From the NCBI GenBank assembly GCA_040882465.1, contig JBBEBG010000027.1, positions 1 to 64,000 on the forward strand: a stretch of 64,000 nucleotides of DNA, given 5' to 3'. Below are positions 1-64,000 of the stretch, one piece after another (within the stretch, counting starts at the first letter, position 1; every line of letters begins with the position of its first letter). The position numbers and the translations under genes were made by a program. The notes below the pieces were generated by a model. It was not told the origin of the DNA. It did not search any database and worked only from the letters and a program-made list of their open reading frames with translations. This DNA is from Gemmatimonadota bacterium (GTDB taxonomy: Bacteria > Gemmatimonadota > Gemmatimonadetes > Longimicrobiales > Gaopeijiaceae).

Positions 1-14
1 GGCGGGCGCAGGCT

Positions 15-30
15 TCCATGGAGTCGCCCC
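15..30 (+). promoter_or_regulatory. Conserved motif upstream of DUF4160-DUF2442 locus 1
   Basis: The sequence reads TCCATGGAG-N-CGCCCC. Near-identical motifs precede the two other DUF4160-DUF2442 pairs in this window (13945-13966 and 30786-30807). Loci 2 and 3 share the exact 15-mer CAATCTCCCATGGAG; this copy is more diverged. The function is unknown. It could be a leader element, an insertion-site signature or an operator. Confidence 0.4.
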
Positions 31-59
31 CGAGCGCGTGACAGGATTCTCCCGACGGG

Positions 60-242
60 ATGAATGCCATGATCCACCCTGAGGCAAGATCGAGCGCGGG
101 CGCGTGCCAACGGTCCTTCGAGCCTGTGGCGGTCGCGCGGAACTCCGGTTACGGTGGACGAGAGCTTCGAAGGATCGGTTCGCTCGTGGTCGCCCACCAA
201 CAGCAGCTTCGCGAGGCATGGCATGAGTTCTTCGACACCTAA
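60..242 (+). pseudogene. DUF4160 protein remnant (locus 1)
   Basis: The last 37 or so residues (ARNSGYGGRELRRIGSL and onward) match the C-terminal half of the intact DUF4160 protein at 30865-31116 (ARNVGYGAYELRRIEQL). A DNA trace of the N-terminus (GTG CCA ACG GTC CTT at 104) survives in another frame. The middle of the gene is therefore deleted and the frame shifted. The 3' end still overlaps the DUF2442 start at 223 by 20 bp, the same arrangement as in the other two loci. Any product from 60 would lack the conserved N-terminal VPTVLR strand and the HVHV segment. I infer it is inactive. Confidence 0.6.
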
Positions 243-498
243 CCCGGGCGAGCGGGTGCGGGACGTGCGCGTGGAGGGCGGCCGCCTGTCCGTAGACCTC
301 GCCGACGGAAGGACGATCTCGGCACCGCTGGAATGGTATCCGCGACTGCTTCACGCCGCGCCGGAGGAGTTGGAGAAGTGGCAGCTGGCCGGGGCGGGTC
401 ACGTCATCCACTGGCCGGACCTCGACGAAGACATCAGCACGGAAGGTCTGCTGAGAGGCGCGCCGGCGCCCGGAGCACGGTCCGCAAGCGCCACCTGA
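223..498 (+). CDS. DUF2442 domain protein (locus 1)
   Basis: This 91-residue protein has the DUF2442 signature: a beta-rich segment (GGRLSVDLADGRTISAPLEW, residues about 18-37), then YPRLLHAAPEELEKWQL, and an aromatic/acidic end IHWPDLDEDIS typical of the family. DUF2442 proteins are small, of unknown biochemistry, and commonly sit directly downstream of DUF4160, as here. I chose the ATG at 223 because it gives a 20 bp overlap with the DUF4160 remnant, matching locus 3; an upstream ATG at 154 in the same frame is less likely. The last 10 or so residues (GARSASAT) lie inside the duplicated segment starting at 466, so the native C-terminus may have been replaced. It may be an antitoxin-like partner, but that is inference. 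Confidence 0.7.
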   Translation: MSSSTPNPGERVRDVRVEGGRLSVDLADGRTISAPLEWYPRLLHAAPEELEKWQLAGAGHVIHWPDLDEDISTEGLLRGAPAPGARSASAT

Positions 499-554
499 GG
501 CGCGCCCCAGCGACGACGCCATGATTCCACCGACGAGGCAGGATCGGGAGTATC

Positions 555-577
555 CACCATCGTCCCAGACCATGGTA
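555..577. promoter_or_regulatory. Degenerate Phd operator (copy A)
   Basis: This corresponds to the two tandem 10-bp palindromes of copy B (2363-2385). The second, GACCATGGTA at 568-577, is kept. The first has decayed to CACCATCGTC. It lies 11 bp before the truncated antitoxin ATG at 588. Confidence 0.5.
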
Positions 578-587
578 TGAATGGACC

Positions 588-716
588 ATGAAGGAGACTC
601 CGAAGGAAGGGTGGCTGGGCTCGATGTCGGATCGCGGTCGCGTCGTCGGAGACGTGATTTCCCCGGCCACGGACCCGTCGGAACGGGAGGCCCTCGGCCC
701 CGCGCTCCCGGCGTGA
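588..716 (+). pseudogene. Phd/YefM-type antitoxin with in-frame central deletion (copy A)
   Basis: The 42-residue product joins the first 7 residues of the intact copy (MKETPKE) directly to its C-terminal part (GWLGSMSDRGRVVGDVIS). Relative to 2396-2665, exactly 47 codons (residues 8-54) are lost. These contain the whole DNA-binding and dimerisation domain (the FKATCLAVLE and GEPVLITRFGEPVAE region). The frame stays open to the TGA that overlaps the toxin GTG. What remains is the tail that wraps the VapC partner in this family. It could still bind a toxin but not the operator; that is inference. Confidence 0.75.
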
Positions 717-916
717 GAGTCCTCCTCGACACGCACATCCGGATTTGGAGCCTTCTCGAACCCGACCGACTCTCGCACCGCGTGCGGAAGCTCCACGCCG
801 ATCCGGCGGACCGGTTCCTCTGCGCGACCGCCAGCGTCTACGATCTGCCGCTCGTGACTGCGGACGCACGGCTCCTCGGGTACGACGGAGGATTCGCGAC
901 GATCGCGAACGAGTGA
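713..916 (+). pseudogene. VapC-like PIN toxin with in-frame central deletion (copy A)
   Basis: It starts with GTG overlapping the antitoxin stop (GTGA). The 67-residue product keeps VRVLLDTHI (Asp6) and the C-terminal HADPADRF and VTADARLLGYDGG segments. Exactly 65 codons (residues 28-92 of copy B) are gone, including the catalytic Glu of WELLLL. Without that residue and the core helices a PIN nuclease is not expected to work. The frame has stayed open. Confidence 0.75.
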
Positions 917-985
917 ACGTGGGTCACGCCCAGGCGGTGCAGCACGAGCTCCGGTGCCTCCTCTGGCCCCGCCTGCCTAATCTCC

Positions 986-1129
986 CAAGGGACGGACGCC
1001 GGACGCTATCTTAAGGTCGTATACGTGCCCGATACTCATTCGGACTCGATATTCGTCATCACAGCCTACGACATGAGTCCCGGGGCGAAGAGGGCACTCC
1101 GACGACGACAGCGAAGGAAGGGACCATGA
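986..1129 (+). pseudogene. DUF4258-type toxin, C-terminal remnant
   Basis: The open frame reads GRYLKVVYVPDTHSDS then IFVITAYDMSPGAKRAL and a basic end (RRRQRRKGP). This is the C-terminal strand-strand-basic-tail pattern of DUF4258 proteins, which belong to the BrnT/RelE-like group. The N-terminal half is missing. The truncation lies just right of the duplicated segment ending at 930, so that rearrangement may have removed it. The stop TGA overlaps the next gene's ATG (ATGA at 1126-1129), the coupling expected in an intact toxin-antitoxin pair. The family call rests on pattern recognition. Confidence 0.55.
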
Positions 1130-1332
1130 GCAAGGAATCGAACTTCCCCTCTGGATGGAACGTGGACAGAGTCCGGCGCGTCATTTCCCATTACGAGGAG
1201 CTTTCGGAAGCCGACGCCGTGGAAGAAGTCGAGGCTCGCTTTCGCGACTCGACGGAAACAACCATGACCGTGCCAAGGGATCTCGTACCCGCGGTACGAG
1301 AGCTCATCGGGAAGCATCGGCGGAATCCCTGA
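1126..1332 (+). CDS. Small partner protein of a DUF4258 module (antitoxin-like)
   Basis: This is a 68-residue acidic protein. It begins FPSGWNVDRVRRVISHYEEL, continues with SEADAVEEVEARF and ends TVPRDLVPAVRELIGKHRR. Proteins with the GWxxxRVRxVxxHYE..EAVxEDEA pattern typically follow DUF4258/BrnT-like toxins and are presumed antitoxins. Here only the 3' third of the toxin remains upstream, so the antitoxin appears to be an orphan. The ATG overlaps the toxin stop. Confidence 0.65.
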   Translation: MSKESNFPSGWNVDRVRRVISHYEELSEADAVEEVEARFRDSTETTMTVPRDLVPAVRELIGKHRRNP

Positions 1333-1393
1333 TACCGAAAGGCTGCAGACACACGGAAGGGCCCAGACACGTGACGCTTCCTAGCCGCAGGTG

Positions 1394-1870
1394 CTAGTCC
1401 CGCTTGGGCTTCGTTGCGGCCTTCTTTCTGAGGAGGGACCTACCTTTCGCAGCTTTCTTAGCCTTCTTACCTAACTTGGACGCTGAGGCCTTGGCACCCT
1501 TCTGCGCCTTCTGGGCAGAGAAATAGAGCCTAGACAACCGAAAGAACGCGGACGGCTTCACCCAATCGACCGCGTCGGCTGATACCTCCAGGGCCTCCAA
1601 AGCGTCATGTATGGCCAACGGAACTCGGCCCTTGGACACCTGCCAATAGATCTCCGTGCCTGGCACAGGAGAGTTCACGTGTCGAACTAGACCGAACACA
1701 CGACCGGATTGGGCCTGAATGGCCGCCTCAAGGGTCTCGTCAAGATCATCGTGAGATGGCTCAAACTCGATACCGGTCTTCCTAGCGAGCTCCTCCGGCT
1801 CGAGCGTGATCGTGGCGATCGGCTCGTAACCCTGCCAGGACCTCATCCGCACCTGCGCTTCGTAGCTCAT
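1394..1870 (-). CDS. Hypothetical protein with lysine-rich tail
   Basis: I do not recognise this 158-residue protein. Residues 1-115 are a mixed alpha/beta region starting MSYEAQVRMRSWQGYEPIAT. The last 40 residues are very basic (repeated KKA, KGA and KAAK units), which suggests nucleic-acid contact. It is the second gene of a two-gene minus-strand unit, with its start 12 bp from the end of 1883-2182. Both genes look lower in G+C than the surrounding DNA, consistent with transfer. The pair sits between two copies of a TA operon and could be another uncharacterised two-gene module. Confidence 0.55.
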   Translation of the reverse strand: MSYEAQVRMRSWQGYEPIATITLEPEELARKTGIEFEPSHDDLDETLEAAIQAQSGRVFGLVRHVNSPVPGTEIYWQVSKGRVPLAIHDALEALEVSADAVDWVKPSAFFRLSRLYFSAQKAQKGAKASASKLGKKAKKAAKGRSLLRKKAATKPKRD

Positions 1871-1882
1871 CTTTGCAGTCCC

Positions 1883-2182
1883 TCAGGGCTGCGCATTATC
1901 AAGACGACTTACCTTCAACTTCGCGATGGACCCTTGCACCTTCACCCCATTCCTCGGGCCGGTCCAATACGCATGTCGCGGCGGGCATCCAGAATCCGGA
2001 GCGACCGACGTCTCAAACTCTATACCCCGCGCGCCCGGCGGGAGGGGACCGACGTACGCCTTGATCGTCGGTATGTCAGAGTATCGGGACGGGCGACCCC
2101 AGATCTCCAGCGACGCCGCCTGCGCGAGTGCGTCTGCCGGTGTTTGCGTTGGACTCTCGCGCCGATGGTACATGCGATTCAC
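1883..2182 (-). CDS. Hypothetical protein, partner of 1394-1870
   Basis: This 99-residue protein is not recognised by function. Its C-terminal half (RGIEFETSVAPDSGCPP, then HAYWTGPRNGVKV, then AKLKV) resembles small hypothetical proteins with a WxGPRxGV turn followed by a short beta hairpin. It is first in a tight two-gene unit with 1394-1870. Its N-terminus (MNRMYHRRESPTQTP) is uncertain; ATG 2182 is simply the first start available. Confidence 0.5.
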   Translation of the reverse strand: MNRMYHRRESPTQTPADALAQAASLEIWGRPSRYSDIPTIKAYVGPLPPGARGIEFETSVAPDSGCPPRHAYWTGPRNGVKVQGSIAKLKVSRLDNAQP

Positions 2183-2362
2183 CCGAGTTTGGGTACCCAG
2201 GTTTCCTGTGAAGGATTCGCTGGGTTGGGACCTCTGTCAATTCCAGTGATCCCAGTCGAAATCATGCGCCCCCGCGCCCGGAGCAAAGTCCGCAAGCGCC
2301 ACCTGAGGCGCGCCCCAGGGGCGACGGCATGATTCCACCCACGAGGCAGAACTGAGAGTATT

Positions 2363-2385
2363 GACCATGGTCCCTGACCATGGTA
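2363..2385. promoter_or_regulatory. Tandem palindromic operator of the Phd-VapC operon
   Basis: Two 10-bp palindromic sites lie 13 bp apart: GACCATGGTC (perfect, 2363-2372) and GACCATGGTA (9/10, 2376-2385). They end 10 bp before the antitoxin ATG at 2396. Phd-type antitoxins repress their own operon through repeated short palindromes, so this is the likely autoregulatory site. Confidence 0.6.
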
Positions 2386-2395
2386 TGAATGGAAC

Positions 2396-2665
2396 ATGAA
2401 GGAGACTCCGAAGGAGACGATGGCCATCTCGAAGTTCAAGGCCACCTGCCTAGCTGTCTTGGAGCGGGTGGGGCGAACCGGCGAACCGGTCCTCATCACT
2501 CGCTTCGGCGAACCCGTCGCGGAGGTCGTCCCGCCTCGCAAGGAGCCGGTCGCCGGAGGGTGGCTTGGCTCGATGTCGGATCGCGGTCGCGTCGTCGGTG
2601 ACGTGATTTTGCCGGCAACGGACCCGTCGGAATGGGAGGCCCTCGGCCTCGCACCCCCGCGGTGA
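2396..2665 (+). CDS. Phd/YefM family antitoxin
   Basis: This 89-residue protein has the Phd/YefM N-terminal domain: ISKFKATCLAVLERV (residues about 11-25), then the hairpin TGEPVLITRFGEPVAEVVP (28-46). The C-terminal tail (GSMSDRGRVVGDVILPATD) would cover the toxin. It binds DNA as a dimer, represses the operon and neutralises VapC. The start is either ATG 2396 or ATG 2420 (MAISKFK), which has the better Shine-Dalgarno (AAGGAG just upstream). I keep 2396 because copy A begins identically. Its TGA overlaps the toxin GTG. Confidence 0.85.
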   Translation: MKETPKETMAISKFKATCLAVLERVGRTGEPVLITRFGEPVAEVVPPRKEPVAGGWLGSMSDRGRVVGDVILPATDPSEWEALGLAPPR

Positions 2666-3060
2666 GAGTCCTCCTCGATACCCACATCTGGATCTGGAGC
2701 CTCCTCGAACCCGACCGGCTCTCGGGCCGCGTGCGGAAGCTCCTCACCGATCCGGACACGGAGATGCGCCTCTCCCCGATCAGCACCTGGGAGCTCCTTC
2801 TCCTGATCGAGAAGGGTCGGGTCGAAGTGGAGGGCGAAGGGCACGAGTGGGTTTCCGAGGCGCTTCGGCGGGCTCCGCTCGTGGAGGCGCCGCTCACCCA
2901 CGAGGTCGCCCTCGAGAGCCGGCGCATCGAACTCCCCCACGCCGACCCCGCGGACCGGTTCCTCTGCGCGACGGCCCGCGTCTACGATCTGTCGCTCGTG
3001 ACTGCGGACGCGCGGCTCCTCGGGTACGACGGAGGATTCGCGACGATCACGAACGAGTGA
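2662..3060 (+). CDS. VapC-like PIN domain ribonuclease toxin
   Basis: This 132-residue PIN protein is intact. It shows VRVLLDTHIWIW (Asp6), STWELLLL (Glu44), HADPADRFL (Asp95/Asp98) and VTADARLL (Asp116), the acidic metal-binding set. The DTHIWIW start and LPHADPADRF motif are typical of the PIN toxins paired with Phd-type antitoxins. It starts with GTG in a 4-nt GTGA overlap, implying translational coupling and low initiation. The expected activity is Mg2+-dependent RNA cleavage. Confidence 0.88.
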   Translation: MRVLLDTHIWIWSLLEPDRLSGRVRKLLTDPDTEMRLSPISTWELLLLIEKGRVEVEGEGHEWVSEALRRAPLVEAPLTHEVALESRRIELPHADPADRFLCATARVYDLSLVTADARLLGYDGGFATITNE

Positions 3061-3082
3061 GGGTGGGTCACGCCGGACCGGG

Positions 3083-3532
3083 TCATGGACGATCCGGATA
3101 CGGAGCCACGTACTCAAACGGGAACACGCCTTGAATGCGCTGCATGTCCCGAGCGTTCCCGGTGACCAGGACGGCTCCCATCTCGCGACATGAATAGGCT
3201 AGGAGGATGTCAAACGCGAAGCTACGAGACGTCTGGGCCAGTTGGAGGCCTTCCCGTTCCCGAAAGGTGGCGAGAGTTAGTCCCAGGGTGTCCCAACCTG
3301 CCGCGGTCGGCGCCACTAGTCGATCACGGCGGATGAACGGCCCCAGCACATTCTCTTCCAGCTTCTTGCGATCCTTCGAGGTACGAGCACCCGCCCGCAG
3401 CTCCGACGCGACCACGCTACTTAGAAACAGACTGGGCGCAGCCCAGCTCGAGAAGTGGGACAACTGAGCCCAGTTTTCCGCGTCCCGGCTCGCAGCGATG
3501 TAGCAGTTCGTATCCAGAACGTACTTGCGCAC
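3083..3532 (-). CDS. VapC-type PIN domain toxin
   Basis: This 149-residue PIN protein starts MRKYVLDTNCYIAA (Asp7). It has SSVVASELRAGA (Glu44) and a late segment SFAFDILLAYSCREMGAVLVTGN with the third and fourth acidic or polar metal ligands. It is second in a minus-strand operon, 5 bp after the antitoxin stop. G+C is visibly lower than in the flanking genes. The predicted role is a ribonuclease held inactive by the protein from 3538-3762. Confidence 0.82.
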   Translation of the reverse strand: MRKYVLDTNCYIAASRDAENWAQLSHFSSWAAPSLFLSSVVASELRAGARTSKDRKKLEENVLGPFIRRDRLVAPTAAGWDTLGLTLATFREREGLQLAQTSRSFAFDILLAYSCREMGAVLVTGNARDMQRIQGVFPFEYVAPYPDRP

Positions 3533-3537
3533 GCCGT

Positions 3538-3762
3538 TCAGTCCCGGCGATCCAGTTCCAGCCCCGCCAATGATTCCAGGCCTTCCGTCACCTCATGGCG
3601 AAAGGCCACCAAGTCCAATGCGATCTCCACCGTCTCCCGCTCCGTTTCCGCCCCGAGGAGCTTCTTCGCTCGCCGCAGCGCCTTGGGGTCCAGCCAGAAC
3701 TCCTTACGAACCTTTCCCCGACGACTTCCCGTCGGCCTCGCCGCAGCACTCTTCGTGGCCAT
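3538..3762 (-). CDS. VapB-type antitoxin
   Basis: This 74-residue protein has a basic N-terminus. The antitoxin core VRKEFWLDPKALRRAKKLLG continues with AETERETVEIALDLVAFRHE. This D-x-x-x-x-x-A-K-x-x-L-G-x-x-T-E-x-E-x-v-e-x-A-L pattern is the VapB (DUF2191-like) type that pairs with PIN toxins. I chose ATG 3762 over the ATG at 3810 because the promoter found at 3798-3827 would start transcription near 3791, downstream of 3810. Confidence 0.78.
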   Translation of the reverse strand: MATKSAAARPTGSRRGKVRKEFWLDPKALRRAKKLLGAETERETVEIALDLVAFRHEVTEGLESLAGLELDRRD

Positions 3763-3788
3763 CGCGATCAGCCTCCATTCTCCTGTGT

Positions 3789-3827
3789 GTACGGACGAAT
3801 ATACCGACACGTCCGTACGAATTGCAA
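3789..3827 (-). promoter_or_regulatory. Promoter and operator of the VapBC operon
   Basis: On the minus strand, TTGCAA (3822-3827) and TATATT (3798-3803) are separated by 18 bp, a good sigma70-type promoter. A 9-bp inverted repeat GTACGGACG/CGTCCGTAC (3789-3797 and 3810-3818, centres 21 bp apart) covers the -10 region and spacer. Binding there would block RNA polymerase, as expected for antitoxin autorepression. Confidence 0.7.
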
Positions 3828-3843
3828 GCCCGGGATGAAGTGA

Positions 3844-4190
3844 TTACGACACCGCCTCAAGGCTCGACGCATGGCCAAGTTCCGCCACGCCCTCCACCCG
3901 CCCTGGGTTTGCTGTTGCGCAACGTACTCGCGTCGCCGAACCCTGATGCCCGGGCGCGAGCTCGTGCTTTGCACGGACCGTGACAGGGCGAAGGGTTACA
4001 GCGGAGGGCCGCAGGCCCGGAGCCGGCACATGCGGTCGTACCCGCTGCTGTTGCACGTCACGGCGAAAGTGCGTGACAACTGGCAGATCGCAGGGTCGCG
4101 GCCGTTCCCGTCGAGGAAGGGATGGATTGTCTCGAACTGGACCTGCCCGAGCCCTGCCTGTACGCGGAAGGGGCGCCGCTCGCCCCGGTC
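3844..4190 (-). pseudogene. Fic/DOC family protein remnant
   Basis: The minus-strand frame reads GQVQFETIHPFLDGNGRD. The Fic active-site motif HPFxDGNGR lies at 4098-4124 with the usual preceding VQFETI. Fic enzymes transfer AMP or another nucleotide group to target proteins; the motif His is the catalytic base. After the motif the expected hydrophobic helix is replaced by DPAICQLSRTF and the frame soon degenerates. A later minus-strand piece (GRVEGVAELGHASS) resembles the Fic C-terminal FLEGVAE segment in a shifted frame. The upstream half is missing. This is the core of a dead Fic gene. Nothing else is recognised in the 3828-4199 gap. Confidence 0.6.
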
Positions 4191-4199
4191 AATCCCGAT

Positions 4200-4787
4200 T
4201 CAGTGAGAGTCGGACGGTTCGCTTCGGGGGGGCAGGATCTCGTCGACGGCAAGACGCAGCTCCGGAAACGCGAGCGGCCGGATCACCTGGCCACGGTGAT
4301 GCCGTTCGATGTGGGCGAATGCATGGTCCCGCGGCGTCCGGAACACATGGATTTGGTCCTCCTGAAGATTGACGATCCAGCACTCCGGGACCCCGGCCCG
4401 GGCATGCAGGGGCACTTTCACCTCCCGGTCGAGGGCGAGGGTCGCGTCCGCGACCTCGATGATCAGCAGCGTATCCGCGGGCTCCGGGTGTCGGTCCGCG
4501 TAGCCCCCGGGCCGGAGCCGGACGACCGCGATGTCGGGCTCGGGCTCGGAGTGATCGTCCAAGCGCACGGGATTCCGAACGCGCACCGTGCCTGCATCTC
4601 CGACTCCTCGAACGAGGAGCCGCGTCAGGCGATCCACGCAGTCGGCGTGGCGGCTCCCGATCGCGGCCATCCGCACGACCTCCCCCTCGATGAGCTCGAC
4701 ACGCTCCGCGGGGTGGAAGACCCCGGCTTCGGCCATTCGGTGATATTCTTCGACACTGAAGCGACGGGTCGTGAGCGTGGCGGGCAT
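4200..4787 (-). CDS. Uma2 family endonuclease-like protein
   Basis: This 195-residue protein fits Uma2 (DUF820), a PD-(D/E)XK nuclease fold. It begins TRRFSVEEYHRMAEAGVF, followed by ERVELIEGEVV. The core is SEPEPDIAVVRL (Asp) then DTLLIIEVADATLALDREVK (Glu and Lys of the motif). RAGVPECWIVNLQEDQIHVF is the usual C-terminal strand pair. Upstream frame extension to 4940 is low-complexity, so I chose ATG 4787. The biological role of Uma2 proteins is unsettled; many are transferred or expanded in multicopy families. Confidence 0.85.
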   Translation of the reverse strand: MPATLTTRRFSVEEYHRMAEAGVFHPAERVELIEGEVVRMAAIGSRHADCVDRLTRLLVRGVGDAGTVRVRNPVRLDDHSEPEPDIAVVRLRPGGYADRHPEPADTLLIIEVADATLALDREVKVPLHARAGVPECWIVNLQEDQIHVFRTPRDHAFAHIERHHRGQVIRPLAFPELRLAVDEILPPRSEPSDSH

Positions 4788-4964
4788 GTCCCTGTCTCCG
4801 CGCATCGGGCGGTCGGCCGCGTGGCTCGAAGCCGCGCTTGAAGGCTCATCGGGGGGAGGGGGCGATTCCATAGGCATGGGAGAAAAGGTACCGGCCGCAG
4901 CCAAGCGCTGCGAGGTCGATTCCACAAGTGGAGTCCCCAATGAGGAGACCTAGCAGAGTCTGAA

Positions 4965-5017
4965 CTACGCCGAGGTGCGAGAGAAGGTGAGGCTCCTGAA
5001 CGCCCGACTCTCGAACA
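4965..5017 (+). pseudogene. ABC exporter gene fragment (53 bp)
   Basis: The fragment encodes [17 protein letters not shown] and matches the ABC exporter gene at about 12672-12724 with a few G-to-A type differences. It is an isolated piece with no flanking homology. The rest of the 4788-5149 gap shows no other gene. Confidence 0.6.
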
Positions 5018-5149
5018 GCCGCTCGGTCGGCGCGTAGAATCAGTTCCTCGGTCGGTCACAACCCACCCTGGCGCGTCGCCCACACACGTGAGCATCCTTG
5101 GGGGCAAGTTCGGATCTTCGCTGCCACCCCTCCAAGGGAGGTGATCACG

Positions 5150-5590
5150 ATGCGAAAGGCGACCCCATTCTGGACCCTCGGCATGCTGCTCTGGGGCGTT
5201 CCGGCATTCGCGCAGGAACCAAGCAGCCCCGAGGCCGAGGTGCGCGCGGTCGCGGCCGGCTTCAGCGATGCGCTGGCACAGGGGGATTCGCTCCGGGTGC
5301 TCTCCTATCTGCACGACGACGTCCTCATCCTCGAGGGATCGCGTGCCGAGACCAAGGAGCAGTACCGGAGCGGACACCTCGCGGCGGACATCCGGTTCGC
5401 ATCAACCGTCCAGCGAGAGACGGTGCGAGACGGAGCGACGGTCACGGGCGAAACGGCGCTCTACACGCGGCAGTACAGAGTGACGGGCACCTCGGGGCGG
5501 GGCGAGCCGATCGACCGCACGAGCACCGAGGTGCTGGCGATGGTCCGCACTCCGGAGGGATGGCGGATCCGACACGTTCACTGGTTTTGA
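5150..5590 (+). CDS. Exported SnoaL-like/DUF4440 protein
   Basis: This 146-residue protein has a Sec signal (MRKATPFWTLGMLLWGVPAFAQ). The rest is an NTF2-like fold: EVRAVAAGFSDALAQGDSLR, LSYLHDDVLILEGSRAETK, then STEVLAMVRTPEGWRIRHVHW. The pattern is that of DUF4440/SnoaL-like domains that bind small hydrophobic molecules. The substrate is unknown. ATG 5150 has a near-perfect ribosome binding site (AGGGAGGTGATC, 7 nt spacing). It lies 37 bp before the M28 peptidase gene and may be co-transcribed. Confidence 0.75.
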   Translation: MRKATPFWTLGMLLWGVPAFAQEPSSPEAEVRAVAAGFSDALAQGDSLRVLSYLHDDVLILEGSRAETKEQYRSGHLAADIRFASTVQRETVRDGATVTGETALYTRQYRVTGTSGRGEPIDRTSTEVLAMVRTPEGWRIRHVHWF

Positions 5591-5627
5591 CCGCTCGGAA
5601 TAACCAGGTCTAACCGACGAGGCTACG

Positions 5628-7097
5628 ATGCGTCCTTCCTTCTCCTGGCCCGTGACGGGTCTCGCGCTCTTCCACTTCGCCACGCCGGGCGCGGCCCAAG
5701 AACCGCTCGACCTCGCCATGACCGCGCGGATCCGGGAGGAAGGTCTCCAGCGCTCCCAGGCGCTCGACCTCTACCTCACCCTCTCCGACGAGCTCGGAGC
5801 CCGGCTGACTGGATCTCCGGCGCACCGGGCGGCCGCGGAGTGGGCGAGGGACCGCTTCGCCGAATGGGGTCTCTCCGAGCCGCGCCTCGAGCCCTTCGAG
5901 TTCGGGCGGGGATGGTCGCTCGAGAAGCTCTCCGTGGAGATGACCTCCCCTCGATACATGCCTCTCATCGCGTACGCGGAGGCGTGGACGCCCTCCGTCG
6001 AGGGCGTGCTGACCGGGCGCGCCGTCTACGTCGGCGACAGCACGCTCGAGGAGATTGACGCCATGGGAGCTGCCCTCCAGGGGGCGATCGTGCTCACGCG
6101 CCAGCCGCAGACCCGATTCTTCGACGAGGATCGCCCGCAGCCGGGACTCGCCGACTCGGTGCGGACTGGCAACCCGCCGGGAATTCCCGTGACGAGCGCG
6201 GCGCCCGCCGCACAGGTGACCGCGCGGCTCCGCGAGGCCGGGGCCGGCGTCACCCTTCGCCCGAGCGCGTACCGGGACGGAACGGTCGGTGTGGGAGGAA
6301 GCCGCACCACGCCGAACGACGCCGTCCCCTCGATCGTCCTCGCGGCGGAGCAGTACAACATGCTCGCCCGCCTCGCCGACGACGGCGTGCCGGTGGAGCT
6401 CCGCATCGAGCTCCGGACCCAGTATCACGAGGACGACCTGAACAGCTACAACGTCCTGGCCGAGATCCCCGGAACCGACCCCGCGCTCGCCGATGAGATC
6501 GTGCTGATCGGTGGGCACCTCGACTCGTGGCACGCCTCGAACGGGGCCACGGACAACGGGGATGGCGCGGTCGCCGCCATGGAGGCCATGCGCATCCTCG
6601 CCGCGGTGGGGGCCCAGCCGCGGCGTACGATCCAGGTGGCGCTCTGGTCCGGAGAGGAGCAGGGCCTTTTGGGGGCCCGGGCCTACCTCGAGCAGCACCT
6701 TCCGGACGAGGCGGCTCGGGACCGGCTCTCCGTCTTCCTGAACGACGACCCCGGCTCGGGCGCCACCCTCGGCGTCTACATGCAGGGGAACGCGGCCGCG
6801 AAGGAGATCTTCGACGCCTGGCTGGAGCCGCTCCGGGATCTAGGCATCACCCGAAACGTCATCGAGGGGATCGGGAGCACGGACCACGTCCCCTTTGACG
6901 ACCTCGGCCTTCCCGCCTTCACGGTGATCAAGGACTTCGACGCGTACGACGCCCGCACCCGTCACACGAACGCGGACTTCCCCGAACGGATGACCGAGGA
7001 GGAGCTCCAGCAGTCCGCGATCTTCCTCGCCCACTTCGCCTGGCAGGCGGCCCAGCGGGACGAGCGGATTCCGCGAGTGGAGGGGGCGGGGTTGTAG
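5628..7097 (+). CDS. Exported M28 family metallopeptidase
   Basis: This 489-residue protein has an N-terminal signal ending GAAQ. A PA-like insert spans residues about 120-240. The M28 di-zinc core shows IGGHLDSWH (His297, Asp299), TDNGDGAV (Asp309), SGEEQGLLGA (Glu343/Glu344), NDDPG, and GSTDHVPFDDLGLPA (His420). The architecture resembles carboxypeptidase Q-like peptidases. It probably acts in the periplasm on short peptides. A 52-bp copy of the His420 region recurs at 7664. Confidence 0.9.
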   Translation: MRPSFSWPVTGLALFHFATPGAAQEPLDLAMTARIREEGLQRSQALDLYLTLSDELGARLTGSPAHRAAAEWARDRFAEWGLSEPRLEPFEFGRGWSLEKLSVEMTSPRYMPLIAYAEAWTPSVEGVLTGRAVYVGDSTLEEIDAMGAALQGAIVLTRQPQTRFFDEDRPQPGLADSVRTGNPPGIPVTSAAPAAQVTARLREAGAGVTLRPSAYRDGTVGVGGSRTTPNDAVPSIVLAAEQYNMLARLADDGVPVELRIELRTQYHEDDLNSYNVLAEIPGTDPALADEIVLIGGHLDSWHASNGATDNGDGAVAAMEAMRILAAVGAQPRRTIQVALWSGEEQGLLGARAYLEQHLPDEAARDRLSVFLNDDPGSGATLGVYMQGNAAAKEIFDAWLEPLRDLGITRNVIEGIGSTDHVPFDDLGLPAFTVIKDFDAYDARTRHTNADFPERMTEEELQQSAIFLAHFAWQAAQRDERIPRVEGAGL

Positions 7098-7202
7098 GGG
7101 GGGGCTGCGTCGTCGAGAAAAGGTGTGTTCAAGTCCTGGCGTGGGTCTCATCGAGGGACTTGAATCCTCAGGTTGTCGCCATCCGAGCCGGGGCACAGAT
7201 TC

Positions 7203-7439
7203 ATGGGTATGGCAGATCTACGCTTCGACTTCCAAAAACTGTCCCCCGCGGAGCGCGCCGAGTTGGCGATCGAGCTCTGGGACAGCCTTTCTGACGACTC
7301 GATCAACCCTGATCTGACGGATGCCGAGCGTTCGGAATTGGTGCGACGTGTTGAGGCTGCCCGAGCGAATCCGGAGGCAGGAGCCCCCTGGGATGAGGTG
7401 CGGCAGCGGATTCGCGACGCGGCGAACCCGAGGCGTTGA
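7203..7439 (+). CDS. Addiction-module antitoxin (ParE partner)
   Basis: This is a 78-residue protein of the TIGR02574-type addiction-module family. It reads FDFQKLSPAERAELAIELWD, SLSDDSINPDLTDAER, SELVRRVEAARANPEAGAPW, and ends DEVRQRIR. It is paralogous to 15069-15299, and the two loci share upstream DNA (GGTTGTCGCC and onward). ATG 7203 or 7209 are both possible. The stop overlaps a TTG that begins the toxin remnant. The toxin is broken, so this is an orphan antitoxin. Confidence 0.82.
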   Translation: MGMADLRFDFQKLSPAERAELAIELWDSLSDDSINPDLTDAERSELVRRVEAARANPEAGAPWDEVRQRIRDAANPRR

Positions 7440-7643
7440 GTTCGCGCCTCGTCGTTCGAGGCACCGTTTCGGTTCCCGGTCTTGCTTCGCCATCGTAGCG
7501 TCGATGTGCGCCGATCCCGACTGAGGCGCTTCCCCTTCGGCCTCTTCTTTCTCCCTGACTTCGCGGACGTGGATCACATCAGCGTGATTGCGTGCCTTCA
7601 CGTTCGGCGCGATCCGCGAAGTTGGCTTCGACGAGTGCCCTGA
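7436..7643 (+). pseudogene. RelE/ParE family toxin, both ends preserved
   Basis: The first 27 bp from TTG 7436 encode LSSRLVVR, matching the start VTPRLIVR of the related toxin at 15296. After that homology is lost and the frame stops. At 7524-7643 a clear ParE C-terminus appears: RRFPFGLFFLPDFADVDHIS then VIACLHVRRDPRSW and LRRVP. The middle of the toxin is therefore deleted or scrambled, while the 5' and 3' ends survive. Confidence 0.7.
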
Positions 7644-7663
7644 GCTCCGACGTCGAGCGGGGG

Positions 7664-7715
7664 GGGTCGGAAGCACGGACCACGTCCTCTTCGACGACCT
7701 CGGCATTCCCGCCGC
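7664..7715 (+). pseudogene. M28 peptidase gene fragment
   Basis: The sequence encodes GSTDHVLFDDLGIPA and matches the active-site His region of the M28 gene at 6867-6920 (GSTDHVPFDDLGLPA). It abuts the 3' end of the ADOP permease gene. It is a leftover of a second M28 gene or a duplicated tip. The TA locus 7203-7643 lies between it and the intact gene. Confidence 0.7.
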
Positions 7716-10178
7716 CTACTCCACCCGCATGCTCCCCGCCGGATCCGTCCTCGCCGCACGCCGCGCGGGGACGAGCGCCGCACCGAGCGCCGTGAGGAGG
7801 AGGATGGCCATCGCTGCGCCGTAGGCGATCGGATCTCCCGGGCTGATGCTCGTGAGGAACCGCGCCGCCACGGTCGCGAGCGCGGCCGACACCGCGACTC
7901 CGATCCCCATCCCGATGAGGGGCGCCCGCATCCCCTCTTGCAGCACCCGCCGGAGCACGTCGCCGGGCGCCGCGCCGAGCGCGAGCCTCACCCCGATCTC
8001 GCGTGTCCTTCTCCCCACTGAAAACGCCGTGAGCCCGTAGACTCCGACGGCGGCGAGCATAAGTCCGAGGAGCCCGACCGCCCCGGTCACCCACGCCGCG
8101 AGCCGCTGGGGAAGGAAGAAGACGGCGAGACCCTCCCTCAGGGGAAGAACCGTTTCCACGGGAAGCGCCGGCGCGACGTCATGCACGAGATCCCTGACCG
8201 CGCGCGGCACCCCCACGCCCATCCCCGGATTGGAGCGGACGAGGAGCGTCATCTGCGGATTGTACCACTGGCTGAAGGGGAGGTAATAGAAGGGCTCCGG
8301 GACGCCGGCGAGGTCGCTCACCGCCGTGTTCTCGACCACGCCAATGACGGTGAGGCCCTGGTCCGATCCCACGGGGCCGATGAAGAAGCGCTCGCCGACC
8401 GCACTTCGCCCCGGCCAGAGGACTTCGGCCATCCGCTCGCTGACGATCGCGACCGGCTCACCCCCCTCGACGTCGGCCGCATCGAAGGCCCGTCCGGCCA
8501 GGAGCTCGACGCCGAGGGTCGTGAAGTATCCGGTTGTGACGCGGTTCACCGCCGCCTCGAACCCGGTACGCCCCGGGCCGGGCTCCGCGCCGGCGGCGTT
8601 CACCTCGCCGAAAGACGAACGGCCCGCGAGCGGCGCCTTGGCTGCGAGCGCCGCCGACGCGACCGCGGGATGCGCCTCCAGCCGTTCGAGAATCGCCAGG
8701 TACTGCCCCTCCCCGACCGCCCGCTCGGAGCCGATCGCGGCGACATCCAGGTTCACGGCGAACCGGTCTTCCGTCTCCCATCCGGTGTCCACCGTCTCGA
8801 CCGCGACGAGCGACCTCGCGAAGAGGCCGGCGATGACCAGGAGCGCCGTCGAGCCCGCCATCTGGGCCGCGATCAGGGCGCCGCGGGCACGCGACCGACC
8901 CTGCGTCCGTCCCCGCCCCGCACCGGCGAGGTCGTGAGCGACGTCCGTCCGACTCGCGCGGAGCGCCGGCAGGAGGTTGAAGCCGACCGCCGTCGCGAGC
9001 GTGATCGCCATCGCGAATGCGAGAACTCGCCAGTCCACGGATGGGTCTATGGAGATCTCGAAGCCCGGCGGAAGAGGTGGCTCGAAGGCGAGGAGGAGGC
9101 GCGTGAGAGCGACGGAGAGGAGCACGCCCGCGACGCCGCCGGCAGAGAAGAGAAGGAGGCTCTCCGTGAGGAGCTGCCGCACGATCCGCCACCGGTCGGC
9201 GCCGAGCGCGCGGCGAACCGCGATCTCTCCCTGTCGTTCCATCGCCCGAGACGTCAGCATCCCGCCGACATTCGCGCAGGCGACGAGGAGGACGGTTCCC
9301 ACGACCACCATGAGGACCCCGAGAAAGGCGGTGATCACTCCCCGCCCCGAGGCAGGGATCGGAGTCCAACGCACGACGCGCGCGCGGAAGCTCCCGGCCT
9401 CCGCCCCGGCCTCCGCCTGGAGGAGCTGATCGCCGGCCGCGGTCGCGGAGGCGGCCACGGCCTCGAGCGAAGCGCCGGGCGCGACCCTCCCGATCAACTC
9501 GGCGAAGCTGCTCTCCATGTCCTGAAGGAATGCGAGCGACCGGAGCCCCTGCACACCTCCTCCCAGCGGGAGGAAGACGTCCACCGGGACCCGCGTGTGC
9601 CCTCGGAACCCCTCGGGGCCGACGCCGATGACGGTCATCGGGGTCCCGTTGATCCGGACGAGGGATCCGACGATATCGGGGGACTCGCCGAGCTGGGTCC
9701 GCCAGAGGTGCTCGCTCACGACCGCGACCGGCGCGGAGGCCGGTGGGGTGGCTTCTTCCGGTGCGAAGAATCTCCCCTCTCCTGGGATCACGGAGACCAC
9801 ATCGAAATAGTTTGCCGAGACCGACAGGCTGAGCGTCGTGCGCGGCTCCCCCGATCCCGCGACCGAGACAGGCTCGAGATCGTACGCGGCGAGGGACTGG
9901 AGCCCCGCGGTGTTCTCCGCAAGATGCAGATAGATCGGGTAGGAGACGTCCTGAAACTCGCCGCCGACGTTTCGGCTGACCTCCACGAGCCCGGCGGCAT
10001 CCCCCATTCCGGGGAGCGGGGCGAGGAGCGCGCCGTTCACGAGGCCGAAGATGGCGGTGTTCGCGCCGACGCCGAGGGCGATGGTGACGATCGCGACCAC
10101 CGAAAAGGCCGGGCGCGCGGCGAGCGATCGGAACGCGTAGCGGAAGTCGCGAGCGGTGGAGTCGAGGAAGTTGGGCAT
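7716..10178 (-). CDS. ADOP-type ABC transporter permease (FtsX/MacB-like)
   Basis: This protein of about 820 residues has the ADOP layout. It starts with a cytoplasmic RDFRYAFRSLAARPAFSVVA, then TM1 (IVTIALGVGANTAIFGLVNG). A MacB-like periplasmic domain follows, then three TM helices with the permease signature (CANVGGMLTSRAMERQGEIA). This layout is repeated in the second half, ending GVRLALGAAPGDVLRRVLQE and PARRAARTDPAGSMRVE. Such permeases work with a separate LolD/MacB-type ATPase, which is absent here. ATG 10178 precedes the conserved start; 10232 is also in frame. The stop is TAG. Confidence 0.9.
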   Translation of the reverse strand: MPNFLDSTARDFRYAFRSLAARPAFSVVAIVTIALGVGANTAIFGLVNGALLAPLPGMGDAAGLVEVSRNVGGEFQDVSYPIYLHLAENTAGLQSLAAYDLEPVSVAGSGEPRTTLSLSVSANYFDVVSVIPGEGRFFAPEEATPPASAPVAVVSEHLWRTQLGESPDIVGSLVRINGTPMTVIGVGPEGFRGHTRVPVDVFLPLGGGVQGLRSLAFLQDMESSFAELIGRVAPGASLEAVAASATAAGDQLLQAEAGAEAGSFRARVVRWTPIPASGRGVITAFLGVLMVVVGTVLLVACANVGGMLTSRAMERQGEIAVRRALGADRWRIVRQLLTESLLLFSAGGVAGVLLSVALTRLLLAFEPPLPPGFEISIDPSVDWRVLAFAMAITLATAVGFNLLPALRASRTDVAHDLAGAGRGRTQGRSRARGALIAAQMAGSTALLVIAGLFARSLVAVETVDTGWETEDRFAVNLDVAAIGSERAVGEGQYLAILERLEAHPAVASAALAAKAPLAGRSSFGEVNAAGAEPGPGRTGFEAAVNRVTTGYFTTLGVELLAGRAFDAADVEGGEPVAIVSERMAEVLWPGRSAVGERFFIGPVGSDQGLTVIGVVENTAVSDLAGVPEPFYYLPFSQWYNPQMTLLVRSNPGMGVGVPRAVRDLVHDVAPALPVETVLPLREGLAVFFLPQRLAAWVTGAVGLLGLMLAAVGVYGLTAFSVGRRTREIGVRLALGAAPGDVLRRVLQEGMRAPLIGMGIGVAVSAALATVAARFLTSISPGDPIAYGAAMAILLLTALGAALVPARRAARTDPAGSMRVE

Positions 10179-10380
10179 GGCCGGCTCGGGACGGGGGGTG
10201 GTCGCGCGGACGCGCCGTGGGGTCTCGTTCACTACGAGAAGGGGCGAACGGGTGATTCAGAAGACCTCGACGGTTCAAACATTGTCTCGCAGCGGTATGT
10301 CCGCGCCAAGAAACGCCCGTACGCCGGACTCCGCGCGTGCGACGGGGATCCGGCTGCCCCTGCGTTCGTGTCGCTGGACG

Positions 10381-10411
10381 CATGAATCATGATCGTATAT
10401 CATGATTCATG
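10381..10411. promoter_or_regulatory. 31-bp palindromic operator covering the antitoxin start codon
   Basis: Perfect 13-bp arms CATGAATCATGAT and ATCATGATTCATG are separated by CGTAT. The last three bases of the palindrome (ATG, 10409-10411) are the start codon of the ribbon-helix-helix antitoxin. Transcription must therefore begin within or at the palindrome, giving a leaderless or nearly leaderless mRNA. This fits self-repression by the RHH antitoxin. Confidence 0.7.
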
Positions 10412-10729
10412 ATACCGATTCATGACGATGCCCCGAACCCACCCCGCGTCCGCGAACCGGTTCAGGTCTACCTCGATCCCTCTGATCGCGAGAGGCTCGA
10501 GCGGCTGACCGGCCGCCTGGAGGCCACGAAGTCGGATGTCCTCCGACGGGGGCTCGACGCGCTCGAGCGCCAACTCCTCGATCCGGATCGCCACCCCGCT
10601 CTTCGGCTGGTCGGCCTCTTCGACGGCGCCGAGGCAACCTTCGAGGAAGGGCGCGATCCCGCGCGCGATCACGACGGCCTCCTGGCGGAGGGCGAAGAAG
10701 CGTCCTGGGGCGATGTCGAAAGGGGGTGA
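10409..10729 (+). CDS. Ribbon-helix-helix antitoxin
   Basis: This 106-residue protein has an RHH core: PVQVYLDPSDRERLERLTGR then LEATKSDVLRRGLDALERQL (residues about 18-57). The acidic C-terminus (ATFEEGRDPARDHDGLLAEG) would bind the PIN toxin. No other in-frame ATG, GTG or TTG lies near the domain, so ATG 10409 inside the operator palindrome is the start. It overlaps the toxin gene by 17 bp. Confidence 0.78.
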   Translation: MIPIHDDAPNPPRVREPVQVYLDPSDRERLERLTGRLEATKSDVLRRGLDALERQLLDPDRHPALRLVGLFDGAEATFEEGRDPARDHDGLLAEGEEASWGDVERG

Positions 10730-11141
10730 GCTCTTCGTGGACACGAGCGCCTGGTACCCCCTGGCCGATCGTCGCCACCCCGATCACGCCGACTTCGCGG
10801 GCCTCCTCCGCGACCGCCTTCGTACAGGGGTCCGACTCGTAACCACGAACCTCGTCGTCGCGGAAACTCACGCCCTCCTCCTAAGGCGCGGGGGCCGCGG
10901 CCCCGCGCATGCGTTCCTCGCCGAGGTGCGCCAGGACCCGATCGCCGTCGTCTCCAGCACCCCGAAGATCGTGGAGGCGGCGATCACCGACTGGCTCCAT
11001 CGTTTCGACGACCAGCCCTTCACCCTGACCGACGCCGTCAGCTTCGCGGTGATGACCCTTCGCGGGATCCGAGAGGCGCTGGCACTCGATCGGCACTTTC
11101 AGACGGCGGGGTTCGTGGTTCTACCCCCGGCCGCCAGGTAG
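10713..11141 (+). CDS. VapC-type PIN domain toxin
   Basis: This 142-residue PIN protein shows LFVDTSAWYPLADRRH (Asp), NLVVAETHALLL (Glu), and FTLTDAVSFAVM (Asp) then ALALDRHFQTAGF (Asp). The order and spacing fit VapC ribonucleases. ATG 10713 lies inside the antitoxin gene, implying coupling. Between its end and 11275 there is an open stretch (AEAHDEIKAWAKQEF) that looks like a coding remnant I cannot identify. Confidence 0.85.
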   Translation: MSKGGELFVDTSAWYPLADRRHPDHADFAGLLRDRLRTGVRLVTTNLVVAETHALLLRRGGRGPAHAFLAEVRQDPIAVVSSTPKIVEAAITDWLHRFDDQPFTLTDAVSFAVMTLRGIREALALDRHFQTAGFVVLPPAAR

Positions 11142-11275
11142 GGCGGCACTTCCCGAGTGTCAGTTCACGCCCGGCGGGCGGAGGCGCACGACGAAATCAA
11201 GGCGTGGGCCAAGCAGGAGTTCTACCGCTCGCGCGGCATCCACGGCATGCCCATGGCGTGCGGGTCCCGTTGCCG

Positions 11276-11307
11276 CATGACGTCACTCATGCTATCATGA
11301 TGTCATG
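11276..11307. promoter_or_regulatory. Inverted-repeat operator overlapping the antitoxin start
   Basis: Arms CATGACGTCA (11276-11285) and TGATGTCATG (11298-11307) match in 9 of 10 positions. The right arm ends with the ATG (11305) of the RHH antitoxin. The design is the same as at 10381-10411 although the sequence differs. Confidence 0.6.
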
Positions 11308-11529
11308 CCACGCACCACGATCTCCCTCTCGGAAGAACTGCTCAGTCGCCTGAGAATCGTGGCGGCGGCGGAGGGCTCGTCCATGGCGACGCTGGTCCGT
11401 GAGGCCGTCGAAGAGAAGCTCGCCCGATATCGCCCGCGGCCTCGGAGCTTCGGTGCCGGCGCGTCGGGAATCCATGACACGGCGCGCCGGTCGAGCGACG
11501 AGCGCCCGGAGCCCCGCTCCTGGCGCTGA
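11305..11529 (+). CDS. CopG-like RHH antitoxin
   Basis: The 74-residue RHH protein reads PRTTISLSEELLSRLRIVAA and AEGSSMATLVREAVEEKLAR (residues 2-41), the strand-helix-helix DNA-binding unit, with a short basic/acidic tail. It starts inside its operator and overlaps the toxin through CTGA at 11526-11529. Confidence 0.82.
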   Translation: MPRTTISLSEELLSRLRIVAAAEGSSMATLVREAVEEKLARYRPRPRSFGAGASGIHDTARRSSDERPEPRSWR

Positions 11530-11945
11530 TTCTGGATACGGGTCCGCTCTACGCGGCTCTCGATCGAAGCGACGCGGATCACTCGGCGTGTCGAGCGCTC
11601 ATCGAGTCCGAGAACGAACCGCTCGTCATTCCGGCACCGGTTCTCGTCGAGGTGGATTACTGGATCCACGCGCGTCTCGGACCGGGCGTACTCGTCGCGC
11701 TCCTGGACGACATCGCAGCCGGAGCCTTTCACGTCGAGGAGTTGAGTCAGGGTGACTACCGGCGCGTGCGAGAGCTCTGCGACCGGTACGCCGACGCCGA
11801 TGTGGGATTCGTGGACGCGGCGGTCCTCGCGATCGTGGAGCGGCTGGGCGAGGAGCGGCTCGCTACCCTGGACGAGCGGCACTTCCGAATTCTTCGGCCC
11901 CGACACGTGAACGCCTTGCGGTTGCTGCCTGTGGATGACCGTTAG
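11526..11945 (+). CDS. VapC-type PIN domain toxin with apparent CTG start
   Basis: The frame encodes a full PIN domain: LILDTGPLYAALDRSDAD (Asp near residue 4), PAPVLVEVDYWIHARL (Glu), and DADVGFVDAAVLAI (Asp) then LATLDERHF (Asp). No ATG, GTG or TTG occurs in frame between the upstream stop at 11475 and the conserved N-terminus. The first ATG-class codon would delete the catalytic strand. The only start that fits is CTG 11526, which overlaps the antitoxin stop as CTGA. CTG initiation is weak, so the toxin may be expressed poorly or not at all. Confidence 0.75.
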   Translation: MILDTGPLYAALDRSDADHSACRALIESENEPLVIPAPVLVEVDYWIHARLGPGVLVALLDDIAAGAFHVEELSQGDYRRVRELCDRYADADVGFVDAAVLAIVERLGEERLATLDERHFRILRPRHVNALRLLPVDDR

Positions 11946-12040
11946 GGCCGGCGCGGGGGCGACGGCGCGCCGACTTGGACTCGAACCACCGTGGAGGCGC
12001 CCGGTCCCGGTCCATCACCCGCCCGCGTTAGCTTTCCCGG

Positions 12041-13897
<1,857 letters not shown>

Positions 13898-13944
13898 GGC
13901 TCGATCTCGGGAGGGGCGCGAACGAGGTCTGCGAGCCGTCCGCC

Positions 13945-13976
13945 CAATCTCCCATGGAGGCGCCCCTGAGGGCGCC
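13945..13976. promoter_or_regulatory. Conserved motif of DUF4160-DUF2442 locus 2, with hairpin
   Basis: CAATCTCCCATGGAG (13945-13959) is identical to 30786-30800. It runs into a perfect hairpin GGCGCCC-CTGA-GGGCGCC (13959-13976). The hairpin could terminate the ABC exporter transcript, but no clear T-run follows. The rest of the 13898-14125 gap shows nothing recognisable. Confidence 0.45.
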
Positions 13977-14125
13977 GGAAGTTTCTTCAGCCAGGCTTTG
14001 TCGCACGCCGCGCTTCGGGAAGATTCTCGGTGCTCATTCACCTACTTGACGCCTTTTCGCGCACGATCCGCCGGCGTCCCGGACTCGACAGCGATCGCGC
14101 CCGAGCTCCATGTGTCGTTGCATAA

Positions 14126-14141
14126 ACCTAAGCGTTTAGGT
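14126..14141. promoter_or_regulatory. Inverted repeat before DUF4160 gene (locus 2)
   Basis: ACCTAA-GCGT-TTAGGT is a 6-bp-arm inverted repeat ending 7 bp before the GTG start at 14149. Its position suggests an operator. Confidence 0.4.
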
Positions 14142-14148
14142 ATGTTGG

Positions 14149-14406
14149 GTGCCCACGGTCCTTCGCCTGGGGGGATTTTCCTTCCGTGCGTATTTGGACG
14201 ACCACGCCCCGGCGCACGTCCACGGCTGGAAGGGCAGAGGATGGGTTTCGATTCGACTTCCTGAAAAGGGAGAGATTGCACGTCCCATTCGGAGCGCGCG
14301 GATGAAGGACGCGGACGTGGCCCGAGCCGTCCATATCGTGGAGGCGAACGCGGACATCCTTTGGAACGAATGGAGGCGGTATCATGACCCAACTACCGTC
14401 CGATGA
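14149..14406 (+). CDS. DUF4160 protein (locus 2, intact)
   Basis: The 85-residue protein shows the DUF4160 pattern: VPTVLRLGGFSFRAYLDDHA, PAHVHGWKGRGW (the conserved H-x-H), and MKDADVARAVHIVEANADIL then WNEWRRYHD. It is a small domain of unknown function that regularly precedes DUF2442. It begins with GTG and overlaps the DUF2442 gene by 23 bp. This is the best-preserved pair of the three in the window. Confidence 0.8.
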   Translation: MPTVLRLGGFSFRAYLDDHAPAHVHGWKGRGWVSIRLPEKGEIARPIRSARMKDADVARAVHIVEANADILWNEWRRYHDPTTVR

Positions 14407-14809
14407 GGCTCTCGCCGATGCCATCCGGCGGGCTAAGGCCGCGGGACAGGCCGCGGATCGAAGAGAACCACGTGCCCTTTCAGCGCGATACGATGGGAGG
14501 ACGAGGAGAGTCGTCCTCGAGCTCCGCGACGGGTGCGCCTTCGCATTTCCCGTCGAGCAGACAGAAGGCCTGAAGGGTGCGGCGCCGGACCTCCTCCGGA
14601 AGGTGGAGGTTCTCGGGGACGGCTATGCGCTCCGGTGGGAGACGCTCGACGTGGACTACACGGTGCCGGGGCTGCTCGCCGGCCGCTTGGGCTCCCGACG
14701 CTGGATGGCGAAGGTCATGGGAGAGGTCGGCGGAAGGTCGAGGAGCACGGCCAAAGTTCGAGCTGCGAGACGGAACGGGCGAAAGGGAGGTCGGCCAAGA
14801 GGAAGCTGA
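14384..14809 (+). CDS. DUF2442 protein (locus 2)
   Basis: This 141-residue protein has an N-terminal helix (SDEALADAIRRAKAAGQAAD). The DUF2442 core (ALSARYDGRTRRVVLELRDG, FAFPVEQTEGLKGAAPDLLR, YALRWETLDVDYTVPGLLAG) spans residues about 32-105. A basic tail ends KVRAARRNGRKGGRPRGS. The N-terminal helix and the basic tail are absent from locus 1. The basic tail hints at nucleic-acid binding. It is translationally coupled to DUF4160. Confidence 0.78.
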   Translation: MTQLPSDEALADAIRRAKAAGQAADRREPRALSARYDGRTRRVVLELRDGCAFAFPVEQTEGLKGAAPDLLRKVEVLGDGYALRWETLDVDYTVPGLLAGRLGSRRWMAKVMGEVGGRSRSTAKVRAARRNGRKGGRPRGS

Positions 14810-14889
14810 ACCGAGAGGTGCTGAGCTAGACCCGCCCATCCCCGCACCACGACTGCCATCCTTCCCCAATCCACCATCTCCACCAGCCG

Positions 14890-14910
14890 CCGCATGAGCC
14901 CTTCATGCGG
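14890..14910. repeat. Perfect hairpin in intergenic DNA
   Basis: CCGCATGA-GCCCT-TCATGCGG has an 8-bp stem and 5-nt loop. It lies 80 bp after the DUF2442 gene. No T-run follows, so it is not a clear terminator. The surrounding 14810-15068 gap has no gene; its last 40 bp resemble the leader of 7203-7439. Confidence 0.5.
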
Positions 14911-15068
14911 GAAGGGCGTCAACGATACGGCCTCGGGCAGGGGGGCTCGTTTGGCTATCGTGGCGCCCCGCGGATTGTGTTTTCATTCGACCAGGAAGTG
15001 GGGAGTGCAACTCAGGGAGCCTCCTACACTGGTTGTCGCCCTCCGCAGCGGGACGCACATTTAAGGGC

Positions 15069-15299
15069 ATGCGACACCCTCTCTTCGATTTCCGAAGTCT
15101 CTCGCCCGCCGAGCGGGCTGAGTTGGCCATCGCTCTTCAGGGTAGCCTTCCGGACGACGCCACCGAGCCCTTACTCACCGATGCCGGGCGAGCCGAGCTC
15201 GTCGGCCGGGTCGAGGCCGTGCATGCGGATCCGGAACCTGGAGCGTCGTGGGACGAAGTGCGCGAGAGGATCCGTAAGGCGGCGCGCCCCGGGCGGTGA
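15069..15299 (+). CDS. Addiction-module antitoxin (ParE partner), second copy
   Basis: The 76-residue protein is a paralogue of 7203-7439: FDFRSLSPAERAELAIALQG, SLPDDATEPLLTDAGRAEL, then GASWDEVRERIRKAAR. ATG 15069 aligns with the other copy. Its stop overlaps the toxin GTG as GTGA. The toxin is internally deleted. Confidence 0.8.
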   Translation: MRHPLFDFRSLSPAERAELAIALQGSLPDDATEPLLTDAGRAELVGRVEAVHADPEPGASWDEVRERIRKAARPGR

Positions 15300-15451
15300 C
15301 GCCTCGGCTCATCGTTCGACCGGAAGCCGAGTCCGACCTGACCGAGGCATTCGCCCGGTACGACGGGCCATCGGCCGGACCCGGGGAGGAATTCCTGATG
15401 GCCGTCTCAGATGCGATCGCGCGTTGGCTTCGTCGGGTTCCGTCATCGTGA
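15296..15451 (+). pseudogene. RelE/ParE toxin with in-frame central deletion
   Basis: The 51-residue product keeps a normal ParE N-terminus (VTPRLIVRPEAESDLTEAFA, then GEEFLMAVSDAIAR). It then runs straight into WLRRVP, which is the extreme C-terminus of the sister toxin fragment at 7620-7640. About half of a typical 95-100-residue ParE is missing, including the core beta strands. The frame remains open across the junction. Confidence 0.7.
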
Positions 15452-15640
15452 GATGATGCCAAGCCAGAGAGCGCGAGCCGGATGGGCCCACGCTGCGCCT
15501 CCTCGAAGTCGACGGCGGATCAGGCCGCGGTAGAGTGGTTTCGGCGGCCTCTGAGTGGCGTCAGGGTCCCGCCTGGCCCACTGTGACTGCATCGACATTG
15601 AGGATCGTGCTCAGCGTTCACTCGCTTCGGGGCGGACAGA

Positions 15641-16099
15641 ATGAAACACATGGCACTGCTCATGGCATTGGTTCTCGGTGCGTCTCCTGCTTCCGCTCAG
15701 GAGGCATTTGACCTGCAGCTCGATCATGCGACCGTGCTCACTCGCGACCTTGAAGCGAGCGCGACGTTCTATGGGGAGATCCTACATCTCGAAGCATTGG
15801 AAACACCTTGGGGACCCACAAGGCCAGTCCGATTCTTTTCTTTGGGGGGCAGCCGGCAGCTGCATGTGGGACTGGCAGATGGGATAGTCGCACCGAACAA
15901 AGACTCCCATCTCGCATTCGCTATACAAGACTTTGACGCATACTTACGCTTCTTGATGGATCAGGAGATTGAGTATGCGGATTTTCCAGGCCGTAGTAGC
16001 GAACCCCAGGTACGACCAGATGGAGTAAGACAAGTCTTTCTTCAGGATCCAGACGGAAACTGGATTGAAATAAACGACGCAGTCCATCCACCGTCGTGA
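15641..16099 (+). CDS. Exported VOC/glyoxalase-fold protein
   Basis: The 152-residue protein has a signal peptide (MKHMALLMALVLGASPASAQ) and one VOC domain: LQLDHATVLTRDLEASATFY, GSRQLHVGLADG, HLAFAIQDFDAYLRFL, and RQVFLQDPDGNWIEIND with the metal-type Glu. It resembles secreted glyoxalase/dioxygenase-fold proteins; the substrate is unknown. G+C is visibly lower than in its neighbours, suggesting acquisition. The 15452-15640 stretch before it shows no gene. Confidence 0.8.
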   Translation: MKHMALLMALVLGASPASAQEAFDLQLDHATVLTRDLEASATFYGEILHLEALETPWGPTRPVRFFSLGGSRQLHVGLADGIVAPNKDSHLAFAIQDFDAYLRFLMDQEIEYADFPGRSSEPQVRPDGVRQVFLQDPDGNWIEINDAVHPPS

Positions 16100-16161
16100 C
16101 TGAAGGTCGCCACTGCTCCGAAGCCTTCCGGAGAGAGCAACCGTAGGGACGACGTGCTCCC

Positions 16162-17784
16162 GTGACACGGTCTTCCCTCCGAGGTGGCAGCATGCGCTGT
16201 TGCGTCTTCGCGGTATCGGCTATTTCCCTGGTGCTGGCCTGTGCCGGCCCCGCCGCTGGGCAAGATCCGGCTACGATTGCGATCGAGCACGTCAATGTTG
16301 TGACGATGGCGAACAGCTCGGTACTGCGCGACCAGACGGTGCTGGTAGCCGATGGCTTGGTCACGGCGGTCAGTCCGAGCGGCACGGTGACGGTGCCCGA
16401 CAACGCGTTGCCGGTGGATGGGACCGGCCGATTTCTGATCCCCGGGCTCGCAGGCACGCACGTCCACATCCTCGACGTGAATGACTTCCCGCTCCTGTTG
16501 GCGCACGGCGTAACCACGGTGCCCAACATGTCCGGGAGTGAGATGGTTCTGGATTGGCGGGAACAGGTCGAGGCCGGCTCGCTGCTGGGTCCGACACTCT
16601 ACACGACCGGACCTCAGATCAAGCCCGAGCCTCATCCCCTCGTCGACATTGTCGTCGGCCTTTCCGATCCGGCGGATGCCGAACGGGTCGTGGGGGACCA
16701 GGTCGCCGCGGGATACGATCTGATCAGGGTTTGGGGAGACCACGAGTACGAATCCCTCGCGGCCGTGCTGCGTGCCAGCGACTCGTCTGGGATCCGGGTG
16801 ACCGGGCATCTCTCGGATCGCGTGGGCCTGGGAGGAGCCGTCACCCTCGGCGAATCATCGGTAGCCCACATCGAGGAGATCATCAACGGCGACTTCAATC
16901 GCCAGCTCGATGAGGGTCGCATCCCGATTGCGGTTCGCGAGGCCCAGCGGGGTGACCTCGCCATCGGCACCACGCTTGCCACGTACGACATGATCGCGCG
17001 GGCGACGTCCTCGCAGGACGACGATGCCTTCATCGAGCGGTAGGGATACGAGATCCTTGATCCGGTACGGCAGCTCGCCGGGCGGGCGCCGTCCAACGCA
17101 TATGGATCCGCGTCGTTCGCGGGCCGACGTGACTGCTACCCGGATGCTCTTGCCTTCGCGCAGCGTATCGCGGGGGCGATGACCGAAGGGGGCGTGACAC
17201 TGCTCGCGGGCTCCGACGCCGGGATCCTGCCGGGATTGGTTCCGGGGTTGGAGCTGCATCGGGAGCTCGAGCTCCTTGTGAATGGTGGACTGACCCCTTT
17301 TGAGGCACTGCGAGCTGCCACACAGAGCCCGGGGGAGTACCTTGCAAGGCGCGACGAACCGGCCTTGGGACAGGTGGTGGTGGGCAGGAGGGCCGACCTC
17401 CTCCTCGTCGATCGGAACCCGCTCATGGACATCGCAGCGACCCGTGAGATCCACGGCGTGATGGTTCGCGGTCGATTCCTCAGCCGGGCGGTGCTCGACA
17501 GCTTGCTCGCGGATGTGAGCGCGAAAAACCTGAGGACTGCGGTCTTCGTGGAGAGGGTGATGGAGGGGACCTCTCTCGAAGAGGCGGCCTTCGCCGATTC
17601 GGTTCTCACGACCACTGGCAGGCCGGCGTTCGAGATGGCTCCTGCCGTGATGCTCGCCATCACCCTCGTCGAGGCGGATCGGCAAGCGGACGCGATCACC
17701 GTGCTCGAAGCGACCGTGCGTGCCTATCCGGACGCGTACTTTCCGGGCTGCGTGCTGGAGCGAGCGAGGCAGTTCGGGAGATAA
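16162..17784 (+). pseudogene. Exported amidohydrolase interrupted by one amber codon
   Basis: A single frame runs from ATG 16162 to 17784 with only one internal stop, TAG at 17041-17043. The first part has a lipoprotein-like signal (SAISLVLACAGPAAG) and the metal motif GLAGTHVHIL. The second part (LLAGSDAGILPGLVPGLELH, then PFEALRAATQSPGEYLARRD, then GRRADLLLVDRNPL) supplies the Asp ligand and C-terminal beta domain. It belongs to the imidazolonepropionase-like secreted amidohydrolases. An extra helical tail of about 70 residues follows. It is either a very young pseudogene or a read-through gene. No frameshift is seen. Confidence 0.8.
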
Positions 17785-17825
17785 GTTGGTTGCCGCACCG
17801 ACATCACCTATGCGATCCGGAGGGC

Positions 17826-19429
17826 ATGTTCGTCCCCCATCGACCCGCTGAGGCGGCTCATTCGCCAAGTCCGTCGCCGATCGCTTTGGCAGGTCCTCGG
17901 AATCTACATCGTGGGCGCCTGGGTCGTTCTCCAGGTCGCCGGCGTCCTCGAGACGATCGCGACGCTCCCGGAGTGGTTCGGTGGCTTCGCCCCGGGCCTC
18001 CGGTCGCGGTGCTTCCCTTCGTCAACATGAGCGGCGATCCCGCAAACGAATACTTCGCGGACGGGATCACCGAGGAGCTGCTGAACGCCCTCGTCCAACT
18101 CCCCGGCGTCAGAGTCCCGGGACGCACCTCATCGTTCACTTCCCAGGACCGGAATCTCCCGATCCAGCTCATCGCCGACACGCCGAACGTGGCTCACATC
18201 CTGGAAGGGAGCGTGCGCCGCCAGGGGTCGCGCGTGCGGATCACGGTGCAGCTCATCGCGGCGGATACCGACACCCATCTCTGGTCGCAAACGTACGAGC
18301 GAGAGCTGGAGGATGTCTTCGCCATCCAGCGGGAGATCGCGGAGGCCATCGCAGCACAGCTGCGCGTGTCCCTCACCGGAGGCGTGGTCGCGGCGTTGGC
18401 GGCGGGCGGAACACGCATCCCCGAGGCTCACGAAGCATACCTCCGTGGCCGCTACCTCTGGGCCCAACGATCCCGAGAGGCGGTCCTGGGAGCGATCGCG
18501 GAATTCCGGCGAGCGGTCGAGCTGGATTCCCTCTAGGCCGAAGCCTGGTCGGGCCTCGCCGACGCGAACACGGTCTACGGGTTCAACCTCGGCACGAGGG
18601 CCGACGCGGGGAGCTTTCTCGATGAAGGCATCTCGAGCGCTGAACGGGCCGTGGCGCTGGCCCCGGAACTCGGAAAGGCCCACGCCTCCCGCGGGTTTTC
18701 TTTTCCCTCAAGGGGTCGCTGGAGCGAGGCAGAGGACGCGTTCGAGCGCGCCATCACCTTGAACCCCGGTCACGCCACAGCCCATCAATGGGCCGGGCTT
18801 CTCTACTTCAGCATGGGACGGGTGGAGGAAGCGGAGCGTGCCGTCCGGAGGGCCATCGAGCTCGACCCGGTCTCCATCGTGGCAATCACGAATCTGGCGA
18901 CCTGCTTGCGTCGGCTCGGAAGGGTGGAGGAAGCGGCCTCACGGTTCCAGTAGGCGATCGCGCTCGGCTCGGGAGTCACAGCCCGGCGAATGCTGGGAGA
19001 GATGCGGCTCGAGGCGGGTGAGGTCGAGGAGGCCCGGGTCCTCTTCATGGAGGCCGCGCTGCTCGACTCGGAGGCCGACTCGTCGGTGGAGGCCGCCCAT
19101 TTTGAAACCGCGGTTCGATTCCAGGAAACCGGCGATCCCCAGCCCTTCCGCTTTCCGGACAACTTCATAGAGCGCTCCCGCTCTTCCGCGCGCCCCGCGC
19201 GTACTCGGCGACCGGTCAGAAAGATCTGGCGCTGGCGGCCATAGAGACCCTCGCCGAAACCGGCAACTTCCAGGCCATTGCCTACTTTCACGTCGAGCGC
19301 GGCGACGAATTCTTTGGCGACGACGCCCGATATCGAACCATCCTCGAGCGCGCCGGAATCACCTGGAGACGGCGGGATCCTGCGCACCACCCTCCGGCGG
19401 GCCTCCCCCACGGCGCCGAGAGCGCCTGA
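17826..19429 (+). pseudogene. TolB-like/TPR regulator, multiply inactivated
   Basis: Pieces of one gene appear in order. The N-terminal membrane segment (RRLIRQVRRRSLWQVLGIYI, then VGAWVVLQVAGVLETIATLP) lies in one frame at 17826-18000. The TolB-like part (VAVLPFVNMSGDPANEYFAD and HILEGSVRRQGSRVRIT) is in another frame. TPR repeats follow, interrupted by TAG at 18535 and TAG at 18952. A further frameshift near 19170 leads to the C-terminus (LALAAIETLAETGNFQAIAY). The first TAG stands where TPR-proximal sequences usually have Tyr. Such proteins often accompany adenylate-cyclase or transcription-regulator domains. Confidence 0.75.
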
Positions 19430-19435
19430 GATCGC

Positions 19436-19559
19436 GGCGATCTCCTTTCCGCAGCGATTCGGGAGCTCGGCCCGGAGCACTGGCGGGGGATCGAACGGCT
19501 CGTCCGCTACTGCGCGCGGGGGCGCCTCGCCCTCGAGCGCCCTCACGCTAAGGTAGGGG
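19436..19559 (+). mobile_element. IS91-family transposase remnant
   Basis: The frame reads HWRGIERLVRYCARGRLALE. This resembles the GLERLxRYCARPPxALERL segment of IS91-type (Y2) transposases. Only about 40 codons remain, with no catalytic Tyr or terminal sequences. It sits between two degenerate regions and is too short to classify further. Confidence 0.45.
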
Positions 19560-19561
19560 AC

Positions 19562-21667
19562 TCAGCCTTCGTCCAGGCTGAACGCGATCAGCGTTTTCCC
19601 CGCAACGACGGCGACGAACTGCCTACCGTCCAGAGCGTACGTGATGGCCGGAGCGTGGACCGGTCCTCCGGCGTCGAATTTCCAGAGCTCGCCGCCCGTT
19701 GCGGAATCGAGCGCGAAAAAGAGCGTTCCGTCTCCTCCGAAGAGAACGCCGCCGGCCGTGCTCAAGAGTCCCCCTGCTCGGTAATCGTCTCCTCCGGTCC
19801 TCGGCGCATGCCGGTACTCCCAAATCAACTCGCCGCTCGTGGCCCGCAACGCGCGGACCGCGGTGAAATAGGGCCCATCCACGATCCCCTGGGCCGCGCT
19901 TCCCAGGAAATTCTCCCCAGGACGACGGTCAGGCACCTCACCGGAAAAAAAGACGCTGGGGCGCTCCAGCGTCGGCACGTAGACGAGCTCCCGAACCGGG
20001 TCGTAGGAGGGCGGCCACCAGTTCGTGGCCCCGACCACACCGGGGTAAACCAGGGTTCCCCCGCGAGATGGCCGCGCCTCGGGTCGAGTCCACGGCCGTC
20101 CCCTCGCATCGATGCTATCGGCCCAGGTCTGCGTGGCGAAGGCGCGCGCCCCCAGAAACTCGCCGGTCTCCCGATCCAGCACGTAGTAGAAGGCGTTTCG
20201 ATTCGCCCAGAGGAGGGCTCGGCGCCGCGTGCCCTCCACGTCGAGGTCTGCGAGGATGGGGATCTGCGCGGCGTCCCAGTCGTGCTCGTCGTGCGGCGTG
20301 AACTGGAAGTGCCATCGGAGCCGTCCGGTCGCCACTTCGAGCGCGAGGACGCTGCTCGAAAAAAGGTTGTCGCCCGGTCGGGCGTCGCCCTGGAAGTCCG
20401 GGGAGGGGTTGCCAACTCCCCAGTAAAGGAGCTCAAGGTCCGGGTCGAATGATCCCGTCAACCAGGTAGGTGCGCCACCGGTTCGCCAGGCATCCCCGGT
20501 CCAGGTCTCACTGCCCGGGTCGCCCGGTTCCGGGATCGTCATGAAGCGCCAAACCCGTTCGCCCGTGCTGGGATCGTACGCGTCGAGGAAGCCGCGGACG
20601 CCGAACTCCCCGCCCGCCACGCCCGTGATCACAAGTCCCGCGGCCACGAGCGGAGCGCTGGTGATGCTGTACCCGTCTTGGTGATCGGCCACTTCCACGT
20701 CCCAAAAGACCTCGCCCGTTCGCGCATCGAAGGCGATGAGGTGCGCGTCCAGGGTCCCCAGAAAGAGCGAGTTTCCGAGCAAGGCGAGGCCGCGGTTGAC
20801 CAACTCGCAACAGGCGTCGATCCGATCCGGAAGCTCACGCTCCCAACTCCAGAGCAGCGCCCGTGTCCGAAGGTCGACCGCGAGGACCTGTTGCGGAGGA
20901 ACCGTGAGGAACATGACGCCGTCCACCACCAACGGGGAGGTCTCGATCGGGTAGTCGCTCGCCGGCAGCTGCAGGAGCCACGAGACTTCCAGCGCACCGA
21001 CATTCGCAGACGTGACTTGGGAGAGTGGGCTGTGCCGGTGCGAAGCGTAGTGACCCGAGTACGTCAGCCATTCTCCATTCGGCGGCGAATCCAGCTCTTC
21101 GCCAGCGACGGCTCGGATCTCGACCTGGGTAGCAGCGGCCCGATCACGGGGTACCGCACCCACCGACCCCTGCAGGGCCCGCAAGTGGGCGATGATGCGC
21201 CAGACCTCGGGGGGCGGGAGATCATGCTCCGGCATCGCCGTTCCCGGCACTCCGCGGGTGATTGTGCGATAGAGCGCCCAATCGGAGGCCCCATGCCGGA
21301 GGGGGGCGCTCACGATGTCCGGACCTCCACCTCCTCCAGTGCCCTGGGCCCCGTGGCACGCGGTGCATGTGCTCCGAAAGAGCCCCTGCCCCTCGGACAG
21401 GTCCTCGGCTGACCGATACGGGTTCGTAATCACCTGGTGCGGGTTCGGATTTTCGACGAGCGGCTCCAAGTAGATGGGAGCGTCCGGGTGAAGCATGGGA
21501 AGAAGCTCTCCCCAACTCATGTCTGGGAGCCCACCGCGAGCTTTCAGCAAGACCACCGTGGCGCGCCAACGCAGCTGCGGTAAGACTAGGATGGCGGTCG
21601 CGGCTCCGAGTCCCCCGACGAGCAGGGCGATGAGCGTCAAGCGCGCGAAGGCCTTAGGCCCAGTCAT
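19562..21667 (-). CDS. PQQ-dependent dehydrogenase with fused cytochrome c
   Basis: The 701-residue protein has an N-terminal TM anchor (ARLTLIALLVGGLGAATAIL). A cytochrome c domain follows with STCTACHGAQG (CxxCH at residues about 101-105) and Met ligand GTAMPEHDLPPPEVWRIIAH. An eight-bladed PQQ propeller begins NGEWLTYSGHYASHRHSPLS. It has the vicinal Cys pair in RIDACCELVNRG (about 286-287) and WDW-like repeats such as HDEHDWDAAQIP. It would oxidise an alcohol or sugar in the periplasm and pass electrons through its own haem. ATG 21667 overlaps the epimerase stop (ATGA), so the two are co-translated. Confidence 0.9.
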   Translation of the reverse strand: MTGPKAFARLTLIALLVGGLGAATAILVLPQLRWRATVVLLKARGGLPDMSWGELLPMLHPDAPIYLEPLVENPNPHQVITNPYRSAEDLSEGQGLFRSTCTACHGAQGTGGGGGPDIVSAPLRHGASDWALYRTITRGVPGTAMPEHDLPPPEVWRIIAHLRALQGSVGAVPRDRAAATQVEIRAVAGEELDSPPNGEWLTYSGHYASHRHSPLSQVTSANVGALEVSWLLQLPASDYPIETSPLVVDGVMFLTVPPQQVLAVDLRTRALLWSWERELPDRIDACCELVNRGLALLGNSLFLGTLDAHLIAFDARTGEVFWDVEVADHQDGYSITSAPLVAAGLVITGVAGGEFGVRGFLDAYDPSTGERVWRFMTIPEPGDPGSETWTGDAWRTGGAPTWLTGSFDPDLELLYWGVGNPSPDFQGDARPGDNLFSSSVLALEVATGRLRWHFQFTPHDEHDWDAAQIPILADLDVEGTRRRALLWANRNAFYYVLDRETGEFLGARAFATQTWADSIDARGRPWTRPEARPSRGGTLVYPGVVGATNWWPPSYDPVRELVYVPTLERPSVFFSGEVPDRRPGENFLGSAAQGIVDGPYFTAVRALRATSGELIWEYRHAPRTGGDDYRAGGLLSTAGGVLFGGDGTLFFALDSATGGELWKFDAGGPVHAPAITYALDGRQFVAVVAGKTLIAFSLDEG

Positions 21668-23019
21668 GGTTTGTCGTCCGAGGTCGCATCTGATTCGATG
21701 AGCGGCTCCAGCAGCTCCAGGCACCGGAGGACCGCTCGTCCATTGTGATAGGGCGTTTTCCATGCGCCGTTCTTGTTCGTGGCCTTGTCGCCGGCCGGTG
21801 CTCCATCCTCACCGATCACCGCATGCCAGTCGCCGCATTCCCAGTCGGCTTGGTGCGTGAGGACCCAGTCGAGTGTCCGCGAGAAGCAATGGTAATAAGA
21901 AGCCTCTCCGGTGATGCGGTACATGAGCAGGGCGCACACCAATGCCTCCGCCTGCACCCACCAGATCTTGACCCGAATGTCCGCGCGCCTGTTCGGCGAA
22001 CCCGTGTAGAAGAATCCGCCTGACCGGCGATCGAAGCCAAGCTTGCGGGCGTTCCCGAAGAGGGTGCGATAGAGGTCCAGCAGGGGCCCGTTCGGCAGGC
22101 TCGCCGCGTCGCACGCCTCCCAGAGCAGCCATACGTTTTCGAGGTCGTGCCCGTAGTTGGTCCTCGCGTGCGCCACGTCGATCGGCGTCCAATCCAGCTC
22201 ATGCCTGTCCGTGCATGCTCCGGTTGTCTTTCGCACGACTGCGTTGCTCTGCACGAGGATCAACTCGAGAAGGCGATCTCGCGCGAGGGGATCCTGGCTG
22301 AGGCGCAAGTATTCGGTCAGCGCCTCCATCCAGTGGAGGTGGGTGTTCAGTTGCTTCACACCGGCGAACGCGTGCATGTAGCTCGGTTCCGAGGCGGGGA
22401 CGGGCGCCCAGTCGCGCCGGTAGAACTCTTCGTATCCGCCATACACCGGGTCGTGCGAGTGCCCGTCGAGGGTGAGGAAAAGCTCGCGAGCCAAGGCCAG
22501 AGCGGGCGGGTCTGCAGCAGCGCGAGCATACTCGGAGAGCGCGTACAGGCCGTAAGCTTGCCCGAACAGGTGCTTATCGAGGTGCGTGGGGGTGCGCCCC
22601 GAAGCGTCCGTTGCCCAGAAAAAGCCGCCGTGCTCCGCGTCCCACATGCGATCCCGGAGAAAGGTGAAGCCATGCGTCGCGGCGTCCAGGTGCGTGCGGT
22701 CGCCGTAGGGGCTCCGTGCCAAGCGGGCGAAGAACCAGGTCGACCGGGCCTGGCCCACGAGGCTTTTCGGGAACTCCCCTCGGAACGTACCGCGCACGTC
22801 GTGATTCAGGTGGAAGCCACCGTTTTCCTCGTCGAGGATCCGAGGGAGCCAGAAGGGGAGGATGTTCGTGAGAAGGAGGCGTTCGAGGGAGGCCTTGGCG
22901 CGAAGGAAGTCGGACTCGGTCGGCGGGGGTCCCGTGGGAGTCTCGGGGCGACGGTCTTCCCGCCAATTCGAGAGGCGCTTCCGGAGTTCGCCGAATACGG
23001 GAATCGGGCTGAAGCTCAT
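21664..23019 (-). CDS. AGE family epimerase/isomerase
   Basis: This 451-residue (alpha/alpha)6-barrel protein fits the N-acylglucosamine 2-epimerase/cellobiose 2-epimerase family: PFWLPRILDEENGGFHLNHD, KSLVGQARSTWFFARLAR, GGFFWATDASGR, THLDKHLFGQAYGLYALSEY, and ARTNYGHDLENVWLLWEACD, then WWVQAEALVCALLMY. The conserved His residues of the barrel (HLFGQA, YGHDLE) are present. It is the first gene of an operon with a PQQ dehydrogenase, suggesting sugar isomerisation coupled to oxidation. The specific sugar is unknown. Confidence 0.9.
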   Translation of the reverse strand: MSFSPIPVFGELRKRLSNWREDRRPETPTGPPPTESDFLRAKASLERLLLTNILPFWLPRILDEENGGFHLNHDVRGTFRGEFPKSLVGQARSTWFFARLARSPYGDRTHLDAATHGFTFLRDRMWDAEHGGFFWATDASGRTPTHLDKHLFGQAYGLYALSEYARAAADPPALALARELFLTLDGHSHDPVYGGYEEFYRRDWAPVPASEPSYMHAFAGVKQLNTHLHWMEALTEYLRLSQDPLARDRLLELILVQSNAVVRKTTGACTDRHELDWTPIDVAHARTNYGHDLENVWLLWEACDAASLPNGPLLDLYRTLFGNARKLGFDRRSGGFFYTGSPNRRADIRVKIWWVQAEALVCALLMYRITGEASYYHCFSRTLDWVLTHQADWECGDWHAVIGEDGAPAGDKATNKNGAWKTPYHNGRAVLRCLELLEPLIESDATSDDKP

Positions 23020-23388
23020 CGTCTCCGGCGGAAAACGGGGCGCCGCGATTTGACGGAAGGGCCGGCACGGATCACCGGGTGGGAGGCACTACTCGATCCA
23101 GATGGACTGGGAAGATGCCCGGCCGCAGATGGCGTGGCAAGGAACGCGTCAGGCGGGATCGACCCCGATCGGGTTCGCCCGCGTGCGCAGCGACGATCGC
23201 TGACAGGAGCGGCTCCTCGCGTTCTGCGCTCCTGTCCGCTGAGGATTGGTCGTATCGTATCCAATGCAGATCCGCCGATTCCGGGCCATTGGGCATTGTA
23301 TGTGATGTATCCAGGGTTGCACGATCATGTCGCCCTCGTTAGCCTTGTAGACATCATTTACAATGGCTTTGGCGTTTTTAGAGATCAA
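23020..23388. other. Divergent intergenic region with HipB operator candidate
   Basis: No gene is supported in this 369-bp stretch between the epimerase (minus) and hipB (plus). Its last 60 bp are AT-rich. They contain an imperfect inverted repeat TTGTAGA-CATCA-TTTACAA (23345-23363, 6 of 7 arm positions), ending 25 bp before the hipB ATG. This is a plausible autorepressor site. Confidence 0.45.
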
Positions 23389-23769
23389 ATGAATGATTTA
23401 GAATATATTACAGCCACCGACCCCCAGATCCTGGAAGCGATCGGTGAACGGCTGCGCTCCCTCAGGAAGGCACGCGGCCTGACCCAGTCCGAGGCCGCCG
23501 AACGGGCCGGCCTGGGTCGCCACACCCTCTACCGTGCCGAGCACGGTGACAACCCGACCCTCTCGACCCTGGTTCGGCTCCTTCGTGTATATGCACGCCT
23601 CCCTGCCCTCGACAGCTTCATCCCCGTGACGGAGGTCTCCCCGATGGCGCGCCTCCGGAAGCGGCGCGCGCGGAGCGGGGAGGGCGGGAGCGAAGGGGCG
23701 AACGAGGAGGCCGGGGCGGACGACCAGCAGGTGGAGCCGCCGAGCGGCCCGGCCCCCGGCGATGGCTGA
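23389..23769 (+). CDS. hipB: HipB-like helix-turn-helix antitoxin
   Basis: The 126-residue protein has an XRE-type HTH: AIGERLRSLRKARGLTQSEA then AERAGLGRHTLYRAEHGDNP and TLSTLVRLLRVYARLPALDS (residues about 16-72). The disordered acidic tail (EGGSEGANEEAGADDQQVE) is longer than in E. coli HipB. It represses the operon and binds HipA. ATG 23389 is the first start after the operator-like repeat. The end overlaps hipA by 8 bp. Confidence 0.85.
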   Translation: MNDLEYITATDPQILEAIGERLRSLRKARGLTQSEAAERAGLGRHTLYRAEHGDNPTLSTLVRLLRVYARLPALDSFIPVTEVSPMARLRKRRARSGEGGSEGANEEAGADDQQVEPPSGPAPGDG

Positions 23770-25057
23770 GGTCCGGGCGGAAGCAGAGGTCCGGCTCTGG
23801 GGCACGACGGTCGGGGCTCTGGTGGAGCTCGACACCGGGCGCGTCCTCTTCGAGTACGCGGACGAGTTCCGCGCCCTCGGGCTCGAGATCTCCCCGATCC
23901 ACCTTCCGACCGGCCTGCATGGACCGCAGAGCTTCGAGGAGCTCCGAAGAAAGGAGGCGTTCCAGGGACTTCCGGGCGTCCTCGCCGATTCCCTGCCCGA
24001 CGCGTTCGGCCGAAGCGTGATCCGCGCGTATTACGCCGCCCGTGGAGAGGCCGCGCGGGCCATGAGCCCGATCCAGCGGCTCCTCTACGTGGGAGAGCGG
24101 GCGATCGGCGCGCTGACCTTCCATCCCGCGGAAGGGCCACCGATCCGAGACGCCGGGCGGGAGGCGCTCGATATCCAGGCGCTCGCACACGACGCGAAGC
24201 GCATCGTTCTCGGAAAGCCGGACGTGGCCGTTCCCGAGATCTATCGAATCGGCTCGTCGGCGGGGGGCCGGCGCCCGAAGGCCGTGGTTCACTTCGATGC
24301 GGAGCGCGGAACGATTCGATCGGGAAGCGTCGCGCCTCGCAGTGGTGAGGTGCCCTGCATCCTCAAGTTCGATGGCGTGGGGGGCGTGGACCGCGACGGG
24401 GAGATCGGGCCTCCACAGCACTACAACCGTGTGGAGGCGGCCTACGCCTCGATGGCTGGTGCGGCGGAAGTGGAGATGGCCCGCGTCCACACCCTCGAGA
24501 TCGACGGTTACGCGCATCTCCTCGTGCGACGGTTCGATCTCGACGACGGGGATCGGCTGCATCAGCACTCGCTCGGGGGGTTGATCCACGTGGACTACAA
24601 CGAGCCCGGAGCCAGCTCGTACGAGGAGTACCTCCGCACGATCCTCCGCCTGGGAATGGCGTACGACGCCTTGCGGCAGGCCTTCCACCGGATCGTCTTC
24701 AACGTGATGGCCGTCAATCAGGACGACCATGTGAAGAACCTTTCGTTTCAGATGGACCGGACGGGAAGCTGGTCCCTCGCGCCCGCCTACGACCTCACCT
24801 TCGCCCACGGCGAGGGGTGGACGGCAAACCACCAGATGAGGATCCGGGACAAGGTGTCGGGCATCCGAGAATCCGACCTCCTCGACGTGGCGGTCGAGTT
24901 CGGCGTCAAGCGGCCCCGTGACATCCTCGAGCGGACCCGCGGCGCGATCGAGCGATGGGAGGAGTTCGCCGAGGAGCGCCGGGTGCCGGATCGTGCCGTA
25001 TCGGCCGTGCGGGACGAGCTCGACGCTCGGGCGGGGGAGCTCGCGGGGTCCGCCTAG
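23762..25057 (+). CDS. hipA: HipA-like serine/threonine kinase toxin
   Basis: This 431-residue protein has the HipA N-terminal subdomain (residues about 5-110: VGALVELDTGRVLFEYADEF, LPGVLADSLPDAFGRSVI), the Gly-rich loop IGSSAGGRRPKAVVHF, and LRRLDLDD-type LLVRRFDLDDGD. The catalytic loop NQDDHVKNLSF has Asp321/Asp322, His323, Lys325 and Asn326, followed by APAYDLTF (metal Asp). All key residues are present, so the kinase looks active. E. coli HipA phosphorylates glutamyl-tRNA synthetase; the target here is unknown. Confidence 0.9.
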   Translation: MAEVRAEAEVRLWGTTVGALVELDTGRVLFEYADEFRALGLEISPIHLPTGLHGPQSFEELRRKEAFQGLPGVLADSLPDAFGRSVIRAYYAARGEAARAMSPIQRLLYVGERAIGALTFHPAEGPPIRDAGREALDIQALAHDAKRIVLGKPDVAVPEIYRIGSSAGGRRPKAVVHFDAERGTIRSGSVAPRSGEVPCILKFDGVGGVDRDGEIGPPQHYNRVEAAYASMAGAAEVEMARVHTLEIDGYAHLLVRRFDLDDGDRLHQHSLGGLIHVDYNEPGASSYEEYLRTILRLGMAYDALRQAFHRIVFNVMAVNQDDHVKNLSFQMDRTGSWSLAPAYDLTFAHGEGWTANHQMRIRDKVSGIRESDLLDVAVEFGVKRPRDILERTRGAIERWEEFAEERRVPDRAVSAVRDELDARAGELAGSA

Positions 25058-25191
25058 CGGTTCTCGGCGGGACTGGCCCTCTCGCCCCCGGATTCCTTGC
25101 TCCCCCCAAACCCCCGTCCTACCTTGCGTTTCACGCTCAGACGGCCTTTGAATCGCCCCTACTTCTCGCGCCGACGTCCATCACCCCAAAC

Positions 25192-26604
25192 ATGAGACCC
25201 TCCCCTACCGACGGATACAGCATCACCCTTCGCCTGAAGCTCGCCAACAGGCCGGGGGTCCTCGGTTTGGTCACATCCACCATCGGAGAGGCCGGGGGCA
25301 GCATCGGAGCCGTCGATATCGTCGAGGCGGACTTCCACCAACTCGTCCGCGACATCACCCTTGCCGCGGGCAACGACCAACACGCCCAGGAGATCATCGA
25401 AGCGGTCAGCAACCTGCCCGGGGTCACATTCCTCCACTATTCCGACCGCGTCTTTCTATTGCACCTCGGGGGGAAAATCGAGGTGAAGAGCAAGATCCCC
25501 ATCCAAACCCGGGCCGACCTTTCACGCGCCTACACCCCCGGGGTTGCCAGGGTCTGCACCGCCATCCACGAGGACCCGGCCAAGGCCTTCACCCTGACGA
25601 TCAAGCGCAACAGCGTCGCCGTTGTCACCGACGGAACCGCCGTCCTCGGCCTTGGAAACATCGGCCCCGCCGCAGCGATGCCGGTGATGGAGGGCAAGGC
25701 GATGCTCTTCAAGGAGTTCGCCAACATCGACGCCTTTCCCCTCTGTCTCGACACCACGGATGTCGATACGATCGTCGCCACCGTCAAGGCGATCGCGCCG
25801 GGCTTCGGCGGCATCAATCTCGAGGACATCTCGGCCCCCCGTTGCTTCGAGGTGGAGCGCCGCCTGCGCGAGGCCCTCGACATCCCCGTCTTTCACGACG
25901 ACCAGCACGGAACCGCCGTCGTCGTACTCGCTGCCGCCATCAACGCGCTCCGCGTCGTGGGGAAGACCCTCGCCGAAGCGAGAGTCGTCGTTTCAGGCGC
26001 CGGAGCCGCCGGGACCGCCTGTGCGAAGATGCTCGTCGCCGGAGGGGTGCGGCACCTCGTTGGCTGCGACCTTCACGGAGTCATCCACCGCGGCCGCGAG
26101 GAGGAGGGCCTCGATTGGTGGAAGGCCGAAACCAATCCCGACCAGCGGACGGGGACGCTATCCGAAGTGATCGACGGCACCGACCTCTTCCTCGGGGTCT
26201 CCAGCGGAGGGGTGCTCACGGCGGAAATGGTCTGCCGCATGGCGCCCAACCCGGTCGTCTTTGCCCTGGCCAATCCCATTCCCGAAATCACCCCGGAAGA
26301 GGCCGCTCCCCATGCCAGGGTCATTGCCACGGGACGCAGCGACTACCCCAACCAGATCAACAACGTGCTCTGCTTTCCCGGGATCTTCCGGGGCGCCCTC
26401 GACTGCCGCGCGTCCGAAATCAACGAGGCCATGAAGCTGGCCGCCGCCTACGCCATCGCCGACTGCATCACCGAGGTCGAGCTGACCGCCGACTATATCA
26501 TCCCCTCGATCTTCAATCGGCGGGTCACCCCCGCGGTCGCATCAGCGGTGGAACAGGCAGCCTACGAAACCGGAGTGGCCCGACGGGAACGGACCGCTTC
26601 CTGA
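25192..26604 (+). CDS. NAD(P)-dependent malic enzyme with N-terminal ACT domain
   Basis: The 470-residue protein has an ACT domain (residues about 8-85: [33 protein letters not shown]). The malic enzyme core follows: [67 protein letters not shown], and the dinucleotide site [18 protein letters not shown]. The reaction is oxidative decarboxylation of malate to pyruvate. The ACT domain suggests amino-acid or metabolite control. ATG 25192 precedes the ACT domain directly. It ends facing the GGT gene. Confidence 0.9.
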
Positions 26605-26666
26605 AAGCCGCGATCCCAGGTTGCGGCGGGCCGGGGGAGGCGCCGATCAGGCGTCCGCCGGTCGCG

Positions 26667-28436
26667 TCACTCCCGGCGTACCCCCACGGCGCTCCCGGTC
26701 CACCGCGGCTCCGCCACCCCGAGGAGCCCGCCCGCTTCGAACTCCACGGCGTGGACGCGCCCGAAGAAGCCGGACGGCTGCCCCTCGACCTCGAACCCTT
26801 GCTCGCGGAGGAGGGCGAGGTCCGCGGCCTCCCAGCGGCCCACCGGCCCGGACTCGACGGACACTCCCGTGAGCCCGTTGGGATGGACGCGTGGAGCGGC
26901 GACCGCCTCCGGCAGGGTCATTTCATGGTCGATGCGGCGGCTCACGACCTGGATCACGGCGGAGATGATGCGTGCGTCTCCCGCTCCCCCGAGGGCGAAC
27001 CAGGGGCGACCGTCCGGATGGAGGACGAGGGTCGGCGCGATCGTGGAGGAGGGGCGCGACCCCGGTGTGCTCCCGAGGCGGGTCGCATAGAAGAACCCCA
27101 GGCCTGAAGCGGTCAGGCGCGTCCCCATCGCGGGACCGTTCGATTGCGTGTGCGTCACCACCATCCCGCTCGCATCGGCGGTGACGAGATGGGTCGTCGC
27201 CTCGCGGTCCGAGGGCGAAGTGACGAGGGTGCCGGGAGGGACGTCGAAGCTCCACTCCCTCGCGATCTCGGCACCGACTTCGCCGAACTGGCCCACGCCT
27301 CGGCCCCATCCGACGCCGGACCCCACGCCCACCCCGACCGCCGTCGGAACCGTGATCTCCTCGGCGCGTGTGCGCGCATGCTCCCTGGAGGTGAGGACCG
27401 CGGCGCTTTCCTCCTCCGAACCGTGGTTCCCGTTGCGGTCGGAGATCGCCAGCTGCATCGCCTGGCTCACCACGGCTGCCCACCGCGCCCCCTCATCCGC
27501 CTCAGGCACGCCCACCTCCTCCAAGATCTGGAGGGCCTCCACGACCGCGTGCCCCGCGGCGGGGCGGAAGTTCGACGCGATCTCGTAGCCCCGGTAGCTC
27601 CCCCGGGCGGGGATGGCGGACAGCGCGTCGTAGCCCGCGAGCTCTTCCCTCGTGATGAAGCCGCCCAGGCGCGTCATCTCAGCGTGGATGGAGTCGGCAA
27701 CCCACCCGGAGTAGAAGCCGGCCCACCCGTCCGCCGCGATCGCCCGTAGCGCCCGGGCCAAATCCGGGTTTCGGAACCGTTCCCCCGCCTCCCTCGGCGA
27801 TCCATCCGGCCGGAGCCAGAGCTCCCGGGAGGCCGGATACTCCGCAAGGTCGCCGACACCCCCGGCCCAGCGCGCGGCCTCGTCCGCCGGGAGCGCGAAG
27901 CCCTCCTCCGCGAGGCGGATCGCCCCCTCCATCACACGCGCGAGGGGGAGGGTGCCGTGCGCCTCGTGAACCCGCACGAGTGCGGCCGGGACCCCGGGGA
28001 TCGCTGCACGTTCGTAGCCGGGGGGAAGTCCCGACTCCGGTGCGTAACCATGCGGCACCTGGTTCAGACCATCGAAGCCCACGATCGCTCCATCCGGGAG
28101 GCGGATCAGGGTGCTCGCCCGCCCGCCGAGCCCCGACATGGACGGCTCCGTCACCGCTAGGGCGAAGCCGGTGGCCACCGCGGCGTCGACGGCGTTCCCC
28201 CCCGCGGCCAGGATCCCGGCCCCCACCTCGGTGGCCAGCACCGACGCACTCGCCACGACTCCGACGTCCGAACGCACGACCTGAGCGGCACGCGCCGTGA
28301 GCGCCTCCGCCCCAACGGGTCCGCCTCCGCCGGCCCACCCTACGCAGCCTGCGATGGCGAAAACGAGTGTGGCGATGCCCCACGCGAGGACGGCGGGGCG
28401 GGCCCGGCCGCGCCGGGCGAAGGCGTACGAGATCAT
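26667..28436 (-). CDS. Gamma-glutamyltransferase-like lipoprotein
   Basis: This 589-residue Ntn-hydrolase precursor has a lipobox signal (ATLVFAIAGCVGW). The large-subunit start is VASASVLATEVGAGILAAGG and NAVDAAVATGFALAVTEPSM. The autoprocessing Thr lies in DREATTHLVTADASG (about residue 414 from this start). The small subunit contains GLGFFYATRLGSTPGSRPSS. It would cleave gamma-glutamyl bonds in the periplasm. A Gly/Val-rich stretch (TAVGVGVGSGVGWGRGVGQF) lies just before the cleavage region, an unusual linker. ATG 28436 is preferred over 28484. Confidence 0.88.
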   Translation of the reverse strand: MISYAFARRGRARPAVLAWGIATLVFAIAGCVGWAGGGGPVGAEALTARAAQVVRSDVGVVASASVLATEVGAGILAAGGNAVDAAVATGFALAVTEPSMSGLGGRASTLIRLPDGAIVGFDGLNQVPHGYAPESGLPPGYERAAIPGVPAALVRVHEAHGTLPLARVMEGAIRLAEEGFALPADEAARWAGGVGDLAEYPASRELWLRPDGSPREAGERFRNPDLARALRAIAADGWAGFYSGWVADSIHAEMTRLGGFITREELAGYDALSAIPARGSYRGYEIASNFRPAAGHAVVEALQILEEVGVPEADEGARWAAVVSQAMQLAISDRNGNHGSEEESAAVLTSREHARTRAEEITVPTAVGVGVGSGVGWGRGVGQFGEVGAEIAREWSFDVPPGTLVTSPSDREATTHLVTADASGMVVTHTQSNGPAMGTRLTASGLGFFYATRLGSTPGSRPSSTIAPTLVLHPDGRPWFALGGAGDARIISAVIQVVSRRIDHEMTLPEAVAAPRVHPNGLTGVSVESGPVGRWEAADLALLREQGFEVEGQPSGFFGRVHAVEFEAGGLLGVAEPRWTGSAVGVRRE

Positions 28437-28719
28437 CGATTCCTCACTTCGGTTGACGGCACGTCTCGACGAACGGTTGCCCACCAGCTAGCGACCTGCC
28501 TGGGCCCGGGATCCGCGGAGGCGGGAGCGTCATGCGGGAGCATCATCATGATCATGCGCGCCCGGGACGGCCCCCGCCACCTTCCTCCCCGGGACCATCG
28601 GCCCGTTTCACGGCGATCCGTGGTTCACGCTACTTTTAGAGCAGCATGGACCCGCCCTCCGTCTGCGACCTCACCGATTCCCCGCCGATGATCCTGAGGC
28701 GGATGCCGCCCGATCTCCG

Positions 28720-29997
28720 ATGACCCCGACCACGACGAAGGCCGAGCCGAGCTTCTACGAGGCGACCCAGGCACAATACCGGCGCGCCGCCGACCTGATC
28801 GGACTCGACGGGAACGTCCGCGTGATCCTGGACGAACCCAAGAACGTGATCCAGGTGAACTTCCCGGTCCGCATGGACGACGGCCGCTACCGGCTCTTCC
28901 AAGGATACCGCGTCCAGCACAACAACATCCTCGGCCCTTACAAGGGCGGAATCCGCTACCACCCGGACGTCTCCATGGACGAGGTCATGGCGCTCGCGGC
29001 GCTCATGACCTGGAAGTGCGCGCTGGTGGGCCTTCCCCTCGGCGGTGCCAAGGGAGGGGTCCGGATCGACCCGAGCGGCCACTCGACCGACGAGCTCATG
29101 CGCGTCACGCGCCGGCTCACCCACGCGCTGGGCACGAACATCGGCGCCGACTACGACATCCCGGCGCCGGATATGGGGACGAGCGCGCAGACCATGAACT
29201 GGATCATGGACACGTACGTCAACACCGTGGGCTACGCCGGCCGAAACCTCCACCGCGGTGTCGTCACCGGGAAGAGCATCGCCTGTGGCGGGAGCGAGGG
29301 CCGCGAGAAGGCGACGGGCCAGGGCCTGGTCGATCTGGTGGAGGAGTGGGCCCTCCTCCATCGCCTGCGCCTATCGGGCGCCTCCTTCACCGTGCAGGGA
29401 TTCGGGAATGTCGGCTCCAACGCCGCGGTCCTCCTCGGGGCGATCGGGGCGCGCTGTATCGCCGTCATGGATCACCGGGGTTCGATCGCGAACACGGACG
29501 GGATCCCCCTCGAGGCCCTCCGCGACTATGTCCGCGAGACTGGAAGCGTGGCGGCCTTCCCGGGAGCCGAGGCGATTTCGGTCGACGAGTTCTGGTCCGT
29601 GGAGACCGACATCGTCATCCCTGCGGCGGTCGAGAACGTGATCGACGCGCGAGTGGCGGGATTGCTCCGCGCGAAGGTCGTGGCCGAGGGCGCGAATGGA
29701 CCCACGACGCCGGCGGGGGACATCGTCCTCCGCGAACGTGGGATCGACGTCCTCCCGGATGTGTTGGCCAATGCCGGCGGCGTGACCGTCTCCTACTTCG
29801 AGTGGAGCCAGAACAGGAATAACGAGCGGTGGGACCTGGAGGAGGTGGACGGTCGACTGAAGCGTCGGCTCCTCCGAAGCTACCAACGTGTCCGAGAAGA
29901 ATCGGAGCGCCGGCCCTGCGACCTCCGGACCGCGTGTTACGTGGTCGCCCTGGAGCAGATCCAGTCCGCTTACAGCGAGCGCGGGATCTTTCCCTGA
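28720..29997 (+). CDS. gdhA: Glutamate dehydrogenase
   Basis: The 425-residue protein matches the hexameric GDH family: GYRVQHNNILGPYKGGIRYH, PDVSMDEVMALAALMTWKCA, LPLGGAKGGV (catalytic and substrate Lys residues), and DYDIPAPDMGT. The Rossmann glycines are in VQGFGNVGSNAA. It interconverts glutamate and 2-oxoglutarate with NAD(P). The 28485-28719 gap before it shows no gene. Confidence 0.93.
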   Translation: MTPTTTKAEPSFYEATQAQYRRAADLIGLDGNVRVILDEPKNVIQVNFPVRMDDGRYRLFQGYRVQHNNILGPYKGGIRYHPDVSMDEVMALAALMTWKCALVGLPLGGAKGGVRIDPSGHSTDELMRVTRRLTHALGTNIGADYDIPAPDMGTSAQTMNWIMDTYVNTVGYAGRNLHRGVVTGKSIACGGSEGREKATGQGLVDLVEEWALLHRLRLSGASFTVQGFGNVGSNAAVLLGAIGARCIAVMDHRGSIANTDGIPLEALRDYVRETGSVAAFPGAEAISVDEFWSVETDIVIPAAVENVIDARVAGLLRAKVVAEGANGPTTPAGDIVLRERGIDVLPDVLANAGGVTVSYFEWSQNRNNERWDLEEVDGRLKRRLLRSYQRVREESERRPCDLRTACYVVALEQIQSAYSERGIFP

Positions 29998-30027
29998 TCC
30001 CCAACTCCAACCCCAACCAGTACCGCC

Positions 30028-30378
30028 ATGGACAACACGAGGGTCTTCCGAATGTCGTTCGCCGGCGTCTACCCGCATTACATCGCCAAGGCGGAGAAGA
30101 AAGGCCGCACCAAGCAAGAGGTGCACGCCGTCATTCACTGGCTCACGGGCTACGATGATCAGGCGCTCGCACGTGTGATCGCCGACAGAGTCGACCTCGA
30201 GACCTTCTTCGCCCAAGCCCCTCGGATCAACCCGAACGTCTCGAAGATCACCGGGGTGATCTGTGGATATCGCGTGGAGGAGATCGAGGACCCGCTCATG
30301 CAGAAGATCCGCTACATGGACAAGCTGGTCGACGAGTTGGCCAGGGGAAAGGCGATGGAAAAGGTCCTACGGAAGTAG
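30028..30378 (+). CDS. DUF2200 family protein
   Basis: The 116-residue protein reads TRVFRMSFAGVYPHYIAKAE, KKGRTKQEVHAVIHWLTGYD, FFAQAPRINPNVSKITGVIC, then GYRVEEIEDPLMQKIRYMDK. This is the DUF2200 signature over its full length. The function is unknown. It lies 30 bp after gdhA and is probably co-transcribed. Confidence 0.88.
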   Translation: MDNTRVFRMSFAGVYPHYIAKAEKKGRTKQEVHAVIHWLTGYDDQALARVIADRVDLETFFAQAPRINPNVSKITGVICGYRVEEIEDPLMQKIRYMDKLVDELARGKAMEKVLRK

Positions 30379-30410
30379 GTCCGTTGTCGGAGCCACCCAA
30401 CAGACGAACG

Positions 30411-30767
30411 ATGGCCCTCCTCCGCGTCGAATCCTTCGCCATATCCTTGGACGGCTTCGGTGCCGGCCCGAACCAGACGCGCGAGGAGCCCCTCGGCGTG
30501 GGCGGCGAGGCCCTGCACGACTGGTTCATTTCCACCCGCACCTTCCAGCGCGCGAGCGGTGGCGACGGCGCCGACACGATCCGACAGTACGTCCAGGCCC
30601 CGCTCATCGACGAGCTGCACATCGCGATCGCGCCGATCCTTCTCGGCGACGGGGAATCGCTGTTCGAGGGAAACGACATGCTCGCCCTCGGCTACGAGGT
30701 GGCTCGGTTCGCCGCGTCGGAGTAGGTGACGCATGTGATCCTCCGGCGGAAGGGCGCCGAAGGCTGA
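30411..30767 (+). pseudogene. RibD/dihydrofolate-reductase-like protein with central deletion
   Basis: The N-terminus (LLRVESFAISLDGFGAGPNQ) and C-terminus (TIRQYVQAPLIDELHIAIAP, then ILLGDGESLFEGNDMLALGY) of the RibD C-terminal/DHFR-like family are joined in frame. About half of the usual 200+ residues is missing between HDWFISTRTFQR and ASGGDGADTIRQ. A TAG at 30723 also cuts off the last strand (THVILRRKGAEG, still readable to 30767). It is not expected to work. Confidence 0.75.
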
Positions 30768-30785
30768 CCCAGGAGCACGCGCAAT

Positions 30786-30807
30786 CAATCTCCCATGGAG
30801 ACGCCCC
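30786..30807. promoter_or_regulatory. Conserved motif of DUF4160-DUF2442 locus 3
   Basis: CAATCTCCCATGGAG is followed by ACGCCCC. The 15-mer is identical to that of locus 2 (13945-13959), although the surrounding DNA is unrelated. It lies 58 bp before the DUF4160 GTG. Confidence 0.5.
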
Positions 30808-30839
30808 GAAGGACGCGCGAGGCTTCGTCCATTCGCGGA

Positions 30840-30862
30840 TTCCGCCACCGCCGGAGGCGGAA
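30840..30862 (+). promoter_or_regulatory. Hairpin enclosing the DUF4160 ribosome binding site
   Basis: TTCCGCC (30840-30846) pairs with GGCGGAA (30856-30862). The Shine-Dalgarno GGAGG (30853-30857) is partly inside the right arm, just before GTG 30865. Folding of the mRNA would limit initiation. Confidence 0.45.
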
Positions 30863-30864
30863 AA

Positions 30865-31116
30865 GTGCCAACCTTCGACGTGCCGACGGTTCTCCGGTCC
30901 GGGCCCGATCAGTCCTTTTTCGTCAGCCACGATATCCCCGAACCCCCTCACGTTCACGTCGATCGTGAGCGGATGTCCGCGAAGTCCTGGCTTGACGCAG
31001 TGGCGTCGGCACGAAACGTCGGTTACGGTGCATATGAGCTTCGGCGAATCGAACAATTGGTGGTCGAGCACAGAGCGCGGCTCTTGGAGGCCTGGAATGA
31101 CCCCTTCCTCGGTTAA
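30865..31116 (+). CDS. DUF4160 protein (locus 3)
   Basis: The 83-residue protein shows VPTVLRSGPDQSFFVSHDIP, EPPHVHVDRERMSAKSWLD (the conserved H-x-H), and GYGAYELRRIEQLVVEHRAR then LLEAWNDPF. This is full length for DUF4160. GTG 30865 follows GGAGG by 7 nt. It overlaps the downstream chimera by 20 bp, as in locus 1. Confidence 0.8.
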   Translation: MPTFDVPTVLRSGPDQSFFVSHDIPEPPHVHVDRERMSAKSWLDAVASARNVGYGAYELRRIEQLVVEHRARLLEAWNDPFLG

Positions 31117-31276
31117 CTCCGGCGAGCGTGTTGAGGCTGTGTACTTTTCGGACGACCGGCTCTCCGTGGACCTTGCCGATGGCCGAACCATCACGGTACC
31201 ACTGGATCGGGGTCGGATCGTTAGGGATGTGATTTCCCCCGCCGCGGATCCTTCGGAGTGGGAAGCGCTCCGCTAG
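31097..31276 (+). CDS. Chimeric protein: DUF2442 N-terminus fused to Phd antitoxin C-terminus
   Basis: Residues 1-37 (RLSVDLADGRTITVPLD) match DUF2442 of locus 1 (RLSVDLADGRTISAPLE). The rest (DRGRIVRDVISPAADPSEWE) matches the C-terminal tail of the Phd antitoxins (DRGRVVGDVILPATDPSEWE in 2396-2665). The join is in frame at Leu-Asp/Asp-Arg. Immediately after, GTGAAGGTCCTTCTCG (31289-31304) matches the first codons of the associated VapC, then homology ends. So a Phd-VapC operon once lay here and recombined into the DUF2442 gene. Whether the 59-residue product works is unknown. Confidence 0.75.
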   Translation: MTPSSVNSGERVEAVYFSDDRLSVDLADGRTITVPLDRGRIVRDVISPAADPSEWEALR

Positions 31277-31355
31277 GGCCGCCCGGACGTGAAGGTCCTT
31301 CTCGGTCCCCTCGGTAGCGCACGAAGCCCGTTGAATGCCGGGTCTCACCGCGTTA

Positions 31356-31383
31356 GGTTCCGTTACGGTTGCATAATGGAACC
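31356..31383. promoter_or_regulatory. Inverted repeat upstream of FitA-like antitoxin
   Basis: GGTTCC (31356-31361) and GGAACC (31378-31383) flank a CATAAT box (31372-31377) that could be a -10 element. The repeat ends 11 bp before the ATG at 31395. It is a plausible autoregulatory operator. Confidence 0.45.
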
Positions 31384-31394
31384 ACTGCGGGCCC

Positions 31395-31637
31395 ATGCCG
31401 AACCTCACCATCAAGAACCTCGGGGAGCCCCTCCTCGTCCAACTCCGCGAAGCGGCGGAACGGAACCGCCGGAGCCTCAATAGCGAGGTGATCCGGCGGC
31501 TCGAGGCCTCCGTGGGAAGCGCACCGGCCGATGCGGCGGAGCTCCTCGCCCAGGCTCGGTCGATCCGCGAACGCGCGCGCCTTCCCTATCTCACGGACGA
31601 GGCGATCCGCGTGGCGCGGGACGAGGGGCGTCCTTGA
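31395..31637 (+). CDS. FitA-like RHH antitoxin
   Basis: The 80-residue protein has the FitA/Arc pattern: PNLTIKNLGEPLLVQLREAA then ERNRRSLNSEVIRRLEASVG, with a C-terminal toxin-binding segment (LPYLTDEAIRVARDEGRP). It binds DNA as a dimer and neutralises the PIN partner. Its stop overlaps the toxin TTG as TTGA. Confidence 0.85.
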   Translation: MPNLTIKNLGEPLLVQLREAAERNRRSLNSEVIRRLEASVGSAPADAAELLAQARSIRERARLPYLTDEAIRVARDEGRP

Positions 31638-32035
31638 TCGTCGCCGACGTGAACCTCATCGCCTATTTCTTCATCGAGGGCGAGCGAACGCGAGCGGCCG
31701 AAGCGGTAATCGAGCGGGACCCCGAGTGGGCCGCGCCCCTCCTCTGGAGAAGCGAGTGGCGAAACGTCCTCGCTGGCTATCTCCGAAGGGGTGAGCTCGA
31801 CGCCTCGGCGGCGATGGAGCTCATCGAGGCGGCCGAGGCGCTCCTTCGCGGGCGGGAACACCTCCCCGATGCGGGGCTCGTGATGGAGCTCGTCCTCGCA
31901 TCCTCGTGTTCCGCCTACGACTGTGAGTACGTGGCCCTCGCGGAGGCGCTCGGCCTTCCCCTCGTGACCGCGGACGCCCGCCTCCTCGCCGACTTTCCAG
32001 AGCGAGCCATCTCTCCCGAAGCGTTCACAGGCTGA
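31634..32035 (+). CDS. FitB/VapC-like PIN domain toxin
   Basis: The 133-residue protein has the four acidic positions: MIVADVNLIAYFFIEGERT (Asp5), LLWRSEWRNVLAGYL (Glu), SSCSAYDCEYVALAEALGLP (Asp), and LVTADARLLADFPE (Asp). It starts with TTG in a TTGA overlap. It is likely an RNase toxin with an intact catalytic set. Confidence 0.87.
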   Translation: MIVADVNLIAYFFIEGERTRAAEAVIERDPEWAAPLLWRSEWRNVLAGYLRRGELDASAAMELIEAAEALLRGREHLPDAGLVMELVLASSCSAYDCEYVALAEALGLPLVTADARLLADFPERAISPEAFTG

Positions 32036-32044
32036 ATCGCTACC

Positions 32045-32698
32045 TCACGCAAAGCCCGCCCCAGGAGCCTTGTCCCCCCCGAGATCCAAACCCTTGAACA
32101 GGAACGCCGCCGCCGCGGCGCCTGAAAAGTTCGCGACCAGGTAGATCCAGATGTTCGCGAAGGGCGAGATGCCGAGGAGGGAGATGCCCAGAGCCACCGC
32201 CGGGTTGAAGGCCCCACCGGAAATACCCCCGACCGCGTAGGCGCCCGCGACCACGGTGAAGCCGATCGCGAGACCGTAATAAGAGTTCCCTTCGCTGGCG
32301 CGCGCAGTGGCAACGCTCAGCACCACGAAGACCAGCGCGAAGGTGAAGAGAAACTCCGCGAGGAGAGCGCTCGGGACGTCCGGCGCGAGGGCCGTGACGG
32401 GGACGGGTCCCTTCAGGAAGCGGGTGGCGTGCGCCGCGAGCGCCGCGCCCGCGAGCTGCGCCGCCCAGTACACCGCCAGCTCCTTTCCGCTCGTCCGCCC
32501 GCGGAGGAGCACGCCGAGGGTCACCGCGGGATTGTAGTGAGCCCCCGAGATGGGTCCGCCGGCGTAGACCATGACCATCAGCGCGGAACCGATGGCGAGC
32601 GGCGCGAACCCCCCCGCGCCGGGCTCGAGCACGACCATGCCGATGGTGAACACCAGGAAGAAGGTGCCGATTGCCTCGACGACGGCTTTGCGCACCAT
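32045..32698 (-). CDS. Aquaporin (MIP family channel)
   Basis: The 217-residue membrane protein has six TM helices and both half-helix motifs, GAHYNPAVTLGVLLRG and GGAFNPAVALGISLLG. The start VRKAVVEAIGTFFLVFTIGM is typical of AqpZ-type channels. It would carry water and possibly small neutral solutes; selectivity cannot be set from sequence alone. It lies 95 bp downstream of the amidohydrolase gene on the same strand. Confidence 0.88.
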   Translation of the reverse strand: MVRKAVVEAIGTFFLVFTIGMVVLEPGAGGFAPLAIGSALMVMVYAGGPISGAHYNPAVTLGVLLRGRTSGKELAVYWAAQLAGAALAAHATRFLKGPVPVTALAPDVPSALLAEFLFTFALVFVVLSVATARASEGNSYYGLAIGFTVVAGAYAVGGISGGAFNPAVALGISLLGISPFANIWIYLVANFSGAAAAAFLFKGLDLGGDKAPGAGFA

Positions 32699-32793
32699 GA
32701 AAATCCCTCGGGGTCAGGGCGTGGATCGAGATCGTCGGGAGCGGAAGGGTCCAATGAAGTCCGGCGAGCGGGCGAAACGCAAGCTTGGGGACC

Positions 32794-34467
32794 TCATTGC
32801 CGGAGCGCCCGCCCCGGCGCCGATGCGCCGGCAGGAGCTTCCACTGCACCCGCCTCCCACGCGACCACGCCGTTGACCCACACGAAGTCCATCCCGCGCG
32901 CCAGCTGATGCGGCTCCTCGAAGTCGGCCGGATCCTCGATGTTCTCCGGAGTGAAGAGAACGAGGTCGGCCGCGAACCCAGGCTGTAAGAGTCCGCGCGG
33001 GACCTCCTGCTGTTCCGGATCGGAGAGCCCGAAGAGCGCCGCCGTCTGCCCAGACATCTTCGCGACCCCTTCTTCCAGCGAGAGCGTCCCCTCCTCCACG
33101 ACGAAGCGCCGGATCACGCGAGCGAAGGAGCCGTAGCCGCGCGGGTGCTCCATGGAAGGACTTCCGTCCGAGGAGATCACGGTGTGGGGATCGAGGAGGA
33201 AGGTGCTCATCCAGGCGTCGTCCATCACGAAGTAAGCGGCGCGGGCACCGCTCGGTCCCAGCTCGATGAGAATGTCCTCGAAGGGCCTCCCCGTTGCGGC
33301 CGCCGCCTCGGCAAGGGTGCTCCCGGCGTATGGCCCCGATGCGAAGAGGGTCGCCTCCGGGCCGTTCCGGGCATTGATCCGATTCCGCAGGTACTCGGCC
33401 AGCTCCGCCCGCCGGCTCACGGCGACGGCCGGGTAGTCCGCGCCCCCCCGTGCGAAGTCCGGAAAGAGGATGGAGAGGCCGGTGTAACTGGCGGTGTAGG
33501 GATAGACGTCCGCGCTCACTTCTTGACCTTCGGCCCGCGCACGCTCCATGCGGGCGAAGATCCGGTCGAGGAGGGCTCGGTCGCTCCCGAGCACGACCTT
33601 GATGTGCGACACATGCACCCGCGCGCCGGAGCGGCGCCCCTGCTCGAGGAGCTCCTCGATCGAGGCCTCGACCTGGTCCGCGTCCTCGCTCCGCATGTGG
33701 CTCATGACGATCCCGTCGTGCGCGGCGACGGGGCGGGCGGCCGCGGCCAGCTCCTCGAGATCCGCCGGGCGGCCGGAATCGTACTCGAGCCCGGTGGAAA
33801 GGCCGAACGCGCCGGCTGCCATCGCGGTCTCGACGAGGGCGGCGAGCCGCTCCCGCCCCGCCGCGTTCGCGGGTCCGCCGAGCCCCGCTTCTCCCCGAAG
33901 CGTCCCGTGCCCGATGAGATAGCCGACGTTCACCCAGGGCGGCGACGCCTCGATTCGGGCCAGGAGCCCTGCGAGCTCGCCCGCTCGCGGGCTCGTTCCG
34001 TCGAGTCCGAGGAGGATCGTGGTCACCCCCTGCGCGAGGGAGTTCGCGAATCGCGCGCCCCCGTCGGGCTCGCCATGCGCGTGCGGGTCGATGAACCCGG
34101 GGGCGAGCACGCGTCCGGCCGCGTCCATCCGTTCCACGACCTGGAGGGTGTCGGGATTGAGCGGCCCGACGTAGACGACGCGGCCGTCGTCCACGAGAAC
34201 GCCGCCGTCGCGCGCCGGCTCCCCGGTGCCGTCCACGATCCGCGCGTTCCAGATCGCGAGGTCGTAAGGCGGCGGGGTGAGCGGCGGAGGTACCAGCTGC
34301 GCGCCCGGGGAGGACGTTTCAGCTGAAACGTCTTCCGCCGCCGAAGCGCCTGCGTCCGGATTCCCGGCATCCGCCCCGGGTCCGCAGGCGGCAATGATGA
34401 GGGCGGAACACGCGAGCTCCGGGAGCGCGAGGACGCGTGTCGGGCGGAACCGTGCGATCGGACGCAT
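32794..34467 (-). CDS. N-acyl-D-amino-acid deacylase-like lipoprotein
   Basis: The 557-residue protein has a lipobox (CSALIIAACGPGADAG), a Ala/Ser-rich linker, then the D-aminoacylase-type amidohydrolase. It shows DLAIWNARIVDGTGEPARDG, APGFIDPHAHGEPDGG (H-x-H), GVTTILLGLDG, VHVSHIKVVLGSD (Lys and His), and VISSDGSPSMEHPRGYGSFA (Asp). It probably removes N-acyl groups from D-amino acids in the periplasm. The linker coding DNA contains the palindrome at 34313-34332. Confidence 0.88.
   Translation of the reverse strand: MRPIARFRPTRVLALPELACSALIIAACGPGADAGNPDAGASAAEDVSAETSSPGAQLVPPPLTPPPYDLAIWNARIVDGTGEPARDGGVLVDDGRVVYVGPLNPDTLQVVERMDAAGRVLAPGFIDPHAHGEPDGGARFANSLAQGVTTILLGLDGTSPRAGELAGLLARIEASPPWVNVGYLIGHGTLRGEAGLGGPANAAGRERLAALVETAMAAGAFGLSTGLEYDSGRPADLEELAAAARPVAAHDGIVMSHMRSEDADQVEASIEELLEQGRRSGARVHVSHIKVVLGSDRALLDRIFARMERARAEGQEVSADVYPYTASYTGLSILFPDFARGGADYPAVAVSRRAELAEYLRNRINARNGPEATLFASGPYAGSTLAEAAAATGRPFEDILIELGPSGARAAYFVMDDAWMSTFLLDPHTVISSDGSPSMEHPRGYGSFARVIRRFVVEEGTLSLEEGVAKMSGQTAALFGLSDPEQQEVPRGLLQPGFAADLVLFTPENIEDPADFEEPHQLARGMDFVWVNGVVAWEAGAVEAPAGASAPGRALRQ
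34313..34332. repeat. 20-bp perfect palindrome
   Basis: GACGTTTCAGCTGAAACGTC is a perfect palindrome within the linker region of the deacylase gene. Its 14-bp core GTTTCAGCTGAAAC recurs at 41729-41742 close to the start of the DUF5916 gene. Confidence 0.6.
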
Positions 34468-34574
34468 GACGGTCCTCCAAGGGAAATGGTGCGGGAAGTC
34501 ACTGGAAGATCGGCCCCGGGATTCCGACCCCGCAACCCGAAGGGAAATCGCTTATCTTGGAATTCGCGTTTCCC

Positions 34575-34648
34575 GCGCCCGTAGCTCAACTGGATAGAGC
34601 ACCAGACTTCGGATCTGGGGGTTGGGGGTTCGAATCCCTCCGGGCGCA
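34575..34648 (+). tRNA. tRNA-Arg (anticodon TCG)
   Basis: This 74-nt cloverleaf has acceptor stem GCGCCCG/CGGGCGC and discriminator A. The D arm contains GCTC-AACTGGATA-GAGC. The anticodon stem CCAGA/TCTGG has loop CTTCGGA (anticodon TCG, Arg CGA/CGG-reading). The T arm is GGGGG-TTCGAAT-CCCTC. CCA is not encoded. A FitAB-like TA locus follows 130 bp downstream. Confidence 0.95.
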
Positions 34649-34742
34649 CTTCGGTCCCATCCAGCCATCCCACCGCCTGGCCCTTCGCGTTTCATTTCGG
34701 GTGGCGGACCTGAGGCCCCCCGGGCCGCGACCGGCTCCGCCC

Positions 34743-34769
34743 CTATCGCATGTGCGTCACATGTGATAG
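34743..34769. promoter_or_regulatory. 27-bp operator of the FitAB-like operon
   Basis: Arms CTATCGCATGTG and CACATGTGATAG (11 of 12 complementary) are separated by CGT. The repeat ends 9 bp before the antitoxin ATG at 34779, so the mRNA leader must be very short. Confidence 0.65.
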
Positions 34770-34778
34770 CGTTCTTCC

Positions 34779-35015
34779 ATGCCCAAGATGATCCAGGTGA
34801 GAAACGTGTCCGACGACTTACACCGTGCGCTCGTAGAGCGAGCCGAGGCTCGCGGCCAGACGCTCACGGATTACGTCCAAGGGATTCTGGAACGAGAGGT
34901 GGCGAGACCCCCGGTACAAGAGGTACTGGCCCGAATCCGGAGTCGGAGCCCCGTGAAGCTTCCAAAGACCGTAGCGGAGTACATCCGTGAAGAACGGGAT
35001 CGGTGGGCGCGCTGA
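34779..35015 (+). CDS. FitA-like antitoxin
   Basis: The 78-residue RHH protein reads MIQVRNVSDDLHRALVERAE then ARGQTLTDYVQGILEREVAR (residues about 4-43), and has a C-terminal toxin-binding tail (LPKTVAEYIREERDRWAR). It overlaps the toxin gene by 13 bp. Confidence 0.87.
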   Translation: MPKMIQVRNVSDDLHRALVERAEARGQTLTDYVQGILEREVARPPVQEVLARIRSRSPVKLPKTVAEYIREERDRWAR

Positions 35016-35410
35016 CCGCGCTGGTCTGCGATTCGTCGGTGCTCCTCGAGATCCTTCTCCGCACTGGTCGCGCCGATCCCGTCGCAGCGCTCATCGAGGA
35101 CGAAATTGCTGATCTCCACGTCCCCGCGCTTTGCGACATCGAGGTCGTATCGGCGGTCCGGCGCCTTTCGCGGATGGGCTTCCTACCCGGGGACCGTGGC
35201 GACGGCGTAGTGGAGGACTACCTGGACCTCCCCCTCATCCGGCATGGGCACACTGCGCTTCTCGAGCGAATCTTGGCGCTGCGTGAGAATTTCTCCGCGT
35301 ACGACGCTACCTACGTCGCCCTCGCGGAACGCCTCAGCGCCCCCCTCGCGACCCGGGATGCGCGGTTGATCCGTGCGACGAGGCGCCACACCGATCTCGC
35401 TCTGCTCTGA
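35003..35410 (+). CDS. FitB/VapC-like PIN domain toxin
   Basis: The 135-residue PIN protein shows TALVCDSSVLLEILLRTGRA (Asp), PALCDIEVVSAVRRLSRMG (Glu), ENFSAYDATYVALAERLSAP (Asp), and LATRDARLIRATRRHTD (Asp). All catalytic positions are present. It starts with GTG inside the antitoxin gene. Confidence 0.88.
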   Translation: MGALTALVCDSSVLLEILLRTGRADPVAALIEDEIADLHVPALCDIEVVSAVRRLSRMGFLPGDRGDGVVEDYLDLPLIRHGHTALLERILALRENFSAYDATYVALAERLSAPLATRDARLIRATRRHTDLALL

Positions 35411-35461
35411 GGCCCGTCCGGCGCTCTGGCCGCGAGACCAGTTCGGGGGAGGAGGAGCCTG

Positions 35462-36265
35462 ATGCCCGGAAAGGACGGGCCTGTTGGAAAAGCGCCGCCC
35501 GACAAGGCCGGAAGCGCGCCGATGGGGCAGGACGCGAAGCCGAGCACCCCAGCGGCCCGCGAGAACGAGCGCATTTTCCTCGAGGGGCCGCGGAGCCGGC
35601 GCGAGGAGTTCATGCGCGTCCTGCGGATCGGGAGCGAGTTCGTGAGGGGATTTCGCGCGCTCCACTTCGTGGGGCCCTGCGTCACGGTGTTCGGCTCGGC
35701 CCGGATCTTCGAAGGGAACGGTTATTACGAGCTGGGGAGGGAGGTCGGCGCCGAGCTCGCCCACGCGGGGTTCACCGTCATGACGGGCGGTGGTCCAGGG
35801 ATCATGGAGGCGGCAAACCGCGGCGCGCGCGAGGCGGGAGGCACTTCGATCGGTTGCAACATCGAGCTTCCCATGGAGCAGCTTCCGAATTCCTACCTGG
35901 ACAAATTCGTCGAGTTCAATCACTTCTTCGTCAGAAAGGTGATGCTCCTGAAGTATTCGTACGGGTTCATCGCCCTCCCCGGCGGCTTCGGCACGATGGA
36001 CGAAATCTTCGAGACGGCGACCCTCGTCCAGACCGGAAAAATCTGGGGGTTCCCCCTCGTCCTCGTGGGCACCGAGTTTTGGGCTCCCCTTCTCGACTTC
36101 CTCCGCGACCGTCCCCTCGCGAGGGGGACGATCGACGGAAAGGACCTGGACCTCCTCTTCCTGACGGACTCGGCGCAGGAGGCGGTCGCCCACATTCGCC
36201 GCGTCGCCGGCCACAACCCTGGGCTCCGGTTCCATCCGCATGCCGTGCTGGGCGAGAAGGAGTAG
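35462..36265 (+). CDS. LOG family protein (TIGR00730-like)
   Basis: The 267-residue protein has a variable N-terminus of about 60 residues, then the LOG Rossmann-like fold: CVTVFGSARIFEGNGYYELG, GFTVMTGGGPGIMEAANRGA, and the motif IALPGGFGTMDEIFETATLV. LOG enzymes cleave ribose phosphate from nucleoside 5'-monophosphates (cytokinin activation in plants; purine salvage or stress roles in bacteria). The motif is complete. ATG 35462 follows GGGGGAGGAGG. Confidence 0.9.
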   Translation: MPGKDGPVGKAPPDKAGSAPMGQDAKPSTPAARENERIFLEGPRSRREEFMRVLRIGSEFVRGFRALHFVGPCVTVFGSARIFEGNGYYELGREVGAELAHAGFTVMTGGGPGIMEAANRGAREAGGTSIGCNIELPMEQLPNSYLDKFVEFNHFFVRKVMLLKYSYGFIALPGGFGTMDEIFETATLVQTGKIWGFPLVLVGTEFWAPLLDFLRDRPLARGTIDGKDLDLLFLTDSAQEAVAHIRRVAGHNPGLRFHPHAVLGEKE

Positions 36266-36285
36266 GCGCAGCGCTTGGCGCGCCC

Positions 36286-37431
36286 ATGGACACGAATGAG
36301 GCTCGGACCTCCGGCGCCCTCGCCCGGCTCGCGCTCCTCCTCCTCACGCTCCTTCTCCTTCCCGCCTGCAACCCGATCTACGTGGTGCGGGCGGGTTGGG
36401 CGCAGGCGCGGATCCTCGCCTCGCGGGAGCCCCTCACCGAGGTGATGACGGATCCCGCGGTGGATCCGGCGACCCGAGCGAGCCTCCGCCTGGTGCACGA
36501 CGCGCGCCTCTTCGCGGTCGAGAGGCTCGGCTTCCAGAACGCGGGAGATTCGTACACCTCCTTCGCCGCGCTCCCGTCCGACACACTCGCGCTCGTTCTC
36601 TCCGCCGCCTACCGCGACCGGCTCGAGTTTCGCACCTGGTGGTTTCCGATCACGGGGCGGGTGCCGTACCGGGCGTACTTCTCCGTCGAAGGTGGGGAGC
36701 GCGCGCGGGATCAGTTGGAGCGGGAGGGGTTCGACACGTACCTGCGGCCGACGGCTGCTTTCTCGACGCTCGGTTGGTTCGCGGACCCGCTTTATTCCAC
36801 GCTCCTCCGCCAGAATGACGTCTCCCTCGTGGAAACGGTCCTCCACGAGCTGGCGCACAATCACCTCTACATCGGTAGCCGGGGGACCTTCAACGAGTCC
36901 TTCGCCACCTTCGTGGGGCACGCGGCCGCGATCGAGTTTTTTTGCGGACGAGAGGGGGGCGGCCCGGCGACGGTGAAGTGCGCTCGGGCGCGCGACCTCT
37001 GGGCGGATGCGCTCGACATCTCGCGCTTCATCACGGCGCTCGAGGGGCGGATCCGGGCGCTGTATGCGCTGGGGGCGCGAGGAGAGGGGCTCGCCTCCGG
37101 CGCGGACCCCGGCCCGCCCCCCGGTGCGGTGCCCGGGCCTCTCTCGGACGTGGGGCTGGATGCCCTCCTCGCGGAGCGGGCGGAGATCTACCGGGAAGCG
37201 CGCGTGGAGTTCTTGGAGCAAGTCCAGCCGGGTCTCCGCTTCGCAGCCTATGGGTTTCTGGCGACGGAGCCGCTGAACAATGCGACCCTCCTCTCGCGGA
37301 GCCTCTACTTTCACCGCCTCCCCGACTTCGACGCCCTCTGGTCCAGGTGGGAGGGCGACTTCGCGGGACTCATGGCCTGGATGCGGGAAGAGGCGCCCCG
37401 GCGGGCGGATCCGTTCCAGATTCTGGACTAA
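36286..37431 (+). CDS. Putative lipoprotein aminopeptidase (Aminopep family)
   Basis: The 381-residue protein has a lipobox (LLLTLLLLPACNPIYVVRAG) and the zinc motif VLHELAHNHLYIGSRGTFNE (HExxH plus downstream Glu in NESFATFVG). This matches the predicted aminopeptidase family COG4324. It would sit in the membrane facing the periplasm. Its 3' end (37401-37442) is partly duplicated at 38240-38280, after the TA module that follows it. Confidence 0.85.
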   Translation: MDTNEARTSGALARLALLLLTLLLLPACNPIYVVRAGWAQARILASREPLTEVMTDPAVDPATRASLRLVHDARLFAVERLGFQNAGDSYTSFAALPSDTLALVLSAAYRDRLEFRTWWFPITGRVPYRAYFSVEGGERARDQLEREGFDTYLRPTAAFSTLGWFADPLYSTLLRQNDVSLVETVLHELAHNHLYIGSRGTFNESFATFVGHAAAIEFFCGREGGGPATVKCARARDLWADALDISRFITALEGRIRALYALGARGEGLASGADPGPPPGAVPGPLSDVGLDALLAERAEIYREARVEFLEQVQPGLRFAAYGFLATEPLNNATLLSRSLYFHRLPDFDALWSRWEGDFAGLMAWMREEAPRRADPFQILD

Positions 37432-37442
37432 TGGCGCTGGGC
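37401..37442. repeat. 3' end of aminopeptidase gene, left copy of direct repeat
   Basis: The segment from GCGGGCGGATCCGTT to the stop and GCGCTGGG matches 38240-38280 with a few substitutions. The CopG-VapC module lies exactly between the two copies. Confidence 0.65.
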
Positions 37443-37538
37443 GGGCCATACAGCCCAGCCATTCCTGCGCCCCTGGACCCCCTCGAGATTTCGTGGTTCC
37501 GCCAAACGTCCGGCGTTGAGGGATGCGACGCGATGTAT

Positions 37539-37548
37539 TACATATGTA
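37539..37548. promoter_or_regulatory. Palindromic operator candidate
   Basis: TACATATGTA is a perfect 10-bp palindrome ending 3 bp before the CopG-like ATG at 37552. It is again placed at the start codon rather than further upstream. Confidence 0.5.
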
Positions 37549-37551
37549 CAC

Positions 37552-37785
37552 ATGAGTACGACGTTGACAATCCGATTGGATGAGGCGCTCCGCGAGGCGC
37601 TGGAGGCCCGGGGCCGAGAGCAGGGAAAATCCCTGTCCGAGACGGCGCGGGAGATCTTGCGGAACGCCGTGGAGGAACGGCCTCTCGCACTCCGAACCAG
37701 CCAGCTCCGGGGGCGCCTGCACTTGGGAGACCATACCCGGGAAGGATGGCGGGCCGAACTCCATCGGCGTAACTGGCGCCGTTGA
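37552..37785 (+). CDS. CopG-like RHH antitoxin
   Basis: The 77-residue protein reads STTLTIRLDEALREALEARG then REQGKSLSETAREILRNAVE, a canonical RHH unit, and a toxin-binding tail (RTSQLRGRLHLGDHTREGWR). ATG 37552 follows the palindrome directly. The stop overlaps the toxin as TTGA. Confidence 0.86.
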   Translation: MSTTLTIRLDEALREALEARGREQGKSLSETAREILRNAVEERPLALRTSQLRGRLHLGDHTREGWRAELHRRNWRR

Positions 37786-38198
37786 AGGTCTGGCTCCTGG
37801 ATACGGGACCCCTCGTTGCGTACCTCGACGCGGACGATCCCGCGCACTGGGAGGTCTCGGTATGCTGGGACGCGTTTCGGGGGCGATTGGCGACAACCAG
37901 CGCCGTGGTGACCGAGGCCATGCATTTCGTCGCGGCCGATCGGGCCGGGCCCCGTCACCTCGCCGCGCTCGCCACGGCCGGTGCCCTGGAGATCTACGAT
38001 CTCTGTGGGGCGACCGAGCTCCACGAGGCGGCCGCACTGATGGAAAAATACCTCGACACGCCGATGGACTTCGCGGACGCGACACTCCTCCTCCTCGCCG
38101 AGATCCTGAGCTTGGACGACATCTTCACATTGGATCGCCGGGGCTTCGCCACCTACCGCACGCGCGACGGACGCGCGCTCCGACTCGTCCTCAACTGA
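37782..38198 (+). CDS. VapC-type PIN domain toxin
   Basis: The 138-residue protein has VWLLDTGPLVAYLDADDPAH (Asp), SAVVTEAMHFVAA (Glu), DTPMDFADATLLLLAEILSL (Asp), and IFTLDRRGFATYR (Asp). The catalytic set is complete. It starts with TTG in a TTGA overlap. The module is bracketed by copies of the aminopeptidase 3' end. Confidence 0.88.
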   Translation: MKVWLLDTGPLVAYLDADDPAHWEVSVCWDAFRGRLATTSAVVTEAMHFVAADRAGPRHLAALATAGALEIYDLCGATELHEAAALMEKYLDTPMDFADATLLLLAEILSLDDIFTLDRRGFATYRTRDGRALRLVLN

Positions 38199-38239
38199 CC
38201 CGGCCCTCCTCCGGCCTCGTCCCGAGGCGCTTCGCCTCA

Positions 38240-38280
38240 GCGGGCGGATCCGTTCGAGATCCTGGACTAGGCGAGCTGGG
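38240..38280. repeat. 3' end of aminopeptidase gene, right copy of direct repeat
   Basis: It matches 37401-37442 including the former stop region. The copy is out of context and non-coding. The rest of the 38199-38423 gap holds only a small hairpin (GAGGCG-CTT-CGCCTC near 38224). Confidence 0.65.
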
Positions 38281-38423
38281 CGCGTCAGGGCGGCGGCTCC
38301 AGCGACGAAGATTTTCTGTCCCCGGAGAAGCTCCCAGGTTACCGTGGAGCGTTTCGTCGCCGTTCGCGCCGAATCCGCCATTCCCGGCAGAGTGACCTCC
38401 CTTCCGCAATTGAGGACCTCACG

Positions 38424-38807
38424 ATGGAAGACTTCAGTGCGGTGAACTGGCTGGCTGTCGTTCTCGGGGCGGTGGCAGCGTTTCTGGTGGGATGGCTCTG
38501 GTACAGCCCGAAGGTGTTCGGCGTGAAATGGGCGGCGGGCGCCGGAGTGCAGTTGGGCTCGGCCTCCTCCATGCCGGTGGGCGCGATGGTCTCGCAGTTC
38601 GCCGCTCTCTTCCTCCTGGCCACGGTGGTGGGAATCACGGCGACCACGAACGCCCTCTTCACGGCGATCCTCGCGATCCTTGCGGCTGCGATGTTCGTGG
38701 CCTCCTCCGGCGCGTACGTGAAGAAGAGCTCGGCCGCGATTCTGATCGAGTTCTTCTACATCGTCGTCGCGGGAGCCGTCATGATCCTCGCGCAGGGCGC
38801 GCTTTAG
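38424..38807 (+). CDS. DUF1761 membrane protein
   Basis: The 127-residue protein has four predicted TM helices: NWLAVVLGAVAAFLVGWLWY with SPKVFGVKWA after it (the DUF1761 WYSPxxFG signature), SQFAALFLLATVVGITATTN, ALFTAILAILAAAMFVASSG, and FFYIVVAGAVMILAQG. The function is unknown. Confidence 0.88.
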   Translation: MEDFSAVNWLAVVLGAVAAFLVGWLWYSPKVFGVKWAAGAGVQLGSASSMPVGAMVSQFAALFLLATVVGITATTNALFTAILAILAAAMFVASSGAYVKKSSAAILIEFFYIVVAGAVMILAQGAL

Positions 38808-38856
38808 GCCGGCGGGCGGGCGCCCCCTCCCCCGCTCCCCGCGCCGAGGGTCGGAA

Positions 38857-39315
38857 TTGAAGATCTGGATCGACGCGGACGCGGCCCCACGCGAGGCGAA
38901 GGAAGTCGTTTTTCGGGCCGCCCTGCGCCTCGAGATTCGGACCGTATTGGTCGCGAATCAGCGGCTGACCCTCCCCCTGAACAACCCGCACCTGAGTGCC
39001 GTGCGCGTGCAGGGCGGACCGGACGTCGCCGACCGCCATATCGCGGACCACGCGGAGGCGGGAGACATCGCCGTGACTGCGGACATTCCGCTCGCGGCGA
39101 CGCTCGTGGAACGCGGCGTCGTGGTGATCGACCCGCGTGGCGAGCTCTACTCCGAGGAAAACGTGCGGGAGCGCCTCTCGATCCGCGATTTCATGGATTC
39201 GCTCCGGTCCACGGGCGTGGAGACCGGGGGACCGAAGCCCTACACGGACCGGGACAAGCGGTCCTTCGCGGACGCCCTGGACCGGACGCTGACGGCGATG
39301 CGCCGAGGCCGCTGA
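38857..39315 (+). CDS. YaiI/YqxD family protein (DUF188)
   Basis: The 152-residue protein shows MKIWIDADAAPREAKEVVFR, ANQRLTLPLNNPHLSAVRVQ, GDIAVTADIPLAATLVERG, DPRGELYSEENVRERLSIRD, and GPKPYTDRDKRSFADALDRT. These are the full YaiI/YqxD motifs. The fold is PIN-like with conserved Asp residues (DAD, TAD), suggesting a nuclease, but no activity is established. It starts with TTG. Confidence 0.9.
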   Translation: MKIWIDADAAPREAKEVVFRAALRLEIRTVLVANQRLTLPLNNPHLSAVRVQGGPDVADRHIADHAEAGDIAVTADIPLAATLVERGVVVIDPRGELYSEENVRERLSIRDFMDSLRSTGVETGGPKPYTDRDKRSFADALDRTLTAMRRGR

Positions 39316-39347
39316 CGCGGGCTCCTACGGCCGAAAGAGCCGCGTCA
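39313..39347. terminator. Inverted repeat between convergent genes
   Basis: TGACGCGGGCTC (39313-39324) pairs with GAGCCGCGTCA (39337-39347) with one bulged G. It spans the stop of the YaiI/YqxD gene and the stop of the DUF5916 gene. It could slow transcription from both sides; no T-run is present. Confidence 0.4.
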
Positions 39348-41712
39348 CCTTGATCATGAGCCCCCGGTTCGAGAGCTCGGACCAGCGGTCCCCCAGGACA
39401 TCGGTGCTCCGGTCCTCGGTGTAGACGATGAAGAGCTCGCTCCCCGGCGCCCACTCCCACCGGAGCCGGAAGTTGCCGCTGAAGCTGTCGCTACCCGTGT
39501 TGTACTGAATGAGCCCGCTCAGATATGCGCGCGGGGTCATGGTGTAGGTCACCCGCGTGCGGGCCACATGTTGGTCGAACTCCCCTGGTTCCTGCTGCTG
39601 CGGGAGGTCGAGCCAGTTGAACTCGAGGCTCGGTTCCAGAGAGATCCGTGGAGTGACCTCGATGCGGCCATTCCCGAGCCCGACCGAGAGCCGGTCCCCG
39701 GTGTAAAACTCGCCCCACTGGACGCTGAGATTCCCCTGCCAGGGACGCTGGGGCCCGAATCGGTAGCTGGCCTGGAAGTCGGTGTAGGAGTAGCGCCCCG
39801 CCTCGAAGAGCGCGCCCGAGATGCGCTCGTCTTCCGGAAGGAACTCGTAGTTGTCGGAGCCGTTCAGGGTGATGGCGTCGCCGTTTTCGAGGTCCACCTG
39901 CACCCGCCCACCCCGGGACCGACTCTCCACGAAGCCGGCCACGTCGTTTTCGAAATATCCCAGATTCCCCGCGAACGTGATCTGCCGGATCCAGGAGATA
40001 GACGCCGGCCGCGGGCTGTAACTCGCCGAAAGCTAGGTCTGCCGGAACCCCCTGCGGCGCACGAAGCCCAGCTCGGGATTGAAGTCGTCGCCCACGACGA
40101 GGTAGTCGAGGCTTCCCCCGAAGAGGTCCGTGTCGTAGTTGAAGCGCCCCCGGTAGCTCTGGTCGTTCCCTTCGAGTCCCGGCGTCCGCGACCGCGCATA
40201 GTGGGTGACGAAGTTCGCCTCGTCGTTGAATCCGAAGGAACCGTCCACCCCCCACGCCTGGTTCGACTCGCCGGGCGCCGCGAGCGAGCGGGAGCGGTTT
40301 TCGAGGAGGACCCCGATGTTACTCCGCGAAAAAATGTCTCGCCGGAGCCGCAGCACGGAGAAGTTCGTGGACACGGCGCCGATCTCGGCCTCGTCGGCGG
40401 TCTGGATGCTCAACACGCCGACGTCGAAGGAACCGATCTTCCCCGTGAGTCTCCCGCCCCCGAGCACCCGGACCGGGTCGCCCCCCTGAATTCCGATGCG
40501 CCGCGAGTAGAAGAGAGTGGGGGCCGAACCGCCGCCACCACCGCCCGGCCCTCCCGGACCGGTGCCTCCCACCCCAAAATCGAAGATCCCGCGCCCCTCC
40601 AAGAAAAACTCCCGCTTCTCCGGAAAAAAGAGATTGAAGCGGGTGAGGTTCACCTGCTGCTCGTCCACCTCGACCTGCGCGAAGTCCGTATTGACGGTGA
40701 GGTCGAGCGTCAGGTTCTGCGTGACGGCATATTTGACGTCGAGCCCCACGTCGGCCGCGAAGTCGTTCTCGATGGCCGGGTCGGCGACCAGGTCCGTGCT
40801 CAGCCCGGAGGTCAGGTAGGGCTTCACCTCGATGTTGCGGCCGACCGGGGGTGCCTCGATTCCGACGAGGTCGCCATACATCGAGACCCGAAAGACCCCG
40901 TTGGAGCCGGGCCCGACGACCTGGAGGGGGAGCGGGGTGAGGTAGATCCATTCGTTGTCGCGGAGGACGGATCGCCGCATCTGGATTCCCCACACCTGCT
41001 CGACTCCCGGACGGTAACGAAGCGACTTGAAAGGAATCGCCATCTCGACCGTCCATCCCCCGTCGAAGCGGCCCGTCCGAACCTCCGCTACCGGATTCCA
41101 GTCGAAGTTGGGGTTCCCCTCGTTGGTGATCTGGAGGTCCGCGAAGCCCCCGATCGGATTTACGAAGAAGGCGAGGGAGTTTCGCCCGTCATGGTAGGTG
41201 TCCAGATAGACTCCGAAGGAGTCGTTCGCGCGAAGCTGGTTCGAGTCGCGCCGCATCTCGTTCGCGATCCAACCATCCTCACCCTCCGAGTCCCAGATCC
41301 GCGCCGAGACGTAGACGTTCGTGTCATCGAAGGCCATCCAGGCTTCGGTCCGCTCCGTGGGCTCGCCACCCTCGATCGGAACCGCCTGGACGAAGTCGGA
41401 GACCGCGGGGGTGTTCGCGTAGAAAGGCTCGTCGAGGCGACCGTCCGCCTGGATCGGGGTGTCCACGCGGAAGGCGCGGACCGTGGTGTTCCCCGCGGCG
41501 TCCCGCGTCATGGCGGCGGGAGCGGCCGAAGTCGGAGCCGGCTGCGGGGGACCCACCGTCCCCGGCGCATCCGCTTCGGGGACGGACTGTCCCTCGATTC
41601 CCACCGGGGCGAAGAGCGCACCCCCGGCCAGGGCGAATAAAACCGCGAACGAGAGGGCGGGCGCGCTGACCCGCGCACGGGGCCCGCGCGGTCGAATGCC
41701 GACTGGCGTCAT
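39325..41712 (-). pseudogene. DUF5916 (CBM9-like N-terminus, outer-membrane barrel) interrupted by one amber codon
   Basis: One minus-strand frame encodes about 795 residues with a single internal stop, TAG at 40033-40035. The N-terminus has a signal sequence, then a CBM9-like domain (VDTPIQADGRLDEPFYANTP, AWMAFDDTNVYVSARIWDSE, SFGVYLDTYHDGRNSLAFFV). The DUF5916 barrel follows with alternating strands (TVEMAIPFKSLRYRPGVEQV). After the TAG, barrel strands continue undisturbed (LSASYSPRPASISWIRQITF) to a normal C-terminus ending in LFRP. Such proteins are common in Gemmatimonadota and related phyla. A barrel cut at the TAG would lack its last strands. Confidence 0.8.
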
Positions 41713-41728
41713 GCCGGCCCCGGGAAGC

Positions 41729-41742
41729 GTTTCAGCTGAAAC
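41729..41742. promoter_or_regulatory. 14-bp palindrome upstream of DUF5916 gene
   Basis: GTTTCAGCTGAAAC lies 16 bp upstream of the DUF5916 ATG (minus strand) in a divergent intergenic region. The same core occurs at 34316-34329. A GC hairpin (CCCCGG/CCGGGG, about 41764-41784) follows. Either could be regulatory. Confidence 0.45.
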
Positions 41743-41892
41743 TTGGTTTGGGGTTGAAAATCACCCCGGCCTCGAGGACCGGGGCATTCGAAAGGTACAG
41801 AATCGCGGATCCGCCGGATACGAGTCTCCGGACCCTCGAGCCGCCCGCCGTGTATCCTCCACCTCCCGCAGTTCGAGTTTCCAGTCCGCCCC

Positions 41893-42381
41893 ATGGAGCG
41901 TTTCGTGAATCTTCGCGTGTTTGGCGTGCTTGGACCCTTGCCCCTTCTCCTTCTCGCCCTTCCCTTCACTGCCCCGAGCGAGTCGGCGGCGCAGGCGGCG
42001 CTTTCGCTCGCTGCGGCGGAACGGGCGGCGGGCGCCGCACAGGCCGAGGCTGAGGCGAACAACTGGAAGGTCACGATCGTGATCACCGACGCCGACGGAG
42101 TTCCGGTCCTCGTGCGGCGACTCGACGGCGCTTCCGCCCGCTCCTTCGACTTCGCGATGGGGAAGGCGCAAACCGTGATCGCCGCCGGAATGTCCACGGC
42201 CGACTATGTCGCGGGCGTCGCGGCAGGGACGGTCACCGCGATCCCCGACGCGACGGCGATCCCCGGGGGCGTTCCTATACGGATCGGCGACACGATCGTC
42301 GGCGCCATCGCGGCGAGTGGAGTGCGCCCCGACCAGGATCTCCAGGTCGCGGACGCGGGCGCGGCGGCCTTTCAACCGTGA
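41893..42381 (+). CDS. Exported GlcG/HbpS-like protein (DUF336)
   Basis: The 162-residue protein has a signal (LGPLPLLLLALPFTAPSESA). The Pfam GlcG/HbpS domain follows: LSLAAAERAAGAAQAEAEAN, WKVTIVITDADGVPVLVRRL, FDFAMGKAQTVIAAGMST, then AIPGGVPIRIGDTIVGAIAA. Members bind haem or cobalamin or accompany glycolate operons. The ligand here is unknown. Confidence 0.87.
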   Translation: MERFVNLRVFGVLGPLPLLLLALPFTAPSESAAQAALSLAAAERAAGAAQAEAEANNWKVTIVITDADGVPVLVRRLDGASARSFDFAMGKAQTVIAAGMSTADYVAGVAAGTVTAIPDATAIPGGVPIRIGDTIVGAIAASGVRPDQDLQVADAGAAAFQP

Positions 42382-42450
42382 ACGCGAGGGGCGCGGGCCT
42401 TCCGGCCGTGAACGTGCGTGCGGGGGCCTTCCGGTTGTGAACGCCGGAGC
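42363..42450 (+). repeat. Three imperfect 30-bp tandem repeats
   Basis: Units beginning GGCCTTTCAACCGTGAACG (42363), GGCCTTCCGGCCGTGAACG (42393) and GGCCTTCCGGTTGTGAACG (42422) follow each other at 30 and 29 bp. The first unit contains the GlcG-like stop and the third the GTG start of the SRPBCC gene. The junction therefore seems to have grown by repeat expansion. Confidence 0.7.
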
Positions 42451-43051
42451 GAGCCGCGTGTGGGTGGCGGCATTTGGCCTTTGGTGCGCACTCGGAGGGC
42501 GCCCGCCCGCGGCCATCGCGCAGATCGCGGCCGGTGGAACGGCGGCGATCGAGGATGTCTCCTATCGGGACGACGCGGGAAGGCGTGTCCTCGCGATCCG
42601 GACCACGGTGGATGCCCCCGTCGGCGAGGTCTGGGGGCTCTGGACCACTTCCGAAGGGCTCCGGAGCTGGATGGCCCCGGTCGTCGGGGTGGAACTCGAG
42701 GTCGGAGGAGTTTGGGAGGCGAGTTACGACCGGACGGCCCGGCTCGGCGCGGACGGCAACATCCGAAATGAGATCCTCGCCCACGTCCCGAGCCGGATGT
42801 TCGCGATGCGGGTCGCCGCGGTGCCGCCCGGTTATCCCTTCCCTCTCGAGACCGTGCGCGAGGCCCACACCGCATACCTCTTCGATCCGGTCTCGGACGC
42901 CTCCACGCGGATCACCGTCTATGGGATGGGGTACGGGGAGGGTCCGCTCTGGGATGCCATGTACGACGTCGGCGTGCAGACGACGCGGTATACCCTCACG
43001 GAGTTCCGAAACCGTCTTCTGAACGGCCCCGTGAACTGGGACGCTCGCTGA
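42437..43051 (+). CDS. Exported SRPBCC (AHSA1-like) protein
   Basis: The 204-residue protein has a signal ending AIAQ and one SRPBCC domain: LAIRTTVDAPVGEVWGLWTT, SEGLRSWMAPVVGVELEVGG, and a C-terminal helix TRYTLTEFRNRL. Such folds bind hydrophobic ligands. GTG 42437 lies in the third tandem repeat. Confidence 0.8.
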   Translation: MNAGASRVWVAAFGLWCALGGRPPAAIAQIAAGGTAAIEDVSYRDDAGRRVLAIRTTVDAPVGEVWGLWTTSEGLRSWMAPVVGVELEVGGVWEASYDRTARLGADGNIRNEILAHVPSRMFAMRVAAVPPGYPFPLETVREAHTAYLFDPVSDASTRITVYGMGYGEGPLWDAMYDVGVQTTRYTLTEFRNRLLNGPVNWDAR

Positions 43052-43081
43052 CGGTCGCACCTCGGGCCGACCCTCTCCCGC

Positions 43082-45556
43082 TCAATCCTCCCTCAGCGCC
43101 GCCACCGGATCCATCCGGCTCGCCCGCACCGCGGGGAGATAACTCGCGACGAGCGCGACCGCGGTGAGGAAGAGGGGCGCCGCGATGAAGGTGGCGAGGT
43201 CCGTGGGCTGAATCTCGTAAAGACGCGACGCCAGGAATCGCGTGAGAGCCAGCGAACCCAGGACGCCGACGGCGACCCCGATCGCTGCGAGCATCCCGCC
43301 CTGGCGCAGGACCAGCGCCCGCACCTTCCCCGCCTCCGCCCCGATCGCCATCCGGATCCCGATCTCCCGCGTGCGCTCCGCCACCGTGTACGCCATGACG
43401 CTGTACGTTCCGACTCCGGCGAGAAGAAGGGCGACCCCGGCGAAGAGGCCGAGGAGGAGAGTGAGGAAACGCGGTGCAGCCATGGAGCGCGCGACGTTCT
43501 CTTCCATGGTCCGGACGTCCGAAACCGGGAGAGAAGCGTCGAGCTCACGCACGACTCGCTCGACGGATGGTGCGAGCGACGTCGGGTCCCCCGTGGTGCG
43601 AAGGACGAGGTACATCGTCCGATACGAGAGGCCGAGCTGTGTGACCTGCGGGTGGTAGAAATAGAGTTCCGTTCCGACCTCCCCGTCGAGACCGGACTGT
43701 TTCAGGTTCTCCACCACCCCGACGACGACAAGCCAGTTCTCATAGCCGAACGGACGAATCCGGCGGCCGACGGCGCTTTCGCCAGGATAAAAGAGTTCCG
43801 CCAAGCGCTCGTTCACGAGCATGACGGGCGCATCCGGCCCGGCGTCCGCCGGCTCGAACCCGCGCCCCTCGACGATCTCCACTCCCATCGCTTCGAGGAA
43901 ATCGGCCTCGATCCCCGTCCAATAGTCCACGTTTTGGGACGGGCCATCCGGTCGCGGAACGAAGCCCTCGAACTCCGTGTCGTTCGCATTGAGCGTCTGG
44001 ACCGGCGGCAAGGCAGAGGTCGCGGTCGCGGCCACCACTCCCGGAAGCGCGCGGAGCCGATCGAGTAGCCTCCCGTAAAACGCCCCGACGTCCGTGTTTT
44101 CGGGATATCCGGAGGTGGGCAGGGAGAGCTGCGCGGTCAGGACCCCCTCCGGCTCGAATCCGGCATCAACGTTCTGGAGGGCGAGGATGGAACGGAGCAA
44201 CAGCCCGGACCCGGTGAGGAGGATCACCGCGAGACCGATTTCCGCAACCACGAGCCCCCGCCGGACCCGGACCGCGGAGGTGCCCCGCGTCGTGCGCGTG
44301 CCCCCGGCTTTCAGGGTGCTCCCCACCCGCGCAAGCGTCGTGCTGAGAAGCGGTGCGAGGCCGAAGAGAACTCCGGTCGCCACAGCGATCAAAAGGGTGA
44401 AGGCCACGACCGTGCCGTTCAGCCCGATCTCCGCGGTGCGGGGCACTCCGTCCGGATTCACGCGAAGGATCGCGCCGATCGCGAGGCGTCCGAGAAGGAG
44501 TCCGACTCCTCCGCCGAGAATGCCGAGAATCACCCCCTCGGTCAGAAGTTGTCGGGTCAGGCGGCCTCGCCCCGCGCCCATGGCGACGCGGACCGCGACC
44601 TCCCCAGTGCGACGCTCGGACTTGGCGAGGAGAAGGCTCGCGACGTTCGCGCAGGCGATGAGGAGGACGAAGCTCACGGCCCCCATGAGGAGGAGGATCG
44701 TCGCGCGAACCTCACCGTACGCGTCGTCCACGAAGTTGGTGGCGGTGATCGGGTGCCCCTCGGCGCTGATCGCGTGGGTCGTCCCGTACTCCTCCGGCCA
44801 GCGCATCTCGAGGCGGTCCAGATCGGCCGCGGCTCGTTCGAGCGTCACTCCGTCGGAGAGCCGGCCGATCACGTTGATGAAGTGATTCCCGCGGCGGTTC
44901 GCGTGGTCGTTCGGGTCCACGTTCTGCGCGCGGTTGAGCGGGGTCCAGAGATCCACCCCCGCGTCCTCCAGGTCGAACCCTTCGGGGAGGACGCCCACGA
45001 TCGTCGTTGCCTCACCGCCGACCCGAACCGTCCGGCCCAGGATCGCAGGATCGGCGGCGAAGGCGCGCTCCCAGAGGCCGAGGGAAATCATCGCGACCGG
45101 CGCGACCCCCATCCGATCCTCCTCCTCGGTGAAGGCGCGCCCCAGGACGGGCGCGACGCCGAGGGTGGGGAAGAGGGTCCAGGTTGCGACGGCTGAGGGA
45201 ACGCGAAGGGGCCGGTCGTCCGTTTCGATGGATCCCGTCCCGATCCGATATCCGCCGACCTCGTCGAAGACCTCGTTCCACTCCCGCAGCTCGTAAAACT
45301 CTGGTGGGGAGACCCAGAAGCGGTCGAAATCTTGCCCTGGGAAGGCGGTCGTGATGTTCACGAGCCGTTCGGGGGCCGCGTAGGGGAGCGGCTTGAGGAT
45401 GACGCCGTCGAGGACGCTGAAGACGGCCGAGTTCGCGCCGATCCCGAGAGCGACGGTGACGATCGCGACGGCGGCGAATCCGGGGGACCTCCGAAGTTGG
45501 CGAATTGCGTATCTAACGTCGTCCACAAGGTCGCCCAGGAGATTCCGGGCAGGCAT
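43082..45556 (-). CDS. ADOP-type ABC transporter permease (FtsX/MacB-like)
   Basis: The protein of about 824 residues starts DVRYAIRQLRRSPGFAAVAI then VTVALGIGANSAVFSVLDGV, the ADOP N-terminus. MacB-like periplasmic domains and two FtsX units follow (CANVASLLLAKSERRTGEVA; AERTREIGIRMAIGAEAGKV), ending PAVRASRMDPVAALRED. ATG 45556 has GAGGAGGAG upstream; a start at 45667 is less likely. No ATPase gene is adjacent. It is divergently placed from the sigma factor gene. Confidence 0.92.
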   Translation of the reverse strand: MPARNLLGDLVDDVRYAIRQLRRSPGFAAVAIVTVALGIGANSAVFSVLDGVILKPLPYAAPERLVNITTAFPGQDFDRFWVSPPEFYELREWNEVFDEVGGYRIGTGSIETDDRPLRVPSAVATWTLFPTLGVAPVLGRAFTEEEDRMGVAPVAMISLGLWERAFAADPAILGRTVRVGGEATTIVGVLPEGFDLEDAGVDLWTPLNRAQNVDPNDHANRRGNHFINVIGRLSDGVTLERAAADLDRLEMRWPEEYGTTHAISAEGHPITATNFVDDAYGEVRATILLLMGAVSFVLLIACANVASLLLAKSERRTGEVAVRVAMGAGRGRLTRQLLTEGVILGILGGGVGLLLGRLAIGAILRVNPDGVPRTAEIGLNGTVVAFTLLIAVATGVLFGLAPLLSTTLARVGSTLKAGGTRTTRGTSAVRVRRGLVVAEIGLAVILLTGSGLLLRSILALQNVDAGFEPEGVLTAQLSLPTSGYPENTDVGAFYGRLLDRLRALPGVVAATATSALPPVQTLNANDTEFEGFVPRPDGPSQNVDYWTGIEADFLEAMGVEIVEGRGFEPADAGPDAPVMLVNERLAELFYPGESAVGRRIRPFGYENWLVVVGVVENLKQSGLDGEVGTELYFYHPQVTQLGLSYRTMYLVLRTTGDPTSLAPSVERVVRELDASLPVSDVRTMEENVARSMAAPRFLTLLLGLFAGVALLLAGVGTYSVMAYTVAERTREIGIRMAIGAEAGKVRALVLRQGGMLAAIGVAVGVLGSLALTRFLASRLYEIQPTDLATFIAAPLFLTAVALVASYLPAVRASRMDPVAALRED

Positions 45557-45675
45557 CGCTCCCCTCCTCCTCTCGAGATTCAAACCTTTTGCGAAATCCT
45601 CTCGTCGTATGTAATGACGAGTGGAGAGGATCGAAAGGTTGCAAGCACCCTCTGGACGGCGAGCCACGGAACCGG

Positions 45676-46227
45676 GTGGAGTCCACGACGCTTTCGCGAA
45701 ACCCAGGAGACCCTCGCGCCCTCACGGTCCGGGCACGGGACGGCGACGTCCAGTCCTTCGAGGCGCTCTACCGCGCGCACCGGGGCCGCGTCTTCGGCGT
45801 CTGCCTGCGGATGGCGAGGGGAGGAGACGAGGCGGAAGGGTGGTCGCAGGACGTCTGGGTTCGCGTCTGGGAGCGGATCGGATCCTTTCGGGGCGAGAGC
45901 GACTTCGGGAGCTGGCTCCACCGCCTCGCGGTCAACCTGATCCTCGACCGGCTCCGAAGTGACGCGCGGCATCGCGAGTGGATGCGCGAAGACGAGGGGG
46001 CGGTGGAGTCCGCGGCCTCCGCCCGCGGAATCGGCCGGGAAGAGCGGGTGGATTTGGAGCGCGCGGTCGAGGCGCTCCCGGACGGGGCGCGGACGATTTT
46101 CCTCCTCCACGACGTGGAGGGTTACAAACACCGTGAGATCGCGGATCGCCTGGGGGTGGCGGAGGGAACGGTAAAGGCCCAGCTCCACCGGGCGAGACGC
46201 TTGCTTCGAGAGGCATTGGAACGATGA
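45676..46227 (+). CDS. ECF RNA polymerase sigma factor
   Basis: The 183-residue protein has region 2 (FEALYRAHRGRVFGVCLRMA, GWSQDVWVRVWERIGSFRGE, FGSWLHRLAVNLILDRLRSD) and region 4 (ERAVEALPDGARTIFLLHDV, EGYKHREIADRLGVAEGTVK, AQLHRARRLLREAL). GTG 45676 is a compact start; an upstream TTG at 45589 is also in frame. It overlaps the anti-sigma gene by ATGA. Confidence 0.9.
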   Translation: MESTTLSRNPGDPRALTVRARDGDVQSFEALYRAHRGRVFGVCLRMARGGDEAEGWSQDVWVRVWERIGSFRGESDFGSWLHRLAVNLILDRLRSDARHREWMREDEGAVESAASARGIGREERVDLERAVEALPDGARTIFLLHDVEGYKHREIADRLGVAEGTVKAQLHRARRLLREALER

Positions 46228-47003
46228 CACATCCATCCGACGAACAGCTTCAAGATCTCGCCGACGGCCTCGTCTCGGCGAGCGAGCGGCGAGCGCTGGC
46301 CGAGCACCTCACCCTCTGCGCCGACTGCCGGAGCGCGCTCGACTCGATCGAGCGGCTCAGGGAGGGGGCACGACAACTCGCGGTGGATGTGGCGCCACCG
46401 GAAGGAGAATGGGACGCGATCGAAGATCGTATCGCTGGACCGGGGGCGTGGAGGGCAGCGCGGGCCCAAAGCCGTGTGGGTGCGGCCGACGGGATCAGTA
46501 GCGGACACGCGACCTTCACGCCCCACTTCGGCGGGGGCGACGATCCCTCGGAGCGAGGCGCCGCGGGAATGCCCGGCTGGGCGGGCGGTCTCCGCTGGGC
46601 CGCCGTATTGGTTCTCGCCATCGGACTCTCGTGGGGGCTCGTGAGCCTCCCCTCCTGGCTGGGGGGCCGGTCCGGTGACGTCGCCTCGAGCGCGTCGCCG
46701 GCGCCGGAATCCAACGCTCGCGAGCTCGTGGGCGCGCGTACCGCGGCCCTCCTCGAAGGCGCGTACGCCCCCTCCATCTCCGAGCTCCAGCGGATCCTCG
46801 CCGACACGCGCGACCAGCTCGACCCGGAGACGGTTCAGGTCGTGGACGAAAACCTCGCCGTCATCGAAGAGGCGATCGCGCGGGTGCGCGCCGCACTGGA
46901 GTCGGATCCCGCGAGCGCGCCGGCGCTCCGGTCCCTCGACTCACTTTTCAACGCGCAGCTCCGGGTCCTCCGGGTCGCGGCAGCACTGCCTCGTGAAATC
47001 TGA
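46224..47003 (+). CDS. Membrane anti-sigma factor with zinc finger
   Basis: The 259-residue protein begins with a ZAS motif (SDEQLQDLADGLVSASERRA, then HLTLCADCRSALDSI, H-x3-C-x2-C). One TM helix lies near residues 128-147 (WAAVLVLAIGLSWGLVSLPS). The periplasmic part is helical (RILADTRDQLDPETVQVVDE). It would hold the sigma factor at the membrane. Confidence 0.87.
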   Translation: MTHPSDEQLQDLADGLVSASERRALAEHLTLCADCRSALDSIERLREGARQLAVDVAPPEGEWDAIEDRIAGPGAWRAARAQSRVGAADGISSGHATFTPHFGGGDDPSERGAAGMPGWAGGLRWAAVLVLAIGLSWGLVSLPSWLGGRSGDVASSASPAPESNARELVGARTAALLEGAYAPSISELQRILADTRDQLDPETVQVVDENLAVIEEAIARVRAALESDPASAPALRSLDSLFNAQLRVLRVAAALPREI

Positions 47004-47022
47004 ACCCCAAGGAGAACCTTCC

Positions 47023-47943
47023 ATGGTGCGGCATTCGAAAGGTGCGGCGCTCGCGAGGATGGCCGGTGTGGCGTTGCTGGCCGCCTGGACCGCTGTCCCC
47101 CTCCTCGGGCAGGACATTCCGATCAACGAATTGCGCCCGCTTGGTCCGGGCGGGACAGTTCAGATCGACGTCATTCAGCACTCGATCACCATCGAGGTCT
47201 GGAATCGGAACGAGGTCGAAGTGAGGGGGCAATACAACCCCGCCTTCGAGCAGCTCGACATTGACGCCGACGCCGAATCCTTCTCTTTGGAGATCGACCG
47301 GCGGAATATCCGCGGGAATGGAGGCGGCGGCACACTCACGGTCCGAATTCCAGCGGGCGTGGAGCTCGACGCGGAATCCGTTTCCGGAGAGGTACGGGCG
47401 ACGGGAAACGCCAACTCGGTCTCCCTCGAGAGCGTGAGTGGTTCCGTTACTTACGCGGGGGATTCCCCCGAGGTGCGCCTGAGCTCGGTCTCGGGCTCCG
47501 TGAGTTACGCGGGGACGGCGGCGGAAGCCCAGCTGGAGAGCGTGAGCGGGAGCGTGCGCCTGGAGGGGAATGTGGGAGCGTTGGACGCCGAATCCGTGAG
47601 CGGGGCCGTGACCGTCATTTCGGGGACGCCCGTGCGTGAGTTGGACCTCGAGACCGTTTCGGGGTCAGTGACCTTCACCGGATCCCTCGCTCCGGGAGGC
47701 GAAATCGCCATCGAGAGCTTCTCGGGGCGCGTCGAGATGGCGCTCGACCCCGCCACGGCCGCCCGCTTCGAGCTGGAGACCCTTTCGGGATCCATCAGCG
47801 TCGCGCTTCCCGGAGTGCCGGACGACATCGCCCGGAGCGGCCGTTTCGGTCCCTCCGAGACGGCCACCTTCGTGACTGGAAACGGGAACGGGTCCGTCGA
47901 GGCCTCAACCCTCTCGGGGAGCATCGTCATTCGGGCGAGGTGA
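47023..47943 (+). CDS. Exported DUF4097 beta-repeat protein
   Basis: The 306-residue protein has a signal (VALLAAWTAVPLLGQ). At least nine repeats of a strand-turn unit with a [VFL]SGxV core follow (AESVSGEVRATGNA, LESVSGSVTYAGDS, LSSVSGSVSYAG and so on), a right-handed beta-helix typical of DUF4097. It directly follows the sigma/anti-sigma pair, so it is probably under that system and may sense or modify the envelope. The ribosome site AAGGAG lies at 47009. Confidence 0.85.
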   Translation: MVRHSKGAALARMAGVALLAAWTAVPLLGQDIPINELRPLGPGGTVQIDVIQHSITIEVWNRNEVEVRGQYNPAFEQLDIDADAESFSLEIDRRNIRGNGGGGTLTVRIPAGVELDAESVSGEVRATGNANSVSLESVSGSVTYAGDSPEVRLSSVSGSVSYAGTAAEAQLESVSGSVRLEGNVGALDAESVSGAVTVISGTPVRELDLETVSGSVTFTGSLAPGGEIAIESFSGRVEMALDPATAARFELETLSGSISVALPGVPDDIARSGRFGPSETATFVTGNGNGSVEASTLSGSIVIRAR

Positions 47944-47998
47944 GGTCGCGGCCCGCGGCGCCTTGGTCCCATGAACCCCGGGGATTAACATTCCCCGC

Positions 47999-50458
47999 AT
48001 GGCCAACCAGGAGCCCGACCGCTACCGCCCGGGAGAGGTCGAATCGAAGTGGCAGAGCCGCTGGGAGGAGCGGGGAACGAACCGCTTCACCGAGGCCGCG
48101 CTCCGCTCCGCTGCCGCCCCCTATTACAATCTCATGATGTTCCCCTACCCCTCCGCGGAGGGGCTCCACGTCGGAAACATCTACGCTTTCACCGGCGCGG
48201 ACGTACATGGGCGCTTCCAGCGCCTGACGGGGAAAAACGTTTTCGAGCCGATGGGCTTCGACGCCTTCGGAATCCACTCGGAAAACTTCGCCATGAAGGT
48301 CGGCGTCCACCCGATGGACCTGATTCCGAAAAATGTCGCGAACTTCACCCGCCAGCTGCGGCGGATCGGGGGGATGTTCGATTGGGACCATTCGGTGGAC
48401 ACGACCTCGCCGGAATACTACCGGTGGACGCAGTGGCTATTCCTCAAGCTTTTCGACGGCGGGCTTGCGGAGCGGAAGGAGGCCCCGGTCAACTGGTGCC
48501 CCTCCTGCAAGACCGTGCTCGCAAACGAGCAGGTGATCGGCGGTCTCTGCGAGCGGTGCGACACCCCAGTCGAGCAGCGGCGGATCGCGCAGTGGTTCTT
48601 CAAGACCTCGGATTACGCGCCGCGCCTTCTCGAGAACCTGAAGTCGCTGGACTGGTCAGAGACGACCAAAAAGGCGCAGGAGAACTGGCTCGGGCGGAGC
48701 GAGGGCGCGCTTCTCCGCTTCCCCGTCGCTGGACAGGAGGGGCGGGTGATCGAGGTCTTCACGACCCGCCCGGACACCGTCTTCGGCGCGACTTACATGG
48801 TCCTCGCCCCGGAGCACCCCCTCGTCGCGGAGGTCACGACCGCCGAGCGGCAAGTTGACGTCGCGGCCTACCAGGAGCGCGTCGCGCGGATGGACCTGGT
48901 GACGCGGAAAAAAACCGACAAGTCCAAGACCGGGGTCTTCACCGGGGGTTATTGCTGGAATCCGGCCACGGGGAAAAACATCCCTGTCTGGATCGCGGAC
49001 TACGTGCTGATGGAGTATGGGACGGGGGCGATCATGGCGGTCCCCGGGCACGACGAGCGCGACTTCGAGTTCGCGAAGGCCTTCGGGCTCCCGATCCGCC
49101 GCGTCATTCTGGAGGCCGGCGGAGATCCTGGCGCGCCGCCCGAGGCCGCGTATGCGGGCGAAGGGACGCTCATGCACTCGGGGAACTTCGAAGGGACGCC
49201 ATCCTCCGAAGCCCGACGCGCGATCACCGAGTGGCTGGGGAAGCGTGGGCTCGGAGCGCTCCGGGTGAACTACCGCCTCCACGACTGGTGCATCTCGCGC
49301 CAGCGTTATTGGGGGCCGCCGATCCCGATCGTGTACTGCGAACGGTGCGGGCCCGTCGGGGTGCCGGAGGATCAGCTCCCCGTCGTCCTTCCGCGCGTCG
49401 AGGACTTCAAGCCGGACGACTCGGGAGTGAGCCCGCTCGCGCGGGTGGAGTCGTGGTACCGGACCGAGTGCCCGAAGTGCGGGGAGCCGGGACGCCGCGA
49501 GACCGACGTCTCCGACACCTTCCTAGATTCGGCCTGGTACTTTCTCCGTTACCCCTCGGCGGACTCGGACGATGTCGCCTTCGACCCGGAGATCACGAAG
49601 CGCTGGCTCCCGGTGAACTCGTACATCGGAGGAAACGAGCACGCCGTTCTCCACCTCCTTTATTCGCGCTTCATCACGATGGCCCTGAAGGATCTGGGCC
49701 ACCTCGAGTTCGAGGAGCCCTTCACCCGCTTCCGCGCGCACGGGCTCATCATTCGCGACGGCGCGAAGATGTCGAAGAGCAAGGGGAACGTCGTCGTCCC
49801 CGATCCGATCATCGAGGAATACGGGGCCGACACCTTCCGCCTCTATCTCATGTTCCTGGGGCCCTTCGAGGAGGGAGGCGACTACCGCGACCAGGGGATT
49901 CAGGGGCCTTTCGGCTTCCTGAAGCGCCTCTGGGAAACGGTGGTGCCGGTGGAAGAGCTGGGAAGCGGGACGCCGGATCCCACGGTGGAACGGAAGCTCC
50001 ATCAGACCATCGCGCAGGTGACGGAGCAGCTTCCCGAGCTGGGCTACAACACCTCGATCGCCGCGATGATGGAATACCTGAACGTCGTGCGCGCGGGAGG
50101 AAGAAAGGCGGTCCGTGCCGAGGTGGAGCCTCTGGTCCCGATGATCGCCCCCTTTGCGCCGCACATCGCGGAGGAGCTCTGGGAACGCCTCGGCCACCAG
50201 GCCGGCCTCTTCGAGGGGGCGAGCTGGCCGGGCTTCGATCCGGAGAAGGCGAAGGAGAACACGATCACCCTCGCCGTGCAGGTGAATGGGAAGGTACGCG
50301 GGACGGTGCCCCTCCCCGTGGGGGCCTCCGAAGAGGCCGCGCTCGCCGCCGCGCGCGCGGAGCCGAACGTCGCCCGCCACCTGGAGGATGCGGAGCTTCG
50401 CCGCGTCATCTATGTTCCCGACCGCCTGTTGAACCTGGTCGTCGCGCAAGGCCGCTGA
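47999..50458 (+). CDS. leuS: Leucyl-tRNA synthetase
   Basis: The 819-residue class I synthetase has YPSAEGLHVGN (HIGH-type motif, residues about 51-61), a zinc-like NWCPSCKTVL with ERCDTPVEQR, and the CP1 editing domain (TTRPDTVFGATYMVLAPEHP, VPGHDERDFEFAKAF). WCISRQRYWGPPIP and KMSKSKGNVV (about 588-597) follow, with a C-terminal anticodon region ending VAQGR. It charges tRNA-Leu. A GC hairpin (GGGCGG-GG-CCGCCC near 50464) follows. Confidence 0.96.
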   Translation: MANQEPDRYRPGEVESKWQSRWEERGTNRFTEAALRSAAAPYYNLMMFPYPSAEGLHVGNIYAFTGADVHGRFQRLTGKNVFEPMGFDAFGIHSENFAMKVGVHPMDLIPKNVANFTRQLRRIGGMFDWDHSVDTTSPEYYRWTQWLFLKLFDGGLAERKEAPVNWCPSCKTVLANEQVIGGLCERCDTPVEQRRIAQWFFKTSDYAPRLLENLKSLDWSETTKKAQENWLGRSEGALLRFPVAGQEGRVIEVFTTRPDTVFGATYMVLAPEHPLVAEVTTAERQVDVAAYQERVARMDLVTRKKTDKSKTGVFTGGYCWNPATGKNIPVWIADYVLMEYGTGAIMAVPGHDERDFEFAKAFGLPIRRVILEAGGDPGAPPEAAYAGEGTLMHSGNFEGTPSSEARRAITEWLGKRGLGALRVNYRLHDWCISRQRYWGPPIPIVYCERCGPVGVPEDQLPVVLPRVEDFKPDDSGVSPLARVESWYRTECPKCGEPGRRETDVSDTFLDSAWYFLRYPSADSDDVAFDPEITKRWLPVNSYIGGNEHAVLHLLYSRFITMALKDLGHLEFEEPFTRFRAHGLIIRDGAKMSKSKGNVVVPDPIIEEYGADTFRLYLMFLGPFEEGGDYRDQGIQGPFGFLKRLWETVVPVEELGSGTPDPTVERKLHQTIAQVTEQLPELGYNTSIAAMMEYLNVVRAGGRKAVRAEVEPLVPMIAPFAPHIAEELWERLGHQAGLFEGASWPGFDPEKAKENTITLAVQVNGKVRGTVPLPVGASEEAALAAARAEPNVARHLEDAELRRVIYVPDRLLNLVVAQGR

Positions 50459-50551
50459 CGCCCGGGCGGGGCCGCCCGCGCGCGCCTCGCCCCCGCCGCG
50501 CCGACCGGGGTCGCCCATTCACTGCGCCACAACCGTCCGACAGCCGAGCCG

Positions 50552-52636
50552 ATGCCTTCCACACGGACCCTCGCCGGTCCCCTCGTCCTTCCCGACGCGC
50601 GCACCCTGCGCCTCTCCATCGATGCGGTCCGCGTCCTCTCGATGGACGCGGTGCAGGCCGCGAAGTCGGGACACCCGGGGGCACCGATGGCGCTCGCACC
50701 GGCCGGCTACCTCCTCTTCCGGCATCACCTCCGGCACAACCCGGCGAACCCCGAGTGGCCGGACCGCGACCGCTTCGTCCTCTCGGCGGGGCACGGTTCG
50801 ATGCTCATATACTCCCTCCTCCACCTCACGGGATACGACCTCCCGCTCGAGGAGTTGAAGGACTTCCGCCAATGGGGGAGCCGCACCCCGGGGCATCCGG
50901 AGTTCCATCACACGCCGGGGGTCGAGACGACCACCGGGCCGCTCGGACAGGGGGTCGCGAACTCGGTGGGGATGGCGCTCGCCGAGCGGTGGCTGGCGGC
51001 ACGATTCAATCGCCCGGGGCACACTGTGGTGGATCATTTCACCTACGCGATCTGCTCCGACGGGGATCTCATGGAGGGGATCTCGCACGAGGCGGCCGAG
51101 CTCGCCGGGCACCAGCGGCTGGGAAAGCTCGTCTGGGTCTTCGACGACAACGAGATCACGATCGAAGGGAGCACGGAGCTCGCTACCTCGACCGACCAGC
51201 TCCGCCGCTTCGAAGGATACGGGTGGCACGTCCAGCAGGTGGAGGACGGCAACGACCTGGATGCGCTCGACGCGGCGCTCCGGGCCGCCCGCGACGAGAC
51301 GGACCGTCCGTCGCTCATCGCTCTCCGCACCACGATCGCTTACGGAAGCCCGAATAAGGCGGGGACCGCGGAGGCGCACGGCGCCGCGCTCGGTGTGGAG
51401 GAGGTGCGGCTCACGAAGGAGGCGCTCGGCTATCCATCGCAGGAGCCCTTCTGGGTCGCGAAGGAGGCCCGGGAGGAGTGGGAGAAAGCGGGACCGAGGG
51501 GAGCCGAGCTCGAGGGCGCGTGGCGGGAGCGGATGTCGGCGTATCGGGCTGAGTTTCCCCAGCTCGCGGCGGAGCTCGATGAGTGCCTGGGCGGAGAGCT
51601 CCGGGACGGCTGGGAGGCCTCGATCCCGGATTTCTCCGGAGCGGAAAAGGGGGAGGCGACGCGCTCGACTTCGGGAAAGATCCTCCAGGGGCTCGCGGCG
51701 GCGATCCCGAACCTCCTCGGGGGATCGGCGGACCTCGCCCCCTCGAACAACACCCTCCTCAAGGGGGCGGAATCGCTCCAGAGCGGGACGCCTGGCGGTC
51801 GAAACCTCCACTTCGGGGTGCGCGAGCACGCGATGGGGGGAATCCTGAACGGGATGGCGCTCCACGGCGGGGTGCGCGTATACGGCGGGACCTTTCTCAT
51901 CTTCTCGGACTACATGCGCCCCTCGATCCGCCTGGCCGCGATCATGGGGCTCCCCGTGACCTACGTGTTCACGCACGACTCGGTCGGACTCGGCGAAGAC
52001 GGTCCCACGCACCAGCCGGTCGAGCACCTCATGGCGCTCCGCGCGATCCCGAACCTGATGGACCTCCGCCCCGCGGACGCGGTCGAGACGGCAGCGGCCT
52101 GGCGTCTCGCGCTGGAACGGAGGGGAGGCCCGGCTTTCCTGGCGCTGACCCGGCAGGGAGTGCCGCCCCTTTCACGAAGGGAGACTCCGGATCCGGGGGC
52201 GGTCCTCCGGGGTGGGTACGTCTTCCGGGAAGCGGGGACCGGCGGAGCGGCTGACACAGGCGCGTCGGATGCGGGCGCGCCGAAAGTCATTCTGATCGCG
52301 TCGGGCTCCGAGCTTCAACTCGCGGTCGCGGCCTGGAAAACCCTCGAGGCGGAAGGGATTCCGACGCGCGTCGTGAGCCTTCCCAGCTGGTTCGTTTTCT
52401 CCCAGCAAGACGACGAATATCGCGAACGTATACTCCCGGCGGCTGTTCGGGCGCGGGTCGCCGTCGAGGCGGGGGCGACGCTCGGATGGCCACGCTGGAT
52501 CGGTCCGGACGGCGAGGCGATCGGGCTCGACCACTTCGGCGCCTCGGCCCCTGGCGAGCGACTTTTCGACGAGTTCGGCTTCACCGCCACAGCGGTCGTG
52601 GAGCGGGCGAAGGCGCTCGTCCGCGAGTTGGATTGA
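50552..52636 (+). CDS. tkt: Transketolase
   Basis: The 694-residue ThDP enzyme has [59 protein letters not shown] (ThDP/Mg motif), DDNEITIEG, the pyrimidine-domain [20 protein letters not shown], and [19 protein letters not shown]. It transfers two-carbon units in the pentose phosphate pathway. The 52637-52794 stretch after it shows no gene. Confidence 0.95.
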
Positions 52637-52794
52637 CGTCCGGGTACCCCTCCGATAATATCCGCACGCCGCAGCCCCAGGGAGCCACGACAGACACCCG
52701 CGCAGGCGGCCCCGCTGCGCCGATCCTGGGCAATCCGGACGGCGCGATCTTCCCGGCCGGGTCGACGTAGGCCTTGCAGCGAAGGACCGTGAAA

Positions 52795-53271
52795 ATGCTC
52801 CGGGCCGCTATCCTCTTTCTTCTCCTCTTTGGCGTGTGGCTCGCCCTCTCCGGGCATTACACGCCGCTTCTGATCACCCTTGGACTCCTGTGCAGCGCGG
52901 GGATCGTCCTACTCGCCCTTCGGATGAGGATCGTCGACGACGAGGGGCTCCCCCTCGGCATGGCACCGCGGTTCGTCGCCTACATTCCCTGGCTCCTGCT
53001 GGAGACGATCCGTTCCAACATGGCCGTCGCGAAGGTGATCCTCTCCCCCTCCCTCCCGATCAGTCCGGTCCTCCTTCGGTTTCGTGCTCGGACGAAGACG
53101 GAGCTCGGGCGATTCCTCTTCGGGAACTCCATCACTTTCACACCGGGCACCACCACCTGCGAGATCGACGGGGAAGACCTTGTCGTGTACGCGCTGACGC
53201 GTGACTCGGCCGAGTCGTTGCAGGAGGGAGAGATGGTGCGAAGGGTCTGCTGGGTGGAGGGTTCCGAATGA
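52795..53271 (+). CDS. mrpE: Mrp/Mnh antiporter subunit E
   Basis: The 158-residue protein starts LRAAILFLLLFGVWLALSGH, with PRFVAYIPWLLLETIRSNMA and the soluble part RFLFGNSITFTPGTTTCEID, the MnhE signature. It is first of ten overlapping genes. ATG 52795 is preferred; TTG 52774 is in frame. It overlaps mrpF by 4 bp. Confidence 0.92.
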   Translation: MLRAAILFLLLFGVWLALSGHYTPLLITLGLLCSAGIVLLALRMRIVDDEGLPLGMAPRFVAYIPWLLLETIRSNMAVAKVILSPSLPISPVLLRFRARTKTELGRFLFGNSITFTPGTTTCEIDGEDLVVYALTRDSAESLQEGEMVRRVCWVEGSE

Positions 53272-53564
53272 TCTTCTCGGCCGCCTCCGTCGCCGTGCTG
53301 GGCACCATGTTCATGGCCATGACTCGGGCTCTCAGGGGGCCCACGGTCTTCGATCGCGTGCTGGCCGTGAACATGTTCGGAACGAAGACGGTCCTCCTGA
53401 TGTGCCTGGTAGGTTTCGCGGTCGGTCGCCCCGAGTTCATGGACGTGGCGATCGTTTACGCCCTGATGAACTTCATCGGGACGCTGACGATCCTGAAGTA
53501 CTACGAGTACGGCGATCTGGCGGCGACGGAGCCGGCCGAAGACCGCCTGGAAGAGGTGGACTGA
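53268..53564 (+). CDS. mrpF: Mrp/Mnh antiporter subunit F
   Basis: The 98-residue protein has three TM helices: IFSAASVAVLGTMFMAMTRA then LRGPTVFDRVLAVNMFGTKT (MnhF motif GPTxxDRVLAxN), and MDVAIVYALMNFIGTLTILK. It overlaps its neighbours by ATGA-type junctions. Confidence 0.92.
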   Translation: MIFSAASVAVLGTMFMAMTRALRGPTVFDRVLAVNMFGTKTVLLMCLVGFAVGRPEFMDVAIVYALMNFIGTLTILKYYEYGDLAATEPAEDRLEEVD

Positions 53565-53878
53565 TGGAAGTCGCCCTCACGGCATTGACCTGGGTGTTCC
53601 TCGGGCTGGGCTCGATCCTGATGATCGTCGGCGGAGTCGGAGTCCTTCGTCTCCCCGATTTTTTCTCGCGCATGCACGGGGCGGGACTGACGGATACGAT
53701 GGGCGCCGGGCTGATCCTGATCGGGCTCATGTTCGAATCGGGGCTGTCGGCACCGACGGTCCGCCTCGTCATGATTCTGCTCTTCCTCTGGTACACGAGC
53801 CCCGTAGGGGGCCACGCCCTCGCCAAGGCCGCCCTCTCGAGCGGGGTGCAACCCATCCAGGACGGGGAGAAGCGCTGA
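53564..53878 (+). CDS. mrpG: Mrp/Mnh antiporter subunit G
   Basis: The 104-residue protein has three TM helices with the MnhG core: GLGSILMIVGGVGVLRLPDF then FSRMHGAGLTDTMGAGLILI (RLPDFxxRMHaaGxxDTxG). ATG 53564 shares a base with the mrpF stop. Confidence 0.93.
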   Translation: MEVALTALTWVFLGLGSILMIVGGVGVLRLPDFFSRMHGAGLTDTMGAGLILIGLMFESGLSAPTVRLVMILLFLWYTSPVGGHALAKAALSSGVQPIQDGEKR

Positions 53879-53879
53879 C

Positions 53880-54434
53880 ATGGAATCCTTGATCGACTAC
53901 GGCCTCCTGGCGCTTCTCGCGGTCACGGCGCTCGGGATCCTGACGCTTCGGAACCTCTTCGCCGTGGTCATGCTGATGGGGATCTACAGCCTCCTGTCGG
54001 CGGGACTCTTCGTGGTCCTCGACGCCCAGGATGTGGCCTTTACCGAGGCGGCGGTCGGGGCCGGGGTTTCGACGATCCTCGCCCTTGGCACCCTCTCGCT
54101 GGTGGGAAGGACGCGCAGGGACACGCCAACGATCCAGGTGATCCCGCTCCTGATCGTCGTGGGAACCGGCGCGGCACTCGTGTACGGAAGCTTCGGCCTT
54201 CCCGAATGGGGGAGCGCGGAGAATCCAATCCATCACCATGTGGCGCCGCGGTATCTCATCGATTCCGCCGAGGAGGTCGCCGTCGCCAACACGGTCTCCG
54301 CGGTGCTGGCCAGCTACCGCGGCTACGACACGATGGGCGAGACGACGGTCGTCTTTGCCGCCATGGTCGGAGTCTTCGCCCTCCTCGTGGCCGGCTCCGG
54401 CGCCGCGGCCTCCTCTCGGGGGAGAAAGCCGTAG
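53880..54434 (+). CDS. MbhD/MbhE-like subunit (detached MrpA C-terminal region)
   Basis: The 184-residue protein has the DUF4040/MbhD unit (LRNLFAVVMLMGIYSLLSAG, LDAQDVAFTEAAVGAGVSTI). A second unit like MbhE follows (VANTVSAVLASYRGYDTMGE, TTVVFAAMVGVFALLVAGSG). In classical MrpA both are fused behind an NuoL-like part; here they are a separate gene, as in Mbh/Mbs complexes. It has about six TM helices. Confidence 0.85.
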   Translation: MESLIDYGLLALLAVTALGILTLRNLFAVVMLMGIYSLLSAGLFVVLDAQDVAFTEAAVGAGVSTILALGTLSLVGRTRRDTPTIQVIPLLIVVGTGAALVYGSFGLPEWGSAENPIHHHVAPRYLIDSAEEVAVANTVSAVLASYRGYDTMGETTVVFAAMVGVFALLVAGSGAAASSRGRKP

Positions 54435-54860
54435 GTGCAGAAGCAGCCGATCCCCCGCATCGCGACCAAGATCCTGATCCCCCAGATCATGATCTTCGGA
54501 CTCTACGTCCACTTCCATGGCGATTTCGGTCCCGGAGGCGGATTTCAGGCGGGCGTGATTCTCGCCGGAGCCATCATCCTCTACGCCCTCATCTTCGGAC
54601 TGAAGGAGGCCCAGCGGGTCCTCCCGATCTGGGCGGTGGTGGGGTGCTCGGCCATGGGGGTCCTCATTTACGCCGGCACCGGCGTCGCCGGACTCCTCCT
54701 GGGCGGTGAATTCCTGAACTACAACGTCCTCGCGCACGATCCGATCCACGGACAGCACCGAGGCATCTTGTGGGTCGAGTTGGGGGTGCTGATCACCGTC
54801 TTCGGGGTGATGGTGGGGCTCTTTTACGCCTTCGCAGGGAGGGGGCGGCGCCGCGCATGA
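54435..54860 (+). CDS. mrpB: Mrp/Mnh antiporter subunit B
   Basis: The 141-residue protein has four TM helices and the MnhB motif (LIPQIMIFGLYVHFHGDFGP, GGGFQAGVILAGAIILYALI). GTG 54435 directly follows the previous stop. It overlaps mrpC by 4 bp. Confidence 0.92.
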   Translation: MQKQPIPRIATKILIPQIMIFGLYVHFHGDFGPGGGFQAGVILAGAIILYALIFGLKEAQRVLPIWAVVGCSAMGVLIYAGTGVAGLLLGGEFLNYNVLAHDPIHGQHRGILWVELGVLITVFGVMVGLFYAFAGRGRRRA

Positions 54861-55294
54861 TCACTCTGGGGCATTTCAACTACGTCATCGTCATCGTCCT
54901 GATGATGGTCGGCTTTTATGTCCTGATTTCCCAGAACAACCTGGTGAAGAAGGTGGTCGGGCTGAACATCTTCCAAACCTCGGTGATCATCTTCTACGTC
55001 TCGGCCGGGAAGATCATCGGAGGAACCGCCCCGATTCTGATCGGGATGGAGGAGCACGGCGCCGCGGAGGAACTCGCAGGGGCAGGAGAAGCGGTCGCCG
55101 AAGTCGCCTCGCAAGCCGCGGAGAGCGTCGGGGAGGTCGTCTATTCGAACCCTCTGCCGCACGTTCTCATGCTCACGGCCATCGTCGTCGGGGTCGCCAC
55201 GATGTCCATGGCCCTCGCGATCATCGTTCGCATCCGGGAGGCCTACGGTACGATCGAGGACGATGAGATCACCCTCATGGACCTCGAGTCGTGA
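54857..55294 (+). CDS. mrpC: Mrp/Mnh antiporter subunit C (NuoK-like)
   Basis: The 145-residue protein has three TM helices: YVIVIVLMMVGFYVLISQNN, LVKKVVGLNIFQTSVIIFYV, and NPLPHVLMLTAIVVGVATMS (MrpC/NuoK signature). An extra Ala/Glu-rich loop (EELAGAGEAVAEVASQAAES) is inserted between helices 2 and 3. Confidence 0.92.
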   Translation: MITLGHFNYVIVIVLMMVGFYVLISQNNLVKKVVGLNIFQTSVIIFYVSAGKIIGGTAPILIGMEEHGAAEELAGAGEAVAEVASQAAESVGEVVYSNPLPHVLMLTAIVVGVATMSMALAIIVRIREAYGTIEDDEITLMDLES

Positions 55295-56775
55295 TGGGCA
55301 TGCATTTGCCCGCACTTCAGGTCGTCATTCCCCTGATGGCCGCGGGGTTCGCACTTCTCGCCTGGCGCCCCCGGCTCTCCTGGACCGTCGCGATGGCGGC
55401 GAGCATCGCTTCCTTCCTGATCTCGGCCCAGCTCCTTCGGCAAGTCCTCGCGGACGGGCCGATCAGCTACAACCTCGGGGGATGGGAGCCCCCGTGGGGG
55501 ATCGAGTACAGGATTGATGCGCTGAACGCGTTCGTCCTCTTCCTCGTCTCCCTGATTGCGGTCGTGGTGACGCCGTTCGCGCTCCGGAGCGTCGAGCAGG
55601 AAATCGCGGCGCCGCGCATTCCCTTCTTTTACGCGGCCTGGCTCCTGGCCCTGGCCGGCCTGCTTGGAATCGCGATCACCGGAGACCTCTTCAATGTCTT
55701 CGTCTTCCTCGAGATCTCCTCGCTGGCGGCCTATGCGCTGATCTCGATGGGGTCGGACCGGAGGGCGCTCTCCGCCGCCTTTCGATACCTCATCGTGGGG
55801 AGCGTAGGCGCGACCTTCATCGTCATCGGGATCGGCTATCTGTACGTGATGACGGGCACGCTCAACATGGCCGACCTCGCGGGCCGCCTCCCGGATGTGG
55901 CCGATCAGCGCCCGGTCATCGTGGGATTCGCATTTCTCGCGGTCGGGATCTGCCTGAAGCTCGCTCTTTTCCCGCTCCACCTCTGGCTTCCGAACGCTTA
56001 CACCTACGCGCCCTCGGCCGCGACCCCCTTCATTGCCGCGACGTACACGAAGGTCGCGGTCTACATGCTGCTCCGCGTCTTCTTTACAGTCTTCGGCGAA
56101 TCGTTCTCCTTCGACCTGATGCGGCTGGATGCGGTCATCCTCCCGCTGGCGCTGATCGGGATCGTCTCGATGTCGCTCGTCGCGATCTTCCAGCCCGACC
56201 TGAAGCGAATGCTGGCCTATTCGTCGGTCGCGCAGATCGGATACATGATTCTCGGGATCAGCTTCGGCTCCGTCACCGGGCTCACTGCGGCCACGCTTCA
56301 CATGTTCAACCACGCCATCATGAAGGGCGCCCTCTTCATGGCGGTCGGGTGCATGGTCTACCGTTTGGAATCGTCGCGGATCGAGGATCTGGCCGGCGTC
56401 GGGCGCCGGATGCCGCTGACGATGGGGGCCTTCCTGATTGGCGGGCTCAGCATCATCGGAGTCCCCCTCACCGCCGGCTTCATCTCGAAGTGGTACCTCG
56501 TCCTCGGGGCAATCGAGCGGGGGTGGTGGCCCGTCGCGGCCGTGGTCCTCTTCGGATCCCTCCTGGCGGTCATCTACATCTGGCGGATCGTCGAGGTGGC
56601 TTATTTCCGGGCCCCCGCTGACGGGACGGCCACGGAACGAGTCGAGGCGCCTCTCCTCCTCCTCGTCCCCACCTGGATTCTCGCGCTCGCGAATCTCTAC
56701 TTCGGGATCGACGCCAGTCTCACGACATCGGCGGCGTCCGCGGCGGCCTCCGCCGTCCTCGGAGGCGGGCCGTGA
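55291..56775 (+). CDS. mrpD: Mrp antiporter subunit D (proton-translocating, first of three)
   Basis: The 494-residue protein has about 14 TM helices of the NuoL/M/N type. The key Glu is in TGDLFNVFVFLEISSLAAYA and the key Lys is in LKLALFPLHLWLPNAYTYAP and FIAATYTKVAVYMLLRVFF. DLKRMLAYSSVAQIGYMILG is the broken-helix signature. It starts GTG 55291 or ATG 55294, overlapping mrpC. Confidence 0.93.
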   Translation: MMGMHLPALQVVIPLMAAGFALLAWRPRLSWTVAMAASIASFLISAQLLRQVLADGPISYNLGGWEPPWGIEYRIDALNAFVLFLVSLIAVVVTPFALRSVEQEIAAPRIPFFYAAWLLALAGLLGIAITGDLFNVFVFLEISSLAAYALISMGSDRRALSAAFRYLIVGSVGATFIVIGIGYLYVMTGTLNMADLAGRLPDVADQRPVIVGFAFLAVGICLKLALFPLHLWLPNAYTYAPSAATPFIAATYTKVAVYMLLRVFFTVFGESFSFDLMRLDAVILPLALIGIVSMSLVAIFQPDLKRMLAYSSVAQIGYMILGISFGSVTGLTAATLHMFNHAIMKGALFMAVGCMVYRLESSRIEDLAGVGRRMPLTMGAFLIGGLSIIGVPLTAGFISKWYLVLGAIERGWWPVAAVVLFGSLLAVIYIWRIVEVAYFRAPADGTATERVEAPLLLLVPTWILALANLYFGIDASLTTSAASAAASAVLGGGP

Positions 56776-58259
56776 CCGCGGAGCGCCTCGTCCTCCTCAC
56801 GCTCGCGCTTCCCACGGTCGGGGCGCTCCTGATCGCGCTGACGGGCCGCTCCCCGAACCTGCGGGAGGGAATCACCCTCCTGACGAGCGGCGCACTTCTC
56901 GTCACGGTGCTGAGCCTCCTCCCGGCGGTCCTCGGGGGCGCCCGGCCCGAGGTCACCCTCGTCGAGATGTTTCCGGACATCGCCGTCCGCCTCGCGGTCG
57001 AGCCGCTCGGGATGATCTTCGCCTGCGTCGGGGCGATCCTCTGGCCGATCAACTCCCTCTATTCGATCGGTTACATGAGGGGAAACCAGGAGAAGAACCA
57101 GACGCGCTTTTACGTCTGCTTCGGGGTGGCGCTCGCTGCCGTGATGGGGATCGCCTTCTCCGGAAACCTTCTGACCCTCTTCGTCTTCTACGAGGTCCTG
57201 ACCGTCTCGACCTATCCGCTGGTGACCCACAAGGGATCGGAAGACGCCGTGCGGGCGGGCCGGGTTTACCTCGGAATCCTGCTCACGACCTCGATCGGGT
57301 TTCTCCTTCCGGCGATCATCTGGACCTGGGCGATCTCCGGGACGGTGGACTTCGCCGCGGGGGGGATTCTTGCCGGTAGCGTCAGCGGACCACTCGTAGG
57401 CGTCCTCCTTGCGCTCTTCATGTTCGGGATCGGGAAGGCCGCCCTGATGCCGATGCACCGGTGGCTTCCCGCCGCGATGGTGGCGCCCACACCGGTCAGC
57501 GCGCTCCTCCACGCCGTCGCAGTGGTGAAGGCCGGAGTCTTCAGTGTCGTGAAGGTGCTGGTCTACATCTTCGGGCTCGATTTCCTGCGTGCCGAGTCCT
57601 CTACCCACTGGCTCATATACGCCTCCGGATTCACGGTGATCGTAGCCTCGATCGTGGCCTTCCGGATCCTGCGGGCCAGGGGCAACCTGAAGCGGATGCT
57701 CGCGTACTCGACGATCGCGCAGCTCTCCTACGTGATTCTCGCTGCCGCCATCATGACACAGATCTCGACGGCGGGCGCGGCGCTACACATTGTGGCGCAC
57801 GCCTTCGGGAAGATCACCCTCTTCTTCGCGGCGGGCTCGATCTACACGGCGGCCCACAAAACGGAGATCTCGCAGCTCGACGGGATCGGCCGGCGCATGC
57901 CCTTCACGATGGGAGCCTTCGCGATCGGAGCCCTTTCGATGGTCGGGCTCCCGCCGACGGGAGGATTCATCTCGAAGTGGTACATGTTGGGCGGCGCCTT
58001 CGAGAGCGGAGATCTCCTCGCGCTCTCGATCCTCGTGGTCTCGACGCTGCTCAACGCCGCCTATTTCGGACCGATCGTTCATGCCGCCTTCTTCCGGAAG
58101 GAGGCGTCGGACCACGACGGGCACGGTCATGGGCACGGTGAAGCGCCCTGGCCCATCGTCGTCGCGCTCACCGCGACGGCGAGCCTGACCGTGCTCCTCT
58201 TCTTCTTCCCGGACGTCGCGACGACGCTGGCCCGACAGATTGTGGGACTCACCCCATGA
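56772..58259 (+). CDS. NuoL/MrpA-like antiporter subunit (second of three)
   Basis: The 495-residue protein has about 14 TM helices with LLTLFVFYEVLTVSTYPLVT (Glu), GKAALMPMHRWLPAAMVAPT, PVSALLHAVAVVKAGVFSVV (Lys) and LKRMLAYSTIAQLSYVILAA. It resembles the N-terminal part of MrpA but lacks the fused MbhDE tail, which is at 53880. A His-rich loop (DHDGHGHGHGE) follows the thirteenth helix. Confidence 0.9.
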   Translation: MTAERLVLLTLALPTVGALLIALTGRSPNLREGITLLTSGALLVTVLSLLPAVLGGARPEVTLVEMFPDIAVRLAVEPLGMIFACVGAILWPINSLYSIGYMRGNQEKNQTRFYVCFGVALAAVMGIAFSGNLLTLFVFYEVLTVSTYPLVTHKGSEDAVRAGRVYLGILLTTSIGFLLPAIIWTWAISGTVDFAAGGILAGSVSGPLVGVLLALFMFGIGKAALMPMHRWLPAAMVAPTPVSALLHAVAVVKAGVFSVVKVLVYIFGLDFLRAESSTHWLIYASGFTVIVASIVAFRILRARGNLKRMLAYSTIAQLSYVILAAAIMTQISTAGAALHIVAHAFGKITLFFAAGSIYTAAHKTEISQLDGIGRRMPFTMGAFAIGALSMVGLPPTGGFISKWYMLGGAFESGDLLALSILVVSTLLNAAYFGPIVHAAFFRKEASDHDGHGHGHGEAPWPIVVALTATASLTVLLFFFPDVATTLARQIVGLTP

Positions 58260-58564
58260 CACGAGCCTCGAAACACGATGAAGCCCATCCGGACCGCGAA
58301 GTCGAGGTCCCGCGCGTCGAACCGGATTCGACCCATTGGCTGGTCCGGCCGAGCACGATCCGGAAGTTATGGATCGCGATGGCCATCGTCCTGTTCCTGA
58401 CGGTGATCCCGGACTTCTTTCTCGAGCACCACCCCTACTTCGGGTTCGACGGCCTCCCCGGGTTTTCGGCCGCCTTCGGGTTCGTCGCCTGCGTTTTCAT
58501 GGTGATCCTCTCCAAGGTCCTGGGGATCTTCCTCAAGCGGACGGACCGGTATTATGGCGATTAG
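58256..58564 (+). CDS. Small membrane protein of the antiporter cluster
   Basis: The 102-residue protein is not a known Mrp subunit. It has a charged N-terminus, STHWLVRPSTIRKLWIAMAI (start of TM1), an acidic loop (FLEHHPYFGFDGLPG) and TM2 (FSAAFGFVACVFMVILSKVL) ending in a basic tail. It overlaps both neighbours, so it is probably part of the complex. The function is unknown. Confidence 0.75.
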   Translation: MTRASKHDEAHPDREVEVPRVEPDSTHWLVRPSTIRKLWIAMAIVLFLTVIPDFFLEHHPYFGFDGLPGFSAAFGFVACVFMVILSKVLGIFLKRTDRYYGD

Positions 58565-60248
58565 CTTTCCCCCCGGACTGATCCTCCTCGGCGGGGGGCT
58601 CCTCCTCCCCCTCCTGCAGGGAAGACTCCGCGAGGCGGCCGTCCTGGTCTTTCCCCTCCTCACCCTCGGCGCGGTGTGGACGGTCCCCGACGGAACCTCA
58701 CTGGCCGTGCCCTTCCTGGGGTACGAGCTCGCCCTGGTTCACTCGACGACGCTCGGCCGCCTCTTCGCGACCGTCTTCTCGATCATGGCCTTCGCGGGGG
58801 GACTCTTCGCCCTCCGTCGCGCCCCCGTGGTGGAGCTGGCGGCCGCCTTCGCCTACGCCGGGAGCGCCATCGGCGTCACCTTCGCCGGTGACCTCCTGAC
58901 GATGTTCGTCTTCTGGGAGCTGATGGCCGTCGGGTCTACCGTGGTGATCTGGTCCTCCGATCAACCGGGAGCTTACGGGGCGAGCATGAGGTACCTCTCC
59001 ATTCACCTGATGGGTGGGGTCCTCCTGATGTTCGGGGTGATCGGCCACATCATCGACACCGGATCGGTCGCCTTCACCGCCATGCAGCCGGACAGCCTGG
59101 CGCACTGGATGATCCTGGCGGGCTTCCTCGTCAACGCCGGCGCCCCTCCGCTCGGAGCGTGGATCGCCGACGCCTATCCCGAAGCCTCCGCGACCGGAAT
59201 GGTCTTCCTCTCGGCATTCACGACCAAGACGGCGGTCTTTGCGCTCATGGTCGGATTTCCCGGAGCGGGAATCCTGATCCCGATCGGCCTCTACATGTCC
59301 CTGTACGGAATCTTCTACGCCCTACTCGAGAACGACATGCGTCGCATTCTCGCGTACAGCATCGTGAACCAGGTCGGATTCATGGTGACGGCGGTGGGGA
59401 TCGGGTCCGAGATGGCGCTGAACGGGGCGGCGGCACATGCTTTCACCCACATCATTTACAAGGCGCTCCTCCTGATGTCGGCGGGGAGTGTCCTGGTGAT
59501 GACCGGCAAGAGGAAGTGCACGGATCTCGGCGGCCTCTTCCGCACGATGCCCTTCACCGCGACCGCGGGAATCATCGGCGCCCTGGCGATTTCGTCCTTC
59601 CCCTTCACTTCGGGGTTCGTGTCGAAGTCCATGACGAACCAGTCGGCGGCGGACGCGGCGCTCCTCGTCCCGTGGCTCATTCTGACGGCGGCATCGGCGG
59701 GGGTCTTCCTCCATGCCGGCATCAAGTTCCCCTGGTTCGTCTTCTTCCAGAAGGACTCCGGGCTCCGGCCGGCCGAGCCGCCCCTTTCCATGCGGCTCGC
59801 GATGGGACTCTTCGCCTTCGCCTGCATCGCCCTGGGCGTCGTGTATCAGCCCCTGTACCGGCTCCTCCCCTACGCGACGGAGTACGAGCCCTATACGGCG
59901 CTCCATCTCGTACAGCAGTTTCAGCTCCTCCTCTTCTCCGGGCTTGCCTTCTTCCTCCTCCTCCCGCTCATGAAGCGAACGCGGACGATCAGCCTGGACT
60001 TCGATTGGTTCTATCGGCGCTTCGGGACGATTGTCGCTCGAGAATTCGGAGTCCGGACCGGAGGTGCGTGGGCCCGCTCTGAGCGCCAGGTAGAGAAACG
60101 GGTGACGAAAGTCATCGAGGGGCTCTTCCGGACCCATGGCCCACACGGTGCCCTCGCCCGAAGCTGGCCGACCCGAAGCATGCTGCTTTGGGTCGCGATC
60201 CTTCTCGGGGCCTTCCTCTCCATGGAGCTCCTCCGGTTGATCATCTGA
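58554..60248 (+). CDS. Antiporter subunit D-like protein (third of three)
   Basis: The 564-residue protein has an NuoM/MrpD-type core: GDLLTMFVFWELMAVGSTVV (Glu), APPLGAWIADAYPEASATGM, LSAFTTKTAVFALMVGFPG (Lys), and DMRRILAYSIVNQVGFMVTA. A C-terminal amphipathic region of about 90 residues (DFDWFYRRFGTIVAREFGVR) and a last TM helix follow, reminiscent of the lateral helix of NuoL. It is the last gene of the cluster. Confidence 0.9.
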   Translation: MAISFPPGLILLGGGLLLPLLQGRLREAAVLVFPLLTLGAVWTVPDGTSLAVPFLGYELALVHSTTLGRLFATVFSIMAFAGGLFALRRAPVVELAAAFAYAGSAIGVTFAGDLLTMFVFWELMAVGSTVVIWSSDQPGAYGASMRYLSIHLMGGVLLMFGVIGHIIDTGSVAFTAMQPDSLAHWMILAGFLVNAGAPPLGAWIADAYPEASATGMVFLSAFTTKTAVFALMVGFPGAGILIPIGLYMSLYGIFYALLENDMRRILAYSIVNQVGFMVTAVGIGSEMALNGAAAHAFTHIIYKALLLMSAGSVLVMTGKRKCTDLGGLFRTMPFTATAGIIGALAISSFPFTSGFVSKSMTNQSAADAALLVPWLILTAASAGVFLHAGIKFPWFVFFQKDSGLRPAEPPLSMRLAMGLFAFACIALGVVYQPLYRLLPYATEYEPYTALHLVQQFQLLLFSGLAFFLLLPLMKRTRTISLDFDWFYRRFGTIVAREFGVRTGGAWARSERQVEKRVTKVIEGLFRTHGPHGALARSWPTRSMLLWVAILLGAFLSMELLRLII

Positions 60249-60259
60249 CCCGAGGTCGC

Positions 60260-60667
60260 CTAGTTATCCCCGGCGGTCCCTTCGCGAACGAAACGGGCAT
60301 CGGCGGGGGCGAGAGGGATCGCCGCGAGCTCTCCGGCGGTGAACCAGCCGAGCTCCGTGTGCTCCGTCGCGCGAGGGGCCCCGCGGACGCTCACCTCGAC
60401 GAAGCGGATCTCGAAGGGAGATCCGGGGTCGCGGGTGCGGAAGAGTTCCCGGCCAAGCCCTGTGACTTCCAGCCCCAGCTCCTCCCCGAGCTCTCTCCGC
60501 GCCGCGTCGAGGAGGGACTCACCGGCGAGGAGCTTTCCTCCCGGAAACTCCCACATCCCCCCGTGCCGCTTCTCCGGAGGGCGGCGACCCACGAGGTAAC
60601 GCTCCCCCTCCCGAATCACCGCGGCCACCACCGGAATCGTCTTCTCCTGGGGAGCTGGTTCGGTCAT
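60260..60667 (-). CDS. Nudix hydrolase (MutT-like)
   Basis: The 135-residue protein has IPVVAAVIREGERYLVGRRP, MWEFPGGKLLAGESLLDAA and RRELGEELGLEV, a complete Nudix box (GX5EX7REUXEEXGU). It resembles 8-oxo-dGTP diphosphatases; RPPEKRHGGMWEFPGG is typical of MutT. ATG 60667 is preferred over 60727. Confidence 0.9.
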   Translation of the reverse strand: MTEPAPQEKTIPVVAAVIREGERYLVGRRPPEKRHGGMWEFPGGKLLAGESLLDAARRELGEELGLEVTGLGRELFRTRDPGSPFEIRFVEVSVRGAPRATEHTELGWFTAGELAAIPLAPADARFVREGTAGDN

Positions 60668-60790
60668 GACGGGAATAGGACGGAGGAGCGCGGGCCGGTC
60701 AATGTGGGTCCTCCGGGCCGAGGACATCCCCGACGGAATCCGCTTCCCCCCCCACTTGCGCGCACCGGCCGAATTTCGATATCAAACGGC

Positions 60791-61375
60791 ATGATCCACT
60801 CTCGATCCGCTCCGGGCGCTCCTCTGCGCACAATGATCATTGGGGCTGTCGCCCTCGTCTTCGGGGGGTGCGGGGGCGGGGAGACTTCGGCCGCGGAAGC
60901 CTTTCGAAACCTCGACCTGACCGTCGCGGCCCTCGACGGGCGCGCGGTGGCGCTACGGGACGGGAGGGTCGGCTTTCCCGACGAAGGAATCGAGGTCGTC
61001 CTCGACGGGCTTCACCTGACCGGATCGTTGGACTCGGAGCGGGGGGAGGTGACGGCCGGGTTTCTCTACACGAACCGGGAAGGAGCCCTCTCGGAGATCG
61101 AGCTGGTAGTCGCGCTACGACGAGAGGGAGAGGAAATGCAACACCTGGGCTCGCGCCTCCTGGGAGGCCCGTTCCGCGTGGAGGGAATTCGATACGAAGC
61201 CGGAGAGATCGTCGTCTACCTCCTCGACTACTCCCTGGACGATCCCCCCTGTTGTCCCACGATTTCGCTCCAGCGCCGCTTCCACCTGGTGGACGGGGAG
61301 GTGCGGGAGGTCGAAGTGGTGGATCCCGATAGTGAGGAGAGGGTCCCGGAAGGGGCGATCGAAACACCCGCCTGA
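60791..61375 (+). CDS. Hypothetical lipoprotein
   Basis: The 194-residue protein has a lipobox (MIIGAVALVFGGCGGGE) and a beta-rich periplasmic part (VEGIRYEAGEIVVYLLDYSL, DDPPCCPTISLQRRFHLVDG) resembling small LppP/LprE-like lipoproteins. I cannot name a family with confidence. The CC pair could form a disulfide. Confidence 0.65.
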   Translation: MIHSRSAPGAPLRTMIIGAVALVFGGCGGGETSAAEAFRNLDLTVAALDGRAVALRDGRVGFPDEGIEVVLDGLHLTGSLDSERGEVTAGFLYTNREGALSEIELVVALRREGEEMQHLGSRLLGGPFRVEGIRYEAGEIVVYLLDYSLDDPPCCPTISLQRRFHLVDGEVREVEVVDPDSEERVPEGAIETPA

Positions 61376-61424
61376 GCCGGGGAAGCCAGGCTCCCCGACT
61401 CCGGACGAGCCCGGGCGCGCCGCC

Positions 61425-62438
61425 TCAGTGCGCGTGCTCTCCGTGCCCGCCCGTCAGCATCTCCCCGTAAAAGGCCGCGAGCCGGTCCCGGACCTGGGGA
61501 AAACGAATCGCTTCGAGAGTCGCGGCCCGGATCGCCTCCCACTCGGCGACCGCGGCGTCCGCGGCCGCGTTCCAAGCAACCGGATCGCCCGCCACCTGCG
61601 CCGCCTCGAGGACCGGAATGAGCTCCCGGATTCGATCGCGGCGCGGCTCGAGGGCCGGGAGTCGTCCGGTCCGGAGCAACGAGGAGAGCAGGCCGCCGTC
61701 CCGTCCTTCTTCCACCGTTTCGGCGAGCGCGAGGCCCAGGGCCCGGATGCGGTAGGAATCCGCTTCGCCGGCGAGGCGCGCGGCGGCGGGCGGCTCGAGC
61801 CCTACCGCCCAATACGCGAGCCACGGATTGTGGCCGGCGAAGGGCCCATCCGGGGAGGGGACGAACCAGACGTGGAGCATCGTGAGCTCCATCCCCGGCG
61901 GAGAGAGCTCCGGGTGGGTGTGCCAGGCGTCCAGCGCTCCGTCGAAGAGGTCCGGCGTTTCCTGGCCGGGGCGCGCCTGGTAGGCGAAGGCGACGCCAAC
62001 GAGCTTCTCCTCCCCCGCCACGGGAGAAAACATCAGATGCTCGGGCCGAGCGGGGTCGGAGCCCGTCCCCGAGAGCATCCGCACCGCATTCACCCAGTGC
62101 GTTCCCATCGTGGGAATCATCCCGAGCGCCGGGCGAAATCCCGAATCCCGCGCGGTGGCCGGCTGCGCGAAGGGGGCGACCGAGGCCTCGACGGCCGCGA
62201 TCTGTTCTCGCGCTAGCTCGGAAAGCGCCGCCTCCGGCTCCCCGTGCATGGCGGCATGATCGTGCCCGGCCGCGTGATCGTGGGTCTCCGCGTGATCCTG
62301 TGGCGCGGCGGCGTCGTGGGGTGCCGCCTGATCGTGGGTCCCATGATCGTGATCCGCCGCGGCGGGCGGCGTCTGAGCCCCCAGCGCGAGTGGCGCGATC
62401 GCAACGAGCAACACCGGCAGTAATCGAATCCCCGTCAT
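61425..62438 (-). CDS. Exported His-rich protein of unknown function
   Basis: The 337-residue protein has a signal (LLPVLLVAIAPLALGAQ). A His/Asp/Ala-rich stretch of about 45 residues follows (DHDHGTHDQAAPHD, HDHAAGHDHAAMHG), a likely metal-binding or metal-buffering arm. The rest has a conserved-looking core (GMIPTMGTHWVNAVRMLSG, LDAWHTHPELSPPGMELTML, HVWFVPSPDGPFAGHNPWLA). The His residues in THWVN, WHTHPE and HVW could form a metal site. The C-terminus is again His-rich. Confidence 0.7.
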   Translation of the reverse strand: MTGIRLLPVLLVAIAPLALGAQTPPAAADHDHGTHDQAAPHDAAAPQDHAETHDHAAGHDHAAMHGEPEAALSELAREQIAAVEASVAPFAQPATARDSGFRPALGMIPTMGTHWVNAVRMLSGTGSDPARPEHLMFSPVAGEEKLVGVAFAYQARPGQETPDLFDGALDAWHTHPELSPPGMELTMLHVWFVPSPDGPFAGHNPWLAYWAVGLEPPAAARLAGEADSYRIRALGLALAETVEEGRDGGLLSSLLRTGRLPALEPRRDRIRELIPVLEAAQVAGDPVAWNAAADAAVAEWEAIRAATLEAIRFPQVRDRLAAFYGEMLTGGHGEHAH

Positions 62439-62544
62439 TTTTCCTCCCTCGAACCTGCGTGTCCGCATTTCTCCCTGCCGATTCGAGGGAGCAGCCCCGA
62501 CGAACGTTAACCGGTCCGTCGGGGCCGCCTCCGCGCCAGCAGGA

Positions 62545-63756
62545 CTATTGCGGGTAGGTCGGGCCCTGATCCGCGGCCGGAACGGTGCCCTCGCCCATGT
62601 AGGTGAACTTCTGAATCCTACGTCCTTGATACGTCTCGGTCGTGTAAATGTTGCCGTTCGAGTCCGTCGCGATGCTGTGGAGCGAATAGAAATGGCCCGG
62701 ATACCGCCCCCCCCGGCCGAAGGTCGTCAGCTCTTCCAGCGTCTCGCGGACAATCACGTGCACACGTTGATTCCGGCCATCGGCGAGGAAGAGATAGCGC
62801 TGCTCCGGATCGCGCGAGAATGCCACGTCCCAGGTCGACCCTTCCCCGAGCGTTTCGGGATTGTAGAAGTGCTCTTGAACGAATTCCCCGTCCATCGTGA
62901 AAACCTGGAGCCGGTTGTTCTGGCGGTCGCAGACGTACACGAGTCGGTCGGTCGAGACGTCCGCGCAGTGCACTGGGCCCCGGAACTGCTGGGTCGCGCC
63001 TCGTTCCACACCGGTGAAGAGGTCGGGGTTGTCGTCCGGCACGTTTCCGTACGCGCCCCAGAAGCGCTTCATCGCGCCCGTGCTGGCGTCGAGGACCGCG
63101 ACACGCCGGTTGAAGTAGCCGTCGGCGAGGAAGGCTTCGTTCGATTCCGCGTCCACGAAGATCTTCGCCACCCGTCCGAAGCTCGTGGAATCGAGGGAGT
63201 TCCGAACCGCCGCGCTGTCCGGGCCGATCCGCGCTCCGTGAACCCCATACTGGGCGATGAACTGACCGGACTGCGTAAACTTGAGGACGTGCGCGTCACC
63301 CCCCCCATTGCCTCCGATCCAGACGTAACCCTGGTGGTCCACGAAGATTCCGTGGTTGGACTCCGGCCAGGTGAAGCCCTCCCCCTCGAAGCCGGCGGCG
63401 TAGCCCCAACCCTGTACCACGTTCCCATCCCGGTCGAAGGCGATGACCGGAGGAGCGACCCGGCAGCAGAGCTGGGAGGTGACGGGCTCGATGTCGAGGG
63501 AGTGCTCGTTGTCGTCGAGCGTCTCCGGGCGATGGACGATCCAGACCTGATCCTGATCGTCCACCCAGACTCCGATCGTCGAGCCGAGGACCCAGGCGTT
63601 CGGGAGTGGCTTAGGCCAGAAGGGATCCACCTGGAAGAGCGGTGCGGTGATGGCCTGGGCATCCGCCTGGCTCCGAAGCAAGAACTGGCCGACCCAGAGC
63701 CCGCCAGTCAGAGTGATCAGGGCGCCGACGAGCATGGACTTGTTTCGTGGCATCAT
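62545..63756 (-). CDS. Exported NHL-repeat beta-propeller protein
   Basis: The 403-residue protein has an N-terminal signal or anchor (MLVGALITLTGGLWVGQFLL). NHL-like blades follow (GSTIGVWVDDQDQVWIVHRP, SNHGIFVDHQGYVWIGGNGG, FNRRVAVLDASTGAMKRFWG, YSLHSIATDSNGNIYTTETY, then QGRRIQKFTYMG). It resembles proteins related to peptidyl-alpha-hydroxyglycine amidating lyase, but no catalytic assignment is safe. ATG 63756 follows GGGGAGGAG. Confidence 0.8.
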   Translation of the reverse strand: MMPRNKSMLVGALITLTGGLWVGQFLLRSQADAQAITAPLFQVDPFWPKPLPNAWVLGSTIGVWVDDQDQVWIVHRPETLDDNEHSLDIEPVTSQLCCRVAPPVIAFDRDGNVVQGWGYAAGFEGEGFTWPESNHGIFVDHQGYVWIGGNGGGDAHVLKFTQSGQFIAQYGVHGARIGPDSAAVRNSLDSTSFGRVAKIFVDAESNEAFLADGYFNRRVAVLDASTGAMKRFWGAYGNVPDDNPDLFTGVERGATQQFRGPVHCADVSTDRLVYVCDRQNNRLQVFTMDGEFVQEHFYNPETLGEGSTWDVAFSRDPEQRYLFLADGRNQRVHVIVRETLEELTTFGRGGRYPGHFYSLHSIATDSNGNIYTTETYQGRRIQKFTYMGEGTVPAADQGPTYPQ

Positions 63757-63888
63757 GGCTACTCCTCCCCTCGTGGGTGCTGGATCGCCGAGAACGGAGC
63801 GGGTCGCCCGCTGGAAATGGACGGACGGCGGACCCGGCTCGGGCGAGCGAGATGAGCCACGGTAAGGTCCGGGCTCCGCCCCTGTCCA

Positions 63889-63912
63889 CAAAATTCGCCC
63901 GCCCAGCGGGCG
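63889..63912 (-). terminator. Rho-independent terminator (minus strand)
   Basis: The stem CGCCCGC-TGG-GCGGGCG (63896-63912) is followed on the minus strand by AATTTTG. It lies 30 bp after the stop of the membrane protein gene entering from the right, whose transcript it would end. Confidence 0.65.
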
Positions 63913-63941
63913 ATGCCATGGCGAATTGAGCCCGTCTCAGC

Positions 63942-64000
63942 TCAAAGGAAGAAGCGCCAATACAGGAAGAGGAGCGCGAATCCCACGAGAAATGCGGCGG
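63942..64000 (-). CDS. 3' end of a membrane protein gene (partial)
   Basis: The minus-strand frame ends AAFLVGFALLFLYWRFFL then TGA at 63942-63944. The hydrophobic run is a C-terminal TM helix of a protein that continues beyond the window. It cannot be identified further. Confidence 0.5.
   Translation of the reverse strand, partial: AAFLVGFALLFLYWRFFL

Follow-up and report, generated by a model that had tools for sequence, protein, structure and literature searches.

A probable deletion scar joining neighbouring DUF2442 and phd antitoxin genes in a decaying toxin-antitoxin array of a Gemmatimonadota bacterium

A short open reading frame encoding 59 amino acids, located at positions 31097-31276 on the forward strand of the window (the whole 64,000-nucleotide stretch of DNA analysed here), joins the start of a DUF2442 antitoxin gene to the tail of a Phd-type antitoxin gene, and we read it, with a probability of roughly 0.87, as the scar of one deletion between neighbouring antitoxin genes in a degenerating DUF4160-DUF2442-phd-vapC array. 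The homology of both halves, the collinearity with a sister array, the junction itself, the deletions in the sister copies and the neighbouring gene, and the absence of the fusion from the collections searched are direct observations, and the hybrid is most probably a pseudogene within a toxin-antitoxin (TA) island undergoing decay.

DUF4160 and DUF2442 together form the DhiTA type II TA system, whose toxin activity has been shown in Dickeya dadantii and Escherichia coli (PMC8198452), and in the related PEM module of a Thermus plasmid no transformants were obtained on deleting the DUF2442 gene, whereas deletion of the DUF4160 gene yielded them (PMC12724237). The locus described here resembles both systems in having DUF4160 first and DUF2442 second, with a start/stop overlap between them, and differs from both in that its DUF2442 gene breaks off after codon 36 and runs on into a Phd tail. 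Among the loci retrieved, 63 of 63 DUF4160 matches are likewise accompanied by DUF2442. Its remaining parts, namely the tail and a start of vapC, derive from a Phd/YefM-VapC module, of which an intact example lies at 2396-3060, but at the hybrid locus almost the whole of vapC has been lost, together with the DNA-binding domain of Phd. The features of the locus, hereafter copy 3 of the array, and of the gene directly upstream are as follows.

30411-30770, forward strand: RibD_C/DHFR-like reductase gene with an in-frame loss of about 100 codons and a premature TAG at 30723 (alignment to the intact homologues of relatives)
30880-31116, forward strand: DUF4160 (DhiT-type toxin) open reading frame, full length (Pfam DUF4160, 49.1 bits)
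31097-31204, forward strand: DUF2442 (DhiA-type antitoxin) gene, first 36 codons (Pfam match; identity to the DUF2442 of copy 1)
31204-31206, forward strand: deletion junction with the 3-bp microhomology GGA (overlap of two alignment blocks)
31205-31276, forward strand: C-terminal tail of a Phd-family antitoxin with its stop (82% amino acid identity to the tail encoded at 2579-2644)
31289-31304, forward strand: vapC, first five codons (DNA alignment to 713-728 and 2662-2677)

The hybrid, whose start overlaps the stop of the full-length DUF4160 frame, translates as MTPSSVNSGERVEAVYFSDDRLSVDLADGRTITVPL followed by DRGRIVRDVISPAADPSEWEALR and a stop; residues 1-36 are the DUF2442 start and residues 37-59 the Phd-type tail, which bears out the in-frame join of the two that the preliminary description had proposed. 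Residues 13-37 match Pfam DUF2442 with an E-value of 8e-4 and 20 bits, which falls below the cut-off of 23.9 bits since the match spans just positions 2-27 of the 72-position profile, and this part shares 59% amino acid identity with the intact DUF2442 encoded at about 223-498. All 13 conserved positions of the DUF2442 N-terminal half are unchanged, while 23 of the 36 conserved positions of the family are absent, so that DUF4160 is not followed by a complete DUF2442 antitoxin. Residues 37-58, with 82% identity to the Phd tails encoded at 2579-2644 (within the phd gene 2396-2665) and 630-695, are a C-terminal tail of the Phd/YefM type, and the corresponding tblastn E-values (7e-9 and 9e-8) place this likeness far above chance; a search of the genome for the tail found it in three places only, all inside the window. 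The N-terminal Phd/YefM DNA-binding domain is missing, a Pfam scan of the hybrid giving no PhdYefM match. The first vapC codons that had been noted after the hybrid were likewise recovered by DNA alignment, which finds about five of them from 31289 to about 31304, where the homology to vapC stops. The span 30865-31310, originally assigned to the chimera as a whole, in fact comprises the DUF4160 frame, the chimera and this vapC stub.

That the second half might be a native DUF2442 C-terminus is ruled out by 85 native homologues that share a different conserved C-terminal half: after a common VPL they continue WYPRLL...GGGYGIHWPDIDEDLSTEGLLRGAPAP, with the consensus WYPRLLxATPxQRxNWxxxGGGYGIHWPDIDEDLSTEGLLRGAPAP, and nothing resembling DRGRIVRDVISPA occurs in this C-half consensus.

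The origin of the hybrid becomes legible from the opening 3.1 kb of the window, which hold two further copies of the DUF4160-DUF2442-phd-vapC array in the same order and on the same strand, with the following parts.

84-930, forward strand: array copy 1, with DUF4160 remnant, DUF2442, phd and vapC in that order
within copy 1: DUF4160 remnant with a frameshifted deletion
223-498, forward strand: DUF2442 of copy 1, intact
588-716, forward strand: phd of copy 1, with a 141-bp in-frame deletion
713-916, forward strand: vapC of copy 1, with a 195-bp in-frame deletion
2266-3074, forward strand: array copy 2, partial, with the 3' end of DUF2442, an intact phd (2396-2665) and an intact vapC (2662-3060)

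These two arrays lie in tandem about 2 kb apart and are differently eroded; they share 89-93% identity in three alignment blocks, and the lengths of the phd and vapC deletions of copy 1 were measured against copy 2, which scores 30.9 bits for Pfam PhdYefM and 56.2 bits for PIN. The 195-bp deletion sits at a 14-bp imperfect direct repeat. Copy 3 aligns with copy 1 in two blocks, 31000-31206 with 126-332 (gap-free, 66% identity) and 31204-31304 with 629-728 (74% identity), which overlap by the GGA microhomology. The hybrid is thus collinear with copy 1 save for one gap joined at this microhomology, and for that reason we regard it as a deletion between neighbours. The gap amounts to 299 bp in copy 1 coordinates, but copy 1 is short of 141 bp of phd, so that about 440 bp would originally have been removed if the spacing was equal. 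On this reading everything between codon 36/37 of DUF2442 and the tail of phd, which follows it, was lost, and the ends joined at the 3-bp microhomology; preservation of the reading frame would be either accidental or a reflection of tolerance towards short in-frame scars. At this locus the matching VapC is down to five codons. The preliminary description had seen here a recombination between two unrelated TA-like families, an account that loses its footing once DUF2442 and phd-vapC are found to be array neighbours already (84-930, and in part 2266-3074) and one deletion explains the join: an exchange between distant families need not be invoked. An assembly chimera built from the genome's other copies is ruled out by the identity of the two halves to those copies, which is just 66-74%. 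The ancestral array was also sought in relatives, where none of the DUF2442 or phd loci read had a same-strand DUF2442 followed by phd-vapC; one locus (L104) carries phd-vapC on the strand opposite DUF2442.

Decay marks the array and its neighbourhood, comparison with intact homologues revealing the deletion in the chimera, the vapC stub, the deletions of copy 1, and the deletion and stop of the RibD_C-type gene directly upstream of copy 3. Loss of TA loci through deletion and nonsense mutation is documented (PMC7167474), that source citing ccdO157 of E. coli as a case in which chromosomal copies are lost by deletion and nonsense mutation (Mine et al. 2009); the present deletion differs in that it joins two distinct adjacent TA modules while preserving the frame. 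This kind of event thus has precedents among chromosomal TA loci (PMC7167474), and what is unusual is its readable history: three copies of the array lie within one window, trimmed by different short deletions, and the intermediate steps of erosion can be read directly. Two points weigh against a pure scar. With no stop interrupting the hybrid and with the DUF2442 N-terminal half conserved, the scar may be recent, or a short product may have been kept, and the internal deletions found in copy 1, in copy 3 and in the RibD_C gene kept the frame in four of five cases against an expected one third, possibly a slight excess of in-frame deletions.

The DUF4160 gene, which had been described as intact, is so in length only. 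It still matches the Pfam family at the score given above, despite changes at 6 of 30 conserved positions relative to 56 homologues, Y-R to D-Q among them; the natives themselves show a mean of 1.8 such changes, and only 4 of the 56 show six or more. These changes are suggestive of erosion, not proof of it. Differences between copies 1 and 3 fall on the three codon positions as 13, 14 and 15 in DUF4160, which has been drifting in at least one of the two copies as under relaxed constraint, and as 4, 0 and 11 in the Phd tail, which was formerly under purifying selection. A start-like motif, VPTFDVPTVLR, is repeated at the head of the DUF4160 frame (30865-30894), and the homologues favour the second GTG, at 30880, as the more likely start over the alternative at 30865, since natives begin MPTVLR.

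We infer that the hybrid is non-functional as a DhiA or Phd antitoxin, since it is without the C-terminal half of DUF2442 and without the DNA-binding and dimerisation domain of Phd. The preliminary description had instead envisaged a DUF4160 system whose partner has exchanged its tail. In such a system the recombined protein would still control DUF4160, and in its favour the DUF4160 frame is full length and its stop overlaps the start of the chimera, an arrangement shared with native pairs. We consider this highly improbable, given that the missing 23 of 36 conserved positions would include, judging from a model of the intact DUF2442 paralogue, two helices, the three strands of the C-terminal half and the final helix, that the antitoxin matters in Thermus, where no transformants arise without DUF2442 (PMC12724237), that DUF4160 is itself eroded, that the sister copies and the adjacent upstream gene carry the same kind of deletion, and that the fusion was found nowhere else searched. 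Somewhat less improbable, but still very unlikely, is a mini-antitoxin in which the Phd tail, borne on a stable DUF2442 beta-sheet, binds the intact VapC of 2662-3060 as an extra neutraliser. Antitoxins in general bind their toxins through C-terminal segments (PMC4803016), and for that reason some activity of the hybrid tail against VapC is possible in principle, but the Phd N-domain is absent; the tail is 82% identical to the cognate one, and an AlphaFold model of the hybrid folded alone, which as a single-sequence model is weak evidence, predicts a three-stranded sheet of fair confidence (pLDDT 84-86). The same model leaves the tail at low confidence (pLDDT 48-54), neither the WLGSM segment that would precede the tail nor the N-domain for dimerisation is present, VapC 2662 is already paired with its own intact Phd, and no conservation of the fusion was found among relatives, the class or genome_contigs. 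A search of solved structures yielded a weak DUF2442 match (3k8r) and nothing useful for Phd or DUF4160. We likewise give only a slim chance to a stable 59-residue hybrid that still neutralises VapC or the DUF4160 toxin, which would be a new antitoxin arising in one step from an inter-module deletion; if true, it would bear on how antitoxins gain new partners.

A further alternative is compatible with the deletion origin and rivals just the claim that the toxin is dead. An active DUF4160 in copy 3 would need some other antitoxin to restrain it, the prime candidate for neutralisation in trans being the intact orphan DUF2442 encoded at 223-498. Copy 1 has kept DUF2442 and lost DUF4160, copy 3 has kept DUF4160 and lost DUF2442, and both survivors come from the same array type, their genes (223-498 and 30880-31116) being complementary orphans about 30 kb apart. 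Copies 1 and 3 are, on the other hand, only about 66% identical in DNA, and with radical changes at its conserved positions DUF4160 could be simply dead. We hold such a split pair to be unlikely, and a dead copy 3 toxin appears more likely given the erosion of DUF4160, which in any case is probably weakened.

With the deletion scar as the preferred reading, we turn to the distribution of the fusion. No convincing match over both halves of the hybrid protein was obtained in 196 relatives or in 394 genomes of the class, none over both halves in the genome_contigs collection (84,980 species), where among the matches listed 80 loci all end at residue 36, and none covering both halves in the plasmid collection or among viral contigs; these searches are seed-dependent and absence was judged among the matches listed, so that the fusion is to be called not found rather than proven absent. 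A recurring fusion family is accordingly rejected for the collections searched. One match, over residues 2-56, proved to be an ordinary DUF2442 protein (G006, L011), and the class search gave one weak match to residues 1-57 (G382, 38% identity, E-value 9e-4). More generally, caution is due when two families are seen fused in frame in just one genome, as such a fusion may be a deletion scar.

Two side observations concern other antitoxin genes. In many relatives (L018-L022, L025-L034) a tail of the form GEIVGDIVSPATDPSxWxALR lies upstream of VapC on a FitA/RHH-like N-domain, named by eye, while the same tail sits on a Phd N-domain in this genome, a picture of modular antitoxin tails. Directly downstream of the scar, at 31395-32035, lies an apparently intact pair of a FitA-like antitoxin and a PIN toxin.
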